Origin: Leptodesmis sichuanensis A121
Lineage (GTDB): Bacteria > Cyanobacteriota > Cyanobacteriia > Leptolyngbyales > Leptolyngbyaceae
DNA length: 64,000 nucleotides
Direction: 5' to 3'
Assembly (NCBI RefSeq): GCF_021379005.1
Contig: NZ_CP075171.1
Location: 1,178,001-1,242,000 of the forward strand
A model generated the notes under the pieces. That model saw only the letters and a program-made list of their open reading frames with translations, did no database searches and was not told the DNA's origin. Positions 1 to 64,000 of the stretch are shown one piece after another (positions within the stretch are counted from its first letter, which is position 1; every line of letters starts with the position of its first letter). The position numbers were made by a program, and so were the translations under genes.

Positions 1-2
1 AG

Positions 3-755
3 AGCATCATCGATTGGGAGTGGCGATTGTCCGAATTGAAACCCACCTTGCTGTTGTATGGGTTGATCCATCAGTTTCTGAGTCTGGTGATTGAGGGCGA
101 TGAGTTGTATACCAAAGTGCATCATAATACCCCGGCCAGTGACTCAGAAGGTTGGACTATTGTGCTGATGGAGCGCAGGAGTCGCTTTTTGTGGGAACTC
201 GATTGTGGCAGCAAGGATGAACAGTTGTTTGAAGCCGCCTTATCCCTGTTGTGCGAGGTGATTGACCAAACGCAAGACCTGACGTTGCTCAGTGATGGGG
301 AACGGCGCTATGGCAAAATCTTATTTGCCATTTGTCATGAAGTGATTCACAATGGACAACCCGGTAGACCCAAGAAACGACTGCCCAAAGGTGTGCGGGT
401 ACGCCTGAAGAATAAAGGGGCAAGGAAACGTTCTGGTCGTAAACGTCCCAAGTACCAAGCCCCCGTTGCTGAACATCCAGAGACAGATTCTAAGATTGAC
501 AACCACCAGATTCATGCCAACCATGTGGAGGCCTTTAATGCCTCTCTAAGACGACGCAACTCGGCTTTTCGTCGTAAAACCAATATGTATGCCAAAAGCC
601 GAGATAACTTACAGAGAACTTTAGATGTGCAATGGTTAGTTCACAACTTTGTCCGGGTTCATTTCACAACGAAAGTTGTTCCTGCGGTGAAACTAGGAAT
701 TCTAGAAATTGGGATATCTTGGTTGCAACTGTTTACGATTCGCTATGCCTTATAA
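3..755 (+). mobile_element. IS1-like transposase, 5' end outside window
   Basis: The frame is open to the left edge (upstream codons read SIIDWEWRL), so the gene starts outside the window; a TTG at 27 is only the first possible start seen. The protein resembles the long cyanobacterial IS1-type DDE transposases: a central basic stretch (about residues 115-145) and a C-terminal segment NAS-RRRNSAFRR-TN-YAK followed by LQRTLDVQWLVHNFVR, typical of this family's C-terminal end. It would catalyse cut-and-paste or copy-out transposition of its own element. The stop at 753-755 lies about 40 bp before DUF1254 homology begins, so the right end of the element sits in roughly 756-795. I could not define the terminal inverted repeat because the left end is missing. 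Confidence 0.8.
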
Positions 756-794
756 CTGCTATTCGTCAGTGCTTTCAACGCTCCTATCCAACGG

Positions 795-1940
795 AACCAG
801 TGCCCGGAAAGCGTTTATTTCGCTTGTAATGTTGACCTCAAGAAAGATGGCCCCACGGTGGTTGAAATCCCGCCGCAGGTCTTGGGGATGGCCAACGATG
901 CCTATTTCCGGTATATCGTCGATTTTGGCATGGCTGGTCCGGATCAGGGGCGAGGGGGCAAATATTTGCTGCTGCCGCCGGATTATGACGGTGACGTGCC
1001 CGAAGGTTATTTCGTCGCGCAGTCGCGCACCTACCGGGTTTGGGTGATGGCGCGTGCCAGCCAAACGATCAGCGGCATGGGCGAACAGGCTCTCCAGTGG
1101 TATGGCGATCATTGTGCCGTCTACCCGTTCAAGGATGGCTACAGAAGGCCCAATGTCATGAATTGCGGCAGCATGTTCGCAGATACCACCCACCCCCATG
1201 ATCTCCAGTATTTCGTCAACCTCGACAAGGTGATTCAATACGAGCCGACGGCGGCATTTGCGCCAGAACAGTTGGGGCTGTTGCGATCGCTGGGTATCGA
1301 GAAGGGCAAGACCTTTGACCCCGACGAGCGCATGAAGCAGATCCTCGATACGGCGGCCAAGACGGGTTTGGGGATGGCCAGGGCCATTGCCTATCAATCG
1401 CGCGAGCCGGAAGCGCGGGTTTATCCTGACCGCCACTGGGAATACGTCTTCATTGGCGGTAGCCACGAATTCTTGAGGAATGGCGCTAGAAACCTCGATG
1501 CCAGAACCTTGTTCCACTTTACGGCCATTTGCGTGACCCCGGCGATGGTGGACAAGGTGGTTGGCGTCGGATCTCAGTACATGAGCGCCTATAAAGATGC
1601 CGATGGAGAGTACCTAGATGGCGGCAAGAACTACCAGCTTCACCTGCCGCCCAACATCCCCGTCAACAACTTCTGGTCGGTGACCCTGTACGACCCTGGC
1701 ACGCGATCGCTGCTACAAACCGACCAACGCAAACCGAGTGTCAACAGCTTTGATCAGCCGGAACAGAACCCTGACGGTTCCTATGACCTCTATTTTGGCC
1801 CTAGCGCACCAGCAGGCAAGGAAAGGAACTGGGTCCAGACGGTTCCTGGCAAGGGTTGGTTCACTTACATTCGCCTGTACGGCCCGCTGGAGCCTTTCTT
1901 CGAGCAGACCTGGAAGCCCGACGACATCGTGAAAATCTAA
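795..1940 (+). pseudogene. DUF1254/DUF1214 protein, 5'-truncated next to IS element
   Basis: This is the C-terminal two thirds of a DUF1254-DUF1214 protein, a family of unknown biochemical role. Family-like sequence (ESVYFACNVDLKKDGPTVVEIPP) already runs in frame upstream of the GTG at 858, which a gene finder would take as the start. The missing N-terminus was therefore most likely removed when the adjoining IS1-like element inserted or recombined. The DUF1214 end looks intact (PVNNFWSVTLYDP, then GWFTYIRLYGPLEPFFE). Codons are GC-rich compared with the neighbours (gtcgcgcagtcgcgcacc style), which hints at acquisition by transfer. If translated from 858 it would give a 360-residue protein without its N-terminal domain. 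Confidence 0.75.
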
Positions 1941-1985
1941 GCAGCGGTGCCAACAATTTGACTCAACGGTATCAAGGACAAACCA

Positions 1986-2285
1986 ATGAATAAAGAGAAG
2001 TCATTTCCTGAAATCGAGCGACAGGTTTTGCAGCATCGCGCCATCGAGGCCATCATCTGGGGGATGCCAGCGGTCAACTGTGATCTCATGTACCAGGCGA
2101 TGCTGCGCGAGACCGCGTGCCGGGACAACTAGATGCTCTATTGGTCGCGCTTGCTCGATTGGAAGACCCAGACACTCACGCCCAACACCGATGTCATCTA
2201 TTTCACGCCCTACTTTGATACGAAAGAGGTGGGGCCGATTGTGCTGGAGATCCCCCCGCCAACCTCAATATTCTCGTATTTGTAG
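1986..2285 (+). pseudogene. Second DUF1254 gene, N-terminal fragment with in-frame stop
   Basis: An ATG at 1986 opens the N-terminus of a DUF1254 protein (EAIIWGMPAVNCDLMYQAML). A TAG at 2130-2132 interrupts it. The same frame then continues with clear family sequence (YWSRLLDWKTQTLTPNTD, then GPIVLEIPP) to a stop at 2283-2285, where homology ends. The 3' part of the gene is absent. DUF1254 genes often occur in tandem pairs, so this is best read as the downstream partner of the truncated gene just before it, 45 bp away. Both are now non-functional or doubtful. Confidence 0.75.
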
Positions 2286-2333
2286 TCAGTACGATGTTGT
2301 CGCTGGGGCTGAGTCTGACCCTCTAGCAAATTC

Positions 2334-3020
2334 TCAATCCGTTGCGAAATCCTGGTTTCGTGTTGCGGGTGCTATGCCCTGACGAAAGGCTTTGGCTGCC
2401 GCTAACGGATTGGGATTCTGCACACACTCACTCAATAAGTTCACATCTAAATCAGGAAGGAGTTCACTTTGATGGATCAATTCATAGCCAAAGGTTTGAC
2501 TAAACTCGGTTGCGGTATCATCGCGCAGACGGTAAATCAGGAAGCGATCGGATTGCCAGAACCACACCTCCTGGACTCCTAAGCGGCGAAACCGTTCCAG
2601 GCGATCGCTGCCGCCACTGGTGACAATGACTTCAATCACCAGGTCAGGAAATTCCTTCTCTGTCCCCAGGCAGTAGCTTTCATCCGGTTCTATCCCTACC
2701 TGGTTTGCCGCTTTACGAAATGTAGTGGAACCCATTGGGAAATACTCCACATCAGTTTCCAGAAAATAGATTTCCAGTAAGGTGCCAATGCGTGTTTTTC
2801 CCGTTTCATGTCGCCGACTCGGTGCCACAATTTCCAACACTCCATCCAGATAGTTCACTCGATAGGCTAGACTATCTCCCAATTGGTCTAACAACCCCTC
2901 GTACTGTGCCCAGGTCACATTCGAAATCGTCCGCCGTTCTTCCGGATCTTCCAGTTGCCAGCGCTGCGATAAATCTTCGAGCAATCGCATCTTCCTGCCC
3001 CATTTCCTATCTGCATCCAT
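2334..3020 (-). CDS. Uma2 family PD-(D/E)XK endonuclease-like protein
   Basis: Uma2 (DUF820) proteins have a PD-(D/E)XK nuclease fold, are greatly expanded in cyanobacteria and have no settled physiological role. Here the family core is seen as YLDGVLEIVAPS, then FRSLGSTTF-type sequence (YFPMGSTTFRKA), then EPDESYC and PDLVIEVI near residues 120-145. The start at 3020 gives 228 residues; an internal ATG at 2990 (MRLLEDLSQRW) may be the true start. It is convergent with the broken DUF1254 gene and divergent from the SulP gene. The last residues (APATRNQDFATD) look non-conserved. Confidence 0.85.
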   Translation of the reverse strand: MDADRKWGRKMRLLEDLSQRWQLEDPEERRTISNVTWAQYEGLLDQLGDSLAYRVNYLDGVLEIVAPSRRHETGKTRIGTLLEIYFLETDVEYFPMGSTTFRKAANQVGIEPDESYCLGTEKEFPDLVIEVIVTSGGSDRLERFRRLGVQEVWFWQSDRFLIYRLRDDTATEFSQTFGYELIHQSELLPDLDVNLLSECVQNPNPLAAAKAFRQGIAPATRNQDFATD

Positions 3021-3101
3021 TCTAAGGGCGATCGCCCTGCTCCAATTGCCCTAACCCAAAGGCCCAATTCTTAGAGTTTCCAAGCTACTCACGCCATCAC
3101 T

Positions 3102-4778
3102 ATGAAGAACCCTATTCTACGGCGACAATTCTTCAATCCCGCCACAATCCCCGAAGACCTCAGTGCTGGGCTGGTGCTGGGTATTCAGAGCATTCCCGAT
3201 GGGCTGGCCACTGGCTTGCTCGCCCTGGTCAACCCAGTCTACGGGCTATATAGCTACATGACTGGGGTTTTCATCGGTGCTTTCTTTACCAGTTCGGTCT
3301 TCATCTCCGTCCAGGCGACCAGCGCGATGGCGTTGATTATCGCCGATGTACCCGAGGTGACGCCGGCCACCGACCCCAATATCCCTTTGTTTACCCTGGC
3401 GGTGCTGACTGGGGTGATCATGCTGGCGGCGGGACTGTTCAAGCTCGGCAGGTTGGTGCGTTTCGTTCCCAACTCAGTCATGGTTGGCTTCGTCAATGCT
3501 GTTGCGCTGCTGATCATCCTGGGGCAACTCGACAACTTGACGGGCTACCAGAGCACAGGGCCAAACCGCGTGGTCAGAACCTTCGATCTCCTGCGCCACC
3601 TCGACCAGATGCACCGACCGACCCTGGCAATCGGTGTCCTGACGATCATCCTGATTCTGACCCTGGAGCGGACCCGACTGAATGCTTTGGGCATGGTGGT
3701 TGCCATCTTCTTCGCCTCGTTGATCGTGCCCCTGGCGGGCGCGGATCAAGTGGCTCTGGCCCGATATGTGGCAGACATTCCCAACTCACTGCCGACTCCC
3801 ATGCTGCCGTCCCTTGCCCTCGTGCCTGTCCTGCTCATCCCTGCCTTGTCCCTGGCGTTCGTGGGGTTGGTGCAGGGTGCGGGCATTAGCGCCTCTGTTC
3901 CCAACCCCGACGGTAGCACTCCCGATGCGTCGGGCGACTTCGTTGGACAGGGGGTGGCAGGGATCGTCGCTGGGCTGTTTCAGGGAATGCCAGTCGCTTC
4001 CTCGATGTCAGCGACATCGCTGGTGATTGCGGCGGGTGCTCGATCGCGTCTGGCTAATATCTTTGCTGGTGTCGTGATTGCCCTCAGCATTGTGTTTTTC
4101 GGACGGCTGGTGGGAGCGATCGCCATGCCCGCTTTGGCTGGACTCCTGATTGTCATTGGCTTCCGCACATTTAAACTCAGCCAGATGACCGGCGTCTGGA
4201 AGACTGGCTTAACCCAGCAAATTGTGATGCTGCTCACGTTTATTGCCTGCTTGCTGATGCCGCTGCAATACGCGGTGCTGATCGGCGTTGGGCTGGCGGT
4301 GCTGTTGTACGTGATTCAACAGTCAAACCGGGTGCAGGTGGTTGCCTGGCGCGTGGAGCCGGGGCAGTATCCACTGGAAGTCGAGCCACCTAAAGAGGTG
4401 CCCGGTGGGCAGGTAACCATTCTGGTGCCCTATGGCAGTCTGTTCTTTGCAGCGGCACCAGTGTTCAATGAACAGCTACCGATGGTGACGGAGAACTCGC
4501 GCCACGCGGTGGTGATCCTGAGGTTGCGGGGTGAGACAGAGCTAGGTAGCACCTTCCTGGATGTGCTCAGCCGCTACAGCGAGGCTTTGCGTAGCCAGGA
4601 GAGCCTGCTGATGCTAGTAGGTGTGGCCCCGTCCGTGCGGCGGCAACTGGAGCGGACGGGGGTGCTGCGATCGCTGGGCCACGAGAATGTGTTCCTATCC
4701 GACTCGCTCATCGGTCAGGGGCTTGAAGAGGCGGTGGATGCCGCTGAGTCCTGGATCGCAGCGCGGTCAGTACCGTGA
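3102..4778 (+). CDS. SulP/SLC26 family anion transporter with STAS domain
   Basis: An integral membrane transporter of 558 residues. The N-terminal signature (LSAGLVLGIQSIPDGLATGLLALVNPVYGLYS) is the SulP core helix pair, followed by about ten more hydrophobic segments to residue 400. The C-terminal 130 residues form a cytoplasmic STAS domain (VTILVPYGSLFFAAAPVF, then VVILRLRGETELGSTFLDVL). Family members move sulfate, bicarbonate or other anions, often with Na+ or H+; cyanobacterial BicA is one relative. The sequence alone does not fix the substrate. It is monocistronic, with a repeat cluster just downstream. Its base composition is rather GC-rich. Confidence 0.9.
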   Translation: MKNPILRRQFFNPATIPEDLSAGLVLGIQSIPDGLATGLLALVNPVYGLYSYMTGVFIGAFFTSSVFISVQATSAMALIIADVPEVTPATDPNIPLFTLAVLTGVIMLAAGLFKLGRLVRFVPNSVMVGFVNAVALLIILGQLDNLTGYQSTGPNRVVRTFDLLRHLDQMHRPTLAIGVLTIILILTLERTRLNALGMVVAIFFASLIVPLAGADQVALARYVADIPNSLPTPMLPSLALVPVLLIPALSLAFVGLVQGAGISASVPNPDGSTPDASGDFVGQGVAGIVAGLFQGMPVASSMSATSLVIAAGARSRLANIFAGVVIALSIVFFGRLVGAIAMPALAGLLIVIGFRTFKLSQMTGVWKTGLTQQIVMLLTFIACLLMPLQYAVLIGVGLAVLLYVIQQSNRVQVVAWRVEPGQYPLEVEPPKEVPGGQVTILVPYGSLFFAAAPVFNEQLPMVTENSRHAVVILRLRGETELGSTFLDVLSRYSEALRSQESLLMLVGVAPSVRRQLERTGVLRSLGHENVFLSDSLIGQGLEEAVDAAESWIAARSVP

Positions 4779-4808
4779 GCGGATATTTTCCCTGCCACTC
4801 CGATCCCT

Positions 4809-4956
4809 GGTTGACTGACAAATCTCCTGAACACCCGCTGCATCACCAGGAAATCAATTTCCTGGCTCATCGCCAAAGTCATCTAAAGATGACTGGACAA
4901 GAGTTTCAGTCCATTTGAATGGACTTGCGCTGTTAGCCCAAAATTTATTTTAGGGC
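4809..4956. repeat. Dispersed repeat made of four consecutive short hairpins
   Basis: Four palindromes with different stems follow one another: CCAGGAAAT/ATTTCCTGG at 4846-4865, AGTCATC/GATGACT at 4877-4894, AGTCCATT/AATGGACT at 4908-4925, and an imperfect GCCC-AAAAT/ATTTT-A-GGGC at 4936-4956. The leading part (from CTGGTTGACTGACAAATC) recurs at 47523-47617. The rest of the gene-free stretch 4957-5133 shows no gene. The arrangement suggests a structured RNA or a mobile non-autonomous repeat. Confidence 0.8.
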
Positions 4957-5133
4957 GGGTAGACAACAGAGACTTGAGCCTTTCGGAACTTTTGTCAGTC
5001 AATCAGATCCGATCCTCGGTGAATCCCTCCAATATGGCTGCACCGCTGCGGAAGCATGGCTGGCGACGCTCACATGAAATACCCCCTTTAGAGAGTTACT
5101 AAAGAGGGGCACCAGGGAACGATCGACTAGCGA

Positions 5134-6171
5134 TTAGCGAGCAGCAGCGGCCATGCGGTCTTGAATCTTGCTCTTAGCCGTCTTGAATTGAGTTGCCAGT
5201 TGTTGTTTTTGCTCATCGCTACAGTTGTTGCGAATTGCAGTAAACATGGTGCTTTCTTCTTGCTGAACGTGATCCATCACGATGTCTTTCAGATGCTTAA
5301 TTTGAGCTTTGAATTCAGCAGCAGCAGGACTCATGGACTTCAAGGATTCCAGAATCTGCTTCATTTCAGCCTGCTCATCGTAGAGTTCCTGAGTATCAGG
5401 TTCACCGTAGAAGGGACGTACAGCGGGATAAACCACTGCTTCTTCAGCTTCTGCGTGAGATGTCAGATCTTTGTAGACTTGGCCAAAGTATTCTTGAATC
5501 TTTTGCGGATCATCGGTGCCTTCAATTTGCATGAACAGCACGTTAACCTTTTGGTGATCCATACGGATGACATCCTGAATATTCATTTCATCATCGGTAC
5601 GGCTCACCACGCTGCCTGCAACTCCAGTCAGAGCCGCTACTGCATCCTGAACTCGTGCCCAGATGCCTTGCTGAGCTTCCTTGCCCGTCAGTTCATGCAC
5701 GCCCAGGACTTCCAGTACACCCTTAAGTTGTTCCTGGTGGGCACGGTTTTCAAAGTTGACGGTGTTCAACGGAGTGATTGCGGCTTCCACGTCAGCACCC
5801 ACCACTTGAGCCGCTTTGTGAACCAACAGTCCAAACATGGTTTGCTGATGCTTCAGCAGTTCATGCTTGGACACCTTTTCAAACAGGCTTAATTCGGAAC
5901 TGCTCATCAGCTTTTGAGCTTCCTGCACCATCTTAGTGACAGTTTCTTTGGGTTCCGACTTCACACCGTATTGAACGATGACGGTATCCAAAATTCCCAT
6001 ATTCTTCTGGTCATCGTTGAGCATATCTCTGAAACGATCGCGAACGTCATCATCCGCCACTTCAGAAATAAACCGCTGCTCATTGGCAATCAGCAAGTTT
6101 TGCAACTCTTTCATGTCGGCTAATTTAGCCGCGATCGCTATCCGCTTCGTATCGTCAAGGGTCGTAACCAT
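5134..6171 (-). CDS. Hemerythrin-domain protein with N-terminal helical domain
   Basis: This soluble protein has 345 residues. Residues about 205-345 form a hemerythrin HHE domain that would bind a di-iron centre and sense or store O2, NO or iron: RMDHQKVN, then SHAEAEEAVVYPAV, and DHVQQEESTMFTAI near the end. Where many family members have a further His (EEHxxxK), this one reads DEQAEMK, so one ligand may be replaced. The N-terminal 190 residues are strongly helical (ELQNLLIANEQRFISEV, HELLKHQQTMFGLLVHKA) and may be a second ferritin-like domain; I do not recognise it securely. The gene is monocistronic. Confidence 0.85.
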   Translation of the reverse strand: MVTTLDDTKRIAIAAKLADMKELQNLLIANEQRFISEVADDDVRDRFRDMLNDDQKNMGILDTVIVQYGVKSEPKETVTKMVQEAQKLMSSSELSLFEKVSKHELLKHQQTMFGLLVHKAAQVVGADVEAAITPLNTVNFENRAHQEQLKGVLEVLGVHELTGKEAQQGIWARVQDAVAALTGVAGSVVSRTDDEMNIQDVIRMDHQKVNVLFMQIEGTDDPQKIQEYFGQVYKDLTSHAEAEEAVVYPAVRPFYGEPDTQELYDEQAEMKQILESLKSMSPAAAEFKAQIKHLKDIVMDHVQQEESTMFTAIRNNCSDEQKQQLATQFKTAKSKIQDRMAAAAR

Positions 6172-6274
6172 CGTGTTGCTCTCCTCTTAAAGTTTCTTGT
6201 AGACACAACTACCCCTAAAAGTGCCACAGGAAACTTAGTGCTTTCATCTCTCATCCGATGGATCGCCAGCAGTA

Positions 6275-6476
6275 AAAAGGAGTATGAATTACTACAAAAC
6301 GCCGATCGCAGGCTTATTCCTGACTGGAGCTGGGACGCATCCCGGTGGCTCTATTTCAGGGATGCTGGGACGCAATTGTGCTTGTGTTTTCCTCCCCAAC
6401 GCCCGATCGCCCAAACTCTCAAGGAAGCCGGAGATTCGCTCAAATCCACCGTCGAATCTGTCTTTAAAGTGTTTTA
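6275..6476 (+). pseudogene. C-terminal remnant of CrtO/phytoene-desaturase-like FAD oxidoreductase
   Basis: From 6284 the frame reads YYKTPIAGLFLTGAG, then THPGGSISGMLGRNCA. This is the FAD-binding C-terminal signature of the carotenoid desaturase/ketolase and amine-oxidase superfamily. Near 6395 the reading shifts to the frame that encodes RPIAQTLKEAGDSLKSTVES up to the TAG at about 6475-6477, a plausible C-terminus. Only about 65 codons remain, with a frameshift and no catalytic body, so this is a gene scrap. The rest of the 6172-6497 gap shows no gene. Confidence 0.65.
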
Positions 6477-6497
6477 GGATGATGGATTAATTGATTC

Positions 6498-7637
6498 GTG
6501 GAAATTGATCAGTTGACAAAACGAGTACTGGTATTAGGCGGACGGGGGCACGTTGGTCAGGGTGTCGTAGCGGATTTACTGACCCATACTGAAGCTGAAA
6601 TGACGATCACGGGCAGAACGGCAGCTTCAGGGCAGGAGTTGCAGAATTATCCTGACGATCGCGTCCAGTTCCTCGTTCTGGAGCTGGCAGATCAAGAGGG
6701 ATTAAGGCAGGCGATCGCTGCTCATGATCTGGTGATTCACTGTGCTGGCCCCTTCCGCTACCGGGATGCCAATGCCCTCAAGACTTGCATTGAACACCGG
6801 GTAAATTACATCGATGTCAGTGACGATCGGGCCTTTACAAAAACTGCTTTGCAATCTCGGGAAGCGGCTCAACAGGCTGGTGTTACTGCAATGATCAATA
6901 CTGGAGTCTTCCCTGGTATTTCCAATAGTCTGGCGCGGCAGGGGGTCGAGCAACTGGATCAGGTACAGGAGATTCATCTCAGCTATGCTGTGGGCGGTTC
7001 CGGGGGAGCAGGCCCAGCCGTCCTCCAGACCACCTTTCTGACGATTCAACATCCATTTCCAGTTTGGGTCAATGGGCAATGGCAAACCGTAAAGCCTTAC
7101 ACCGATCGGGAAGTGGTTCAGTTTCCAGCACCGTTTGGCAAAACCGGAGTGTACTGGTTCGATATGCCGGAGTCTTTTACCCTGGTTGAGAGTTTTCCAG
7201 TGCAGACCGTTGCCGTCAAATTTGGTACTATTCCCGATCTGTACAATCATCTTACCTGGATGATGGCTAACGGCTTGCCAGCCCCAATTCTCCAACATCC
7301 TCAGATGATTCAATTTCTGTCTACCATTAGCCGCACCATGACTTCAGTCACCGATCGCTTCAGCGGTACTGGCGTAGCCCTACGAGCCGACCTCACAGGC
7401 CAAAAAGATGGCAAGCCCGCTCACTACTGGGCCACCTTTACCTATCCTAGTGCAGCCCTGGCTACAGGCTTAGGAGCCGGACTAATTGCCCAATTTATCC
7501 TTTCTGATCATCTCAGTAAACCTGGAGTTTGGCCCGTTGAACAAGCCCTCCCCACGAAGTTATTTGCACAGGCAATGACCAGCCGAGGAATAGAGGTGAA
7601 TTATGAATTAAAAATTATGAATCAGGAATTCATCTGA
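6498..7637 (+). CDS. Saccharopine dehydrogenase-like NAD(P)-binding protein
   Basis: This protein has 379 residues and starts with GTG. A Rossmann fold is seen at the N-terminus (RVLVLGGRGHVGQGVVADLL), followed by DLVIHCAGPFRY and YIDVSDD, the pattern of saccharopine-dehydrogenase-like oxidoreductases (NAD(P)-dependent; physiological substrate in cyanobacteria unknown). GVFPGISN marks the catalytic-like domain. The last ten residues (ELKIMNQEFI) are encoded by a gaattatgaatt-type intergenic repeat, so the original stop has probably been lost and the protein extended. The gene stands alone, with a transposase scrap directly downstream. Confidence 0.85.
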   Translation: MEIDQLTKRVLVLGGRGHVGQGVVADLLTHTEAEMTITGRTAASGQELQNYPDDRVQFLVLELADQEGLRQAIAAHDLVIHCAGPFRYRDANALKTCIEHRVNYIDVSDDRAFTKTALQSREAAQQAGVTAMINTGVFPGISNSLARQGVEQLDQVQEIHLSYAVGGSGGAGPAVLQTTFLTIQHPFPVWVNGQWQTVKPYTDREVVQFPAPFGKTGVYWFDMPESFTLVESFPVQTVAVKFGTIPDLYNHLTWMMANGLPAPILQHPQMIQFLSTISRTMTSVTDRFSGTGVALRADLTGQKDGKPAHYWATFTYPSAALATGLGAGLIAQFILSDHLSKPGVWPVEQALPTKLFAQAMTSRGIEVNYELKIMNQEFI

Positions 7638-7640
7638 CAA

Positions 7641-7782
7641 TCTAAAGCAGAGGCTCAGACGGCCTTCGAGCGCTTGATTCAAACTGACCAGAGCAAGTCC
7701 CCCCAAGCTGTCGAGTGTTTGACCAAAGACCGGGAGGCGTTGTTAGCCTTCTACGATGTTCCGGCTTCCCAACTGAGAACTC
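7641..7782 (+). pseudogene. IS256-family transposase fragment
   Basis: About 47 codons in frame (KAEAQTAFERLIQT, then AVECLTKDREALLAFYDVPA) match the C-terminal part of the intact IS256-type transposase at 48577-49851 (DEAEKAFERFIKT, ECLAKDRSALLAFYDFPA). There is no start, no catalytic core and no IS ends. It is a relic of an older insertion between the oxidoreductase and pgk. Confidence 0.85.
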
Positions 7783-7807
7783 GGAGTTTTTCAAAAACCC
7801 CGAGTTC
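7777..7807 (-). terminator. Stem-loop downstream of pgk
   Basis: GAACTCGG at 7777-7784 pairs with CCGAGTTC at 7800-7807. The stem is extended by A/T-rich arms (GTTTTT against AAAAAC) with one mismatch. It lies 10 bp after the pgk stop, so it could terminate pgk transcription. It may also be one copy of a dispersed palindrome. Confidence 0.5.
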
Positions 7808-7817
7808 CTATCATGGC

Positions 7818-9038
7818 CTAAGCGTCGTTAAGAGCCGCAATGCCAGGGAGGACTTTGCCTTCCAGGAGTTCCAGGCTGGCCCCACCTCCGGTTGAGATGT
7901 GACTCATCTGGTCAGCCAGTCCAGCTTTTTCCACAGCGGCTACCGAGTCACCGCCACCGATGATGGTCGTGGCTCCCTTTTTGGTCAGTTCTGCCAGGGT
8001 TTCGGCGATCGCGATCGTGCCTGCCGCGAATTTGTCAAACTCAAATACACCCATTGGCCCGTTCCAAACAACAGTCTTGCAGTCTGCCAGCGCATTCTGG
8101 AACACCTTAATGGAATCAGGCCCAATATCCAGACCCATCCAGCCGTCGGGAATGTTTTCCACACTAACGGTTTGAGAGTTGGCATCGGCAGCAAAGTTAT
8201 CGGCAACCACTACATCGGTGGGTAACAGAAGTTCCACGCCCTTGGCTTTGGCCTTTTCTTCCAGGGACTTTGCCAGATCGAGAAACTCATCTTCGACCAG
8301 CGACTTACCCACACTCAGACCCCGTGCTTTGTAGAAGGTGAAGATCATGCCGCCACCGATGAACAGCTTATCGACTTTTTCCAGCAAAGCTTCAATCACG
8401 GTAATTTTGCTGGATACCTTAGAACCGCCGATGATCGCCGCCAGAGGTCGTTGGGGAGATTCGATCGCCGCCTGCAGGTACTTCAGTTCCTTCTCAATCA
8501 GGAAACCGCCCACAGAAGGATTCAGGTAGTGGGTGACTCCTTCTGTAGAAGCATGGGCGCGGTGAGCCGTACCAAAGGCATCATTCACATACAGGTCGGC
8601 CACAGAAGCAAGCTGCTTGGCAAATTCTGGATCGTTCTTTTCTTCACCAGGATGGAAACGGACGTTTTCCAACAACAGTACATCCCCATTGTTCATGGCA
8701 CTGACTTTGGCAGCCACATCTGCGCCGATGCAGTCATCTGTCTTCACCACAGGTTTACCCAGCAATTCCGACAGGCGTTTTGCCACTGGAGTCAGGCGGA
8801 ATTTATCGACAGCGCGGGCGGCAAAATCATCTCCTTTCGGGCGGCCAAAGTGACTGGCGAGAATAACTTTTGCACCCTTAGAAGTCAGATCCTGAATGGT
8901 GGGCAGAGCGGCCCGAATCCGGGTGTCATCCGTGATGTTGCCCTGATCATCCAGGGGCACGTTGAAATCAACCCGAACCAGAACCCGCTTCCCAGATAAG
9001 TCGGCAGACGATAAGTTTGCTACGGTCTTCTTGGACAC
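7818..9038 (-). CDS. pgk: Phosphoglycerate kinase
   Basis: This cytosolic enzyme interconverts 1,3-bisphosphoglycerate plus ADP with 3-phosphoglycerate plus ATP, in glycolysis and in the reducing phase of the Calvin cycle. It has the full family length (406 residues). The substrate-binding signature [16 protein letters not shown] sits near residue 20, ASHFGRPKG follows, then [19 protein letters not shown], and the nucleotide-binding loop [11 protein letters not shown] and [15 protein letters not shown] are near the C-terminus. The gene is monocistronic, with about 235 bp of repeat-containing DNA upstream. Confidence 0.98.
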
Positions 9039-9210
9039 CGAAACCTCCTGAATGAGTCTTTTTACCTATTCATATTTTTTCACATTTTGTCATTTCTCAT
9101 TGACCTGATTTGACTTTTGTGACAAAGCGGCTCAGGGAAGGGAAGGTCTGGAAGATGATAGAGATAGAGGGTGGGTGGGTGTGATGAGGGGTGAGATAAT
9201 GGATAGAAGG

Positions 9211-9237
9211 GTAGAGATGTTTGGGTAAAACGTCTTT
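9211..9237. repeat. gtagagatg...cgtcttt imperfect palindrome
   Basis: An imperfect inverted repeat (gtagagatgt then aacgtcttt), with a better preserved copy at 31207-31235. It belongs to a class of short palindromes scattered between cyanobacterial genes. The surrounding 9039-9274 gap also has purine-rich DNA and no gene. Confidence 0.6.
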
Positions 9238-9274
9238 CAGGGGATGATCAGAGAGAGAACTGGAGATCAACAGT

Positions 9275-9694
9275 ATGTTTGAAACGGTTTTATTTTCGAT
9301 TGACCAAAGCCGGGAGTCCCGCCAGGCGGCTGAAACAGTAGCGAATCTGGTCAAAATTCACAATAGCCGTTTGGTGATTTTGTCTGTTGTTGAGACTCAC
9401 GAAGAGGGTGAGGGTGAGGCCGCACCGACGATCGAGCGCAAGTCTTCTCCGGAGGCGATCGCAGAACTGCTGGAAAGTGCGAAGGCGCTCTTCTCTCAAC
9501 AAGGGATTGAAGCGGAAACGATCGAGCGGCAAGGGAAGCCTGCCTTTACAATTTGTGATGTGGCTGACGAAATTGCAGCCGATTTAATTATCATGGGCTG
9601 CCGAGGCATTGGCCTCACGGATGAGGGAGCGGCTGATAGTGTCACCAACCGCGTCATTAACCTTTCACCCTGCCCAGTGTTGATTGTGCCGTAG
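9275..9694 (+). CDS. Universal stress protein, UspA family
   Basis: A single Usp domain of 139 residues. The N-terminus ([19 protein letters not shown]) and the C-terminal block ([12 protein letters not shown], then CPVLIVP) are typical. The ATP-binding motif G-2X-G-9X-G(S/T) is nearly kept, but the last Gly is Asp (GCRG then DS), so nucleotide binding is uncertain. The role is probably stress survival; the partner is unknown. Its 3' end overlaps the convergent kinase remnant by about 30 bp. Confidence 0.9.
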
Positions 9695-10866
9695 GGCATG
9701 AAGCGGCTTGATTGTTGCATCCTCCAGTGGTTCCCCATCGGTACGGGCATCTTTGAGCAGCGGCAACCGTACTGTAAAGGTTGCTCCCTGATCTGCTCCT
9801 GGACTGCTGGCCTGCACACTCCCCCCGTGCAATTCCACAATATGCCGGACGATCGCCAAGCCCAACCCCAACCCACCAAACTGACGGGTAATGGCTCCAT
9901 CTTCCTGCCGAAAATATTCAAACAGATGCGGTAGAAAATCCGGTGCAATGCCTTTGCCAGTGTCGGTAACGGTGATCTGGGCATAGTCTGTCTGTTGTTC
10001 CTGGTCATTCGTCGTTGGCAAAGAATGAAGGACCAAGGACAACGTAACTTCTACCCGTCCGCCGTTGGGAGTGAACTTCACGGCATTGGATAACAGGTTC
10101 CAGACGACTTGTTGCAGACGGTTGGGATCGCCAAGTACCTGAAATTTGGGATTGGGACTGTCAGAGTTTGGAGTTTGAAGTTTGGAGTTTGGACTGATGT
10201 TGCCTCTGTCCGATAAAACTGCTGTGGAGATGGGTTGGGAGGTGCAGTGTTGGTTTGCGTCACAGATGGTGAATTGGATTTGGATATTTTTTGTCTCTGC
10301 AGCCAGATGGACAGTTTCGATCGCTGCTTCAATAATGGGAATTAACTGAACGGAAGCTACATTCAGGCTCATCTTGCCCTGCAAAATACGGGATAAGTCT
10401 AATAAATCTTCAATGAGTTCCGTTTGCAATTTGGCGTTGCGTTCGATCGTGTCCAGAGCATAAGCCATAGTACGAGCATCCAACTTACGGCTACGCAGGA
10501 GTTTTGACCAGCCGAGAATGGGATTCAGGGGCGATCGCAACTCGTGGGATAACACGGCCAGAAATTCGTCTTTGATCCGGTTGGCGGCTTCAGCCTGGGT
10601 ACGGGAGCTTGTTCGGCAGCATACAGGCGGGTGGCTTCTTGATTGACATAGGTAAACCGCCAGTCCCGATCGAGGGCGACAAACGCATCTGTAATACTTT
10701 CTAAAATATTGAAAACCTGTTGCTGAATGGATTCCGTTTCACTACCGGGAATGGGGCTGATGCTATACCAGCCGACATCCGGACGCGTTGATTTTTCGCT
10801 AAACGATCGCGAGTCGGATTCTATGTCTCCTTTGCCATCAAATAAGTTATGTTCCCCGATCCCCAT
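9665..10866 (-). pseudogene. Decayed histidine kinase, paralog of upstream hybrid kinase
   Basis: Two frames are needed. From the ATG at 10866 the protein runs into a PAS domain ([23 protein letters not shown]), then the frame breaks near 10600. The next frame gives [29 protein letters not shown] (H-box), [17 protein letters not shown] and GGLGLGLAI. Most of the PAS domain is missing at the break. The C-terminus ends where the paralog at 10928-13513 continues into a receiver domain. The insert [16 protein letters not shown] comes from repeat DNA. It is the last member of the leftward signalling operon and is probably not functional as a whole, though the kinase core frame is intact. Confidence 0.8.
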
Positions 10867-10927
10867 AGCACCCTCATTCGCTGCTGTTCTCTACCTCTGA
10901 TTCAACCTGCTATGTGTCTAAACCCCG

Positions 10928-13513
10928 TCATACCAGCAGTTCAGCCATGACTGAAATGAGATCAGTGGGATTGATGGGTTTCGCAAGATGCCGGTGGAAT
11001 CCAGCAGCAATGGCCCGATGCCGATCTTCATCTCTGGCGAAGGCGGTTAGGGCGATCGCTGGAAGTGCCTTACCGGAGGTGGTCATCTGCTTGCGAAGTT
11101 GGTGCAATAAAGCATAGCCATCTGCTTCTGGCATACCAATATCACTGATTAATAAATCGGGGTGAAATTCCTCAAAGATAGCTAATGCTGCTCGCACGCA
11201 AGTGGCTGTTTGGACGATCGCGCCTTCCCCTTCCAGCAGGAATGCAATTAATTCCAGGGTGTCTGGTTCGTCATCCACGACTAAAACTCGCAGATTATGG
11301 AGCCGTCGAGCGGAGGGAAATGCTAAGTCGGTTGGCTCCGCATCCAGATCTGCTTCTGGCTGAGTTTTCAGGAGCGGCAGTTGCACAGTAAAGGTGGCAC
11401 CTTGGCCTTCTCCTGGGCTATCAGCCTGTAAAGTTCCCCCATGCGCCTGTACGATATGCTGTGCGATTGCTAAGCCCAGTCCCAACCCGCCGAATTTACG
11501 AGTAGTGCCGCCTTCCGCCTGACGAAAGTATTCAAAAACGTGAGGCAAAAAGGTTTCACTAATTCCCTGCCCAGTATCCGTCACCTGAATTTGAGCATAA
11601 TCAATGGCAGCATTGCCCATCATCCGTCTTTCCCGGCTCATTCCTTGTTGGGTGTTCTCTTTAGTTATCACCGATAGGGAGACGGTAATCCGTCCATCGG
11701 GCGGCGTAAATTTCACAGCATTGGAGAGGAGATTCCAGATCACCTGCTGCAGGCGACTGGCATCTCCCAAAACTGGAATTTTAGGATACTGAAGCAGCGT
11801 TGAATTGTGTATTTGTCGCTCGTCGATCGCTGGAACAACTGGATGAGGAGACGGGTTCTCCGGGCTGGCTAACACCTCCAGGCGTATGTCCAGTTTTTTG
11901 GCTTCTGCTGCCAACTGCACTGTTTCTAAAGCCGCGACCACCGTTGATACTAAATCCACCTCATTCCGAGTTAAATTCAATTTGCCCCGTAAAATGCGGG
12001 AGACATCCAGGAGATCTTCAATCAGTTGAGTCTGAATTTTGGCATTGCGCTCGATCGCTTCCAGGGCACGAGTGGTTGTTTCAGCATTACAGGATCGGGA
12101 TTGCAGCAGTTTAGCCCAGCCCAGAATGGGATTCAACGGAGTGCGCAATTCATGGGAGAGGACAGCCAAAAATTCATCTTTAATCTGGTTGGCCTGGGTA
12201 AGTTGTTCTGTTTGTCGCTGCAGAGAGGCGATCAATTCCGCCCGCTCTAGGGCGATCGCCACCTGATCAGACGTCGCCTGTAACAGCGCCAGTTCTTCGC
12301 TTGTAAAGTGAGTGCGAGTCAGACTGGCAAAGGAGAGTGTTCCCAGGAGTCGCCCCTGTACGATCAGGGGTTGGCCGCAATAGGCTCTGATGCCCAGCGC
12401 ACGAATGACTTCAGCCTTGGGAAGGGTGGAGTGCTGCACATCATCCACGGCGATCTGGCGACCTTCCTGGGCAATTAACCCACACATATACTGACCAAAC
12501 TCGATATAGGCGATCGAGGCCGCTTCTTGCTGAGAAATTCCTCCATAGGAGGCAAGACGTAAGCGACGTTGCGATCCCGACTCATCAACCAAGAAGTTGA
12601 AATAGTAATGCAGATCCATGAGCCTGGAGAGTTTTTTGAACAGGCTGTTCATTAAAGTCAGTGGCTGTTCTGCCGATAGCAAATCACTGGCCGTTTCATA
12701 CAGCAGTTTGAGCCGTTCATTGCGCTGTTTCAGGCTGGATTCGGCTTGCTGGCGATCGCTTAAATCCACAACAAAACTAACTCCCTGATCCTGAGAGTTT
12801 TCAAACATGACGCCACCCAGCAATACCGGAACCCGGCTCCCATCTTTGCGAATGTACTCTTTTTCTAAGGTGTCTGCGCTCCCGACCCGTTTCATCTGAG
12901 CGATCGATTGTTCACTCCAGGGAATCTGCTCGATCGGTGTCATGGCTTTCCAATTCAGCAGGCCCGCTTCCAGTTCCTCTCGGGTGTAGCCCACCATTTG
13001 TAAAAAAGCGTCATTGGCATCCAGAATGCGGCCATCCTCATGCCAGAAAATACAGCCAATCAAATTTGACTGCACCAGGCGTTTAAAGCGGGCTTCACTC
13101 TGCCGCAATGCCAGTTCTGCCTGCTGTCGTTCGTGCCGTGCTTGTGTTTCTCGCAAGGCCCGTTCTACTGCGGGAACCAATCGTTGCAATCGTTGCTTCA
13201 GGACATAATCGGTGGCTCCCTGTTTCATGGCTTCGATCGCCAATTCCTCGCCCAGCGTTGCCGAAACAAAAATGAAGGGAATTTCAGGACAGCGACGGCG
13301 GGCGATGGCCAGGGCCGAGATCCCATCAAAATTGGGTAATGAATAATCAGACAGGATCAGATCAAAAGATCCGGTTTCCAGGGCCGCCACAAAATCAGCC
13401 TGGGTATCTACCTGCACCAGCTTACACTCCACTCCACCGGCCACCAAATTGGCCTGAATTAATTCAGCATCCAGGGGGCTATCTTCCAGTAACAGAAATT
13501 GGAGGGGATGCAT
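10928..13513 (-). CDS. Hybrid sensor kinase REC-PAS-GAF-HisKA-HATPase-REC
   Basis: I chose the ATG at 13513 (MHPLQFLLLEDSPLDAE) over the longer open frame from 13588, because it begins 5 bp after the stop of the response regulator gene. The 861-residue protein has an N-terminal receiver (LILSDYSLPNFDG), a PAS domain with PAC (about 145-265), a GAF domain (about 285-435), the H-box [19 protein letters not shown], HATPase motifs [16 protein letters not shown] and GGLGLGLAI, and a C-terminal receiver (LLISDIGMPEADG). It should autophosphorylate on His and pass phosphate to its own or a partner receiver. No membrane segment is visible, so it is cytosolic. The signal is unknown. Confidence 0.93.
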   Translation of the reverse strand: MHPLQFLLLEDSPLDAELIQANLVAGGVECKLVQVDTQADFVAALETGSFDLILSDYSLPNFDGISALAIARRRCPEIPFIFVSATLGEELAIEAMKQGATDYVLKQRLQRLVPAVERALRETQARHERQQAELALRQSEARFKRLVQSNLIGCIFWHEDGRILDANDAFLQMVGYTREELEAGLLNWKAMTPIEQIPWSEQSIAQMKRVGSADTLEKEYIRKDGSRVPVLLGGVMFENSQDQGVSFVVDLSDRQQAESSLKQRNERLKLLYETASDLLSAEQPLTLMNSLFKKLSRLMDLHYYFNFLVDESGSQRRLRLASYGGISQQEAASIAYIEFGQYMCGLIAQEGRQIAVDDVQHSTLPKAEVIRALGIRAYCGQPLIVQGRLLGTLSFASLTRTHFTSEELALLQATSDQVAIALERAELIASLQRQTEQLTQANQIKDEFLAVLSHELRTPLNPILGWAKLLQSRSCNAETTTRALEAIERNAKIQTQLIEDLLDVSRILRGKLNLTRNEVDLVSTVVAALETVQLAAEAKKLDIRLEVLASPENPSPHPVVPAIDERQIHNSTLLQYPKIPVLGDASRLQQVIWNLLSNAVKFTPPDGRITVSLSVITKENTQQGMSRERRMMGNAAIDYAQIQVTDTGQGISETFLPHVFEYFRQAEGGTTRKFGGLGLGLAIAQHIVQAHGGTLQADSPGEGQGATFTVQLPLLKTQPEADLDAEPTDLAFPSARRLHNLRVLVVDDEPDTLELIAFLLEGEGAIVQTATCVRAALAIFEEFHPDLLISDIGMPEADGYALLHQLRKQMTTSGKALPAIALTAFARDEDRHRAIAAGFHRHLAKPINPTDLISVMAELLV

Positions 13514-13518
13514 TGCTC

Positions 13519-13992
13519 TTATTCCTCCCCTCGGCGATCGGAACTCAAGGTTGACGAATCTGGGGGGGGCTGATTTACCACAGCCCAAAACAGTCCTAAA
13601 TGCTTCACGACATCGACGAACTCCTGGAAGTCGATCGGTTTGACGACGTAGGCGTTTGTGCCTAACTCATAGCACCGGCTTAAATCTGGCTCTTCGCGAG
13701 AAGAAGTCAGCACCACCACCGGAATGATGCGTAACACCGGGTCGGCTTTCAGTTGCGCCAGTACCTCCAAACCATCCACTTTAGGCAGTTTCAGATCGAG
13801 TAATACCACGATCGGATCCCCCTCCTGCCGCAATCTAAATACTCCGCGCCGGTAGAGATAGTCTAACGCTTCTTCCCCATCCCAAACGACGACCACTTCA
13901 TTACTCAAATGATTTTCAGAGAGGGAGGTCAGAATCAGTTCAACATCATTGGGACTATCCTCTACTAATAGAATTCGTCTTAGTTCCACCAT
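13519..13992 (-). CDS. Response regulator, single receiver domain (Rcp1-like)
   Basis: A stand-alone receiver of 157 residues: acidic pocket LLVEDSPNDVEL, phospho-acceptor in VVLLDLKLPKVDG, then VVLTSSREE and the conserved Lys in YVVKPIDF. It has no output domain. Such Rcp1-like regulators are usually partnered with PAS or phytochrome kinases. It lies 10 bp after the kinase gene at 14003-16099 and 5 bp before the hybrid kinase, so it very probably shuttles phosphate between them. The C-terminal tail (PPPDSSTLSSDRRGEE) is unstructured. Confidence 0.95.
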   Translation of the reverse strand: MVELRRILLVEDSPNDVELILTSLSENHLSNEVVVVWDGEEALDYLYRRGVFRLRQEGDPIVVLLDLKLPKVDGLEVLAQLKADPVLRIIPVVVLTSSREEPDLSRCYELGTNAYVVKPIDFQEFVDVVKHLGLFWAVVNQPPPDSSTLSSDRRGEE

Positions 13993-14002
13993 GACAGCAG
14001 CT

Positions 14003-16099
14003 TTACCCCTTCACCCTGTGCAGCTTTGGCAGCGAAAAGTAAAAGATTGCGCCTTCTCCCATGGTTCCTTCTGCCCAAACTCTGCCGCCATGACGGTGAA
14101 TGATGCGCTGAACGTTGGCAAGACCAATGCCAGTGCCTTCAAATTGAGGGTCACTATGCAGGCGCTGAAAGATACCAAACAGTTTGTGCAGATATTTCTC
14201 GTTAAAGCCGATGCCATTGTCTCGCACGAACAAAATATCTTCTTGCTCTTGGGTAACGTGGCCGATCGTAATTTCCGCCTGGTCTTGCAAGCGGGTATAT
14301 TTCACAGCATTGCCTAACAGGTTTCGTAAGACCTGACGGATCATCGCCAGATCTCCAGTCACGGTTGGTAAGGGGGCAATCTGCCAGTGGATCGTTCGCC
14401 CTTGAGCCTCTAACTCAACTTCGCTTTTTACCTCCTGGACTAACTGCATCATGTCGATCGCCATATACCGCATTTCGGCGCGACTCATGCGGGAAAAAGC
14501 TAATAAATCATCGATCAACACTCCGGCTTGTTTGGCGGTTTGGGAAATGGTGTTCAGGTAGTGTTGACTGGTGGCATCCAGATTCATCGGCTGCAGGCGT
14601 TTTCGCAGCAGGCTGATAAATCCATCGATATGCCGCAGGGGTGCCCGTAAATCGTGGGAAACCGAGTAAGAGAAGGATTCCAGTTCTTTGTTTGCCGCCT
14701 CTAACTGAGCCGTACGATCGCGAATTCGTTGTTCCAGGGTTTCGTTCAACTGCTGAATTGTCGCTTCGGCTTGCTTTTGTTCAGTAATGTCTGTATTCGT
14801 ACCAAACCAGCGCAGCACATTTCCCTGTTCATCCCGAATGGGCAAAGCGCGAGACAGAAACCAGCGGAACTGGCCATCTTTCCCCTGTAATGGAAAAATA
14901 TCTTCCCAGGCTTCACCTGTTTGCAGATGCTGCCGATATTTCTCCTCCACCCCCTCCAGATAATCGGGATGATGCACTTTTCGCCAACCCCAGCCCTGCA
15001 TCTGCTCAAAGGTCGTGCCCGTGTAGTCAAACCAGCGCTGGTTGTACCAGAAGAGAGACCCCGTTGCATCGGCCATCCAGGCTAGCTGGGGAATGTTGTC
15101 GGCCATCGTCCGGAAGCGAATTTCACTCTCGCGTAATGCCTCTTCTGCCATTTTGCGATCGTGAATATCAATCGCATTTCCCAGCCACCTGAATCCCTCT
15201 CCCGGATCATGGGGGACTGGAATGCCCCGTACCAGATGCCAGCGGTACATACCATCAGAGGCCCGGCGGAAGCGGACTTCTGTTTCATAGGAAGTCACGG
15301 TAGCGATCGCGGTTTTCCAGGCGGCAATCGCGGATGCCACATCGTCGGGATGGGCGGCAGAAACCCAACCGCTGGCGATCGAGGATTCCAGGGGCATTCC
15401 GGTGTAATCAACCCAGTACTGATTGCAGTAAGTCAGTTCACCATCACTGCTGGCCATCCACACCAGTTGCGGGGTTAGCTCGGTGAGAATCCGGTAACGT
15501 TCTTCGCTTTCCCGCAATGCGGCTTCGGCCTGCTTCCGCTCGGTAATGTCCATGCAGGAGCCAATGTAGCCCAGAAACTCGCCTTCCAGGGTGAACCGGG
15601 GAGTACCAATGTCTAAAACCCATCGATAAACTCCATCGAAGCGCCGGAGTCGGTAATCCATCTTGAAGGGTTGACGGCTATCGAAAGCCGTAACGTAAGT
15701 CTCTAAGCAGCATTGCAGATCGTCCGGATGAACTCCTTCAGTCCAACCGTTGCCCATTTCTTGCTCCAGGGTACGGCCTCTAAAGTCAAGCCAAGATTGG
15801 TTGAAGTAGTTACATAACTGATCTGTGCCTGACATCCAAACCATGACTGGGGCTGCATCACTGAGATGACGAAACCGGTTCTCGCTTTCCTGTAACGCAG
15901 CTTCTAATCGTTGGCACCGTTCCTCACTCTGTTGTAATGCGTCTATTAGTTGGCGATTAAGATCATCCCCAAACCCATGAGCATGGCGAACCGACTTTCT
16001 GCCAACGGCAACCCCATTCCCCGTTAGTAAGGATTTATTGTTGGTAGCCAAGATGTTGTCCTTGTCAGTATCTGTCACGTCAAATCCGAATCTTCCCAA
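14003..16099 (-). CDS. Multi-PAS sensor histidine kinase
   Basis: The protein has up to 698 residues. After a non-conserved N-terminus and a short coiled coil (ALQQSEERCQRLEAAL) come three similar PAS_3/PAC units (about 70-190, 195-320, 325-450; each with W-D-TG or WLDFRG and ending DITE-K-AE). Then come a helix, the H-box SVSHDLRAPLRHIDGF, and HATPase motifs LLGNAVKYT, DNGIGF and GTGIGL. The first ATG is not until about residue 85, so the start must be TTG (16099) or GTG (16078); which is uncertain. It heads the leftward operon kinase, regulator, hybrid kinase, decayed kinase. A 73-bp conserved leader lies 60 bp upstream. It is cytosolic; the ligand is unknown. Confidence 0.92.
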   Translation of the reverse strand: MGRFGFDVTDTDKDNILATNNKSLLTGNGVAVGRKSVRHAHGFGDDLNRQLIDALQQSEERCQRLEAALQESENRFRHLSDAAPVMVWMSGTDQLCNYFNQSWLDFRGRTLEQEMGNGWTEGVHPDDLQCCLETYVTAFDSRQPFKMDYRLRRFDGVYRWVLDIGTPRFTLEGEFLGYIGSCMDITERKQAEAALRESEERYRILTELTPQLVWMASSDGELTYCNQYWVDYTGMPLESSIASGWVSAAHPDDVASAIAAWKTAIATVTSYETEVRFRRASDGMYRWHLVRGIPVPHDPGEGFRWLGNAIDIHDRKMAEEALRESEIRFRTMADNIPQLAWMADATGSLFWYNQRWFDYTGTTFEQMQGWGWRKVHHPDYLEGVEEKYRQHLQTGEAWEDIFPLQGKDGQFRWFLSRALPIRDEQGNVLRWFGTNTDITEQKQAEATIQQLNETLEQRIRDRTAQLEAANKELESFSYSVSHDLRAPLRHIDGFISLLRKRLQPMNLDATSQHYLNTISQTAKQAGVLIDDLLAFSRMSRAEMRYMAIDMMQLVQEVKSEVELEAQGRTIHWQIAPLPTVTGDLAMIRQVLRNLLGNAVKYTRLQDQAEITIGHVTQEQEDILFVRDNGIGFNEKYLHKLFGIFQRLHSDPQFEGTGIGLANVQRIIHRHGGRVWAEGTMGEGAIFYFSLPKLHRVKG

Positions 16100-16161
16100 G
16101 TAAGTAATTGGCTGTAGCCTTTTAAGATTTATTGCAATTAAAGCTGATTGATTAAGTTAAG

Positions 16162-16234
16162 CCTTGTCCAAGTCCAGGACCGGAGTTTCTCTGATCGAAA
16201 AACGACCATTCTCTCGCTGGACTTAGCTTAAGTC
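16162..16234 (-). promoter_or_regulatory. Conserved 73-bp leader upstream of the multi-PAS kinase (copy A)
   Basis: Sixty of 73 positions match, without gaps, the segment at 30098-30170, which lies in the same orientation just upstream of another sensor kinase. Read on the gene strand, CTAAGTCCAG near the 5' end pairs with CTGGACTTGG near the 3' end to give a 10-bp stem (one G-U). The enclosed loop keeps AGAGAA and CAGAGAAAC and could hold an inner hairpin (GGTCG with CGATC). I do not recognise it as a known riboswitch or small RNA family. Confidence 0.65.
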
Positions 16235-16399
16235 GCTTTAAATCCATTTAAATCTATCCCTTAGAGTCAAATGTTTTAATCATGCAACCCCGAAGGAAGA
16301 AATGCGGTCTATCCAAAGAAGGAAATGTGACATTGTACTGCCAATTTGTTTCTTAAAATTAAAATGATGGTGGCGATCGCCGCTGTGGTTAGTGCACCT

Positions 16400-16673
16400 A
16401 GTAGGGAAACAGGTAATCGGTCAGTCAGAAGTTCAACCCATCAAACAGTAGCAAGAATCGACCATCTAGCAGTAAATCCTCGATCGCCCCCTCATTCAAC
16501 CTCACTCGTCGCATTTCCACCACAATCGCTTCAACGCCGTGGTTTTTCCTGAACCAAGTTTACCCACCAGCAACACATGGTCAGCCGCATATTCTCGCAG
16601 TCCGGCCAGCACCTCGTATCGTTTGGGGGTTTCCTAGCGATCGCAGGTAGTTCCGAAAATCCGGTTCAGCCAT
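16400..16673 (-). pseudogene. NACHT-type NTPase remnant
   Basis: On the minus strand from an ATG at 16673 the reading is MAEPDFRNYLRSLG. After one frameshift it reads YEVLAGLREYAADHVLLVGK, then LGSGKTTALKRL (Walker A). After a deletion it reads GAIEDLLLDGRFLLLFDGLN (Walker B-like) and stops. These are the hallmarks of cyanobacterial NACHT/STAND NTPases, of which only scraps of the ATPase core remain. The rest of the 16100-16739 gap holds the leader element and nothing else I can name. Confidence 0.7.
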
Positions 16674-16739
16674 GACAAGACTTTCGTGGGAGCCTGTTTC
16701 GATGATAGGCGATCGCTCCTTTGATGCTCACCACTCCCA

Positions 16740-17318
16740 CTAACCAGCGAAAATCTGAGCAGGCGTGAGGTGCAGGGTGGGGAAAACGGGAGAGACGATC
16801 GGGGTATCACCCGTAAACACGTAATCGGTATAGCTACCTTCTTCCAAAACGCAGACCATCACCCGTTGCTCCAGTGGATCAACAATCCAGTATTCCAAAA
16901 TATCCAGAACGCAATATTCAACTCGCTTTGAGCGGTAGTCTTCAGTCTGGGTAGAAGGGCTAACGACTTCTATCACTAAAAGGGGAGGGGTTTGATCCAG
17001 CGTAATCACGGCTCCCCCATCCATCCCCTCATATTGATCAGCTATCATCACCACGAGATCGGGAATGCAAACCGTATCCCACCGTCTGCCTCTGGGCGAT
17101 TGCACTCCCATCAACGTTGCCAGTACCACCCAGGGTTGTTGAGATTGGGCGATCGTGGCATCCAATTTCCGGTCTAAAAAACGAATGATTTTCGTGTGCT
17201 GCACAGTTCCTAAACTCATTCGTCTCAATTCTCCCTCGACCAGCTCGTAGCGGTTATCTGTGCCATCGTGATAAGCCAGGTACTCAGCAAGGGACAGTTT
17301 TTGGGTAGAGATCGTCAT
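16740..17318 (-). CDS. Uma2 family endonuclease-like protein
   Basis: A Uma2/DUF820 protein of 192 residues from the ATG at 17318 (MTISTQKLSLAEYLAYHDGT); seven more codons are open upstream. Core motifs are RYELVEGELRRM, IPDLVVMIADQ and LLVIEVVSPSTQTEDYRSKRVEY, the PD-(D/E)XK centre of this family, followed by YWIVDPLEQRV. Biological role unknown. It lies beside the NACHT remnant. Confidence 0.93.
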   Translation of the reverse strand: MTISTQKLSLAEYLAYHDGTDNRYELVEGELRRMSLGTVQHTKIIRFLDRKLDATIAQSQQPWVVLATLMGVQSPRGRRWDTVCIPDLVVMIADQYEGMDGGAVITLDQTPPLLVIEVVSPSTQTEDYRSKRVEYCVLDILEYWIVDPLEQRVMVCVLEEGSYTDYVFTGDTPIVSPVFPTLHLTPAQIFAG

Positions 17319-17339
17319 GGCTAGTATGGGAGGCTGCAC

Positions 17340-17631
17340 TTTAATTATGGCTAAGTTCTGATGCAGCTAAAGACTTTAGCCAAAATCAAAGTCTCGGCTT
17401 GGGTACTCCCCCCACCTCCCCACTGTGGAGGACGGCTGCGTCCCTCACTATGGGGGGCCAGCGGGTGTTATCCGAGTCAGGTGTTTGGGGGTAACTGTTG
17501 GATTTCGGTGGCAGCCACGTCTTAATGACTTGTGTATATGCGGTAGCTTCTTCGCTCAAGCATTTTCCAACATGATTCGATACACTGGTCGGTATTGCTT
17601 AAGGCCCTAATGTCATATAAAGGACTTTCTG
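17340..17631. other. Gene-free stretch before the DUF4168 gene
   Basis: A 7-bp hairpin AGACTTT/AAAGTCT lies at about 17370-17395 and a C/G-rich stretch at about 17407-17455. I see no coding signal; a 61-codon open frame here has no family resemblance. Confidence 0.5.
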
Positions 17632-18159
17632 ATGATCAAAAACATTCTGGCTATTAGTTCCCTGGCTTTTGTGTTGGGAGTCGGCAGCCTGCCAGTCCAG
17701 GCCCAAAATTCCGCACCTGCTCCATCGACTCCGGGAACTTCCCAAAAACCAGCCACTCCAGGAACTTCTCAACCATCTGTCAGCGACGAAGAACTGCAAA
17801 AATTCGTCGGCGTTGCCAGAAAATTGGATTCCATCTCGAAAGAGCGGAATACGCTGGTTGTTCAGGCCATTGAAAAGGAAGGCATGAAAGTTGACCGATT
17901 CAGGGAAATTTACGTTTCTAAACAAGACCCGCAAGCAAAGCCGGCTCAAATTTCTAACGAGGAACAGCAGAAGTACGATCGCGCCTTGGCCCAATTAGTG
18001 CAAATTCAGAAAGACACCCAGGCTAAGATGGGCAACGCGGTTCAATCTGAAGGATTAGAAGTACCTCGCTTCATCCAAATTCTGGAAGCTGTCCAGAAAA
18101 CCCCTACTCTCCAGAAAAAAATTGAGCAAATGATGAAGCCAGCGGGCACTCAGAAATAG
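17632..18159 (+). CDS. DUF4168-domain secreted protein
   Basis: This protein has 175 residues and a clear signal peptide (MIKNILAISSLAFVLGVGSLPVQA, cleavage after AQA). A Pro/Thr/Ser linker with a repeated TPGTSQ motif follows, then the DUF4168 domain (SDEELQKFVGVARKLDSI, and DRFREIYVSKQ with VPRFIQILEAVQ). The family is widespread in cyanobacteria and other bacteria, is probably periplasmic and has no known function. It is monocistronic, with a repeat-rich spacer (18160-18355) after it. Confidence 0.88.
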   Translation: MIKNILAISSLAFVLGVGSLPVQAQNSAPAPSTPGTSQKPATPGTSQPSVSDEELQKFVGVARKLDSISKERNTLVVQAIEKEGMKVDRFREIYVSKQDPQAKPAQISNEEQQKYDRALAQLVQIQKDTQAKMGNAVQSEGLEVPRFIQILEAVQKTPTLQKKIEQMMKPAGTQK

Positions 18160-18355
18160 GGGCAAAGCAGCCTTTGCAGACAGAGGGCAGGAGGCAGAAA
18201 GAGAACTGAGAGCAAGTCTGAAGTTTGGTTCTTCTGTCTTCTGCTTTCTTCCTTCTGTCTAGCTTAAAAGAGAGTTGCTATAGTGGCAGAGCAGGTATCA
18301 AACGATACTGGGATGAGGTGCTTCTCATCAGACTTGTTTGCTGATTTTCTGAATC

Positions 18356-20230
18356 ATGACGGCCTTAAGCTCCTACGTTTCTCACATTTTTCCTCGCTGG
18401 CGAACCCACTTTCTGAGTTTCTTTGGCGATCGCTCCCGCTCCCTTGGACTGGGACTATTACTGGCTGGTTTTAGTAGTTTGGGGGCGATCACGATTGCAC
18501 CTACCAGTTATGCAGCCGATCGCATTTATGTGGCCTATAACATTCTGGAGCGATCGATTTCAGTCAAGGCACTGGAAGACTATGCCCAGCGGGGAGTGAT
18601 GGACGAAGATTTGGCTGTTTATGCCCAATACGCCAATCCCAAAGTCCTGGAGAACCTGCGTAGTGCCTTGCAGGCCAAAGCGGACGTTAATCCGGTTACC
18701 GTTGCCCAGTTTCTCTATTCTCCTCAGGGCGAAGCAGCACTGAAACGCCTGGGACAAGTGATTCAGCCAGAGTCCCGCATCTCTGGATATCAAGCCATTC
18801 GTGCCGCTTTAATTCTGGCGGCCAGGGATCCCGAAGGATTAACCCTGCTGAATTTTCTGCGCCGATTTCCCTCCAAAGGCATCCGGATTGATGTGGAACG
18901 CAGCTTAAGAGTAGCGGGTGAAGCTGAGCAACTGATTAATAAAACGAAACAGGCTACTCAAGCCATTATTCAGGTGGCATCGGAAGAAAGGATAACAGAT
19001 CCCCCCCTAACTAACCGGATCGACTTAAGGAGAAGTGGCCCCTTCGGATTTGACAAACAAACCATTACCCTGAACGACCCTAATCGCGGCATTGCCACTC
19101 CTTCAGCGCCAGCCGTACCCGCCTCTACCAGAGGTCTGTTAAAAGGCCGAATTTACAAAGTTGATATTTATACTCCCCGCCTGGAGAAAGCCACTGCGCC
19201 TCGATCGCTTCCCGTCGTCGTGATCTCCCACGGGTTGGGGTCAGACCGCGATTCTTTTGCTTACCTGGCCAGCCATCTGGCCTCGCATGGCTTTGTGGTG
19301 CTGGTCCCGGAACATCCCGGTAGTGACAGTAAGCAAATGGAAGCCCTGTTGCAGGGAAATGCCAGTGAAGTGTCAGAACCGGGGGAATTTGCGAATCGGC
19401 CTCTGGATATTAGTTATTTACTGGATTATCTGGAACAGCAGTCTCGCACCAACCCGACCTATCAAAGTTTCAACCTCCAGCGAGTGGGGGTGATTGGCCA
19501 ATCGTTTGGTGGCTACACGGCTCTGGCCTTGGCGGGTGCATCCATCAACTTTCCAGAGTTACAGGCCAGTTGTACAAATCTGGAGAATACCTTCAATATT
19601 TCTCTGTTCCTGCAATGTCGGGCACTGCAGTTACAGCATTCCGACCAAACCCGGTCAGATTTTCGCGATCCTCGTATCCAGGCCGCGATCGCTCTTAATC
19701 CCATTACCAGCGCTGTCCTGGGAAAAAATAACCTGAGTGCGATTCAAATCCCTACGATGATCGTGGCTGGCAGTTCTGATACTGTCACCCCCGCCCTGTT
19801 TGAACAAATCCAACCCTTTACCTGGCTCACCACCCTGGATAAGTATCTGGTACAAATCGATCCGGGAACCCACTTCTCGGTGATTGGCGATGTACCCGCC
19901 CCAAACAACAGCAGTAACAACAGCAATAACAGCAGCAATAACAGCAGCAAGCCTGCCAGTACCCCGAACTCTAACACCACCAGCCTTAGCATTCCTCCAG
20001 AGGTCATTGGGCCTGACCCTGCTGCCGCCCAGCACTATACCAAAGCCCTGGCCCTCGCTTTCTTCAAAACCTATATTGCTCAACAACCTAACTTCCGCCC
20101 CTATCTTTCTGCTACCTATGCCCGATCGATCTCCGAAACCAATTTACGAGTTGATCTGGTGCGAACTCTGCCTGCTGACCAACTGAGTCAGGGACCTGGC
20201 CGGACAGTAGCCGTAGGAGTGAAGAGGTAA
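18356..20230 (+). CDS. Secreted alpha/beta hydrolase with DUF1400-type N-terminal domain
   Basis: This protein has 624 residues. A hydrophobic N-terminus ending in SYAADRIYVAYN is a likely export signal. Residues about 55-200 resemble the cyanobacterial DUF1400 alpha-helical domain. Residues about 280-600 form an alpha/beta hydrolase of the dienelactone hydrolase / PAF-acetylhydrolase type: oxyanion region VVVISHGLGSDRDSFAYLA, nucleophile elbow VIGQSFGGYTALALAG, and a late acid/His region with MIVAGSSDTVTP and DPGTHFSVIGD. The substrate is probably an ester or lipid. An Asn/Ser microsatellite (NNSSNNSNNSS, from aacagc repeats at about 19905-19955) is inserted just after the catalytic-His region. 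Monocistronic. Confidence 0.87.
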   Translation: MTALSSYVSHIFPRWRTHFLSFFGDRSRSLGLGLLLAGFSSLGAITIAPTSYAADRIYVAYNILERSISVKALEDYAQRGVMDEDLAVYAQYANPKVLENLRSALQAKADVNPVTVAQFLYSPQGEAALKRLGQVIQPESRISGYQAIRAALILAARDPEGLTLLNFLRRFPSKGIRIDVERSLRVAGEAEQLINKTKQATQAIIQVASEERITDPPLTNRIDLRRSGPFGFDKQTITLNDPNRGIATPSAPAVPASTRGLLKGRIYKVDIYTPRLEKATAPRSLPVVVISHGLGSDRDSFAYLASHLASHGFVVLVPEHPGSDSKQMEALLQGNASEVSEPGEFANRPLDISYLLDYLEQQSRTNPTYQSFNLQRVGVIGQSFGGYTALALAGASINFPELQASCTNLENTFNISLFLQCRALQLQHSDQTRSDFRDPRIQAAIALNPITSAVLGKNNLSAIQIPTMIVAGSSDTVTPALFEQIQPFTWLTTLDKYLVQIDPGTHFSVIGDVPAPNNSSNNSNNSSNNSSKPASTPNSNTTSLSIPPEVIGPDPAAAQHYTKALALAFFKTYIAQQPNFRPYLSATYARSISETNLRVDLVRTLPADQLSQGPGRTVAVGVKR

Positions 20231-20346
20231 AGAGGGGATGGGGGAATGGAAGGGTGGGGAAGATGGGGAGGTGATGGAAGGGGGGAACAGGGAATGGTGA
20301 ATAGCCGTTCATTGATCTACCCAGATCTACCCATTTTCCCATCCAC
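20231..20346. repeat. G-rich short-repeat spacer
   Basis: A run of gatggggga / gggaaggtgg-type purine repeats lies between two convergent genes. It continues as the complementary C-rich run inside the 3' end of the antiporter gene. Similar repeats occur at 36110-36180 and inside ligA near 26560-26610. Confidence 0.7.
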
Positions 20347-22356
20347 TTACCCATGCTTATCTCCCCTATCCCCCTCACCTTCCTCATTCTCTCCCTCCTC
20401 TCCCTTCACGCCTTCATCCGTTTTACCTGTTTCACTCTCTCCTTGCCGCTGTTCACTGTCCACTGCCACTGCGATCGCGGGAACGGTCGCCTTCTCGACC
20501 TCTGGCAACTTTTCAGGGGTTAACCGGGTTTGAGGGGCACCCGACAGCAGTTTTAACAATTCAGGTCGGGGATCGTGCAGGAGGTAGATCAGCCGATCGC
20601 CGACCTGCCAGGTTTCTTCGGCTGAAACAACCTGCAGGCGATCGCCCCGCTCTACCAACAGGGGGACTAACGAACCCTCCTCAATTAGTTTTTGCAGGTA
20701 AGTTTGTTGCATTTCCAATCGTGCTTCTGTGAAATCAAGTTCACCTAACTTCACGGAACCATCGGCAATGTATTGGCTCCAGGTTTTGATCGGAATCTGG
20801 GCCACAAACGCCTGCTTAATTTTGGGATTGGAACTGGTATTACTCACTTCAGGGTCTCGTGGGAAGATCGCCAGCACATGGGGAGGGCCAAATTCCTCCT
20901 CGGCTCGTTGCGCCACCACTAAATTCACTTCCCCATTACTGGTCATCGCCAGAAACGTACCCTTGGCGGCCAGTCCGGCTCGCTCCAACACATCTGTATC
21001 TAAGGCACTGCTGATAAAAATTGGGATCTTCTCCGCTGCCGCCTGCTCTTTCGCTTCGGGAGCCGTATCCAGTAACACTACCGCTTCCCCTTTTTCAAGA
21101 AATAGTCGAGCAATCAGCAAACTGAGGGGATTACAGCCAACAATTACGGCTCCCTTGGCCGCTTGAGACGTGATGTTTAATAAATTGGCGACCCCCTGCG
21201 CGGTCAGCGCCTGCACAAAAACCGTCAGGATAATCGTCAGAAAGACCAGGGCTTTAATCGAATCGCCACCGTTAATGCCCCGTTGAGTTAACGAGATAGC
21301 AAACAAAGAAGCCACAGATGCTGCCACAATTCCGCGCGGAGCCACCCAGGAGAGAAATAGTTTCTGCCGCAAACTCAGGCCACTATTCCAGGTACAAATC
21401 CAAATATTGATTGGACGCACTACAAACATCAGGGTCAGAACGGTCAGTACGCCGCCCCATCCCAACGCCATCACCCCTGGAATCGACAGATCTGCTGCCA
21501 ATAAAATAAATAGGACAGAAACCGCCAGGGTCGAGAGTTGGCCTTTAAAGCGTTTGAGCAATCGTTCTTCGGGCAGTGAGGAAGCTCTCAGAACAATGCC
21601 AGCCGCAACGGCAGCCATCAAACCCGACTCACTCTGCAAGGACTGCGCTAACCCAAACCAGCCCCATTGCCCAGCCAGCACGACCAGACTTTTGAGGTCA
21701 TCAGAGATAAATTGGGCACGCTTCAAAATCTGACCAATCAGCCATCCTCCCGCAATCCCAATAACGCTCCCAATTCCCAAACGGCTAACCAATCCGCCCG
21801 CAATCTCGATCGGCTCGGCATCCCCGTTAATCAAAATATTCAGAACGACGACAGCCAGAATTGCCCCAACGGGATCGATCAGCACCCCCTCCCCTTCCAG
21901 CAAAGTCGTTACCCGGCGATCGACCTTCACCTGCTTCAACAAAGGGTTGATCACTGTTGGCCCGGTCACAACCACCAGGGAGGCATACAGAAAAGAAATT
22001 GGCCAGGGAAACTCACTTAGCCAGTGGGCCGCCATTCCCCCACCCAGGAGCGTAATCAGCGTGCCCACGGTGACTAAATTTCGCAGGCTCCCAGACACCC
22101 GCCCCAGATCCCGCAACTGCAAGTTAAATCCGCCTTCAAACAGGATGATTGCCACCAGCAGCGGCACCAACACATCCAGTCCGACTCCCAGCCAACTTGG
22201 GTGCAAGATACTCAGACCACTGGGGCCAAGCACAATCCCAAACAGCAGCAGCAGGGCGATCGCGGGTGCATTGACATACTCGGCCAGCACCTGCGCCCCT
22301 ACCCCAGCCACAACCGTCAGGATAATTTGCAGTGTCAGGCCAAGGGACACATCCAT
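20347..22356 (-). CDS. CPA-type Na+/H+ antiporter with TrkA-N domain
   Basis: An inner-membrane cation/proton antiporter (669 residues). About twelve hydrophobic helices span residues 5-390, with the transport core VVVTGPTVINPLL and LLEGEGVLIDPVGAILAVVV. A TrkA-N/RCK-like nucleotide-binding domain follows (GAVIVGCNPLSLLIARLFLE, then VVLLDTAPEA), then a TrkA-C-like part. The last 40 residues (SEQRQGESETGK, then GEEGENEEGEGDRGDKHG) are encoded by the G-rich repeat and look like a recent read-through extension. It starts 7 bp after mltA and is probably co-transcribed. Expected role: pH and Na+ homeostasis. Confidence 0.92.
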   Translation of the reverse strand: MDVSLGLTLQIILTVVAGVGAQVLAEYVNAPAIALLLLFGIVLGPSGLSILHPSWLGVGLDVLVPLLVAIILFEGGFNLQLRDLGRVSGSLRNLVTVGTLITLLGGGMAAHWLSEFPWPISFLYASLVVVTGPTVINPLLKQVKVDRRVTTLLEGEGVLIDPVGAILAVVVLNILINGDAEPIEIAGGLVSRLGIGSVIGIAGGWLIGQILKRAQFISDDLKSLVVLAGQWGWFGLAQSLQSESGLMAAVAAGIVLRASSLPEERLLKRFKGQLSTLAVSVLFILLAADLSIPGVMALGWGGVLTVLTLMFVVRPINIWICTWNSGLSLRQKLFLSWVAPRGIVAASVASLFAISLTQRGINGGDSIKALVFLTIILTVFVQALTAQGVANLLNITSQAAKGAVIVGCNPLSLLIARLFLEKGEAVVLLDTAPEAKEQAAAEKIPIFISSALDTDVLERAGLAAKGTFLAMTSNGEVNLVVAQRAEEEFGPPHVLAIFPRDPEVSNTSSNPKIKQAFVAQIPIKTWSQYIADGSVKLGELDFTEARLEMQQTYLQKLIEEGSLVPLLVERGDRLQVVSAEETWQVGDRLIYLLHDPRPELLKLLSGAPQTRLTPEKLPEVEKATVPAIAVAVDSEQRQGESETGKTDEGVKGEEGENEEGEGDRGDKHG

Positions 22357-22363
22357 GAGAGCG

Positions 22364-23590
22364 CTACTTCAATAACAAGTAGTAAAGCTGTCCAGGTGCA
22401 TTGATCAGCCCTGCCCGATCGCCCGCCAGAGTTCCCGTTCCCATAAAAATATCCACCCGACCTGCGCCTTTAATCGCGCCACCTGTATCCTGATCTAGCA
22501 CGTAACGGGTCGCCAGTTGCGACTCCAACTTTCCGGGAGCCGTCTGTACCGGAATTTGCGTTTGAATGACAGCCAGTGCCCCTGGTGGAAACAGGGATTT
22601 ATCGGTCGCGATCGAACGTTCCGGCAACACAGGGACTCCCAAACTGCCCGTCGCGGGACTGCCTCCGGTGGGCTGGAAAAAGACAAAGCGTTGATTTTTC
22701 GGTAAGTACACATCCAACTCATCAGGATGGTCTTTGAAATATTGCACCACCGCAGGCAGGGTTAACTCTTCTGGTTTAATTTTGCCTGCTTTCACCAATT
22801 CCCGTCCAATCCCGATGTAGGGGTAATCCGTATTGCCCGCATAGCCGATCGTCATTGTGCTGCCATCGGTCAAATGCAGGCGGGCCGATCCCTGCACCTG
22901 AATCAAAAATGCTTCCAGGCGATCGCGCAACCACACCAGTTCCAATCCCTTCAGCGGCCCTTTCGAGAACTGCAGGCCATCTGTTCCTTCCAACTCCTGC
23001 CGGGTCGGGTGAGGTTTGCGCCAGGAGGCAAAATTCGGCGGCACCCGAAAAATGGGGTAGGAAAACTCCCTGGTGCGTACCCGACTGGCTTCGTGAATTG
23101 GCTCAAAATAGCCTGTAAAGCCGACTGTTCCCTGACCATCCTTCCCCGTGGATTGGTAGAACACAAATTCCCGTTCGATCGCGGCCTGCAACGCCTCTGC
23201 GGATTTACTTTGGACGACTAACTGACGGAACCGCTCCAGACTGCGTCGCACCCGATCGCGGGTAATTCCAGGAATGGCATAGCGACGGTAATCCTCTGCG
23301 GCTCTGGCCGTTCTCAGGTAGCGCAGGCTGTGGTCGATCGCGGCTAACAGCACTTTACGATCACCTCGTTGACCAGAAGCACCCAGGATCTGGGTATCAG
23401 GCTGCAGGGAGATGGGCGATCGCGCAGGCACTAAGGGAGGAACAGGAGCAGGAGCAGGCTGGGGAGAAGCCACCTGGGATACTCGTTCAGCCGTCCTCTC
23501 CAGCACATCCTTACTATTGCCCGTTGGTACGTTGATCAAACCCACTGCCAGCAGGGCAAGCGAGGAGACGATCGTCACAATTCGATCCAT
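22364..23590 (-). CDS. mltA: Membrane-bound lytic murein transglycosylase A
   Basis: This enzyme cleaves the glycan strands of peptidoglycan, forming 1,6-anhydromuramyl ends. It has 408 residues: an N-terminal hydrophobic segment (IVTIVSSLALLAVGLINV), a Pro-rich linker, the MltA domain (GFTGYFEPIHEASRVRT, then AFLIQVQGSARLHLTDGS, GYAGNTDYPYIGIGREL) and the C-terminal 3D domain (YVLDQDTGGAIKGAGRVDIF) that carries the catalytic Asp. No lipobox Cys is visible, so it is probably anchored by the N-terminal helix. It sits 8 bp after the small conserved gene and 7 bp before the antiporter gene. Confidence 0.95.
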   Translation of the reverse strand: MDRIVTIVSSLALLAVGLINVPTGNSKDVLERTAERVSQVASPQPAPAPVPPLVPARSPISLQPDTQILGASGQRGDRKVLLAAIDHSLRYLRTARAAEDYRRYAIPGITRDRVRRSLERFRQLVVQSKSAEALQAAIEREFVFYQSTGKDGQGTVGFTGYFEPIHEASRVRTREFSYPIFRVPPNFASWRKPHPTRQELEGTDGLQFSKGPLKGLELVWLRDRLEAFLIQVQGSARLHLTDGSTMTIGYAGNTDYPYIGIGRELVKAGKIKPEELTLPAVVQYFKDHPDELDVYLPKNQRFVFFQPTGGSPATGSLGVPVLPERSIATDKSLFPPGALAVIQTQIPVQTAPGKLESQLATRYVLDQDTGGAIKGAGRVDIFMGTGTLAGDRAGLINAPGQLYYLLLK

Positions 23591-23598
23591 TTCAACCG

Positions 23599-23898
23599 TT
23601 AAAATCGTTCAACACTGGAGCTAAAGACGGGTTCTACCCGAATGCCAATCACTTTTGAGGGGCGCAGCACCATATATTCTCCCTGGACGTTCTTAATTGG
23701 CACCGTAATGAAGTCGTGAGAGGTTGATTTAGGCACCAACTCACCGCTGTACCACTTCTGAAACTCTTGAATGGTGGGGAAGCGAACTTCTTCCCGGTGT
23801 CCCCCTTCAATCAGCAGGTGAACTGCATACTCGGTCGGAGTGCGGGCATATTTGCTGCGCCGCTGTTCTCCCGTTGCTCCATCAGCCGCTTGAGTCAT
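23599..23898 (-). CDS. Conserved small protein, unknown function
   Basis: A soluble, 99-residue protein that I do not recognise beyond its resemblance to small conserved cyanobacterial proteins. It has a basic N-terminal part (EQRRSKYARTPTEYAVHLLI) and a central hydrophobic/aromatic part (FPTIQEFQKWYSGELV, then FITVPIKNVQGEYMVLRPSKVIGIRVEPV) suggesting a compact beta-rich fold. It is tightly linked to mltA (8 bp). Confidence 0.75.
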   Translation of the reverse strand: MTQAADGATGEQRRSKYARTPTEYAVHLLIEGGHREEVRFPTIQEFQKWYSGELVPKSTSHDFITVPIKNVQGEYMVLRPSKVIGIRVEPVFSSSVERF

Positions 23899-23997
23899 AG
23901 AACCTGTCTTCTTGCGTGTACGTTGTCATTATCTAGCACGAATGCCAGATAAAATCACTTTGCCCAGGGCAGGGGCAAAAGTATCAGTTAAACCATC

Positions 23998-24765
23998 TCA
24001 GCTAAACAAATTAAACCGCTTCAGTTGGGTTTGTAGCAAAGGGAGTAAAGTTTTGCGAAGTTGGGCTTTGTCCTTAAATAACACCCGATTTTGACCAGGC
24101 AGATCAAACGGAAACTGTCCGGGCAAGTCATCCCGCTCCATTTGAGCCAGCAAAATTTGCTCTTTGCGTTTGCATTGCAGGGCATACCCAACTTCCACAC
24201 AGACAGTGGGACTGGGCAACACCTGAGTCGGTGAGCCAGAAATCTGGGCGATCGCCGTTGTATCCGCAATGAACAGCAGACTCTGGCGAATCGATCGCAT
24301 CAGCGTACTATCCAGGCGGGTGGGGCCATCGGTTAAGCGGTGGGATTCTTTCAGAAGAATGGGAAGGCGCGATTTAGCATTGATTTTTTCTAACGCTGCT
24401 GCCAATTCATCTCGCAAAATCTCACCGGATTCCGGAAATTCAGTTTGATAACAGAAGAAAATGACTGGCTCTAAACCGGCCATAATCTCCTGTTTGGTGA
24501 AATAGATTTCGTGACTGCGGAGGTCAATATTAGCGATCGCATAGCCGCCACTTCCCTCAATATAAAATTCAACGGTTTCCCCTTCTAAATAACGTTGAAA
24601 CCAGGCCGATTTAAGCACGTCTTCACTATCATCTAAAAAATCCGCACGCAACCCGGATTTCAGTAAACTATTTCGACTCAGACGCAAATCATGGGGACGT
24701 TTTTCTAATTCCTTAATTGGCTCGTACTCTTCCAGATACCAGGCCCTAAGCGCAATGATAGCCAT
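23998..24765 (-). CDS. Protein with C-terminal TIR-like/nucleotide-binding fold
   Basis: This protein has 255 residues. The N-terminal half (ALRAWYLEEYEPIKELEKRP, later YFTKQEIMAGLEPVIFFCY) is conserved-looking but unfamiliar. The C-terminal half has the order SLLFIADTTAI, then PSPTVCVEVGYALQCKRKEQILLAQ, then PFDLPGQNRVLF. This matches the scheme (I/V)-D-T ... NPNV-x-E-x-GYA ... PFD(L/I) of TIR-like and deoxyribosyltransferase-like nucleotide-binding domains; the Glu of VEVGYA would be the catalytic residue. It might hydrolyse NAD or a nucleotide, which is inference from fold motifs only. It lies 99 bp upstream of the mltA unit, same strand. Confidence 0.7.
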   Translation of the reverse strand: MAIIALRAWYLEEYEPIKELEKRPHDLRLSRNSLLKSGLRADFLDDSEDVLKSAWFQRYLEGETVEFYIEGSGGYAIANIDLRSHEIYFTKQEIMAGLEPVIFFCYQTEFPESGEILRDELAAALEKINAKSRLPILLKESHRLTDGPTRLDSTLMRSIRQSLLFIADTTAIAQISGSPTQVLPSPTVCVEVGYALQCKRKEQILLAQMERDDLPGQFPFDLPGQNRVLFKDKAQLRKTLLPLLQTQLKRFNLFS

Positions 24766-25262
24766 TCTGTACCCTAGTTTTTAGGTTTAAAACTACAACA
24801 GCACCCAACGATTCTACTCTCTGAGTGACCCCCTCTCCTGCTTCTATTCTATCTGGAGGTGAACTGATCGGATACCCGGATTAACTCCCAGTATTTCAGT
24901 TGCAACACTCCCTACTGTATAGCTGAGGAAGTATCAAATTTCGCTTTGGGTGCTGCTGTAGTTTAGACGAGACAGATTTAAATGAAACAGCGCTTTTACC
25001 TCTTAACTAACTTTGAACATTGGCTGTTAATCTGCCAGGGAAGCTTGGTAGCTTCAATTAACACCATACCCATCACCGGAGTGGGGATCAAGTCTGTGTA
25101 ATTAAAGTTCAATTTTGTTCGCCAAAATACAATATTTTTCTTAACAAATGGAGGTGGGGATTGGGGATTAGGGATGGGATGATAGTCTCAAATCCAAGTT
25201 TGCGATCCTATCAATCCGCCATGTAGTTGTCGTTTTTCCGTAAATGTAGTTGACATTGAATA
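24766..25262. other. 497-bp stretch without a recognisable gene
   Basis: A/T-rich DNA with gggattaggg-type repeat near 25155-25180. One 39-codon open frame (ATG 24982 to stop 25101, beginning MKQRFYLLTNFEHWLLI) has no recognised relatives and no clear ribosome-binding site. Promoters for the leftward unit must lie at its left end. Confidence 0.5.
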
Positions 25263-25565
25263 CTAATTTCCTGGCTTGAAGGGTTTGCGGATTTCAAAGG
25301 AAATGGGGCGTTCAGAGTGAACTTTGGGAGTTGCTGACAGAGTTACCTTAGGGGTCTGACCAGCAGGAATTTCGGGTGGGGAATCGGGTTCCTGGTAGTC
25401 CAGGTGGAAGGGGAGATCGGAGAGTTTGTCGTAGTTGGAAGCGATCGCCAGAAATGCCCCACCCAAAATGAAAATCGGCATGGGCAGAGTGATCTCGTGC
25501 AGCCACTGAAACAATTCCGCTGCCCCAAACAGCAAAATAAAACTGGTTAACCAAACTCGCATCAC
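25263..25565 (-). CDS. Small membrane protein, conserved type
   Basis: This protein has 100 residues with two hydrophobic helices (VWLTSFILLFGAAELFQWL and LPMPIFILGGAFLAIASNY), then a polar C-terminal tail. I do not know a function. It is divergent from ligA with about 100 bp between, so the two may share a regulatory region. Confidence 0.75.
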   Translation of the reverse strand: MMRVWLTSFILLFGAAELFQWLHEITLPMPIFILGGAFLAIASNYDKLSDLPFHLDYQEPDSPPEIPAGQTPKVTLSATPKVHSERPISFEIRKPFKPGN

Positions 25566-25665
25566 TAACCGAGAACCTTTACTCTATAGCAACTACCTGG
25601 CAGGATAGCTGATCTTTTCCGACTTGGGACAAAAACCTTTCGCTTCCAGCTTCCGACCTCGCTAA

Positions 25666-30056
<4,391 letters not shown>

Positions 30057-30097
30057 GGGTTTAGGTGGGGTGAATTAGCCAGTGTAAAGAAAATAAA

Positions 30098-30170
30098 CCT
30101 TGTCCAAGGCCAGAACTGTAGTTTCTCTGCTCGGAAAACGATCGTTCTCTTGCTGGACTTGGTTTAGATC
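30098..30170 (-). promoter_or_regulatory. Conserved 73-bp leader upstream of the ethylene-type kinase (copy B)
   Basis: The partner of copy A at 16162-16234, gapless and about 82% identical. On the gene strand CCAAGTCCAG can pair with CTGGCCTTGG (one T-C mismatch). Relative to copy A, a G-U pair becomes G-C, but another pair is lost. AGAGAA and CAGAGAAAC are invariant. It is 41 bp from the start codon, so it would lie in the 5' UTR or promoter. Confidence 0.65.
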
Positions 30171-30271
30171 TGAGGCGTGATGCATTCAGAAAACCAAAAA
30201 GGCTTTTATCTGTCTACTCCCCCTGGAGGTAGACTGAGGAGGTCTATCACGCGGAATACAAGAGGACATTC

Positions 30272-31144
30272 ATGACTGAGGTTGCGATCGGTATTATTGG
30301 CGGCAGTGGTCTTTACAAGATGGAAGCACTCAAGGATGTGGAAGAAGTTCAGGTAGAGACTCCTTTCGGCCAACCTTCAGATGTGTTAATCGTCGGCACT
30401 TTGGACGGAGTACGGGTGGCTTTTTTAGCCCGTCATGGTCGCTATCACCACTTGCTGCCCTCCGAGTTACCGTTTAGAGCCAATATTTATGCGATGAAGA
30501 GTATTGGCGTGAAATACCTCATTTCAGCTTCAGCCGTCGGTTCCTTGAAAGCCGAAGCCAAGCCATTAGATATGGTCATACCGGATCAATTTATCGATCG
30601 CACCAAAAATCGCATTTCTACCTTTTTTGGCGAAGGAGTTGTGGCTCATATTGCCTTTGGGGATCCGGTCTGCCCAAAGCTAGCCAAAATCCTGGCAGAT
30701 GCAGTGGAGAGTCTGCAACTCACGGATGTCACGCTGCACCGGAGCGGTACTTACGTCTGTATGGAAGGCCCAGCCTTTTCCACCAAGGCAGAATCTCACC
30801 TGTATCGCAGTTGGGGTGCTACGGTGATTGGCATGACGAATCTCCCGGAAGCGAAACTGGCGCGCGAAGCAGAGATCGCCTACGCCACCCTGGCCCTGGT
30901 AACAGATTACGACTGCTGGCATCCCGATCATGACAGTGTCACCGTTGATATGGTGATTGCCAACTTGCAACGCAATGCCATCAATGCTCAAAAGGTAATT
31001 CAAGAAACGGTGCGTCGGTTGGCCGCCGCCCCCCCTGAGTCAGATGCCCACTCAGCACTGAAATATGCCATTTTGACTCCCCTGGATAAGATTTCGGCTG
31101 AGGCAAAAGAGCGGCTGGGTTTATTGCTGCAGAAGTATGTGTAA
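30272..31144 (+). CDS. mtnP: S-methyl-5'-thioadenosine phosphorylase
   Basis: Splits 5'-methylthioadenosine with phosphate into adenine and 5-methylthioribose-1-phosphate in methionine salvage. The family is recognised by [15 protein letters not shown], phosphate-binding [21 protein letters not shown], and the base-site block [22 protein letters not shown] followed by [17 protein letters not shown] and TDYDCWH. The length (290 residues) is normal. The gene is monocistronic, with about 215 bp upstream that hold the leader of the divergent kinase. Confidence 0.97.
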
Positions 31145-31206
31145 GCAGAGGTGAATGGAGAATAGTAATGCGATGATGGGATAACAGCATGACGAAATGA
31201 TGGGTG

Positions 31207-31235
31207 GTAGAGATGTCTCGGTGCAACGTCTCTAT
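31207..31235. repeat. gtagagatg...acgtctctat palindrome
   Basis: An inverted repeat (gtagagatgt and acgtctctat) just downstream of mtnP; the sister copy is at 9211-9237. It belongs to a dispersed short palindrome family and could act as a weak terminator. Confidence 0.6.
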
Positions 31236-31298
31236 AGGTGGATAGGTGCATGGAGGATGAGAGATAGTAGAGATAGCAGGGTAAGGAAGCTTTGACCT

Positions 31299-31652
31299 AT
31301 GCCGGATTGTCCGAAATGCCATCAAGCTGTTGAGACTCAGGCACTGGAGTGCCCTTATTGCCGCACTCCATTAAAGGCGCACGGACATCCAGGGATGACG
31401 TTATATCAGGCGACCGGAAAAGAGCCTCTCTGCTTAACCTGCCTCTACCATGAGGATGACACCTGTACATTTCCCAAGCGCCCGTTTGCCATGGATTGCA
31501 CTTTGTATTGCGATCGCACCCGTCCCTCTACCCCCACCAAACCTGGGTACAGTCCTGGTTTTCAAATTCAAGTCTGGTTTAAGCGCAACCTCACCTGGAT
31601 CATTCTGGCAGCATTGGTGTTGATCAGTTTGCTCATTGCTTTGCTTCAGTAG
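31299..31652 (+). CDS. Small zinc-ribbon protein with C-terminal membrane anchor
   Basis: This protein has 117 residues. An N-terminal zinc ribbon (CPKCHQAV, then CPYCRTPL) is followed by a second Cys-rich part (LCLTCLYHEDDTCTFPKRP, then DCTLYCDR) and a C-terminal transmembrane helix (LTWIILAALVLISLLIALL). It is probably a tail-anchored metal-binding protein facing the cytoplasm. Function unknown. The repeat DNA begins about 40 bp after its stop. Confidence 0.8.
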   Translation: MPDCPKCHQAVETQALECPYCRTPLKAHGHPGMTLYQATGKEPLCLTCLYHEDDTCTFPKRPFAMDCTLYCDRTRPSTPTKPGYSPGFQIQVWFKRNLTWIILAALVLISLLIALLQ

Positions 31653-31689
31653 CAATTGTCCTTGGTCATTCGTCAAGAGGTAGTTGGCT

Positions 31690-31812
31690 GAGATAATCTC
31701 AAACCTAACCCCCAACCCCCTTCCCTACAAGGGAAGGAGGCTTTGAAGAGTTCCCCTCTCCGCATCGGGGAGGGGCTAGGGGAGGGGTTTTTAAGGTGGA
31801 TGAGATAATCTC
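31690..31812. repeat. MITE-like element with two hairpins between GAGATAATCTC copies
   Basis: Two copies of the palindrome GAGATAATCTC (31690-31700 and 31802-31812; both followed by A/G-ACCT) bracket about 100 bp containing the hairpins CCTTCCCT/AGGGAAGG (31719-31737) and CCCCTCTCCG/CGGGGAGGGG (31753-31775). It looks like a non-autonomous repeat with target or terminal duplications. Confidence 0.65.
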
Positions 31813-31874
31813 AGACCTCCATCCGTCAAGAACCAGCACCAAAGCACAAAGGATTAATGAAAAACAACACCTCT

Positions 31875-32966
31875 TTATTGGGCTGAAACCGGGATTTCCA
31901 AGCCCATCGCTGTCATTAGTGCCTCAAAGTCAAAGCTTTCAGCCATGATCTGGTAGAGGAATTGCAGCTTGCGGGGTTCGTGAATACGCACCTGGCCGAT
32001 CGCATGATCGACAATTTCCACAGTCGTCAATGTGTCCAGATCGACTGACAGGATAGGAATTTCCAGATCTTCAGCACGACTGATGACATCAGGATGGGGA
32101 CGCACCTGCCCGGTTAGAATCAGGCATTGAGTCGAGGTTTCCAGGGCGGCAAGCTGAATATCGGTGCGATCGCCCCCCGTCACAACGGCCATATTGTGTC
32201 CCTTTCGGAAGTATTTGAGGGCAGAGTTCACGTTCATCGCTCCAATGGAGAGACTCTCGACCATTAAATCCAGGCGATCGGCTCGACATAGGACTTCTGC
32301 ATTCAACTGCTCCACCAGATCCTCAACGGTGGCACTGCGGAGAAGTGCACTCCGGGGCATGAGGCCCAGAATCGGTACGTCATGCTGCTCCAGATAGGGC
32401 TTAACGGTTGTTTTCACTTCCTCTAGCCGATCTTGAGGAATGTCATTAATGAAGGCTCCAATCAGGCGATCGCCCAATCGACGCTTGGCCGAGAGCAATG
32501 CACCCACAATCAGGAGAGAGTGAAAGCGGGCAACTAATAACACTTTGGCATCCACAATCTCCGCTATTTGCATCAGCGACAGGTCAAACAGACTGCCTTC
32601 CTCCAAATTGGATGGCCCTTCTAATAACACCAGATCTGGGCCTTGCAATTGTAAATACTGGGACAAGAGTTGGCAGTAATCCGTCTGATCTTCTCCACGA
32701 ATCCGTTTCTGAATCGTGATATCCGTCATGGGTAAAATGGTGGGCTGCAAACGGTTAGACGGGAGTTTCAGCGTTTCAGTAACAAATTGAACATCTTCTT
32801 CAACGATTTCACCGGGAGGACGGCTCCAAATGGTTCCCAGTGGCTTTCCATAAGCAATATCCAGCCCCTTAGCTTTGAGGTGATGGGCCAAGCCCAAAAG
32901 GGTTGCTGATTTGCCACTGTACGCTTCAGTTGACCCCACAAGCAAATATTTAGCAGACTCAGGCAC
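31875..32966 (-). CDS. Phosphotransacetylase-family protein (P-loop plus DRTGG domain)
   Basis: I prefer the GTG at 32966 (VPESAKYLLVGSTEAYSGKSA) to the ATG at 33011, because conserved sequence begins there; this gives 363 residues. The N-terminal half has a dethiobiotin-synthetase-like P-loop (GSTEAYSGKSAT), then DLVLLEGPSNLEEG. The C-terminal half is a DRTGG domain (LKYFRKGHNMAVVTGGDRTDIQLAALE). In Pta enzymes these are the N-terminal regulatory part, and the acetyltransferase domain is absent here. It is therefore probably a regulatory or nucleotide-sensing protein and not an active phosphotransacetylase. Downstream of cysK on the same strand, but separated by a long palindrome. Confidence 0.85.
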   Translation of the reverse strand: MPESAKYLLVGSTEAYSGKSATLLGLAHHLKAKGLDIAYGKPLGTIWSRPPGEIVEEDVQFVTETLKLPSNRLQPTILPMTDITIQKRIRGEDQTDYCQLLSQYLQLQGPDLVLLEGPSNLEEGSLFDLSLMQIAEIVDAKVLLVARFHSLLIVGALLSAKRRLGDRLIGAFINDIPQDRLEEVKTTVKPYLEQHDVPILGLMPRSALLRSATVEDLVEQLNAEVLCRADRLDLMVESLSIGAMNVNSALKYFRKGHNMAVVTGGDRTDIQLAALETSTQCLILTGQVRPHPDVISRAEDLEIPILSVDLDTLTTVEIVDHAIGQVRIHEPRKLQFLYQIMAESFDFEALMTAMGLEIPVSAQ

Positions 32967-33074
32967 GCCTCTACTCCCGGTGTTGATTCTGAATGGAAAT
33001 GCGAGAAACACATTTCAACTCATTGTAAGTCAGGTTGAGAGTAGGGAGTGGAGAATGGGGAATAGGGGAGTGGA

Positions 33075-33113
33075 GGGTAGATGGCTTTTGCTGACAGCAA
33101 AAGCCATCTACCC
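33075..33113 (-). terminator. Perfect 19-bp inverted repeat after cysK
   Basis: GGGTAGATGGCTTTTGCTG is followed by one A and its exact reverse complement. It begins 6 bp after the cysK stop on the minus strand. No T-run follows, so a classical intrinsic terminator is not certain. A rho-type end, mRNA stabiliser or protein site are alternatives. Confidence 0.55.
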
Positions 33114-33119
33114 TGCCAA

Positions 33120-34112
33120 CTAATTCACTGAAGACAACTCCCGATCGCTGCCATTCAACTGGGCAACCTGAACATCCTCCAGATCCTTGAACAGGACGGT
33201 GCTGAGGTAGCGTTCGCCAAAACTGGGTTGGATAAAGACAACCAGCTTGCCAGCATTTTCGGGGCGTTTGGCAACTTTGATGGCGGCGGCAAGAGCGGCT
33301 CCAGAGGAGATTCCAGATAGCAGCCCTTCTTCACGGGCCATGCGACGACTAAAGGAGACAGCCTCTTCACTACTAATTTGCACCACTTCATCTACTAAGT
33401 CGAGCTTCAAGACCTTAGGAACGAAGCCAGCGCCAATTCCCTGAATTTTGTGCGGGCCAGGTTGCCCACCGGAGAGAACCGGGCTTTCCACGGGTTCCAC
33501 AGCGATCGCTTTAAATTCCGGTTTGCGCTGTTTCAGGACTTCGGCCACCCCCGTAATGGTGCCACCTGTACCCACTCCTGCAATCAGGATATCAATTTGC
33601 CCATCGGTATCAGCCCACAGTTCTTCAGCCGTAGTTTCCCGGTGAATCTTGGGGTTGGCAGGGTTAGCAAACTGTTGCGGCATGAAAGCATTCGGCAGGC
33701 TGGCAGCAATTTCTTCTGCCCGTTGCACCGCCCCTTTCATCCCCTGAGCACCGGGAGTCAGTTCCAGTTGGGCACCGTAAGCCTTCAACATGGCTCGCCG
33801 TTCTAAACTCATGGTTTCCGGCATGGTGAGAATCAGTTGATAGCCTTTGGCTGCAGCCACCATCGCCAGCGCAATCCCCGTATTTCCAGAGGTTGGCTCC
33901 ACTAAGATGGTTTTCCCCGGTTGGATCAGTCCAGCTTCCTCAGCGGCATTAATCATGCTCACCCCAATCCGGTCTTTCACTGATGCGGCAGGGTTCATTC
34001 CTTCTAGCTTGGCCACAACCTGAGCCACGCATCCTTCAGCCTGGGGAATGCGGTTAAGGCGCACTAAGGGAGTTTTTCCAATCAAATCCGTTACGTCATT
34101 GGCAATTCGCAT
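33120..34112 (-). CDS. cysK: Cysteine synthase A (O-acetylserine sulfhydrylase)
   Basis: A PLP enzyme making L-cysteine from O-acetylserine and sulfide. It has 330 residues with the full set of motifs: [13 protein letters not shown]-binding Lys in [32 protein letters not shown], phosphate-binding loop [11 protein letters not shown], and the late SSGAALAAA. The length is normal. The product also supplies the sulfur donor for any cysteine desulfurase feeding the phosphorothioation-type genes at the right edge, though the two are not linked. About 350 bp upstream have no gene. Confidence 0.97.
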
Positions 34113-34463
34113 AAAATGGCTCCATATAAGGGAGATGAGTGGCCTCTCAATCTGCAGGCCGTGACAAAACCTGAATCAAAAGAAGCGTTTAAGTTCAGTT
34201 TAATACGGTAAGTCGATAGAAATTAAGGACTTCATAAGGATTTAAGAAAGGGGATCAGGGAGCAGGGATTAGGGATCGGGGATTAGAAACTGGCCCTGCC
34301 GCTTTCTAAGCAGGATGGGTTAGCCCTGCGTAATGCATTCTCCTTCAGTTTTTGATGATTGTGGCGATCGCCCAAGCCCCCTTCAGGGGAAAAGAGGTGT
34401 TTGCAGTTTGCAGTTGGTTCTACCCTAGAATGAACCCAATGCCCCTTCTACCTGGGAGCCATC
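34113..34463. other. 351-bp gene-free stretch with short repeats
   Basis: It holds the cysK promoter side and a gggattagggatcgggg-type repeat at about 34245-34285, the same unit that is found in frame inside the macroglobulin gene. I see no gene. Confidence 0.6.
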
Positions 34464-35099
34464 ATGACGGCTACACTGATCCAAAGTCCCGATCGCGTGA
34501 TTTTGCAGCATATTAGCTGGCAGACCTATCAATCGCTGATTCGAGATTTGGAGCAGGAACCTGCCTTGCGGTTGACCTACGATCGCGGAACTCTGGAAAT
34601 CCGAATGCCGCTTGATCCTCATGAAAGTGCCAAGAAATTATTGGGCCGTTTGATTGAGGCGGCAACGGAGGAACTAGGTTTGGAAATTCGTAGTTTAGGC
34701 TCCCGTACCTGCGATCGCCCTGATCTGGCAAAGGGCTTAGAACCTGACCAGTGTTACTACATCCAGAACGAGGCTCAGGTGAGAGGTGTCACACAAATTG
34801 ATCTCACTCAGTTTCCACCACCAGATTTAGCCGTTGAAGTGGATATTACCAGCAGTTCGTTAGATCGCCTCTCAATTTATGCAGATCTGAAGGTGCCAGA
34901 GGTGTGGCGTTACGATGGTCAATCGCTCACAATTCATACCTTGCAGGACGGTGTGTATGAGGTCAGCGATCGCAGTATTGCCCTATCACCACTCACAGCA
35001 GAGAACATTGAGCAATTTTTGGAATTGCAATCTACAACAGGTGAGAATCACTTAATCAAACAATTTCGCCAATGGCTCAGACAACAGTTCAGTTACTAA
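34464..35099 (+). CDS. Uma2 family endonuclease-like protein
   Basis: A 211-residue Uma2/DUF820 protein of the same subgroup as the one at 62382-63026. Motifs: RLTYDRGTLEIRMPL, LEIRSLGSRT, GLEPDQCYYIQNEAQVRG, PPPDLAVEVDITSSSLDRLSIY (catalytic Asp, Glu region) and VPEVWRYDG. The C-terminus ends in FRQWLRQQFSY. Role unknown; stand-alone. Confidence 0.93.
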   Translation: MTATLIQSPDRVILQHISWQTYQSLIRDLEQEPALRLTYDRGTLEIRMPLDPHESAKKLLGRLIEAATEELGLEIRSLGSRTCDRPDLAKGLEPDQCYYIQNEAQVRGVTQIDLTQFPPPDLAVEVDITSSSLDRLSIYADLKVPEVWRYDGQSLTIHTLQDGVYEVSDRSIALSPLTAENIEQFLELQSTTGENHLIKQFRQWLRQQFSY

Positions 35100-35169
35100 G
35101 GAAATCACGACGGCAGTCGGCAGGTCAGTTCTGGTCAGTTTGCAAAAGCGATGCCTGACTGCTAAGCCC

Positions 35170-36054
35170 TTACTCTTCTTGATCAGATAAGGGATTGATC
35201 AACTCGCTCAATCCCTCTCCCAGCAACGATAATCCAGTCACCATCAAAGTCATGGCTAGACCAGGAAACAGCGTCGTCCACCAGATGCCCCCCGTGGAAA
35301 GACCATCCAATGCCTGCTTCAAGTCATAACCCCATTCCGGTGTTTCTTCTGGCAGCCCCAATCCCAAAAAGCCCAGGCCCGCCAGCACCAGAATTGCATC
35401 GGCGGCATTCAGAGTAAAGAGCACAGGCACACTCTGCACCACATTCAGGAATAAGTAACGGGTCAGCACGCGCCAAGTAGAAGCTCCCATTGCCTGAGCC
35501 GCTTCCACAAATAATTCCGTCTTCACACTCACCGTCTGGTTGCGCACCACCCGGTAATACTGGGGAATGTAAGCAATGCTGATGGCGATCGCCGCATTCA
35601 ATACTCCTCGTCCCACCACAAAGGCCAGCGTCACGGATAGCAATAATCCTGGCAACGTGTAGATCGTATCCATCAGGAATAGCAGAGCGCGATCGAGCCA
35701 TCCCCCCAGATAGCCACTTACCATCCCTAATGGCACTCCAACCAGCAATCCCAGTGCCACCGCCAGGATCAATACCTGCCAGGCCGCCTGACTGCCAAAG
35801 ATCGTGCGGGAAAATACGTCATATCCCAACTGGGTGGTGCCAAACCAATGTTGCCAGGAGGGGGGCTGTTGCGGAGGATTGTCCAAAAATTCAGTGGGAT
35901 TCTGCAACCAGCCGATCGCCTGCAACAGCGGCGCGAACACGGCCAGCAGGATAAAAAATACGGTGATCACCAGGCCAATTTGTGTCAACCGCAGGGAAAG
36001 ACTGGCACGTTTAGCTGGATTGAGGAAGCGGACGATCGGGAGGCGAAGAGTCAT
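35170..36054 (-). CDS. ABC transporter permease, DppC/OppC type
   Basis: This inner-membrane permease has 294 residues. It has an N-terminal helix (LRLTQIGLVITVFFILLAVFAP), the family block HWFGTTQLGYDVFSRTIFGSQ, then five further helices with the EAA cytoplasmic loop (EAAQAMGASTWRVLTRYLF), which contacts the ATPase. Family members import oligopeptides, dipeptides or nickel as heterodimers with a DppB-type permease. No partner permease, ATPase or binding protein is adjacent, so those must be encoded elsewhere, as is usual in cyanobacteria. Confidence 0.93.
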   Translation of the reverse strand: MTLRLPIVRFLNPAKRASLSLRLTQIGLVITVFFILLAVFAPLLQAIGWLQNPTEFLDNPPQQPPSWQHWFGTTQLGYDVFSRTIFGSQAAWQVLILAVALGLLVGVPLGMVSGYLGGWLDRALLFLMDTIYTLPGLLLSVTLAFVVGRGVLNAAIAISIAYIPQYYRVVRNQTVSVKTELFVEAAQAMGASTWRVLTRYLFLNVVQSVPVLFTLNAADAILVLAGLGFLGLGLPEETPEWGYDLKQALDGLSTGGIWWTTLFPGLAMTLMVTGLSLLGEGLSELINPLSDQEE

Positions 36055-36105
36055 CGGCCAGAGTGGGAGAGAAGGTGGAAGGTAGAGAAGCGATTAATCG
36101 CGTCT

Positions 36106-36861
36106 TTACTGAGAAGGGGAGAGGGTGGGGGAGGATGGGGAAGGAGAGGGAGATGGGGGAGTGGGGGTAGGAGTACAAGTATCCATTAATGGGGGTTGGG
36201 TGTCTACGGTGACGGTTTTGTAGCCTGCGGCGGTGAGGAGTTGGGTGACAACGAGTTTGGCGCGATCGCTGGCCCGTTGCAGCACTCCCTGTTCACAGGC
36301 AGTGGTGACAATTTTCTGAAGGGCTTCCTGCTGGGCCAGGGATTGCAGTTGGGGGCCAGCATCGGGGCCGAGTCCTAAGAAACCCCGGTTGTAGTCGTAG
36401 ACCTGGGATTTATTGACATCAATTTTGCTGTTGAGAATCCGGGCGGGTGGGAGTTTGATGACAATACGGTCTTCTGTCACCTGCATCTGATCGGGCACGA
36501 GTTGGCTGAGGTCAACCCCGGCCTGGACTTCTCCTTGAGCGATATAGAGCAGTTTCGTGGTGCCAATGGTAAAGCCGCTAAAGGTGGCATCCTGCTCCGT
36601 GGGGACAACGGCCTGCATGGTGAATTCTGCTGTCATCAGTTCACTGGCATCACGAATCTTTTGCAGTGTCAGGGATTGCACATCGACTTGTGGTTGTGGT
36701 TGCGGTGGATTGAGCAAAGCATTCAAGGCGGCAAACAGGCGATCGCTAATTTGATGATTCAACCCAATCAGCAGAGCCGCCGCGATCGTGCCTCCCGTTA
36801 ACATCCACACCAAGCCACTGAAAAAGGCTCTACCGCGTCGATCATAAGGGTCTTGTTGCAT
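36106..36861 (-). CDS. DUF4230-domain membrane-anchored protein
   Basis: This protein has 251 residues. A basic N-terminus is followed by a transmembrane helix (FFSGLVWMLTGGTIAAALLIGL), then DUF4230 (LQKIRDASELMTAEFTMQAVV, VDLSQL, DRIVIKLPPARILNSKIDVN). The C-terminal 25 residues (TPTPTPPSPSPSPSSPTL) come from the G-rich/C-rich repeat DNA at 36110-36180. Function unknown; probably envelope-associated. Lies 50 bp upstream of the permease gene on the same strand. Confidence 0.88.
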   Translation of the reverse strand: MQQDPYDRRGRAFFSGLVWMLTGGTIAAALLIGLNHQISDRLFAALNALLNPPQPQPQVDVQSLTLQKIRDASELMTAEFTMQAVVPTEQDATFSGFTIGTTKLLYIAQGEVQAGVDLSQLVPDQMQVTEDRIVIKLPPARILNSKIDVNKSQVYDYNRGFLGLGPDAGPQLQSLAQQEALQKIVTTACEQGVLQRASDRAKLVVTQLLTAAGYKTVTVDTQPPLMDTCTPTPTPPSPSPSPSSPTLSPSQ

Positions 36862-37034
36862 ATCCCTATTCCCATATCACCCTATCTATTAAAATCAAAT
36901 CTTGCCAAGCCTGACCGATGATTCAGCATTATTTGGTAAAGTAATCGCAAATCCGGCTTTTGGGGTGGATGGTGCCACCGTTGAACGAATACACTCGTTA
37001 AGTGAACTCTTTTCATTCCCATAAGGCGGCCTGC

Positions 37035-38498
37035 ATGACTCATTCCACTCTCGTTTCGGCACTGGTAGACGGTATTAAGTTTGGCACCGATGGCTGGCGG
37101 GGTGTAATTGCAGCAGACTTTACCTTTGATCGCGTGCGGCTAGTGGCCGCGATCGCGGCCCAGGTACTGGCAGACAACTACAGCCAGGTTACCAATGGCA
37201 GTCGCACAGTCATCGTAGGGTACGATCGCCGCTTTTTGTCCGAAGACTTTGCCCGAGCAGCGGCAGAAGCAGTGCAATCTGTGGGTTTTGATGTGCTGTT
37301 ATCCGAAGGGTTTGCGCCCACTCCAGCCTTCAGTTGGGCCGCCAAACAACAAAATGCCTTGGGGGCGCTGGTGATCACAGCCAGCCACAATCCTGGGAAA
37401 TACTCCGGCTTGAAGGTAAAAGGAGCATTTGGTGGCTCAGTGGCTCCGGCAATTACACAGCAAATTGAAGCACGGTTGCCCGAGGGAATTGTTACATCCC
37501 CGACTCCCGGAACATTGCAGACCTTTGATCCCTGGCAGAGTTACTGTGAAGGGTTGCGCACCAAGGTGAATATTGGACAGATTCGCGAGGCCATCCTTCA
37601 GGGAAAACTGGCTGTGTTTGCCGATGTGATGCATGGGGCGGCTGCCGGAGGATTGGCGAAGTTGCTGGATGCTCCAATCCGGGAAATTAACAGCGATCGC
37701 GATCCGCTCTTTGGTGGTGGTGCGCCTGAACCCTTACCCAAGTACCTGTCAGAACTGTTTCATCAGATTCACAGTTATCGGCAAACTCATCCTACCGGGC
37801 TGGCCGTCGGATTGGTGTTTGATGGGGACAGCGATCGCATTGCGGCGGTAGATGGTCAGGGAAATTTTCTCAGTTCGCAAATTCTGATCCCCATCCTGAC
37901 TCAGCATCTGGCGGCCAATCGTGGCTACACTGGGGAATTCATCAAAACTATTAGCGGCTCTGACCTGATGCCCAAGGTGGCCGCCCTGTACAACTTACCC
38001 GTATATGAAACGCCCATTGGCTACAAGTACATCGCCGATCGCATGGTAGAAACTCAGGTGTTGCTAGGTGGTGAGGAATCGGGTGGCATCGGCTATGGCC
38101 ATCACATTCCCGAACGGGATGCTCTGCTCTCCGCGCTGTATGTGCTGGAAGCGATCGTCCAATCCAACACCGATCTGAGCGATCTCTACAAAGACTTGCA
38201 GCAACGCACCAATTTTATCTCCAGTTACGATCGCATCGACCTGCCCCTGTCTGGCATGGAAGCCCGCGCCCGCTTACTCAATCAATTGGAAACCCAACCT
38301 CTGACCGAAGTTGCCGGTCAGAAAGTGGTCGATTGCCTGACCGTAGATGGCTACAAGCTGCGTCTGGAGGATGGCCGCTGGCTGCTGATTCGATTTAGCG
38401 GAACGGAACCCGTACTGCGCCTCTACTGTGAAGCCAGGAATCTGGATCAAGTGCATGAAACCCTGGAGTGGGCAAGAGATTGGGCGAGTCAGGCTTGA
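37035..38498 (+). CDS. Phosphoglucomutase/phosphomannomutase family enzyme
   Basis: I chose the ATG at 37035 (MTHSTLVSALVDGIKFGTDGWRG) over the GTG at 37002. The 487-residue enzyme moves phosphate between C1 and C6 of a hexose. All four loops are visible: the phospho-serine loop VITASHNPGKYSG, the Mg2+ loop FDGDSDRIAAVD, the sugar-binding GGEESGGIGYGHHIPERD and the phosphate-binding RFSGTEPVLRLYCEA. Whether glucose, mannose or glucosamine phosphate is the substrate cannot be read from the sequence. Monocistronic; downstream spacer has aatccaaaat repeats. Confidence 0.93.
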   Translation: MTHSTLVSALVDGIKFGTDGWRGVIAADFTFDRVRLVAAIAAQVLADNYSQVTNGSRTVIVGYDRRFLSEDFARAAAEAVQSVGFDVLLSEGFAPTPAFSWAAKQQNALGALVITASHNPGKYSGLKVKGAFGGSVAPAITQQIEARLPEGIVTSPTPGTLQTFDPWQSYCEGLRTKVNIGQIREAILQGKLAVFADVMHGAAAGGLAKLLDAPIREINSDRDPLFGGGAPEPLPKYLSELFHQIHSYRQTHPTGLAVGLVFDGDSDRIAAVDGQGNFLSSQILIPILTQHLAANRGYTGEFIKTISGSDLMPKVAALYNLPVYETPIGYKYIADRMVETQVLLGGEESGGIGYGHHIPERDALLSALYVLEAIVQSNTDLSDLYKDLQQRTNFISSYDRIDLPLSGMEARARLLNQLETQPLTEVAGQKVVDCLTVDGYKLRLEDGRWLLIRFSGTEPVLRLYCEARNLDQVHETLEWARDWASQA

Positions 38499-38581
38499 GA
38501 AGGTGGGGACGGTAAGGGGGGATGGGATGATGGGTAGGTAAGTAGAAATCCAAAATCCAAAATCTACAATCCAAAATCTTA

Positions 38582-39208
38582 CTACTGGCTGTTGCTTCCC
38601 TTAAAGGGCCGAATCGCCCCTGCCTGACAGTCCCTCAACCAGCGGCGAATTGCTCGTCCCGTCACTTCCTGGCTGGTTTCTTGCAGGGCAGAAGGAGCCT
38701 GGTGACCCATTGGGTGAGAACCGTAGCGCGAATACAGGGTAGCCAGTTGCCAGCCTGTGCTGGGACTATAAGCCAGAATTAGCCAGTGAAACTGTTGGAT
38801 GTCTTGGCGGCGCTGGGTTTCATATTGCCGTTCCAGCACGGTGAAAAAGCTCTGGTGCAGTTGGCTGTCGGGGGAATGGGGAGAACCACTGTAGGTGATT
38901 GGCAAAGGAGTGAGGTCAGCTTGACTGGTGGCGATCGCATATCGCTTGGACTGACTTCCTCCCTGCTGATGGCTGATCCGGTTAATGTACTCTGGTAAAT
39001 CCCGCAATAAAGCATTTACCAACGGCTCTATTTCCGTTGGACAAGTTGTGAGAGGTCGAATCGGTGGCTTGGCGGTTGAGTTCGGTTGACCAGGAGGCAA
39101 AGTAGATTGAGCGATCGCAGTGGCTGGCATTCCCAAAACCGTTAATCCCAGGGCGATCGCTGCTCCACCCCTGCCAAACCAATGCCAGATTGCTTCATTC
39201 ACAAACAA
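38582..39208 (-). CDS. Exported protein of unknown function
   Basis: This protein has 208 residues. The signal peptide is an N-terminal hydrophobic helix (GGAAIALGLTVLGMPATAIAQ). The mature part (CPTEIEPLVNALLRDLPEYINRI, then FFTVLERQY, WLILAYSPSTGWQLATLYSRYG, ending in TGRAIRRWLRDCQAGAIRP) has the look of a conserved cyanobacterial family, but I cannot name it. Two cysteines could form a disulfide. Confidence 0.75.
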   Translation of the reverse strand: MFVNEAIWHWFGRGGAAIALGLTVLGMPATAIAQSTLPPGQPNSTAKPPIRPLTTCPTEIEPLVNALLRDLPEYINRISHQQGGSQSKRYAIATSQADLTPLPITYSGSPHSPDSQLHQSFFTVLERQYETQRRQDIQQFHWLILAYSPSTGWQLATLYSRYGSHPMGHQAPSALQETSQEVTGRAIRRWLRDCQAGAIRPFKGSNSQ

Positions 39209-39282
39209 ATCCTAAAACCGTCACATAGCATAGCAATTGTTCGTTAGACTGCCTACAACTATCCATAGCCAGGACTCGTACC

Positions 39283-39897
39283 ATGCCAAGAACAGCCATT
39301 ATTCAGTCCGATCAATCCTATACCTTTGCAGACTACTTTAAGCTCAACTTTGCCCCTCAAGACATCCTCGCCTACTTCGGCGTTACCCTACAACGCCGCT
39401 CTCTGCAGTTGCCCCAGTATACAGGTTCCCTCGATCGTCTGACCGATCTGAAAACCCGCATTGAAGAAAGCCTGCCTCGCCTCAGCCTGACCAGCGAAAT
39501 GGCTCGCCGGGAATTTCTGATCGCCCCCGTTTTAACTGACCTATTACACTACACCCAGGCTACCCTCAATGTCGAATATCCCGTTGCTGTCAGTAACCAA
39601 CTCAAAGGCACCCTGGACTATCTGTTGCAAAACCACCAGATTTTTGTGGTAATCGAAGCAAAGAATGAAGACCTGGAACGAGGCTTTGTGCAGCTTGCGA
39701 TCGAACTGATTGCCCTCGATCAATGGATTGAATCCGATCAACCCCTGCTGCAAGGCGCAATCTCAACCGGAAATATCTGGCAATTTGGACAATTCGATCG
39801 CCAGTCCCGGGCAATCACTCAGGATCTCGATCTCTACCGTGTACCCGCCGACTTAGAAGATCTTTTACGCATCCTGATCAAAGCCCTGAATCACTGA
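39283..39897 (+). CDS. PD-(D/E)XK nuclease-like protein (HsdR N-terminal-like)
   Basis: This soluble protein has 204 residues. The core LKGTLDYLL followed by FVVIEAKNED fits the D...E-x-K centre of restriction-endonuclease-like folds, as in the N-terminal domain of type I restriction subunits. REFLIAPVL, upstream, is typical of such stand-alone proteins in cyanobacteria. It may be a nuclease or a degenerate relative. A second protein of this general kind is at 52461-53093. No restriction-modification partner is adjacent. Confidence 0.75.
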   Translation: MPRTAIIQSDQSYTFADYFKLNFAPQDILAYFGVTLQRRSLQLPQYTGSLDRLTDLKTRIEESLPRLSLTSEMARREFLIAPVLTDLLHYTQATLNVEYPVAVSNQLKGTLDYLLQNHQIFVVIEAKNEDLERGFVQLAIELIALDQWIESDQPLLQGAISTGNIWQFGQFDRQSRAITQDLDLYRVPADLEDLLRILIKALNH

Positions 39898-39938
39898 GAA
39901 CTTCACAGGATTACCGGAGGCATAACAATCGTTGATGA

Positions 39939-42900
39939 TTACTTCTCCGCCACCTCCAATACCGTCGAGGCCGATCGTCCAAATTCCTCCGGAGCATATT
40001 GCAACCTCGCTTCGGCACCGGGATAGATGAAGGTACCGGGAGTTACAGAACGGGCCAGATAATGTAGGGAATATACCCCAGGATTTAATTTGTCTCCAAA
40101 GGCAACAATCCGATCTTTGTAAATGGTTTGATAGCCCAGTTGCCAGCTATCGCCTCTGGCCTGGAAGTAAGGACTGGAGGTCTGGAAGCTACTATCGACG
40201 GCTTCTAATCCCGCAGGTAAGGGATCGGTAATGATTACATGATCTACGGGACGATCGGTAATGATTTCCAGGCCAATGTCATAAACCTGACCCACAGGAA
40301 GTTTCAGGGCATTCACGGCGTAGAGGCCAGTGGTATAAAGAACTTTTTCTTCATTGGCGGGACGAATCGTGCGAGTCACCCGTAGACCATTCAGCCGTCC
40401 GGGTTGATTGCCCTGTAGTCGATAGCGGTAGGCTACCAGGTAGTGCAGCAGCCCATTGCCGGATTTCTTCAAGATTAGATTGGAATTCCCGCGAGGTAAA
40501 TCTGCCATGGGCACGCTGACCGTTTCACTGGCTTTCTGGTAGCCCTGAAATTGAGCCGTCGCCAGAGATTTATCCCCCAGTTGCGCACTGGCTGTGAAAT
40601 TGGGCGGAGTGGGTTGCAGTTTGCTGTACTCCACCAGTGCCGTCAACGCGGCGGCATTGTCATAGGTGCTGGGCCAGGTGCCGTTCCGTCGCTGATCTAG
40701 CAGTCCCTTGACCAGTTTGTCGATCGTTTCAGGACGGGCTTTTTGCACGATCGCCAATCGCACTGCTTCCGCCTGAGTTGCCGTTGCCGAACTCAACCAG
40801 CGCCAGCTTTCTGGCAAGTTCACCCTGGCCGTGCGTCCCGTTTCCGACACGGTTTCTTGTAATTTGGCAGCCATCCCTTTCGCTTCTGCCTGCCAATCGG
40901 GAAATTGAGATAAATAGCGAGCCAGCTTTATCTGGTCGATCGGGTCAAGCTGCTGCCGTTGAGCGTAAATATCCGGCAAAAATTCCGTCCGCTGATCCCC
41001 CAATGCTGCCAGCGCGATCAACGTATGCAACCGCACCTGATTTTTGCACAGCGCTTCTTTACAGAAGTCGTACTGGGCCGGATTGGCAAGCAATTTGCTG
41101 AGGTAATTCTTTAAAGGAGGGAGGTTTAAGTTTTGAGTTTTGAGTTTTGAATTTTGAGTTATATCGGATAATTCAGAACTTAAAACTGAGAACTGAGAAT
41201 TTCCTTGGGCAATTGCTTCCGCCGCATAAGCAGTCAAGAACGGATCCGATTTTTTCGCTCCTGGGTAGGCCGCAAATCCGCCATCCGGTTTCTGCAATTT
41301 TTGCAGGCGATCGAGGGCTTGGGTGGCCTGTTGAGCCGGATTGAAGTTGGAGAAGGTTTGCCCGTAGGTTTGGGAGAGGGTTTGTAAATTGGCCGCGATG
41401 CTAAGTTGGCTGGCGGCGGGTTCCAGGAAAGGCAAATCCTGTTCATCCAGCACCTGTTGGGCAGGAGCGGCAAGTTGGGGCATCAGGCTGCTGGCCAGGG
41501 AAAGATCCAGTCCTCCAGCATCGTTAGCGACTTTGGAATCCACATTTACGGGAATTGTAACCTGATCCGGAGTAGAGCCAGATTCTACGACCTGTTCCGT
41601 AATCGTGAGCGGTTTCACTTCTAATGGCACCTCTAATGCATCCGTGACTCCGTTCAGTTCCGTTTTGAACTGCACTTTGGCTGCTCCTGGATTGTTGGCT
41701 TTGACTGGGAACCGATAAGCGCTGGTACCTGCACTCATGTAGGCTTGTTGATTTCCAGAAGAGTTATCAAATTGGAGCGAACCAGTAACAGAGCCGGCAA
41801 CAGAGAGATTACCGTTCGGCACCGTATTGTTGGTAACGGAGACTCCCGCCTGGAAGCGATCGCCCGGTCGGGCAAACTGGGGCAGCAGGGGATTGGTGAC
41901 CAGGGGCTGACTGGTGACAAAGGTAGTATCGCCATGGCCGAAGTTGAAACTGCCATCCGTGGCCACCGCCATGACTCTCCAGGTGGTCAGGTCATCGGGC
42001 AGTTTGAAACTGACTTTAGCTGTACCCTTGCTATCGGTAAGAACGGCACCGTTGTAGTAGGCGATCGGCTTGAAGTTGGTACGAATGCGGGTATTGGCGG
42101 CTCCACTGGACAGTCCTCCCCCATAGCCCCAGCCTTTTTGCAAAGGAGAGCCGATCGGCTGTAACACCACATCGGGACGGTTATCGCTCAACCGGGTGGA
42201 AATGGGTTGTTCTGCAAACACCAGGTTCACCAGGTCGGGTGGACGGTAGCCAGTCAGTTGCAACACCGCTTCATTCACCACCATGATCGTGAACTGGCCT
42301 TTCACGGGATTATCCTGCTGGTCTTTCAGGGTCAGATTAACGGTTTGTTCACTTCCAGGTGTTGCTGGAGTAGACTCCGGAGATCCGGTAGCAGGAGTAA
42401 GTTCCACTTTCAGGTAGTGTTCATTCACATCGGTCGCAAAGGGAGCCAGCCCAATGCGTACCAGACTATCCAAACTGCCTGGTGTTTCCTGCTCCAGAGG
42501 TTTGCCCTGGCGGACGAGAATTGCTTCCACTGCGGCATTTGGCATCATCTCCGCCGTCACCTGAAATTGAACTTGGGGCGCACTACCTGTGACTTTCGTG
42601 ACAGTCTGATACAGCGTGTCATGACGCACGACCGCAAAGTAGAGTTCTGCTTCCGGGAACGGCGATTGCAGCAGCACGGTGGCCATTTCCCCAGGACGAT
42701 AGTGGGATTTGTCCAACTTCAGTTCCAGGCGGTTATTGCGATAGCGGTTGCCCCAAAAGGTGGGAGTATCTCCGGTGGCCCAAATTTGCAGATCAGTGGC
42801 TGTAGCTTCCTGGCCAGCCAATGTGGCTCGTATGCGGTAGGCACCAGAGGCGGGCGGCGTTAACGGCACTGATTTCGCTTCCGTCCCCGATTCCGTCTCC

Positions 42901-45827
42901 TGGGTGGCCACAGTTTTATATTCCACCTGATTCTGCGGCGTGCGGCTGCCTTCCACCACACGGGTGATCTGGCTGTAGTTCATCTGCTGCAATTCCAGGC
43001 GCAGCGGTTGATCCGGAATAGGGTTGCCACCGGGATCGGTGACAATCACCTGAACGAGAAATTCCTTCCCAGCATCCGCCACAAAGTTCGTTTTCAAACC
43101 AATCAAGCGATCGCTCGGCAACGCCAGGAACGTTTTGGAATCCGATACGGCCAGATTCGACACATCCGACACCTGAGCATCGACTTGATAAGCCATGGTA
43201 TAGGGCAGATTCTGATCCACCTTAATACTTTGCGTAGCCTGCCCCTCCGCACTCAACATCTGAGTAGCTTCAAGAACATCACTGCCCACCTCCGGTGCTT
43301 CTTCCGGCCAAAACCAGCGGCGACCAAAAGTGTACCCCTCCCATCCCTGCGGCGTGAACTCAACCCGTTGCCGAGTCACCCCATAATTCACCTTGCCCCC
43401 TTGCACTGGCGAGCCAAACAGATACCGACTTTGCACCGTACTTTTTACCGTTTGATCCGGCAAGGCCACTGGCAGCGTCTCCACCGCACCTTGCCCTGCT
43501 CTCCCAGCTCTACGCCCTAATTCCTGATGCCTGATGCCTAATCCCTCAGCCGATCCCTTCAACGTCAGTTCTACCTTAAAATTCGGCGGCTTAAATTCAG
43601 CCACCCGCACTTCTCCTGTCAGTTCTTTGCCATCCGCCCCTTTTGCCCGCACCGTGTAATAGCCCAGGGGTTGGTTTTTGGCAAAAGGAACCTCCAGTGA
43701 AAAGGTGCCAAAGGCGTTGGTCGTCTGACTACCCAGATCTTTTTTCTGACCATTCGGCCCTTCTAGGGTGAGGCTATACTTGGCGTTCTTGTCCTGCTTC
43801 AGGGTTCCGGCCTGCAGGTAATAGGCGACTCCGGTCAGGTAAGCGGTTTCTCCTGGTTGGTAAAGCTGGCGATCGCTGAAAATCGTCCCCCGTGAGATGG
43901 GTTTGCCACTTTCCCATCCGGCATCAATTCCGTACTCATAGGCTCCACTGTATTCCAGGGTGCGGGTAAAGGCCCAATCTTTTCCTTCCTGGGCAATCAC
44001 CAGCAGGGGTGGGGGATTCTCCGATCCGGGTGCCCGACAGCCTTGAAACTGCGCTCCCGTCAGGGTGAGCAATCCCGCTTGATTAGTTTTCCCAGTAGCG
44101 CAGGGAGTTGGGGTGGGTCGCTCTTTGGCATCTAACCGCGATTTGTAGACCTGAATTGAGGCATTGGCAACCGGGGAGCCATCGGCCAAGTGATGCACTC
44201 GCACCAGCCCCGATTCGGGAAACCATTGAGCAAATACTCCCAGATTAGTCAACTGCACCAGTCCGTAGTAGGTGGGTTCTCGCCACTGTTGCTTGCCATT
44301 TTCCTGATAGGAATTGGTGCGGGCCTGTACGCCATAGGCCAGCATTCCGGTTGGCCCCTTCAATAATTGGGCTAAAGGAATGGCCGTTTCCACGGTCTGA
44401 TTCTGCTGCTGGTTTACCTGAGTCGTTTTCCACTGGGACGGGTTGGGCAGCAAGTCATTGCCATTGCCCTGGGGATAGGCGGAACTGGTATAGACCAGAT
44501 CGGTGGGTTGGACGCTGGCAAACGCAGATTTGTAACTCGGTAGGTTGACCGTGGAGATATTCAATTGCAGTGCCGAAGTGCGATCGCCCCCGATGCTAGA
44601 TGGAAAGATATGCAGGTCAGACGGTGCCCAGAGATCGGGAGCCACATCTCCGGTTTGATACTCCACGGTGGTCGGTTTACCCAGGGTTTGACCAAACTTG
44701 TCTTTTAAGTCGGCTCCTACGGTTATCGTGTATTTGGTGGCAGGTTCCAAAGCCCAGGGATTCAGGTTGACGACGCGATCGCCTTCATAGGCCCGTACCA
44801 GTGGCACATCTTTATTCTTTGGCTCCGGGCTGATGGAAATATTAGCGGTAGCGGATTCCACCTGAATCGGATTGTTGAACTCCAGTTGGGGTGAGCCATT
44901 GACGAACCGTCCCACATTTCCTCCCGCATCTGGCTGTCCTACCCATTTCAAATTCTGGTAGGCCAGAGGAGAGTAGGTTTCTAGCCGACTGGCGAATGCT
45001 TCCTCACTGGGCAAATTTCCCTGCAAAGGTCGTAATCCCGGTGTGAATTCCAGATTGTATTTCGTTGCTTTGTCCAGTTGCCGCTGCGGTTCCAGGGTAT
45101 AAACCCAACTGCGTTGCGAGGGATCAAATCGTTCTTCTGGACTGGGGGAGTCTGGCTCCAGGAACTCAGGCTGTTTCTCCAGGGCGACTGCCAGAGCGAT
45201 CGTGGTCTGTTTGCCCTCTGGCGTTAACCGGGCATGATCCCGCAGGGAAGCCTGATCCAGTTCGACGTTGGAATAAACCTTTAAGATGGGCTTCGTCTCA
45301 ATGGGATCCGTAGCGGTTTTGGGACTGTCAGCAGAATAGGAGGTGGGCAGGTTGGTGAGTTTGAGGCGATCGGTTTGAAAAGTCCAGGCCAGATCTTGAT
45401 CCAATTGATGATTCTTCAGATCCGCCAGTCCCTTTTTCAAGGTGACTCGGACTCGTGTGGCCAGGGGAGTCGCTGCATCCGCCTGAAATCCCACCATGCG
45501 GGGAGTCAGAAAGCGGAACTGCCCTTTCAACGGAGGCACAATTTCAAACTTCTGTAACACTTGCTGGCGATTCGGATCCTCCAGACTCTCCACCGGAATC
45601 AAGGGTTCTTTGAAGCGGATCCGGATCTGCGCCTGGGGTTTGGTATCCCCGATCGGACTGATTTCCTCAATCCAATCCGGGAGTTTGGGCGCGGGTAAAG
45701 CCGCCACTTCCGCAAATCGGTCTGACCCTGGCGTAATTCTGGCGATGCTACAGCCGGAAAAACCAACAGCAATCAGAATTCCCAACAGAAACAAAATGGG
45801 CAGAATGCAGCGATCGCCCCTTCTCAT
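39939..45827 (-). CDS. Alpha-2-macroglobulin-like lipoprotein without thioester motif
   Basis: The ATG at 45827 is preferred over the GTG at 45842. The protein has 1962 residues. The N-terminus (RCILPILFLLGILIAVGFSGC) is a lipoprotein signal with lipobox FSGC, so it should be membrane-anchored and periplasmic. Many MG domains follow (RGTIFSDRQLYQPGETAYLTGV, KGTAKVSFKLPDDLTTWRVMAVATDG), then an alpha/alpha toroid and a receptor-type end. In this family the toroid begins with CxEQ when a thioester is present. Here the matching place reads QQVLDEQDLPFLEPAAS, without Cys. The likely role is broad protease trapping or envelope defence without covalent capture. Two in-frame inserts (near 41130-41210 and 43500-43560) are made of repeat DNA. 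Confidence 0.92.
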   Translation of the reverse strand: MRRGDRCILPILFLLGILIAVGFSGCSIARITPGSDRFAEVAALPAPKLPDWIEEISPIGDTKPQAQIRIRFKEPLIPVESLEDPNRQQVLQKFEIVPPLKGQFRFLTPRMVGFQADAATPLATRVRVTLKKGLADLKNHQLDQDLAWTFQTDRLKLTNLPTSYSADSPKTATDPIETKPILKVYSNVELDQASLRDHARLTPEGKQTTIALAVALEKQPEFLEPDSPSPEERFDPSQRSWVYTLEPQRQLDKATKYNLEFTPGLRPLQGNLPSEEAFASRLETYSPLAYQNLKWVGQPDAGGNVGRFVNGSPQLEFNNPIQVESATANISISPEPKNKDVPLVRAYEGDRVVNLNPWALEPATKYTITVGADLKDKFGQTLGKPTTVEYQTGDVAPDLWAPSDLHIFPSSIGGDRTSALQLNISTVNLPSYKSAFASVQPTDLVYTSSAYPQGNGNDLLPNPSQWKTTQVNQQQNQTVETAIPLAQLLKGPTGMLAYGVQARTNSYQENGKQQWREPTYYGLVQLTNLGVFAQWFPESGLVRVHHLADGSPVANASIQVYKSRLDAKERPTPTPCATGKTNQAGLLTLTGAQFQGCRAPGSENPPPLLVIAQEGKDWAFTRTLEYSGAYEYGIDAGWESGKPISRGTIFSDRQLYQPGETAYLTGVAYYLQAGTLKQDKNAKYSLTLEGPNGQKKDLGSQTTNAFGTFSLEVPFAKNQPLGYYTVRAKGADGKELTGEVRVAEFKPPNFKVELTLKGSAEGLGIRHQELGRRAGRAGQGAVETLPVALPDQTVKSTVQSRYLFGSPVQGGKVNYGVTRQRVEFTPQGWEGYTFGRRWFWPEEAPEVGSDVLEATQMLSAEGQATQSIKVDQNLPYTMAYQVDAQVSDVSNLAVSDSKTFLALPSDRLIGLKTNFVADAGKEFLVQVIVTDPGGNPIPDQPLRLELQQMNYSQITRVVEGSRTPQNQVEYKTVATQETESGTEAKSVPLTPPASGAYRIRATLAGQEATATDLQIWATGDTPTFWGNRYRNNRLELKLDKSHYRPGEMATVLLQSPFPEAELYFAVVRHDTLYQTVTKVTGSAPQVQFQVTAEMMPNAAVEAILVRQGKPLEQETPGSLDSLVRIGLAPFATDVNEHYLKVELTPATGSPESTPATPGSEQTVNLTLKDQQDNPVKGQFTIMVVNEAVLQLTGYRPPDLVNLVFAEQPISTRLSDNRPDVVLQPIGSPLQKGWGYGGGLSSGAANTRIRTNFKPIAYYNGAVLTDSKGTAKVSFKLPDDLTTWRVMAVATDGSFNFGHGDTTFVTSQPLVTNPLLPQFARPGDRFQAGVSVTNNTVPNGNLSVAGSVTGSLQFDNSSGNQQAYMSAGTSAYRFPVKANNPGAAKVQFKTELNGVTDALEVPLEVKPLTITEQVVESGSTPDQVTIPVNVDSKVANDAGGLDLSLASSLMPQLAAPAQQVLDEQDLPFLEPAASQLSIAANLQTLSQTYGQTFSNFNPAQQATQALDRLQKLQKPDGGFAAYPGAKKSDPFLTAYAAEAIAQGNSQFSVLSSELSDITQNSKLKTQNLNLPPLKNYLSKLLANPAQYDFCKEALCKNQVRLHTLIALAALGDQRTEFLPDIYAQRQQLDPIDQIKLARYLSQFPDWQAEAKGMAAKLQETVSETGRTARVNLPESWRWLSSATATQAEAVRLAIVQKARPETIDKLVKGLLDQRRNGTWPSTYDNAAALTALVEYSKLQPTPPNFTASAQLGDKSLATAQFQGYQKASETVSVPMADLPRGNSNLILKKSGNGLLHYLVAYRYRLQGNQPGRLNGLRVTRTIRPANEEKVLYTTGLYAVNALKLPVGQVYDIGLEIITDRPVDHVIITDPLPAGLEAVDSSFQTSSPYFQARGDSWQLGYQTIYKDRIVAFGDKLNPGVYSLHYLARSVTPGTFIYPGAEARLQYAPEEFGRSASTVLEVAEK

Positions 45828-46053
45828 ACCTTTTCTCCCCACAGCAACAGGCGCAGGATGGATAGACCACCTGACTACTCTATTGCTACCCCTTGTTCCC
45901 GTGAAATCCCTTAAGGTTCAATAATTCTTTACCTCTTGGAAGTCGTGCTAAGTACTGATACTCAACATACTCAACCCCATCCTTTTTCCAAAGGACAAGC
46001 CCAAAGCTTTGCAAAATAATTCCAGGCAGATTAAAATATAAAGCAGGCAAATA

Positions 46054-47510
46054 TCAATAGTCCGGACTGAATTAGAAGGCTATGATGCCGTAGGAACGGA
46101 GGGTTTCATAGTTGGGATGGGATTTAATCAAAGTTGGGTTCAAGTCTAACATTGAAATAAATCGCTCCAGTAAATGGTCGTTGAAGGCAACGCGCTTGTA
46201 ACTTGCCATTGAAAAGGTAGATAAAGCGGGCCTTGGATTGTCTTGGCTAGAGCGCAGTTGGTCTTCGTATTTGGCCAGATTCAGAGCGCTCAAAGACGCA
46301 TTGAAGTGGAAGTCGAGGGTTTGAGACTGGCGAGTTTGAGCGTCACACAGCCCAGTAAATTGTTTTGCGTCCCTAAAAATAAATTCAATTTGAAACCTGG
46401 CTTTGTAATAGTCGAGGATGTGCTCGGCATCGAGGTCAACGTCAGTCGAGAACAGCAGTGCATAGCCAGTTTTGCCTGGTTTACGAGTATCGACCACAGC
46501 GGCGATGCGAATTTGACGTTTGAGTGAGACATGCCAAACAATGCTGGTGTAAAGGTCTAGACCCGGTTCGAGTTGAGTGACATGAGACAACCGACTTAAA
46601 TCCCGCAAATCAACTTTGCCATCGTACTTGCGCTTGGCCCCACGCGGCTTTTGCACTCCGGTATACAGGTAACGCATATCGGCATCAGTGCGAAGTTTGC
46701 TAATCACTTGGAGATTCAAGCCAACGACCCCGTCCACAAACTTCTTCTTGCTATAGAATCCATCGACGGCCCAATACTTGAGTCCAGCAGGTAAATAAGC
46801 ATAGCTGTCCTGGAGGTGCTTGAGGTAATAATCCATCCGAGTCGGTTCGGCGGTCGCATTGTTCACTTCTGCCTCAGCCATCGGCTTGATTGGCAACTGC
46901 TCAAGCATCTGCTGGGTCTGCTCAATCATGGCCCACGTAATCCACTGGTGCTGGTTTTGCACTTTTGCCTTGCGCTTTGCCAGAGTTGCCGGAGTTTGTT
47001 GCACCGACAAACTGTAGCCTTGATGGGCATCAACATCGATGATCGCAATCACCGAAATCTCTAAGCCCTTTTGAGTCCGGTTCTCACTGCCGTTGTAAAA
47101 CCAATCCAACCCGTAGGTCGCTTTGCCACTTTTGCGGATAAATGAGCAGTCCATCGCCCCAATGTAAGTAGTCCCCTGCCCTATCGTCATCTCAATCAAC
47201 TTGGCATTCAAGCCCATGAAGCAAAACGCTTGGCGATACTGGCGGCGGTAGGTTCTCTCGCTCAACTTGCTGTAACGACTCAGGTTGCTGAAGTTGACTT
47301 TGCCACACACCAGCAAAATCGTCGGAAATAGGGTCAAAAGAAACCTTTGTTGCGGTTTGTCAAAGTCCCCATTTTGGCAAATAGGGCTTGTAGAATGGTC
47401 TTCATAGCTACCTCTGGGGTGTTTGTTTCAATATCTGCACCTTACAAATGGAGGTAGCTTTTTGTCTAGCAGCTTCGGTTTTTCTCTCTAAAAACTGTCC
47501 GAACTATTGA
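46054..47510 (-). mobile_element. IS4-family insertion sequence, 1457 bp
   Basis: The ends are inverted repeats: TCAATAGTCCGGAC at 46054-46067, and TCAATAGTTCGGAC read inward on the minus strand from 47510. Both flanks carry AATA (46050-46053 and 47511-47514), a plausible 4-bp target duplication. It contains one transposase gene and sits between the macroglobulin gene and a dispersed repeat. Confidence 0.85.
46072..47405 (-). pseudogene. IS4-type transposase with N-terminal frameshift
   Basis: A DDE transposase of 421 residues in the main frame. The first Asp block is GAMDCSFIRKSGK, and the YREK signature of the IS4 family is present with exact spacing: Y-2-R-3-E-6-K in YYKARFQIEFIFRDAK. The main frame opens only with a TTG at 47337. 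Upstream, an ATG at 47405 begins MKTILQALFAKMGTLTN in another frame, and a one-base shift at about 47353 would join it to QQRFLLTLFPTI. The natural N-terminus is therefore broken by a single-base loss, or read by frameshifting. The element may be inactive. Confidence 0.8.
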
Positions 47511-47522
47511 AATATCTGAGAC

Positions 47523-47617
47523 CTGGTTGACTGACAAATCTTCTGAACACCCGCTACATCACTCATAGCCAAAGTCATCTAAAAACGACTGGACAAGAGT
47601 TTCAGTCCATTTGAATC
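47523..47617. repeat. Second copy of the hairpin repeat, lacking hairpin 1
   Basis: From CTGGTTGACTGACAAATC onward this follows 4809-4920. The 20 bases that form the first hairpin there are exactly absent here (catcac joins directly to tcat). Hairpin 2 is degenerate (agtcatctaaaaacgact) and the copy ends after AGTCCATTTGAAT, inside a Uma2 gene. Confidence 0.8.
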
Positions 47618-48211
47618 GCCCTGCTCCTCTGGGTTCAGCACCTGTTCAGCCGTCAGTTCAAACATTGGAAATAAGGGAGAAACAATGCGATCGCTCCCCT
47701 GAAATTGGCTTTCCTGATAGACACCCTCAACCAGCGATAACACCCTAACAAGCTGCTGTTCTGGATCTAGCAACCAGTATTCTGGAATCCTTCGTGCCTG
47801 ATATTGATCACGTTTGTCTTCATAGTCACGGTTGCGATTCGTTTGTCCGGGGCTAACAACCTCCATCACCAGCAACGGCGCGGGCATATCCAGTCGAATC
47901 GTCAATCGTTTCTGGGTCAATTCAATGTGTTCTGGTCGTAAGATCACGAAATCAGGAAACCGATTGCGTGCTTGCTTTGGCTTCAAAACGGGTACTTCAA
48001 TTTCACAGTTGTATCGATGGGTGAGTCTGGGCTTCACTAACCCGGCACGGATGAAATAGAGTTGCAATGCCAAGGAAAGCCATGCATTCAACTCAGACTT
48101 TGTTGGCATCTCGATTAGCATTCCATCAATCCATTCATACCGATGGCCTGTCCCATCGTCATAGGTCAGGTACTCCTCAAACGTCATCTGGGGGGGTGTG
48201 AAGCTGGACAT
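47579..48211 (-). CDS. Uma2 family protein ending in repeat DNA
   Basis: I chose the ATG at 48211 (MSSFTPPQMTFEEYLTYDDGT) because the upstream open frame overlaps a different gene remnant. The 210-residue protein has the Uma2 core: HRYEWIDGMLIEMP, FPDFVILRPEH, LLVMEVVSPGQTNRNRDYEDKRDQY and IPEYWLLDPEQQ. The last 13 residues (DSNGLKLLSSRF and preceding) are read from the dispersed repeat, so the native stop has been replaced by the repeat insertion or a deletion. Probably still a folded protein. Confidence 0.88.
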   Translation of the reverse strand: MSSFTPPQMTFEEYLTYDDGTGHRYEWIDGMLIEMPTKSELNAWLSLALQLYFIRAGLVKPRLTHRYNCEIEVPVLKPKQARNRFPDFVILRPEHIELTQKRLTIRLDMPAPLLVMEVVSPGQTNRNRDYEDKRDQYQARRIPEYWLLDPEQQLVRVLSLVEGVYQESQFQGSDRIVSPLFPMFELTAEQVLNPEEQGDSNGLKLLSSRF

Positions 48212-48249
48212 CAGCTTGCCCTCCTTGCTAAGTCCTCTGCCCATGTTGA

Positions 48250-48399
48250 TCATACTTCGCGTAACCGATGCCTGGACTGCACCAACTTCACTCGATACGG
48301 ATCGGCCTCTTTTCGCCATATCACCCGGTGCCCCTTCAACTCCGCACAGTGCTCCTCCAGGCACTTCTGCCAACCCAGACGATCGCGCACACTAAGCTA
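48250..48399 (-). pseudogene. C-terminal remnant of a second phosphorothioation-associated methyltransferase
   Basis: Forty-eight codons between two stops read GWQKCLEEHCAELKGHRVIW, then RKEADPYRVKLVQSR. The end of the intact gene at 50353-52464 reads GWQKCLEEHCAEVKGHRVVW, then RKDADPYQVKLVKSR. DNA similarity is high but not identical, so it is an old paralog and not a recent copy. It lies in the same orientation on the other side of the disrupted ParDE module. Confidence 0.85.
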
Positions 48400-48486
48400 A
48401 ACTTACAGGTATTCATCTTCTTCCCGCAGGTACGACCATGAGCCTACCTCTACCACCAGATTTACAGCAGTTTGCCGATCGCCAGA

Positions 48487-49884
48487 GAGCTATGTTTAAT
48501 TCTGGTGTACGGCAAGAATGAAAAAACGGCGTACCCTGCTGGATAGAAACAAACACCAGCAAACAGGAATACACCGATGACTCAAGATAAACTGGTTTCA
48601 TTCAAAACACCAGATGAGCCTGGAACATTTAGCGATGCGCTGACTGAACTGGTTCGTAACGGTGCGCGTCAAATCATTGCCCAAGCAGTTGAAGTCGAGT
48701 TGCAGGAGTTTTTAGCCCAATACCAGAGCCTCAAAGATGAGCAAGGACGACAGGCGGTCGTGCGCAATGGCTACTTGCCTGAACGAAGCATTGTGACTGG
48801 GGTTGGAGCGGTTGAAATTCAAGTTCCGAAAGTGCGAGACCGAAGCGGACAGGGGATTAAGTTTAATTCGCTGTTGTTGCCGCCGTATTTGAAGCGCGCT
48901 CAAAGTGTTGAGGAGGTGTTGCCCTGGTTGTACCTCAAAGGAGTCTCGACTGGGGATTTTTCAGAAGCTTTGGCATCGTTGCTGGGCACCCAGGCAGACG
49001 GGTTATCTGCGAGTACCATCAGCCGCCTCAAAGCGAAGTGGACTCAGGAGCACCAGCAGTGGCAACAGCGAACGCTCAGTGGCAAGCGGTATGTGTATGT
49101 TTGGGCAGATGGGATTTACTTCAACATCCGCAACGAAGATGACCGACAATGTATTTTAGTCCTGATCGGAGTGACGGATACGGGCAGCAAGGAATTGCTC
49201 GGACTCGAAGCTGGATTTCGCGAGTCCGAGTTGAGTTGGAAACCGTTGTTGTTACGCTTACAAGACCAGGGACTCAAGCAAGCACCAGAGTTGGCGATTG
49301 GAGATGGTGCATTGGGATTTTGGAAAGCCCTCGCGCAGGTATTTCCGTCCACCCGCATCCAACGTTGTTGGGTGCATAAAACGGCGAATGTCCTCAACCA
49401 CTTACCTAAAAGCCAGCAACCCCACGCCAAGTCGGCTTTACATCAAATCTACCTGGCAGCCACCAAAGATGAGGCAGAAAAGGCTTTTGAGCGATTCATC
49501 AAAACCTACGCAGCCAAGTATCCTAAAGCCACGGAGTGTTTAGCCAAAGACCGATCCGCATTGTTGGCATTCTATGATTTCCCGGCTGAGCATTGGGTGC
49601 ATCTGCGCACCACCAATCCAATTGAATCCACTTTTGCCACGGTGCGCTTGAGAACCGATAAAACGCGAGGCTGTGTCTCCCAGGACAGCATTCTGTCGTT
49701 GGTCTTCAAGCTTGTCCAGAGCGCTCAGAAGCGATGGTTACGGATTCGAGGCTTCAAACGATTAGGGGAGGTGATTGAAGGAGTCAAATTCAAGGATGGA
49801 ATTCGCGTTGATTTACATCCCGATTCAGGAGTCAGTCAGGACGCTGCTTGATTCTTCTTCATACACCACATTTGACAATAACTC
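48487..49884 (+). mobile_element. IS256-family insertion sequence, 1398 bp
   Basis: The imperfect inverted ends are GAGCTATGTTTAATTCTGG and, from the right, GAGTTATTGTCAAATGTGG, both followed by TGTA. An exact 8-bp duplication TCGCCAGA flanks the element (48479-48486 and 49885-49892), as expected for this family. One transposase gene is present. Confidence 0.93.
48577..49851 (+). CDS. IS256-family transposase
   Basis: This mutator-type DDE transposase has 424 residues and looks intact: AVVRNGYLPERSIVTGVGAVEI, the first Asp in YVYVWADGIYFNIR, ELAIGDGALGFWKALAQVFP (second Asp), the conserved RIQRCWVHKTANVLNHLPKS and the late Glu region TTNPIESTFATVRLRT. A fragment of a related transposase lies at 7641-7782. 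It is the probable agent of the antitoxin disruption. Confidence 0.95.
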   Translation: MTQDKLVSFKTPDEPGTFSDALTELVRNGARQIIAQAVEVELQEFLAQYQSLKDEQGRQAVVRNGYLPERSIVTGVGAVEIQVPKVRDRSGQGIKFNSLLLPPYLKRAQSVEEVLPWLYLKGVSTGDFSEALASLLGTQADGLSASTISRLKAKWTQEHQQWQQRTLSGKRYVYVWADGIYFNIRNEDDRQCILVLIGVTDTGSKELLGLEAGFRESELSWKPLLLRLQDQGLKQAPELAIGDGALGFWKALAQVFPSTRIQRCWVHKTANVLNHLPKSQQPHAKSALHQIYLAATKDEAEKAFERFIKTYAAKYPKATECLAKDRSALLAFYDFPAEHWVHLRTTNPIESTFATVRLRTDKTRGCVSQDSILSLVFKLVQSAQKRWLRIRGFKRLGEVIEGVKFKDGIRVDLHPDSGVSQDAA

Positions 49885-50103
49885 TCGCCAGATTGCCAGT
49901 GGCAAGTATACTTCACTGGATGAGATGATGCTGGCGGGGTTGCGGATCCTGGCAGAGCAGGAACAGATTTATCAGGGACGCTTTGAAGAATTGCGGCGTG
50001 AGTTGTTGTTGGGGATGTTAGAAGCCGAACAAGGGGAACTTCTGGATGCGGCAAGCGAAATTGAAGCGATTCGCCAGCGGTTACGTCAACGGCATTCTGG
50101 AGC

Positions 50104-50408
50104 ATGAGCCGGGTCTGTCGGATTACGCCTCGCGCCAGTCGAGATATTGAAGCGATCGCAGACTATCTGGCTACCCAAGGCGATTTGACTCATGCCGAAC
50201 AGTTCCTAAAGGGCATTGATTCAACCCTTCAACGGATTCTCAATTTCCTCAAATTGGACGCAAACGAGATGAACTCTATCCTGGCTCACGTAGTCTGTCC
50301 TACAAACAATTCCTCATCTTCTACCGCCTGCTCAACGATGATATTGAAGTTCTCAGAGTGATGAGTGGCTATCAAGATTTGACGGCTTTGTTTGATGATT
50401 CTCCTTAA
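50104..50408 (+). pseudogene. ParE-like toxin with frameshift
   Basis: The ATG overlaps the antitoxin stop (ATGA). The reading begins VCRITPRASRDIEAIADYLA and LKGIDSTLQRILNF. Near 50249 one C appears to be missing; in the next frame the text continues PQIGRKRDELYPGSRSLSYK, then QFLIFYRLLNDDIEVLRVM to the TAA at 50406-50408. That is the conserved second half of ParE/RelE-type toxins (DNA gyrase poison or RNase class). Unshifted, the product ends at 50361 in unrelated sequence, so the toxin should be dead. Confidence 0.88.
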
Positions 50409-52464
50409 GTGCAATACAACTAATCCGCTGCTGTCGTCTAGATTTGACTAACTTCACCTGATACGGATCAGCGTCCTTGCGCCACACTACGCGATGTCCC
50501 TTGACCTCGGCACAATGTTCCTCCAGGCATTTTTGCCACCCCTGGCGATCGTAAATGGCTCCCAAATCATCTAGTAAGCCCCAATCGGTTTCCTGGCGGG
50601 TCAATTTGGCGAACTTTTCGTAGAGGGGATAGTCGGCTGTCACCATCAAATCCTTCTGGTGCAGGAGGGGGGGGTTATCGTCTGGGTCATAATCCCGATA
50701 GTGGACGTGCAGGTCTCGCAGGTCGATTTGCATACTGGTGTGGAGCGCCGGGTGGGGGTCTGTATCGAAGTCGGGATAGAACAGGTAGGAAATCCTGGGT
50801 TGACGGAAGTGGAACTTGACGACATTGGCTTCCTGAGGACGACCGATCGTGCGAGAAGCGCAACCTTCGTAGAGCCGCAGCAGCGGGTCGAGTACCTCGA
50901 TCGCCGATATATGTACCCACAGGGAATTGGGTCGCTTCTGCCCGATGGCACTTTGCTTGCAGCGTTCTGCAATCACGTTCAAATTACCCAGGCTCATCAA
51001 CATCAGGTCTGCCGCTGCGCAGGCTTGCTGATAGCTCCCGAACAGGCTCTTGATGTCATTCTGCACTACTGGGGTGAGATCCCGTAGCTTAGGACGGCGA
51101 CCAAAGTGGCTTAACGCCAGGTAAACCAACAGGTCATGACGACGGCGATCGCTGATGGCATCCCACTCCTGCGGGTTCGTGGCTTGCAGCACGATCTGGA
51201 AGGCCCGCCGCAGCGTGCCAAATTCAGTATTAAGGACTGCTGCTTCAGGCAGTTCTTCTAAGGTTGGCAGTCGTCCCCGTTCGGTAAAGAAGGTCATCAA
51301 CGGAGTGAGCAGTTCCTTGTAATCCTCAAACCGCTTGTTCGCCAGTTGAACTTTGGGAACGCTGACCCGCGATCGAAATCGGGAGGCCCGAAAAGTCTGA
51401 GCCTGGGCCTCGTCTCGAAACACAAAATAGATCCCTAACCCGGCTGGAACGGAATCGACTCCCAGCACCTGGTCAATGTAAAGCTTCAGTTCTTCCTGGT
51501 CATAGTACTTCTGAAAGGTGTTGCGGCTGGTAATCACCCCATCCCCATAGGCAATCTGGCTATTTCCCTGGGCGATCAGTACCTGAGCGGCAACGATCAG
51601 CATCTGCCGGGTTAACTCCCAGGCTTTGATTAATGCTTGCCGCCGCTCGGCCTGCGATTCAATCACATTGATGACATAGCCGAGGTTAACGACATCCGCC
51701 GCAACCAGAGATGCATCCGGGCGGTAGTAGGGATCCCAGCCGGAACTCTCGCAACCGAGCTTAGCAACCCGATCGATATCGCTTCCCTGCCCGCAGCCGT
51801 AGTCGAAGAACGTCATCCCCTGGTGCAGCAGCCCCGCTTCTAATGCCAGACGCACGGGTTTAGAGAAATCGTTGCGACTGATAGCAGCCTTGTGGCGATC
51901 GATCTTGACCTGAGTAGACGGGGCATTGAGGAGGGAGCGATGCACCAGCGTATGCCCCTGAAACGTTACTTTGAATTGAGCTAAGCGTTCTTCCCAAGCC
52001 AAGCGTGTTCCGATCGCCCGTGGATGATCCAATAACCCCAAAGCTTCTTCCTGACGAGTCAGGGCAGCGAACTGCTGATAGTGAGGATAGTCCGGCGTAA
52101 CAAAGGTTTCTTTGCGATGGAGAATAAAAGGGTTTTCGGAATCGCTGTAATCTCGAAAATTCACCTCATGACTTTGCAGGTTCACCTGAATGCTGACTTG
52201 AAGCGCAGGGTGCGGATCGCTATCAAACTCTGGATATAGCAGATAAGAGATGCTCGGCTGCTTCAGCTTGAATTTAACGAGCGTGATCCCTTCTGGGTGG
52301 GCAGCCATCTCCCTGGCTGCGCACTCGTACCCCTGGAGCAGCGGATCTAGCGATTCTAAGGCTGAGACATGGACATATAAGGCATCCGGCAGAAGCTTAC
52401 CCACCTTGCTGCGCTGGCAGGTAACGGCGATCGCATCCCAATCACTGCTGCAACTCGAAATCAT
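50353..52464 (-). CDS. DNA phosphorothioation-associated putative methyltransferase, with duplicated flanking domain
   Basis: I chose the ATG at 52464, which overlaps the stop of the upstream nuclease gene (ATGA), giving 703 residues. The centre (about 200-360) is a SAM-dependent methyltransferase-like domain with motif I FDYGCGQGSD at 220-229, then GYVINVIESQAERRQALIKA and YGDGVITSRNTFQKYY. This is the family found beside Dnd/Ssp phosphorothioation genes (TIGR04096 type). A domain of about 165 residues occurs twice: 13-177 and 497-663 (LYPEFDSDPHPALQVSIQVN and FYPDFDTDPHPALHTSMQID). As I remember it, the usual family order is methyltransferase then one C-terminal copy; the N-terminal copy looks like a fusion. 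Methyl target unknown. Confidence 0.85.
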   Translation of the reverse strand: MISSCSSDWDAIAVTCQRSKVGKLLPDALYVHVSALESLDPLLQGYECAAREMAAHPEGITLVKFKLKQPSISYLLYPEFDSDPHPALQVSIQVNLQSHEVNFRDYSDSENPFILHRKETFVTPDYPHYQQFAALTRQEEALGLLDHPRAIGTRLAWEERLAQFKVTFQGHTLVHRSLLNAPSTQVKIDRHKAAISRNDFSKPVRLALEAGLLHQGMTFFDYGCGQGSDIDRVAKLGCESSGWDPYYRPDASLVAADVVNLGYVINVIESQAERRQALIKAWELTRQMLIVAAQVLIAQGNSQIAYGDGVITSRNTFQKYYDQEELKLYIDQVLGVDSVPAGLGIYFVFRDEAQAQTFRASRFRSRVSVPKVQLANKRFEDYKELLTPLMTFFTERGRLPTLEELPEAAVLNTEFGTLRRAFQIVLQATNPQEWDAISDRRRHDLLVYLALSHFGRRPKLRDLTPVVQNDIKSLFGSYQQACAAADLMLMSLGNLNVIAERCKQSAIGQKRPNSLWVHISAIEVLDPLLRLYEGCASRTIGRPQEANVVKFHFRQPRISYLFYPDFDTDPHPALHTSMQIDLRDLHVHYRDYDPDDNPPLLHQKDLMVTADYPLYEKFAKLTRQETDWGLLDDLGAIYDRQGWQKCLEEHCAEVKGHRVVWRKDADPYQVKLVKSRRQQRISCIALKENHQTKPSNLDSHSSL

Positions 52465-53093
52465 GGTAGAAGGGTCGCGCCAATCCGCTTCAGAATACTC
52501 AGCACAGCGTAAAGCTCTTGCCCAGGATTGTCCATAGAAAATCGGCGAGACAGGGCATATTGAGGAGGTTGCCCTGACATCAACTGAATAAACAGAAACT
52601 CGCATCCATTGGTAGAAAGCCCAAACAAAGGATAATCGCATGTAGGGCAACCCATCATGTAGGCTAATGCTTGAGGCAACGCTTCCATCACATCAAACCG
52701 GGTGCGTTTGGATTCGATCACCAAAATCCAGAGTTTGTTTTTTACGACCAGAACATCAATCCTGCCTTTGACCAGGGTATGTTCATCAGTTTCTGCCTGA
52801 ATGGGAATTGAAATGTCAAACTCAATGTCTACGTCAAATGGAGGCTGATAGAACCCGGCTAAATCGAGCAGAGGCGAAACCACCACCATATTGACCAGTC
52901 CTTCTGCCAGCGATCGCTCAGACAGGTAGGCATAGTTGGTTTGCACCCGGTCTAAGATTTGGCGCTCTAAATCGGATGGTTCAGGAAAGGGGGGCTGCCA
53001 TTCAGCGACCGTCGTACCGTTGACCTGGACTAAGCCAAACTGCTGTTTCACCTGGCGTAGGGTGAGATCGCTGGCAGAAATTGCGGGTGTCAT
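52461..53093 (-). CDS. PD-(D/E)XK nuclease-like protein coupled to the methyltransferase
   Basis: This protein has 210 residues. RIDVLVVKNKLWILVIESKR supplies the D...E-x-K centre of restriction-like nucleases (type I R-subunit N-terminal type), followed by a helix LPQALAYMMG often seen in that fold. Its stop overlaps the methyltransferase start by 4 bp (ATGA), implying translational coupling and joint function. It could be a nuclease acting on DNA unless modified, or part of modification itself; which cannot be told from sequence. Confidence 0.78.
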   Translation of the reverse strand: MTPAISASDLTLRQVKQQFGLVQVNGTTVAEWQPPFPEPSDLERQILDRVQTNYAYLSERSLAEGLVNMVVVSPLLDLAGFYQPPFDVDIEFDISIPIQAETDEHTLVKGRIDVLVVKNKLWILVIESKRTRFDVMEALPQALAYMMGCPTCDYPLFGLSTNGCEFLFIQLMSGQPPQYALSRRFSMDNPGQELYAVLSILKRIGATLLP

Positions 53094-53263
53094 GGCAAAA
53101 CAATGCCTAGAGGGCCTGGATGGACACTTATTTTAGAGGATCAACATAATTATGTCTGACTAAGCATTCTGTCTAACGGTGAAGTTGTGCGGCGGCAGAT
53201 AACCTCGAACTCCCACCGATAACCTCTGTACCGTCCGCACCAACGCATTGTTGGGCTGCGCTG

Positions 53264-53647
53264 CTACATAACATTAACTGAGTAGGCACGAACTGCTGTA
53301 TCCACTGTCGCAATTGTCAAACCATTTTGTAAAGCTTGACAAATAAGCATCCTGTCAAACGGATCACGATGTAATGGTGGTAATTTAGCCAATTGAATCA
53401 CGCTACTTTCATCAAGAGGAAGACTGGCAATTTGATGAAGATCGCGCTGTTTGGGTAAATATGTTTTGGGATGCTCCGGCAGAGGTAGTTTACCCAACTG
53501 GTACTTGACAATTGCTTCCCAGACTGAAACTGCGCTCAGATAGACCTCATTGTCTGGATCACGAATTGCATCCCGAACATCTGTTGACAACTGGGTATCG
53601 CCACTGATGAACCATAAAAAGATGTGCGTATCTAGCAGAATCCTCAT
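53264..53647 (-). CDS. VapC-type PIN-domain toxin
   Basis: This protein has 127 residues. The PIN RNase acidic residues are in place: LLDTHIFLWF (Asp6), VWEAIVK (Glu), HRDPFDRMLI (Asp) and TIATVDTAV (Asp). It should cleave RNA when free of antitoxin. It belongs to the PIN subgroup usually paired with Phd/YefM antitoxins; the antitoxin gene lies just upstream with a 4-bp overlap. It appears intact. Confidence 0.93.
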   Translation of the reverse strand: MRILLDTHIFLWFISGDTQLSTDVRDAIRDPDNEVYLSAVSVWEAIVKYQLGKLPLPEHPKTYLPKQRDLHQIASLPLDESSVIQLAKLPPLHRDPFDRMLICQALQNGLTIATVDTAVRAYSVNVM

Positions 53648-53880
53648 TTGCCCTCGAATGCACTGAGAAGATCTTCTGGCAAAGGAGCATCAAAATCATC
53701 TGGAACGGTAAACTCGCCTGCACACAAACCAAATGGTCGCAATTGTTTACTACTGGCAATAGGTCTAAGTTCAGCGATCGGTTTATTAGATCGGATAATT
53801 ACCAGGACCTCACCTGCCTCAACACGCTGAAGATACTTTAATGGGTCACGCTGGATTTCATCAACAGTCACATTCGACAT
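53644..53880 (-). CDS. Phd/YefM-type antitoxin
   Basis: This protein has 78 residues. The N-terminal Phd fold is seen in EIQRDPLKYLQRVEAGEVLVI then KPIAELRPI, which would bind its own operator. The C-terminal part (FTVPDDFDAPLPEDLLSAFEG) is the toxin-neutralising tail seen in partners of this PIN group. First gene of the pair; ATGA overlap with the toxin. Confidence 0.92.
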   Translation of the reverse strand: MSNVTVDEIQRDPLKYLQRVEAGEVLVIIRSNKPIAELRPIASSKQLRPFGLCAGEFTVPDDFDAPLPEDLLSAFEGK

Positions 53881-53934
53881 TGGCTTACCTCAGTGTAAGT
53901 TTAGGTTTGATAGATGAACTTTATTGAAAATGGA

Positions 53935-55773
53935 TTATTGTATAGATTCAAGAACAGAACGGATTTGCATTGATAGATCGCGGATTGTCTCAATTGCCTT
54001 CCGAAATCTATTGGTACGACCTGTAATAGAAGAACGACGGGCAGCAAATTCATTAGCAGCCTCCCTTGCTTTGACCTGCTCCAGCATTGAAAAATATTTT
54101 GTACTTACTACTACTTCTAAATCTTTCTCAAGTTCTAACATTTGAGCGATTAAGATTTGCCAGACTGCTTCTGCAACTTCTTCACGAAACTCAACAGTCT
54201 TCTGAATATAATGTTTCTCCAAAGTTATTCTTATTTGATTTGTACGCTCTTTCATATCTTCTGGTCGAACAGACTCAGCCGCGTTGTTTATGCGATGGAT
54301 CTGTGTTCGGGCAGCTTTTTCAAGTCCTTCTAATATCTCATTACCCTGGCTCTTCTTGTTAAAGAGAGAGTTATTGACTGGCTTATATACTAATAACTCA
54401 TCTAGTCGAGCAGCCCTTTCCATTACTACTCCGTCAACGTTGCCTTGAAAGCGAGTCTTCAGATTTTGCATTATTGCTTGAAAAGCAGTAGACACGTCAG
54501 CATCATGTTCAACATCCGCATAAAATTCGTCTAGTAAGTTATTTATTCTTTCTATCAGTTGATTTACGACAATATTTACTTGCTGCCTAACTATTTCTAG
54601 GAAGCGTTGTTTTAATAACTGATTGAGATTGTCTACCACTTTCATTTCAATCTCGAAGTAATATGGATACTTACGCAGATAATTATCTGAAATGATACGT
54701 GTATAAACTTTATAGGCATCAGTGCGATCCCCTTCCTTAATCTCTTGTCTCAGAGTTTCTTCTAATTCCTTAGATTGGGACTGATCTGTGAACATCGTAC
54801 GTCGAGCATTTGCTACTTGATCACGAATATCACGCAAACTGTCTCCTAGTTCTTTCTTACGTTTACTTACATGCTCTGCTGTAAGTCGTCTTGTTTCATC
54901 TCTTTCACTTTGCTGTAACTCACCTTGAATTAAGGATTCATCAGCATCTTTTCGAGTTCCCAGGTAGTACAGAACTGGCTGGCAAAAGTTTTGCTCAGCA
55001 TTTGTAATCGTAGTTTCTAAAGTCACCTTGCGTAGGTTCTCATTGAGAAACTCTAGAACACTGCCTCGCAAGGAGGGAATTTGACTTTCTTGAAAAGCTG
55101 CCTCATGCCTGCCACCGTATCGAGAAGACAAGACATCATCGTAATCTGAAAAATGTTGCTGAAGCTTTGAATCAGATGGCGATTCTCCCTTTTCAGCTAA
55201 TTGAGCTAAAAGACCATGAAGCGCATTCGTCGTGAAAAAATTGTAGTCACCTGGAACAGCAAACTCTTCCATTTTTTCCCGAAAGTTAGCAAGAGAAGAT
55301 TGCTGTTGTTGGGCAGTTAAAGAATCCCACCGATTTAGTACCCAGAAAGTTTTCCGAGTAATTTGGGACTCCCCTGCGCGAATTTTCTCCATAATTTCCA
55401 TTTCATCTCGATCAAATAATCGATTTGCGTTGAGGTAATGAATTTTGGCGTACTCGTCCCCAGAAGTGCTGCGCACATAAGTAGGAACTGCCGTAGTGAC
55501 TTCCGTTGACTCTGGCAACAAATATCGACCAAGAAAAGCATTGATGAGAGAGGACTTTCCAGCACTAAATCCACCCACAAATGCAATCGTGAGATTTGGA
55601 TTTCGCAAACGGGAAATATCACGATCAAGAAGAGCAAGCTTCTGTCCTGTCTCTTGAGGTAACTCATTGAAAAAGGCAGCATCTCTGTACTTAAGATCGT
55701 CATAAACTGCTTTAAGTTCTGTAAGGTGGGTTAAGAGCTTTTGACGATTTTGCTGATATAGAGATGCATCCAT
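53935..55773 (-). CDS. Dynamin-like GTPase lacking the G3 motif
   Basis: This protein has 612 residues. G1 is GGFSAGKSSLINAFLG, G2 Thr lies in TEVTTAVPTYV, and G4 is VLNRWDSL. Between LFDRDEMEIMEKIR and the G4 strand only about ten residues remain, where bacterial dynamins carry a long segment with the G3 DxPG motif (VDTPGL). An in-frame internal deletion is likely, and GTP hydrolysis is doubtful. The remaining two thirds are helical/coiled (stalk-like). Relatives act in membrane remodelling, some in phage or stress defence. Its DNA is clearly more A/T-rich than its neighbours, a sign of transfer. Monocistronic, with palindromes upstream. Confidence 0.85.
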   Translation of the reverse strand: MDASLYQQNRQKLLTHLTELKAVYDDLKYRDAAFFNELPQETGQKLALLDRDISRLRNPNLTIAFVGGFSAGKSSLINAFLGRYLLPESTEVTTAVPTYVRSTSGDEYAKIHYLNANRLFDRDEMEIMEKIRAGESQITRKTFWVLNRWDSLTAQQQQSSLANFREKMEEFAVPGDYNFFTTNALHGLLAQLAEKGESPSDSKLQQHFSDYDDVLSSRYGGRHEAAFQESQIPSLRGSVLEFLNENLRKVTLETTITNAEQNFCQPVLYYLGTRKDADESLIQGELQQSERDETRRLTAEHVSKRKKELGDSLRDIRDQVANARRTMFTDQSQSKELEETLRQEIKEGDRTDAYKVYTRIISDNYLRKYPYYFEIEMKVVDNLNQLLKQRFLEIVRQQVNIVVNQLIERINNLLDEFYADVEHDADVSTAFQAIMQNLKTRFQGNVDGVVMERAARLDELLVYKPVNNSLFNKKSQGNEILEGLEKAARTQIHRINNAAESVRPEDMKERTNQIRITLEKHYIQKTVEFREEVAEAVWQILIAQMLELEKDLEVVVSTKYFSMLEQVKAREAANEFAARRSSITGRTNRFRKAIETIRDLSMQIRSVLESIQ

Positions 55774-55871
55774 AGACTGTTTCCTGCTTTACGTCTCAAA
55801 TCCGTAGCTTGATTACCAGTATAAGCTATCCAAAAAATAAAGCCTGTTAGAAGGCTAGTGTTCCGTCAGGA

Positions 55872-55955
55872 AAATTTTGACGGGTCGCAGACCCTCAAAA
55901 TTTAACTCCAATCAGCCTTTCAGTATTCAGTTACCTGTCAAATTTAATTTGACAG
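55872..55955. repeat. Two adjacent palindromes upstream of the dynamin gene
   Basis: AAATTTTGACGGGTC pairs with GACCCTCAAAATTT (55872-55903, one bulge), and CTGTCAAATT pairs with AATTTGACAG (55935-55955, perfect 10-bp arms). They lie between the dynamin gene start and the IS66 element and may be repeat copies or a bidirectional terminator for readthrough. Confidence 0.6.
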
Positions 55956-55965
55956 ACCACTAGAT

Positions 55966-57544
55966 GTAATTAGTCACCGCAACAAGTCGGAGCTATTGCG
56001 AATGAGGGAAAAATGGGTAGAGTAAGAGGTATGACGATTCAGCCACCCTCAGAATTCAACCTCACGGCGAACGACCCCGAAGCCCAAGGAGCGAGATATT
56101 GGTACGAGCGCTATTGCGAGCAACTCGCTGAGACCGAGCGGCTCAAGCAACGGGTGAAAGAGCTCGAGGAACAGTTTGAGACATTGAGCGAGAAACTCAA
56201 GAAGGTAACTGGGCGCACCAGTGAAACGAGTTCTCAGCCGCCCTCTGCGGATGGCCCGAAGAAACCGAACCGAGATAAACAAAAGCCCCAACGAAAACGC
56301 GGCCCCAAATACAACCACCCCGGCACAACGCGCCATGGGTTCGGCTGGATCAATCACGCCAAGTTACTCGCGGTGCAGAGCTGCCCGATTTGCGGCAGTG
56401 CCGTCGAGCGCCAAGCCCAAGGCACCAAACGCCAGCAAGTCGCTGACCTGGTGCCGGACCTCGTCCAGGTGTGGGAGTACGAGCGCCCCTTGTATCGGTG
56501 TTCGGCCTGCGGATGGCAGGGCTATCAGGACTTGCCGCTGGGATGCCGAGAAGGGTTTAGCTATGGGGGACGACTGAGTAGTGTGGTGGGCTGGTTAGGG
56601 TATGGGGGCAACCTATCCTGGTCAAAACAGCGCTATGTGGTCGAAGGCATCTTTGGTATCCCAATGTCTCAGGGCAGCTTAGCCAAACTCCATCAGTGGT
56701 TTTGTGAGGCGCTACAACCCGCCTACGAGCAATGGTGGGAATGGATTCAACAGCCGGGCGTGCGCTGTGTCGATGAGACCAGCTATCGCTTAAACGGGAT
56801 GAATCATTGGCTTTGGATTGCCACTGCACCGGAATGCTGCGTCCTGTTCTTTGCCCCCACCCGCAGTTCAGCCGAGGTCAAGGCGCTGTTGGGCGAGGAC
56901 TTCGCGGGCGTCCTCAGTAGCGACTGCTGGTCGGCCTATAGACCGCAATCGGCCGGGGCAAAACAGACGTGCTGGGCACACCTGGAGCGGGAATTAAAAG
57001 CATTGACCACTTCTCGCTTCCCGGAAAATCGGGAGTTCGCCCACCGGGTCTTCCCCATCATCCACACCGCCCGGCAGGCCCACCGGGACTATCATCAGGG
57101 GCAGCTCGGTCTGAGTGAACTTCAAGCCCTCAGGCCCATCTTGGAAGCCGAGTTAGCCGATGTGCTGGAGCATCCCCTCAAGGGGCGTTGGGCTGCTGAT
57201 TCCCAAGCCTTGAGCAACCGGTTTCGCAGGCATTGGTCAGATTGGTTTACGTTTCTCACGCGTCCTGAGGTTGACCCTGACAACAATGACGCTGAGCGAG
57301 GCTTACGACCGGTAGTGATTCATCGCAAAGTTACCGGCGGGGCCTGCAGTGATTGGGGCGCTCAGCTCGTCGCGATGATGTTCAGCTTTCTCGAATCGAT
57401 GCGCCGTCAGGGTAAAAACGCTGTCGACCAGCTCTTTGAGCTCATCGCCTCGTCGGGGTGCTCGCCCCCTGCTTTGTTACCAGGGTAAGTCTACAGCGTC
57501 AGAGGCTTTCTCATTAAGCCTCTGCTATTGCGGTGACCAGTTAC
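55966..57544 (+). mobile_element. IS66-family element, about 1.58 kb
   Basis: The terminal inverted repeats begin GTAA as in this family: GTAATTAGTCACCGCAAC at the left, and from the right GTAACTGGTCACCGCAAT. The 8-bp flanks (cactagat and ggttagat) match at only five of eight positions, so the duplication has decayed or the ends are slightly off. It contains only a TnpC-type gene, as in the single-gene IS66 subgroup. Confidence 0.82.
56013..57488 (+). CDS. IS66-family transposase (TnpC type)
   Basis: This protein has up to 491 residues; an ATG at 56031 (MTIQPPSEFNL) may be the real start. It has an N-terminal coiled coil (TERLKQRVKELEEQFETLSE), a Pro/Lys-rich linker, a zinc-binding region (CPICGSAVERQ and CSACGWQG), then the DDE core: CVDETSYRLNG, LSSDCWSAYR and the late DPDNNDAERGLRPVVIHRK. 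The motifs and length are complete, so it is probably functional. tnpA and tnpB are absent. Confidence 0.94.
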   Translation: MGRVRGMTIQPPSEFNLTANDPEAQGARYWYERYCEQLAETERLKQRVKELEEQFETLSEKLKKVTGRTSETSSQPPSADGPKKPNRDKQKPQRKRGPKYNHPGTTRHGFGWINHAKLLAVQSCPICGSAVERQAQGTKRQQVADLVPDLVQVWEYERPLYRCSACGWQGYQDLPLGCREGFSYGGRLSSVVGWLGYGGNLSWSKQRYVVEGIFGIPMSQGSLAKLHQWFCEALQPAYEQWWEWIQQPGVRCVDETSYRLNGMNHWLWIATAPECCVLFFAPTRSSAEVKALLGEDFAGVLSSDCWSAYRPQSAGAKQTCWAHLERELKALTTSRFPENREFAHRVFPIIHTARQAHRDYHQGQLGLSELQALRPILEAELADVLEHPLKGRWAADSQALSNRFRRHWSDWFTFLTRPEVDPDNNDAERGLRPVVIHRKVTGGACSDWGAQLVAMMFSFLESMRRQGKNAVDQLFELIASSGCSPPALLPG

Positions 57545-57892
57545 GGTTAGATGTCTTTCCTTTCCTCACAAGTTTCCAGAAACTTAAATCCTAACCATTT
57601 CGCAAGCAACCTTGAATCACTGTCATACAGATAACCTTCAGGCTAATGCGCCTACCAAAAGACTAAGCAGCCCAACTAAGCAATAGTTCCAAAAAGCATA
57701 GACAAGCAAGTTATGCCGATTCCTTTATCTACCTTGGATGTCTAATGATGTCAATAAATTGATGTCAATAAATTCAGTCTGATTTAGAGGCGCGTCTTCA
57801 TATGTGGAGTTGCATAACAGATGCTTGCTATGGCTAGAGCTTTCCAGTACGCTCTGGATCGTAGGAAGTGAGTATATTTGTTCTATAAAACT
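57545..57892. other. Upstream region of the DUF4007 operon
   Basis: There is no gene in this 348-bp stretch. It has a perfect tandem duplication of TGATGTCAATAAAT (57746-57759 and 57760-57773), which lies where an operator could sit ahead of the operon. A defence-operon promoter here is inference. Confidence 0.5.
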
Positions 57893-58816
57893 ATGGCGTT
57901 AGAGCAAGCGAATCGCAATACAGATACCAGTGGCAATTCTAATGCTGTCGTTTTTGCCCGCCATGAAACGTTTCATCCCCGCTTTGGTTGGCTGAAGAAA
58001 GGGTTCGATCGGGCCTCTACCGATTCAGAGATTTTCTTAAGAGAGGATGCCCCGGTTCGGCTCGGTGTGGGAAAGAACATGGTGCGATCGATTCGGTACT
58101 GGTGTGCTGCCTTCAAGTTGCTGAAAGATGATCAGCCGACCGAATTTGGTCTGCAACTGTTGGGGCAGGACGGTTGGGATCCTTATCTGGAAGACCCTGC
58201 CTCTCTCTGGCTGCTGCACTGGAAATTGCTGGAAGCGCCCAACCTGGCGACCGCCTGGAATGTTGCCTTCAACGATTTTCGCCCGATCGAGTTTACGACT
58301 GAAGCGTTGTTCTACCAGCTTTGTGAGTACCGCGATCGAGTTGCGCCACGGATTTCGGACTCCTCCCTCAAAAAAGACGTAAGTTGCCTGTTGCGGATGT
58401 ATGTCGCACAGCCTAGTGGTAAAGCTCAAGTCAGCGAAGATTCCCTGGATTGCCCCTTTACGGAACTGGGGTTGATTCACACCGCAGGGGACTCGCGGCA
58501 CTATCTATTTCGCGTTGGACAGAAACCCAACTTGCCGCCAGAAGTTGTCGTCTACACCTGCTTACAGCACCATGCTCGAACGGGTAGCCCTGCTAAAACG
58601 ATGCCCATTGCCAATTTGCTCTACGACCCTGGTAGCCCAGGACTCGTGTTTAAGCTGACTGAGAGCGCCATCTGTAACGCGATCGAGGTGATGGCTCGAC
58701 AATGGGAGCAAATTCGACTGTCTGATGCTGCAGGAAAGCTGCAATTTTCCTTTGCAGGAGAGCCGTTTGTCCTGTCAGAGGCTATCTTAGACGGGTACTA
58801 TCGAGCGGGGAGGTGA
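57893..58816 (+). CDS. DUF4007 family protein (SspB-like)
   Basis: I took the ATG at 57893 (MALEQANRNTDTSGN); the longer frame starts with a TTG at 57878. The 307-residue protein has the DUF4007 signature: FARHETFHPRFGWLKKGFD and VRLGVGKNMVRSIRYWCAAF. From family knowledge, DUF4007 proteins occur in phosphorothioation modification loci, and SspB of the SspABCD system (single-strand modification with nicking) is, as I recall, of this family. The stop overlaps the next start (GTGA), so it is translationally coupled to the ATPase. The assignment to SspB is probable, not proven. Confidence 0.82.
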   Translation: MALEQANRNTDTSGNSNAVVFARHETFHPRFGWLKKGFDRASTDSEIFLREDAPVRLGVGKNMVRSIRYWCAAFKLLKDDQPTEFGLQLLGQDGWDPYLEDPASLWLLHWKLLEAPNLATAWNVAFNDFRPIEFTTEALFYQLCEYRDRVAPRISDSSLKKDVSCLLRMYVAQPSGKAQVSEDSLDCPFTELGLIHTAGDSRHYLFRVGQKPNLPPEVVVYTCLQHHARTGSPAKTMPIANLLYDPGSPGLVFKLTESAICNAIEVMARQWEQIRLSDAAGKLQFSFAGEPFVLSEAILDGYYRAGR

Positions 58817-61800
58817 GCGAAATGACCAATCAGGCTCTATCGACCTATTTTGAGCTACACCGCCGCTACTACCGATCCGTCAATTTAGAGAGAGACTTAG
58901 ATAAGTCGGATGCAGTGCAGGGCTATGTTCCGACGGAGCGATCGGCGATCGCATTGCGGCGAATTTTGTCTGCCATTGGCGATCCGAATGCTCACCGCGC
59001 CTGGACGCTTACCGGGGTCTATGGCACCGGAAAGTCCGCCTTTGCCCACTATCTCGCGGCATTGTGTGCCCCAGAAGAAAGTCCGGTTGCTGAGGCAGCT
59101 TGGGCGATCGCTGAATCGGTTTTTCCGGCCAATAGCCCCGAAATGGAAGCGATCAGATGCATTCCTGAAGCAGGGTTAGTGAGAGCCATCGCCACCGCTC
59201 AACGAGAACCGCTGAGTTGGACGGTGGTACGCGCCCTGTCCTACGGCTTTGATCGATTTTGGAAAAAAAGGCGGAAGCCAGATTTCTGGATGGATTTGAA
59301 TGAGTGGCGCTTCCAGGCGGAGGAGGGCAACTGCCAGATTACCGACCAACAAGTGCTGAAATTGCTGCGGGCGATCGTCCAGACGGTTGAAACAGATGTG
59401 CTGCTCATTATTGATGAGTTGGGCAAGAATCTGGAATATGCGGCGCATCATCAGGGAATTCAAGATCTATACCTGCTGCAACAAATTGCTGAATTAGAGC
59501 TAGAGGGCGATTACCAAGTTCACTTGGTGGGGATTCTGCATCAGTCCTTTGCCGGGTATGGCGATCGCCTCTCAACCGTCGAGCAAAGCGAATGGACAAA
59601 GATTCACGGACGATTCGCGGACATTGTTCTCACTGAATCGCCCAGTCAGATGACTCGCTTAATTGGGCAAGCGATCGTTCGCTCCAGTCAAATTCGACCC
59701 AGCATTCACCTGCAGGCCGAACGCTGGTTTGAGGCGTTAAAAGAGGTACTCTCGGAATACGAAATTTCGGCAAAGGTGCTGGCGGATGCCTATCCCCTGC
59801 ACCCCCTGACGGCTCTGGTGCTGCCCATGCTCTGTGTGCGTTACGCCCAGAACGATCGCTCTTTATTTACCTTTCTCACCAGCGACGAGCCTTACGCCTT
59901 GCCGCAGTTTCTTAAATCTACTGCCATTCAGGGAGATCACATCCCCACCCTGAAGCTGTACCAGCTTTATGACTACTTTGTGGATGCCGTCACCGGATTG
60001 GCATCGCGACTTAACTTACAACGTTGGGCGGAAGTACAGGGGTTGATTCAGGATGCCAGAGACCAGAGCCAGGATGTGCTCAAAGTCCTGAAAACCATTG
60101 GAATTCTCAACCTGGTCACCTCAACTGGAAAGTTTCGGGCTACTCCTGAATTAGTAGCACTGGCATTGTGCGACACCCCCACCGATGAAAAGGGCCGTCA
60201 GCACTGGCAGAAGACGATCCAATACCTGAAGCAGAAAAAATTAATCACCCACCGCAGCGCTCAAGACGAACTGCGAATCTGGCAAGGCTCTGATTTCGAT
60301 GTGGAAGCCGCCATTCAAGGGCAAATCGAGCGAGCCTACAATCCCTTAGCCGATTTGTTGACCACCACCTATCCGCTAAAACCGCTGGTTGCTCAACGCC
60401 ACTACACCACGACGGGTAATCTCCGCTATTTTGAGCAGCGGTATGTGGATAGTCGGGTTGACCTGAAGGCGTTAACTGGTGCTAATTCAGGGAGTGATGG
60501 TTTGATTGCTTACTGGTTAGATACTGCGTCACCTGAATCAGTTCCAGCACGTACTGCGGATGGCAAACCACTGATTGTGATTACAGTTGCTAATCTTGAA
60601 CTTTTGCGAATGCGGAGTGAAGATTTTTGGGCACTGAAGCAGATCTGGAAAGATGCCCCTGAGTTGCAAACGGATGGCGTGGCAAAGCGAGAGGTAAGAC
60701 AACGCCTGGTCGAAGCAGAGCAACTCCTGAATGAAACCGTCGCTCTAGCATTCAACTGGTCTGCACAAAAAAATACCTGCTGGATTGATGGGCAACTTAC
60801 TGCCATTGAGTCTTTCAGGAGCTTTCAATCTACGCTTTCAGACTTGTGCGATCGCACCTACTGCCAGGGCTTAGTACTCGACAATGAACTGATCAATCGC
60901 CGTGAACTGACCTCCCAGGGGGCAAAGGCGCGGCGCGAACTGATTGAGGCCATGCTCAAACACGCTGACAAGCCACGCCTGGGGTTAGCAGGCTATGGGC
61001 CGGAAGTCGCCATGTATGGTTCGGTGCTGGAAGCTACGGGCATTCATCGTCAGGAAAAGGGGGAATGGGGCTTTTATCCAGCGATCGCTGATTCAGGCGT
61101 GGCAATTGTGTGGCAGGCGATCGCCCAGTTTTGCCTGGAAGCCACTGACAAGCCGCGATCGCTGGATCATCTCTATGACCAACTTGCGATGCCTCCTTAT
61201 GGAGTGAAGTCAGGAGTAATACCGCTGTTATTAGCTGCCGTGTTGCTACATTATGTCGATCAAGTTTCGATTTATAAAGATGGTACGTTTATCCCGGTGC
61301 TGGGGGCAGAACATTTTGAGCTACTGGTCAAAGATCCAGCCCGCTTTGCTGTCAAACATATTGCTGTCGTGGGGGTGCGATCGCAGGTGTTCCGGGAACT
61401 GGAGGCAATCCTCAGAAGCAGTCCCGCGAAGGGGCAACCGGGCACCCGTAATCGCACGATTTTGTCAGTTGTGAAACCATTGGTGCAGTTTGTCCGCAAG
61501 CTTCCTGCGTATACGGTGAAATCGAAGCGGCTCAGTGCCAATGCTCAAGCGGTCATTCAAACACTGCGGCAAACCCAGGAGCCGGATGAATTACTGTTTG
61601 CGGATCTGCCCAGAGCGCTGGGTTTAGACCCAATTCGGATTGACCCGGAACATGAAACGGCGACGGATTCAGCAACAGCGCGACGGTTTCGGGAACAGTT
61701 GGTGCAGATCCTGCGGGAAATTCATCATGCCTACGATGCCTTGCTGCAAGACTGTGAAGCGATGCTGTACAACGCCTTTGGGCTAAGGAGCGATCGCGAT

Positions 61801-62337
61801 CAACTCCGATTGGATTTGCAGTTTCGGGCAAAGTACTTGCTGGGGAACTGTCTGGAGACCAACCTGAATCGATTTGTGCGGGCGGCAGCAGATGAAACTG
61901 TCAGCGATCGCATTTGGTTAGAGTCGCTGCTGATGATTGTGGCCGATAAACCCGCAGAAGCCTGGACGGATCAGGATGTCACAGCCTTTGAGTTAAATTT
62001 GAGTGACCTGGCGCGACGGTTCAAAAATTTGGAAGTGCTGCAAAAAGATGTCGCTGCCCAGAGTCGAAGTGGCTTTGAGGCGCGACGGTTGACGGTGACT
62101 CGACCAGATGGCAGCGAAATTCACCGCATGGTCTGGATGGATCAGGAACAGCAGCAACGTCTCGATCCGCTAATTGAACGAGTTCTGGCAGAATGTCCTG
62201 ACCCCCAATTACGCCAAGCTTTTCTAACCCTTCTCAGCGATCGCGTGCTGGCAGAAACCTCGCAGCCTCCGCTGCCAATCAACCAACCATCAGACAAGCC
62301 ATCCAAAATCCAAAATCCAAAATCCAAAATGGCCTAA
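58813..62337 (+). CDS. Large P-loop ATPase of the phosphorothioation-type operon (SspC-like)
   Basis: This protein has 1174 residues and starts with GTG overlapping the DUF4007 stop. Walker A is GVYGTGKS at 68-75 and Walker B is VLLIIDEL at about 196-203, followed by a sensor-like LVGILHQSF. The remaining 900 residues are mainly helical with no motif I can name. In Ssp loci a large ATPase follows SspB, and coupling here supports that role; BREX-type BrxC/PglY ATPases are an alternative, but no PglX or PglZ gene is in view. The last residues (PSKIQNPKSKMA) are made from an aatccaaaat intergenic repeat, so the C-terminus has been extended. Confidence 0.8.
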   Translation: MSEMTNQALSTYFELHRRYYRSVNLERDLDKSDAVQGYVPTERSAIALRRILSAIGDPNAHRAWTLTGVYGTGKSAFAHYLAALCAPEESPVAEAAWAIAESVFPANSPEMEAIRCIPEAGLVRAIATAQREPLSWTVVRALSYGFDRFWKKRRKPDFWMDLNEWRFQAEEGNCQITDQQVLKLLRAIVQTVETDVLLIIDELGKNLEYAAHHQGIQDLYLLQQIAELELEGDYQVHLVGILHQSFAGYGDRLSTVEQSEWTKIHGRFADIVLTESPSQMTRLIGQAIVRSSQIRPSIHLQAERWFEALKEVLSEYEISAKVLADAYPLHPLTALVLPMLCVRYAQNDRSLFTFLTSDEPYALPQFLKSTAIQGDHIPTLKLYQLYDYFVDAVTGLASRLNLQRWAEVQGLIQDARDQSQDVLKVLKTIGILNLVTSTGKFRATPELVALALCDTPTDEKGRQHWQKTIQYLKQKKLITHRSAQDELRIWQGSDFDVEAAIQGQIERAYNPLADLLTTTYPLKPLVAQRHYTTTGNLRYFEQRYVDSRVDLKALTGANSGSDGLIAYWLDTASPESVPARTADGKPLIVITVANLELLRMRSEDFWALKQIWKDAPELQTDGVAKREVRQRLVEAEQLLNETVALAFNWSAQKNTCWIDGQLTAIESFRSFQSTLSDLCDRTYCQGLVLDNELINRRELTSQGAKARRELIEAMLKHADKPRLGLAGYGPEVAMYGSVLEATGIHRQEKGEWGFYPAIADSGVAIVWQAIAQFCLEATDKPRSLDHLYDQLAMPPYGVKSGVIPLLLAAVLLHYVDQVSIYKDGTFIPVLGAEHFELLVKDPARFAVKHIAVVGVRSQVFRELEAILRSSPAKGQPGTRNRTILSVVKPLVQFVRKLPAYTVKSKRLSANAQAVIQTLRQTQEPDELLFADLPRALGLDPIRIDPEHETATDSATARRFREQLVQILREIHHAYDALLQDCEAMLYNAFGLRSDRDQLRLDLQFRAKYLLGNCLETNLNRFVRAAADETVSDRIWLESLLMIVADKPAEAWTDQDVTAFELNLSDLARRFKNLEVLQKDVAAQSRSGFEARRLTVTRPDGSEIHRMVWMDQEQQQRLDPLIERVLAECPDPQLRQAFLTLLSDRVLAETSQPPLPINQPSDKPSKIQNPKSKMA

Positions 62338-62381
62338 CCTTGCCGATAATAGAGAGGCAATCAAGCAGACGCAAACGATCT

Positions 62382-63026
62382 ATGCTCTTGGAGTTAAGAC
62401 GGTTAGAGGTTCCGCCAGGGCAACGGTTGTTGTTGCGGGATGTCACCTGGCAAGAATTTGAAACGATTCTGGACGAACTGGGGGAGCATCGCGGCGCACG
62501 TCTCGCCTATGACCAGGGCACATTGGAGATGATGATGCCGTTGCCAGAACATGAAGACGATAAGGAGATCATTGGCGATTTAATCAAAGCCCTGCTGGAA
62601 GAACTGGATATGGAATTTAGAAGCCTGGGTTCTACCACGTTTAAGAAGGCGCAGACTCAGGGTTTAGAGCCTGATCAATGTTTTTACATTCAACATGAAG
62701 CGGTCATTCGCGGCAAACGACGGATTGATTTAGCGATTGATCCACCTCCAGACCTGGCGATCGAAATTGACGTTACCTCTCGCACCCACCCCAGTATTTA
62801 TGCCGCACTCGGAGTCCCCGAACTCTGGCAATTCGATCGCGGTACGTTGCAAATCAACATCCTCCGGGGCGATCGCTATGAACTGGTCGCTGAAAGTCCC
62901 AATTTTCCAGGATTGCCGTTGGCGGAGGTGCTACCCCACTATCTGGCGGAAAGTAAAACGATTGGGCGGAATCGCACCGTCAGAGCCTTTCGCCAGTGGG
63001 TCAGGGCACAGGGGGAAAGGGGCTGA
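62382..63026 (+). CDS. Uma2 family protein inside the operon
   Basis: I chose the ATG at 62382 (MLLELRRLEVPPGQRLLLRDV), 214 residues. It is the same subgroup as 34464-35099: RLAYDQGTLEMMMPL, MEFRSLGSTTFKKA, GLEPDQCFYIQHEAVIRG, PPPDLAIEIDVTS and VPELWQFDRG. It lies 44 bp after the ATPase gene and 52 bp before the PAPS-reductase-like gene, all on one strand. It may be a passenger or a nuclease recruited by the system. Confidence 0.9.
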   Translation: MLLELRRLEVPPGQRLLLRDVTWQEFETILDELGEHRGARLAYDQGTLEMMMPLPEHEDDKEIIGDLIKALLEELDMEFRSLGSTTFKKAQTQGLEPDQCFYIQHEAVIRGKRRIDLAIDPPPDLAIEIDVTSRTHPSIYAALGVPELWQFDRGTLQINILRGDRYELVAESPNFPGLPLAEVLPHYLAESKTIGRNRTVRAFRQWVRAQGERG

Positions 63027-63078
63027 GCGAGAGCCGGGAGTTTACCGTAATGAATGAATTTGTATCAATATAACCAGT

Positions 63079-63891
63079 ATGGAAAACACTAATACCAACA
63101 AACAACCACGACATATTTTAGGGCTGTCAGGGGGCAAAGACAGTACCGCCCTGGCAATTCTGCTGCATCAGGAAGTGCCGCAGATGGAATATTTCTTTTG
63201 TGACACCCACCGGGAACTGCCAGAAACCTACGAGTATCTGGAGCGAATTAAAGCACGCCTGGGCATCCAGATTCACTATTTGAGTGCAGAGCGAGGGTTC
63301 GATCACTGGTTAGACATCTATGGGGGGGCACTCCCTTCACCCCAGATGCGATGGTGTACGAAGCAGCTTAAAATCAAGCCCCTGGAAGCCTTTATCGGTG
63401 ACGACGCAGCGATTAGTTATGTTGGGATTCGAGCCGATGAGCATCGAGATGGCTATATTTCTACCAGGCCCAATATCAAAGCAGTGTACCCGTTTAAGGA
63501 GCGGGGGCTGGTGAAAGCAGATATTTTGCGACTGCTGGAAGAAAGCGGCATTGGGTTGCCCAAATACTACGAGTGGCGATCGCGCTCTGGTTGCTATTTT
63601 TGCTTCTTTCAGCGTAAGTATGAATGGGTGATGTTACAGGAAACCCACCCCGACCTGTTTGCCAGAGCCGTAGACTATGAAAGCCAGCACAAAGATGGCA
63701 GAACCTACACCTGGACGCAGGGCGAAACGTTGCTGGAGTTGCTAGAGCGGAAAGACCAGATCATTGCCGACCACCAGAAGGCTATGGCACGAGAGGCACA
63801 GCGCCAGCCCGATCGCCCCCTGGTGGAGAGCCTGGAAGCTATCCTGGATGAGGAGGACGACACCCTGCCCTGTTTGGCGTGTCATTTATAA
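63079..63891 (+). CDS. PAPS-reductase-like ATP pyrophosphatase (DndC/SspD-like)
   Basis: This protein has 270 residues. The PP-loop SGGKDS (17-22) marks ATP-pyrophosphatase chemistry, adenylating a substrate for sulfur transfer. FFCDTHRELPETYEYL, MRWCTKQLKIKPLE and YVGIRADEHRDGY follow as in DndC/SspD proteins. Cysteines in SGCYFCFFQRKYEW, with the one in RWCTKQLK, could bind an Fe-S cluster; a further C-x-x-C (LPCLACHL) ends the protein. Expected role: activating DNA for phosphorothioation with sulfur from a cysteine desulfurase, not encoded in the window. It is shorter than classical DndC, in line with SspD. Confidence 0.82.
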   Translation: MENTNTNKQPRHILGLSGGKDSTALAILLHQEVPQMEYFFCDTHRELPETYEYLERIKARLGIQIHYLSAERGFDHWLDIYGGALPSPQMRWCTKQLKIKPLEAFIGDDAAISYVGIRADEHRDGYISTRPNIKAVYPFKERGLVKADILRLLEESGIGLPKYYEWRSRSGCYFCFFQRKYEWVMLQETHPDLFARAVDYESQHKDGRTYTWTQGETLLELLERKDQIIADHQKAMAREAQRQPDRPLVESLEAILDEEDDTLPCLACHL

Positions 63892-63941
63892 GCTGAACTT
63901 AAGATATTTGATATGCTCCGAGATCCTATTCAGGAGGCTTG

Positions 63942-64000
63942 ATGATCACTACCGCCATCCAACCCACTCAAACCCCTCAACCTGTACGATTCACGGTGCA
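63942..64000 (+). CDS. Start of a further gene, cut by window end
   Basis: An ATG at 63942 has an AGGAGG ribosome-binding site eight bases upstream and reads MITTAIQPTQTPQPVRFTV. It is open to the edge. The N-terminus is too short to identify; Uma2 proteins often begin in a similar way, which is only a guess. It is 50 bp after the PAPS-reductase-like gene and probably in the same transcript. Confidence 0.6.
   Translation, partial: MITTAIQPTQTPQPVRFTV

Follow-up and report, generated by a model that had tools for sequence, protein, structure and literature searches.

An IS256-family insertion splits the antitoxin gene

The window analyzed here is a stretch of 64,000 nucleotides (positions 1178001–1242000) from a cyanobacterial genome of 5.35 Mb, which is represented by a single contig and is 99.92% complete. 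It contains a toxin-antitoxin locus in which an IS256-family element lies in codon 17 of the antitoxin gene parD and the downstream toxin gene parE carries a frameshift. Coordinates below are those of the window, and features are on the plus strand unless stated otherwise.

The insertion sequence (48487–49884, 1398 bp) has imperfect terminal inverted repeats, GAGCTATGTTTAATTCTGGTGTA and GAGTTATTGTCAAATGTGGTGTA, and encodes a Mutator-type transposase of 424 aa (48577–49851), which scores 336.4 bits with the NCBIfam model for IS256 (NF033543, curated cut-off 150) and 257 bits with Pfam Transposase_mut. It is bordered by two perfectly matching copies of the 8-bp target sequence TCGCCAGA, the left at 48479–48486 and the right at 49885–49892; agreement of all eight bases between two fixed ends would arise by chance with a probability of about 1.5e-5. 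Elsewhere in the genome there are five more full copies, of which four are identical and the fifth differs by one mismatch; all six full copies have the terminal inverted repeats and target duplications of 8 or 9 bp that are typical of the family. In addition, the genome contains a truncated copy (100% identity) and a distantly related element (73%). The near identity of the copies across the genome shows that the element has moved recently. Both the element and its perfect duplication had been proposed in a first-pass annotation made from the nucleotide sequence, and they are upheld by the family model, the inverted repeats and the genomic copies. A second transposase gene (46072–47337) is related to the IS701 and IS4 families, with scores below their cut-offs.

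The element divides parD into a 5’ piece (48438–48486), comprising codons 1–16 and the first base of codon 17, and a 3’ piece (49892–50107), comprising codons 17–87 and the stop codon. Codons 1–16 occupy 48438–48485 and codon 17 straddles the target site; codons 18–87 lie at 49895–50104, followed by the stop codon at 50105–50107. The peptide encoded by the 5’ piece, MSLPLPPDLQQFADRQ, is identical to the N-terminus of ParD at the homologous locus L010, while the 3’ piece, which is expected to include the toxin-binding region, shares 91% identity with ParD of L010 and 88% with ParD of L069/L011, a metagenome-assembled genome of Tildeniella nuda. In both L010 and L069 ParD is uninterrupted and has 87 aa, exactly the length obtained when the element and one copy of the duplication are removed from the window, as had been predicted. 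The pieces themselves, being fragments, fall below the cut-offs of the family models; the assignment to ParD comes from the intact orthologues (88–91% identity), which pass Pfam PF03693 (24.8 and 26.1, cut-off 21), are just under the cut-off of TIGR02606 (43.7 and 44.9, cut-off 46.2) and weakly match the solved ParD chain 3kxe_C. The C-terminal half of ParD binds the toxin. Its N-terminal half is a DNA-binding ribbon-helix-helix domain (PMC4906023).

The toxin gene is frameshifted

The stop codon of parD overlaps the start of parE (50104–50408) in an ATGA motif at 50104, so that the antitoxin gene is upstream of the toxin gene and overlaps it, as in ParDE modules. Compared with the intact ParE of L069 (101 aa), residues 1–48 are encoded in one frame (50104–50247) and residues 46–101 in another (50238–50405). 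This split match indicates a net one-base shift at 50238–50249, in agreement with the frameshift that had been placed near 50249 in the first-pass annotation. Each half passes Pfam PF05016 (ParE_toxin, cut-off 23) separately, the N-terminal piece with 29.2 and the C-terminal piece with 31.1, and the intact orthologue scores 73.6 and matches solved ParE-like toxins (7ycs, 1.7e-11; 3kxe, 1.2e-4). Alignment with homologues thus sustains the reading of the repaired genes as ParD and ParE.

The predicted product of the frameshifted gene has approximately 46 native residues followed by foreign sequence, 85 aa in total. It lacks the native toxin's second half and is likely inactive, since deletion of only the last 10 residues abolishes the toxicity of ParE2 from Mycobacterium tuberculosis (PMC4906023). 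A sequencing error masking an intact toxin would also produce a single indel in a frame that is otherwise well conserved and has no further stops, but the shift is outside any long homopolymer, the assembly is a nearly complete single contig, and related loci carry different parE lesions, which makes such an error improbable. Inheritance of the frameshift from an ancestor shared with L010 and L070 was considered and rejected, as their lesions are located elsewhere or are of another kind.

An empty site and flanking methyltransferase gene ends

As judged by the parDE locus, close relatives of the window occur among the cyanobacteria, for example in Tildeniella, Stenomitos, Leptolyngbya and Nodosilinea. 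The T. nuda genome, from another genus of the same family, provides the empty site that had been suggested as a check: its parD (87 aa) and parE (101 aa) are uninterrupted and lie beside the same dnd-related methyltransferase gene, and the right flank of the module is 77% identical to it over 1.7 kb. It is an independent empty site.

In the window, the methyltransferase gene spans 50353–52650 (TIGR04096, 894 bits). A part of its 3’ end (50438–50551, minus strand), found in the same context in L069, is 76% identical to a remnant upstream of parD (48272–48385, minus strand), so that direct repeats of methyltransferase gene ends bracket the module; the left remnant is still in frame, with 30 of 37 residues identical. 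The remnant is also present upstream of parD in L010, L030 and L070, and partly in L069 and L071. Given its presence in the former three loci, the flanked arrangement is older than either lesion. The module may have been moved by recombination at the methyltransferase gene ends. In L051 and L055 only the tail of parE remains beside the methyltransferase gene, as would be expected after loss of the module. At 50353–50408 the methyltransferase frame overlaps the 3’ end of parE in antisense.

Decay among homologous loci

Approximately 20 loci with ParD about 64% or more identical to that of L069 were treated as close homologues; L052 was left out of the counts, as the locus stops at a contig edge. 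Both genes are open in about 11 of these loci. In five, parD is open and only parE is affected: by a frameshift in L010, a nonsense mutation in L070, a truncation in L081 and absence of the gene in L050 and L077. Both genes are damaged in another five: the window, L030, L056, L078 and L080. The reverse situation, a broken parD with an open parE, was found in none of the approximately 20 loci, and a search of 390 genomes of the class with ParE as the query yielded no close full-length ParE without ParD. The lesions are unlike one another, which indicates separate events.

All five single-gene breakages therefore affect the toxin; with equal odds for each gene to break first, the probability of this outcome would be 0.03, a rough figure, as the counts are small, come from related genomes and were partly collected using ParD as the query. 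The repeated breakage of the toxin gene beside an open parD, with the reverse absent, supports a general tendency among close homologues for the toxin to be lost first. The relatives thus provide a small natural series, from intact modules through loci with a broken toxin gene to loci with both genes broken, which can be used to ask whether the toxin always dies first.

Two loci have unusual structures. In L077 (Nodosilinea nodulosa PCC 7104, 4001–5074), where parE is gone, parD continues in frame into a protein that we take, from its sequence, to be MazG-like (357 aa in total). L084 (Pseudanabaena sp. lw0831, 4001–5055) has two tandem copies of parD, and the parE downstream of them is frameshifted or interrupted.

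Order of the two lesions

The first-pass annotation had reasoned that loss of the antitoxin alone should be toxic, that the toxin frameshift therefore probably came first or was selected at once, and that the order could be inferred from one locus. The last of these claims does not hold. Window-specific replacement/silent changes number 2/3 in parD and 6/10 in parE (Fisher p 0.66 and 0.39, respectively, versus other taxa), and ordering the lesions by such accumulated substitutions gave no signal separating the two genes. Pairwise dN/dS ratios of the window are about 0.05–0.16, and parD and parE both still look constrained, which suggests that both lesions are recent. The order of the breaks is unreadable from the locus alone.

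The premise that loss of parD is necessarily toxic is also weak. Antitoxin loss need not be toxic, because the element separates parE from the sequence that precedes parD, on which account it may be polar on parE, and because the C-terminal part of ParD stays in an open frame. This predicted hybrid frame (49775–50107, 110 codons from a TTG) fuses the right end of the element in frame to ParD residues 17–87; further starts are an ATG at 49796, preceded by AAGGAG, and ParD-internal ATGs at 49925 and 49928. A second intact parDE-like pair elsewhere in the genome (C1:566930–567444; ParD 42% and ParE 54% identical) is a possible further buffer.

The claim that the toxin broke first thus loses its original argument and draws instead on the tendency among homologues. 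By that comparison the parE lesion probably preceded the insertion at the window locus as well: parE would have been frameshifted first, with loss of the toxin, and the IS256-family element would then have entered codon 17 of parD, where, coming after the toxin lesion, its insertion would have been neutral. We consider the opposite order unlikely. There the split of parD would have been tolerated through polarity on parE or through another, protective ParD, and parE would have decayed later by drift; the position of the element between the start of parD and parE and the presence of the second pair fit this course, but cross-protection at 42% ParD identity is conjecture, and the homologues offer toxin-only breakage and not one case of antitoxin-only breakage. 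Far less probable still is that the insertion created a working chimeric antitoxin, with the hybrid frame expressed from the element and able to neutralize ParE. Such a chimera would have a DNA-binding domain truncated at its N-terminus but would keep the toxin-binding part, and entry of the element need not then have freed the toxin. The open frame, the well-placed ATG at 49796 and the retained C-terminal part of ParD agree with this possibility; against it, the frame may be open by chance, a scan for element-driven transcription found promoter-like sites no more often than expected by chance, and ParE is itself frameshifted, so that no toxin at this locus needs neutralizing.

Taken as a whole, we assign a probability of roughly 0.85 to the reading of the locus as a type II toxin-antitoxin module of the ParDE type that is dead or about to become so, with the toxin lesion presumably first.

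Comparison with known systems

In ParDE modules the toxin acts as an inhibitor of DNA gyrase and is neutralized by the antitoxin. The locus resembles ParDE type II modules (PF03693/PF05016; solved relatives 3kxe, 8c24, 7r5a and 5ceg) in gene order, in the ATGA overlap, in the sizes of 87 and 101 codons in the intact orthologue and in the sequence homology of both proteins, and differs from them in that both genes are broken. Chromosomal addiction systems in decay have been described in Escherichia coli, where ccdO157 and five copies of hok-sok are losing function (PMC2654758); the window differs in being a cyanobacterial ParDE locus with an insertion sequence and a frameshift in the two partners of one module. 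Among cyanobacteria, Microcystis aeruginosa PCC 7806 likewise has a ParDE-like pair bordered by direct repeats (PMC7935541), but these 152-bp repeats are identical, whereas those of the window are methyltransferase gene ends with 76% identity. Both the kind of insertion sequence and the kind of decay are already known, and the locus, a case of ordinary toxin-antitoxin decay, changes nothing in this knowledge; it is a clear and recent example of the process. A few kb downstream, at 53264–53880, the window contains a second antitoxin-toxin-like pair, apparently intact, with an antitoxin of the Phd/VapB type according to NCBIfam and a partner that, from its sequence, is presumably PIN-like.
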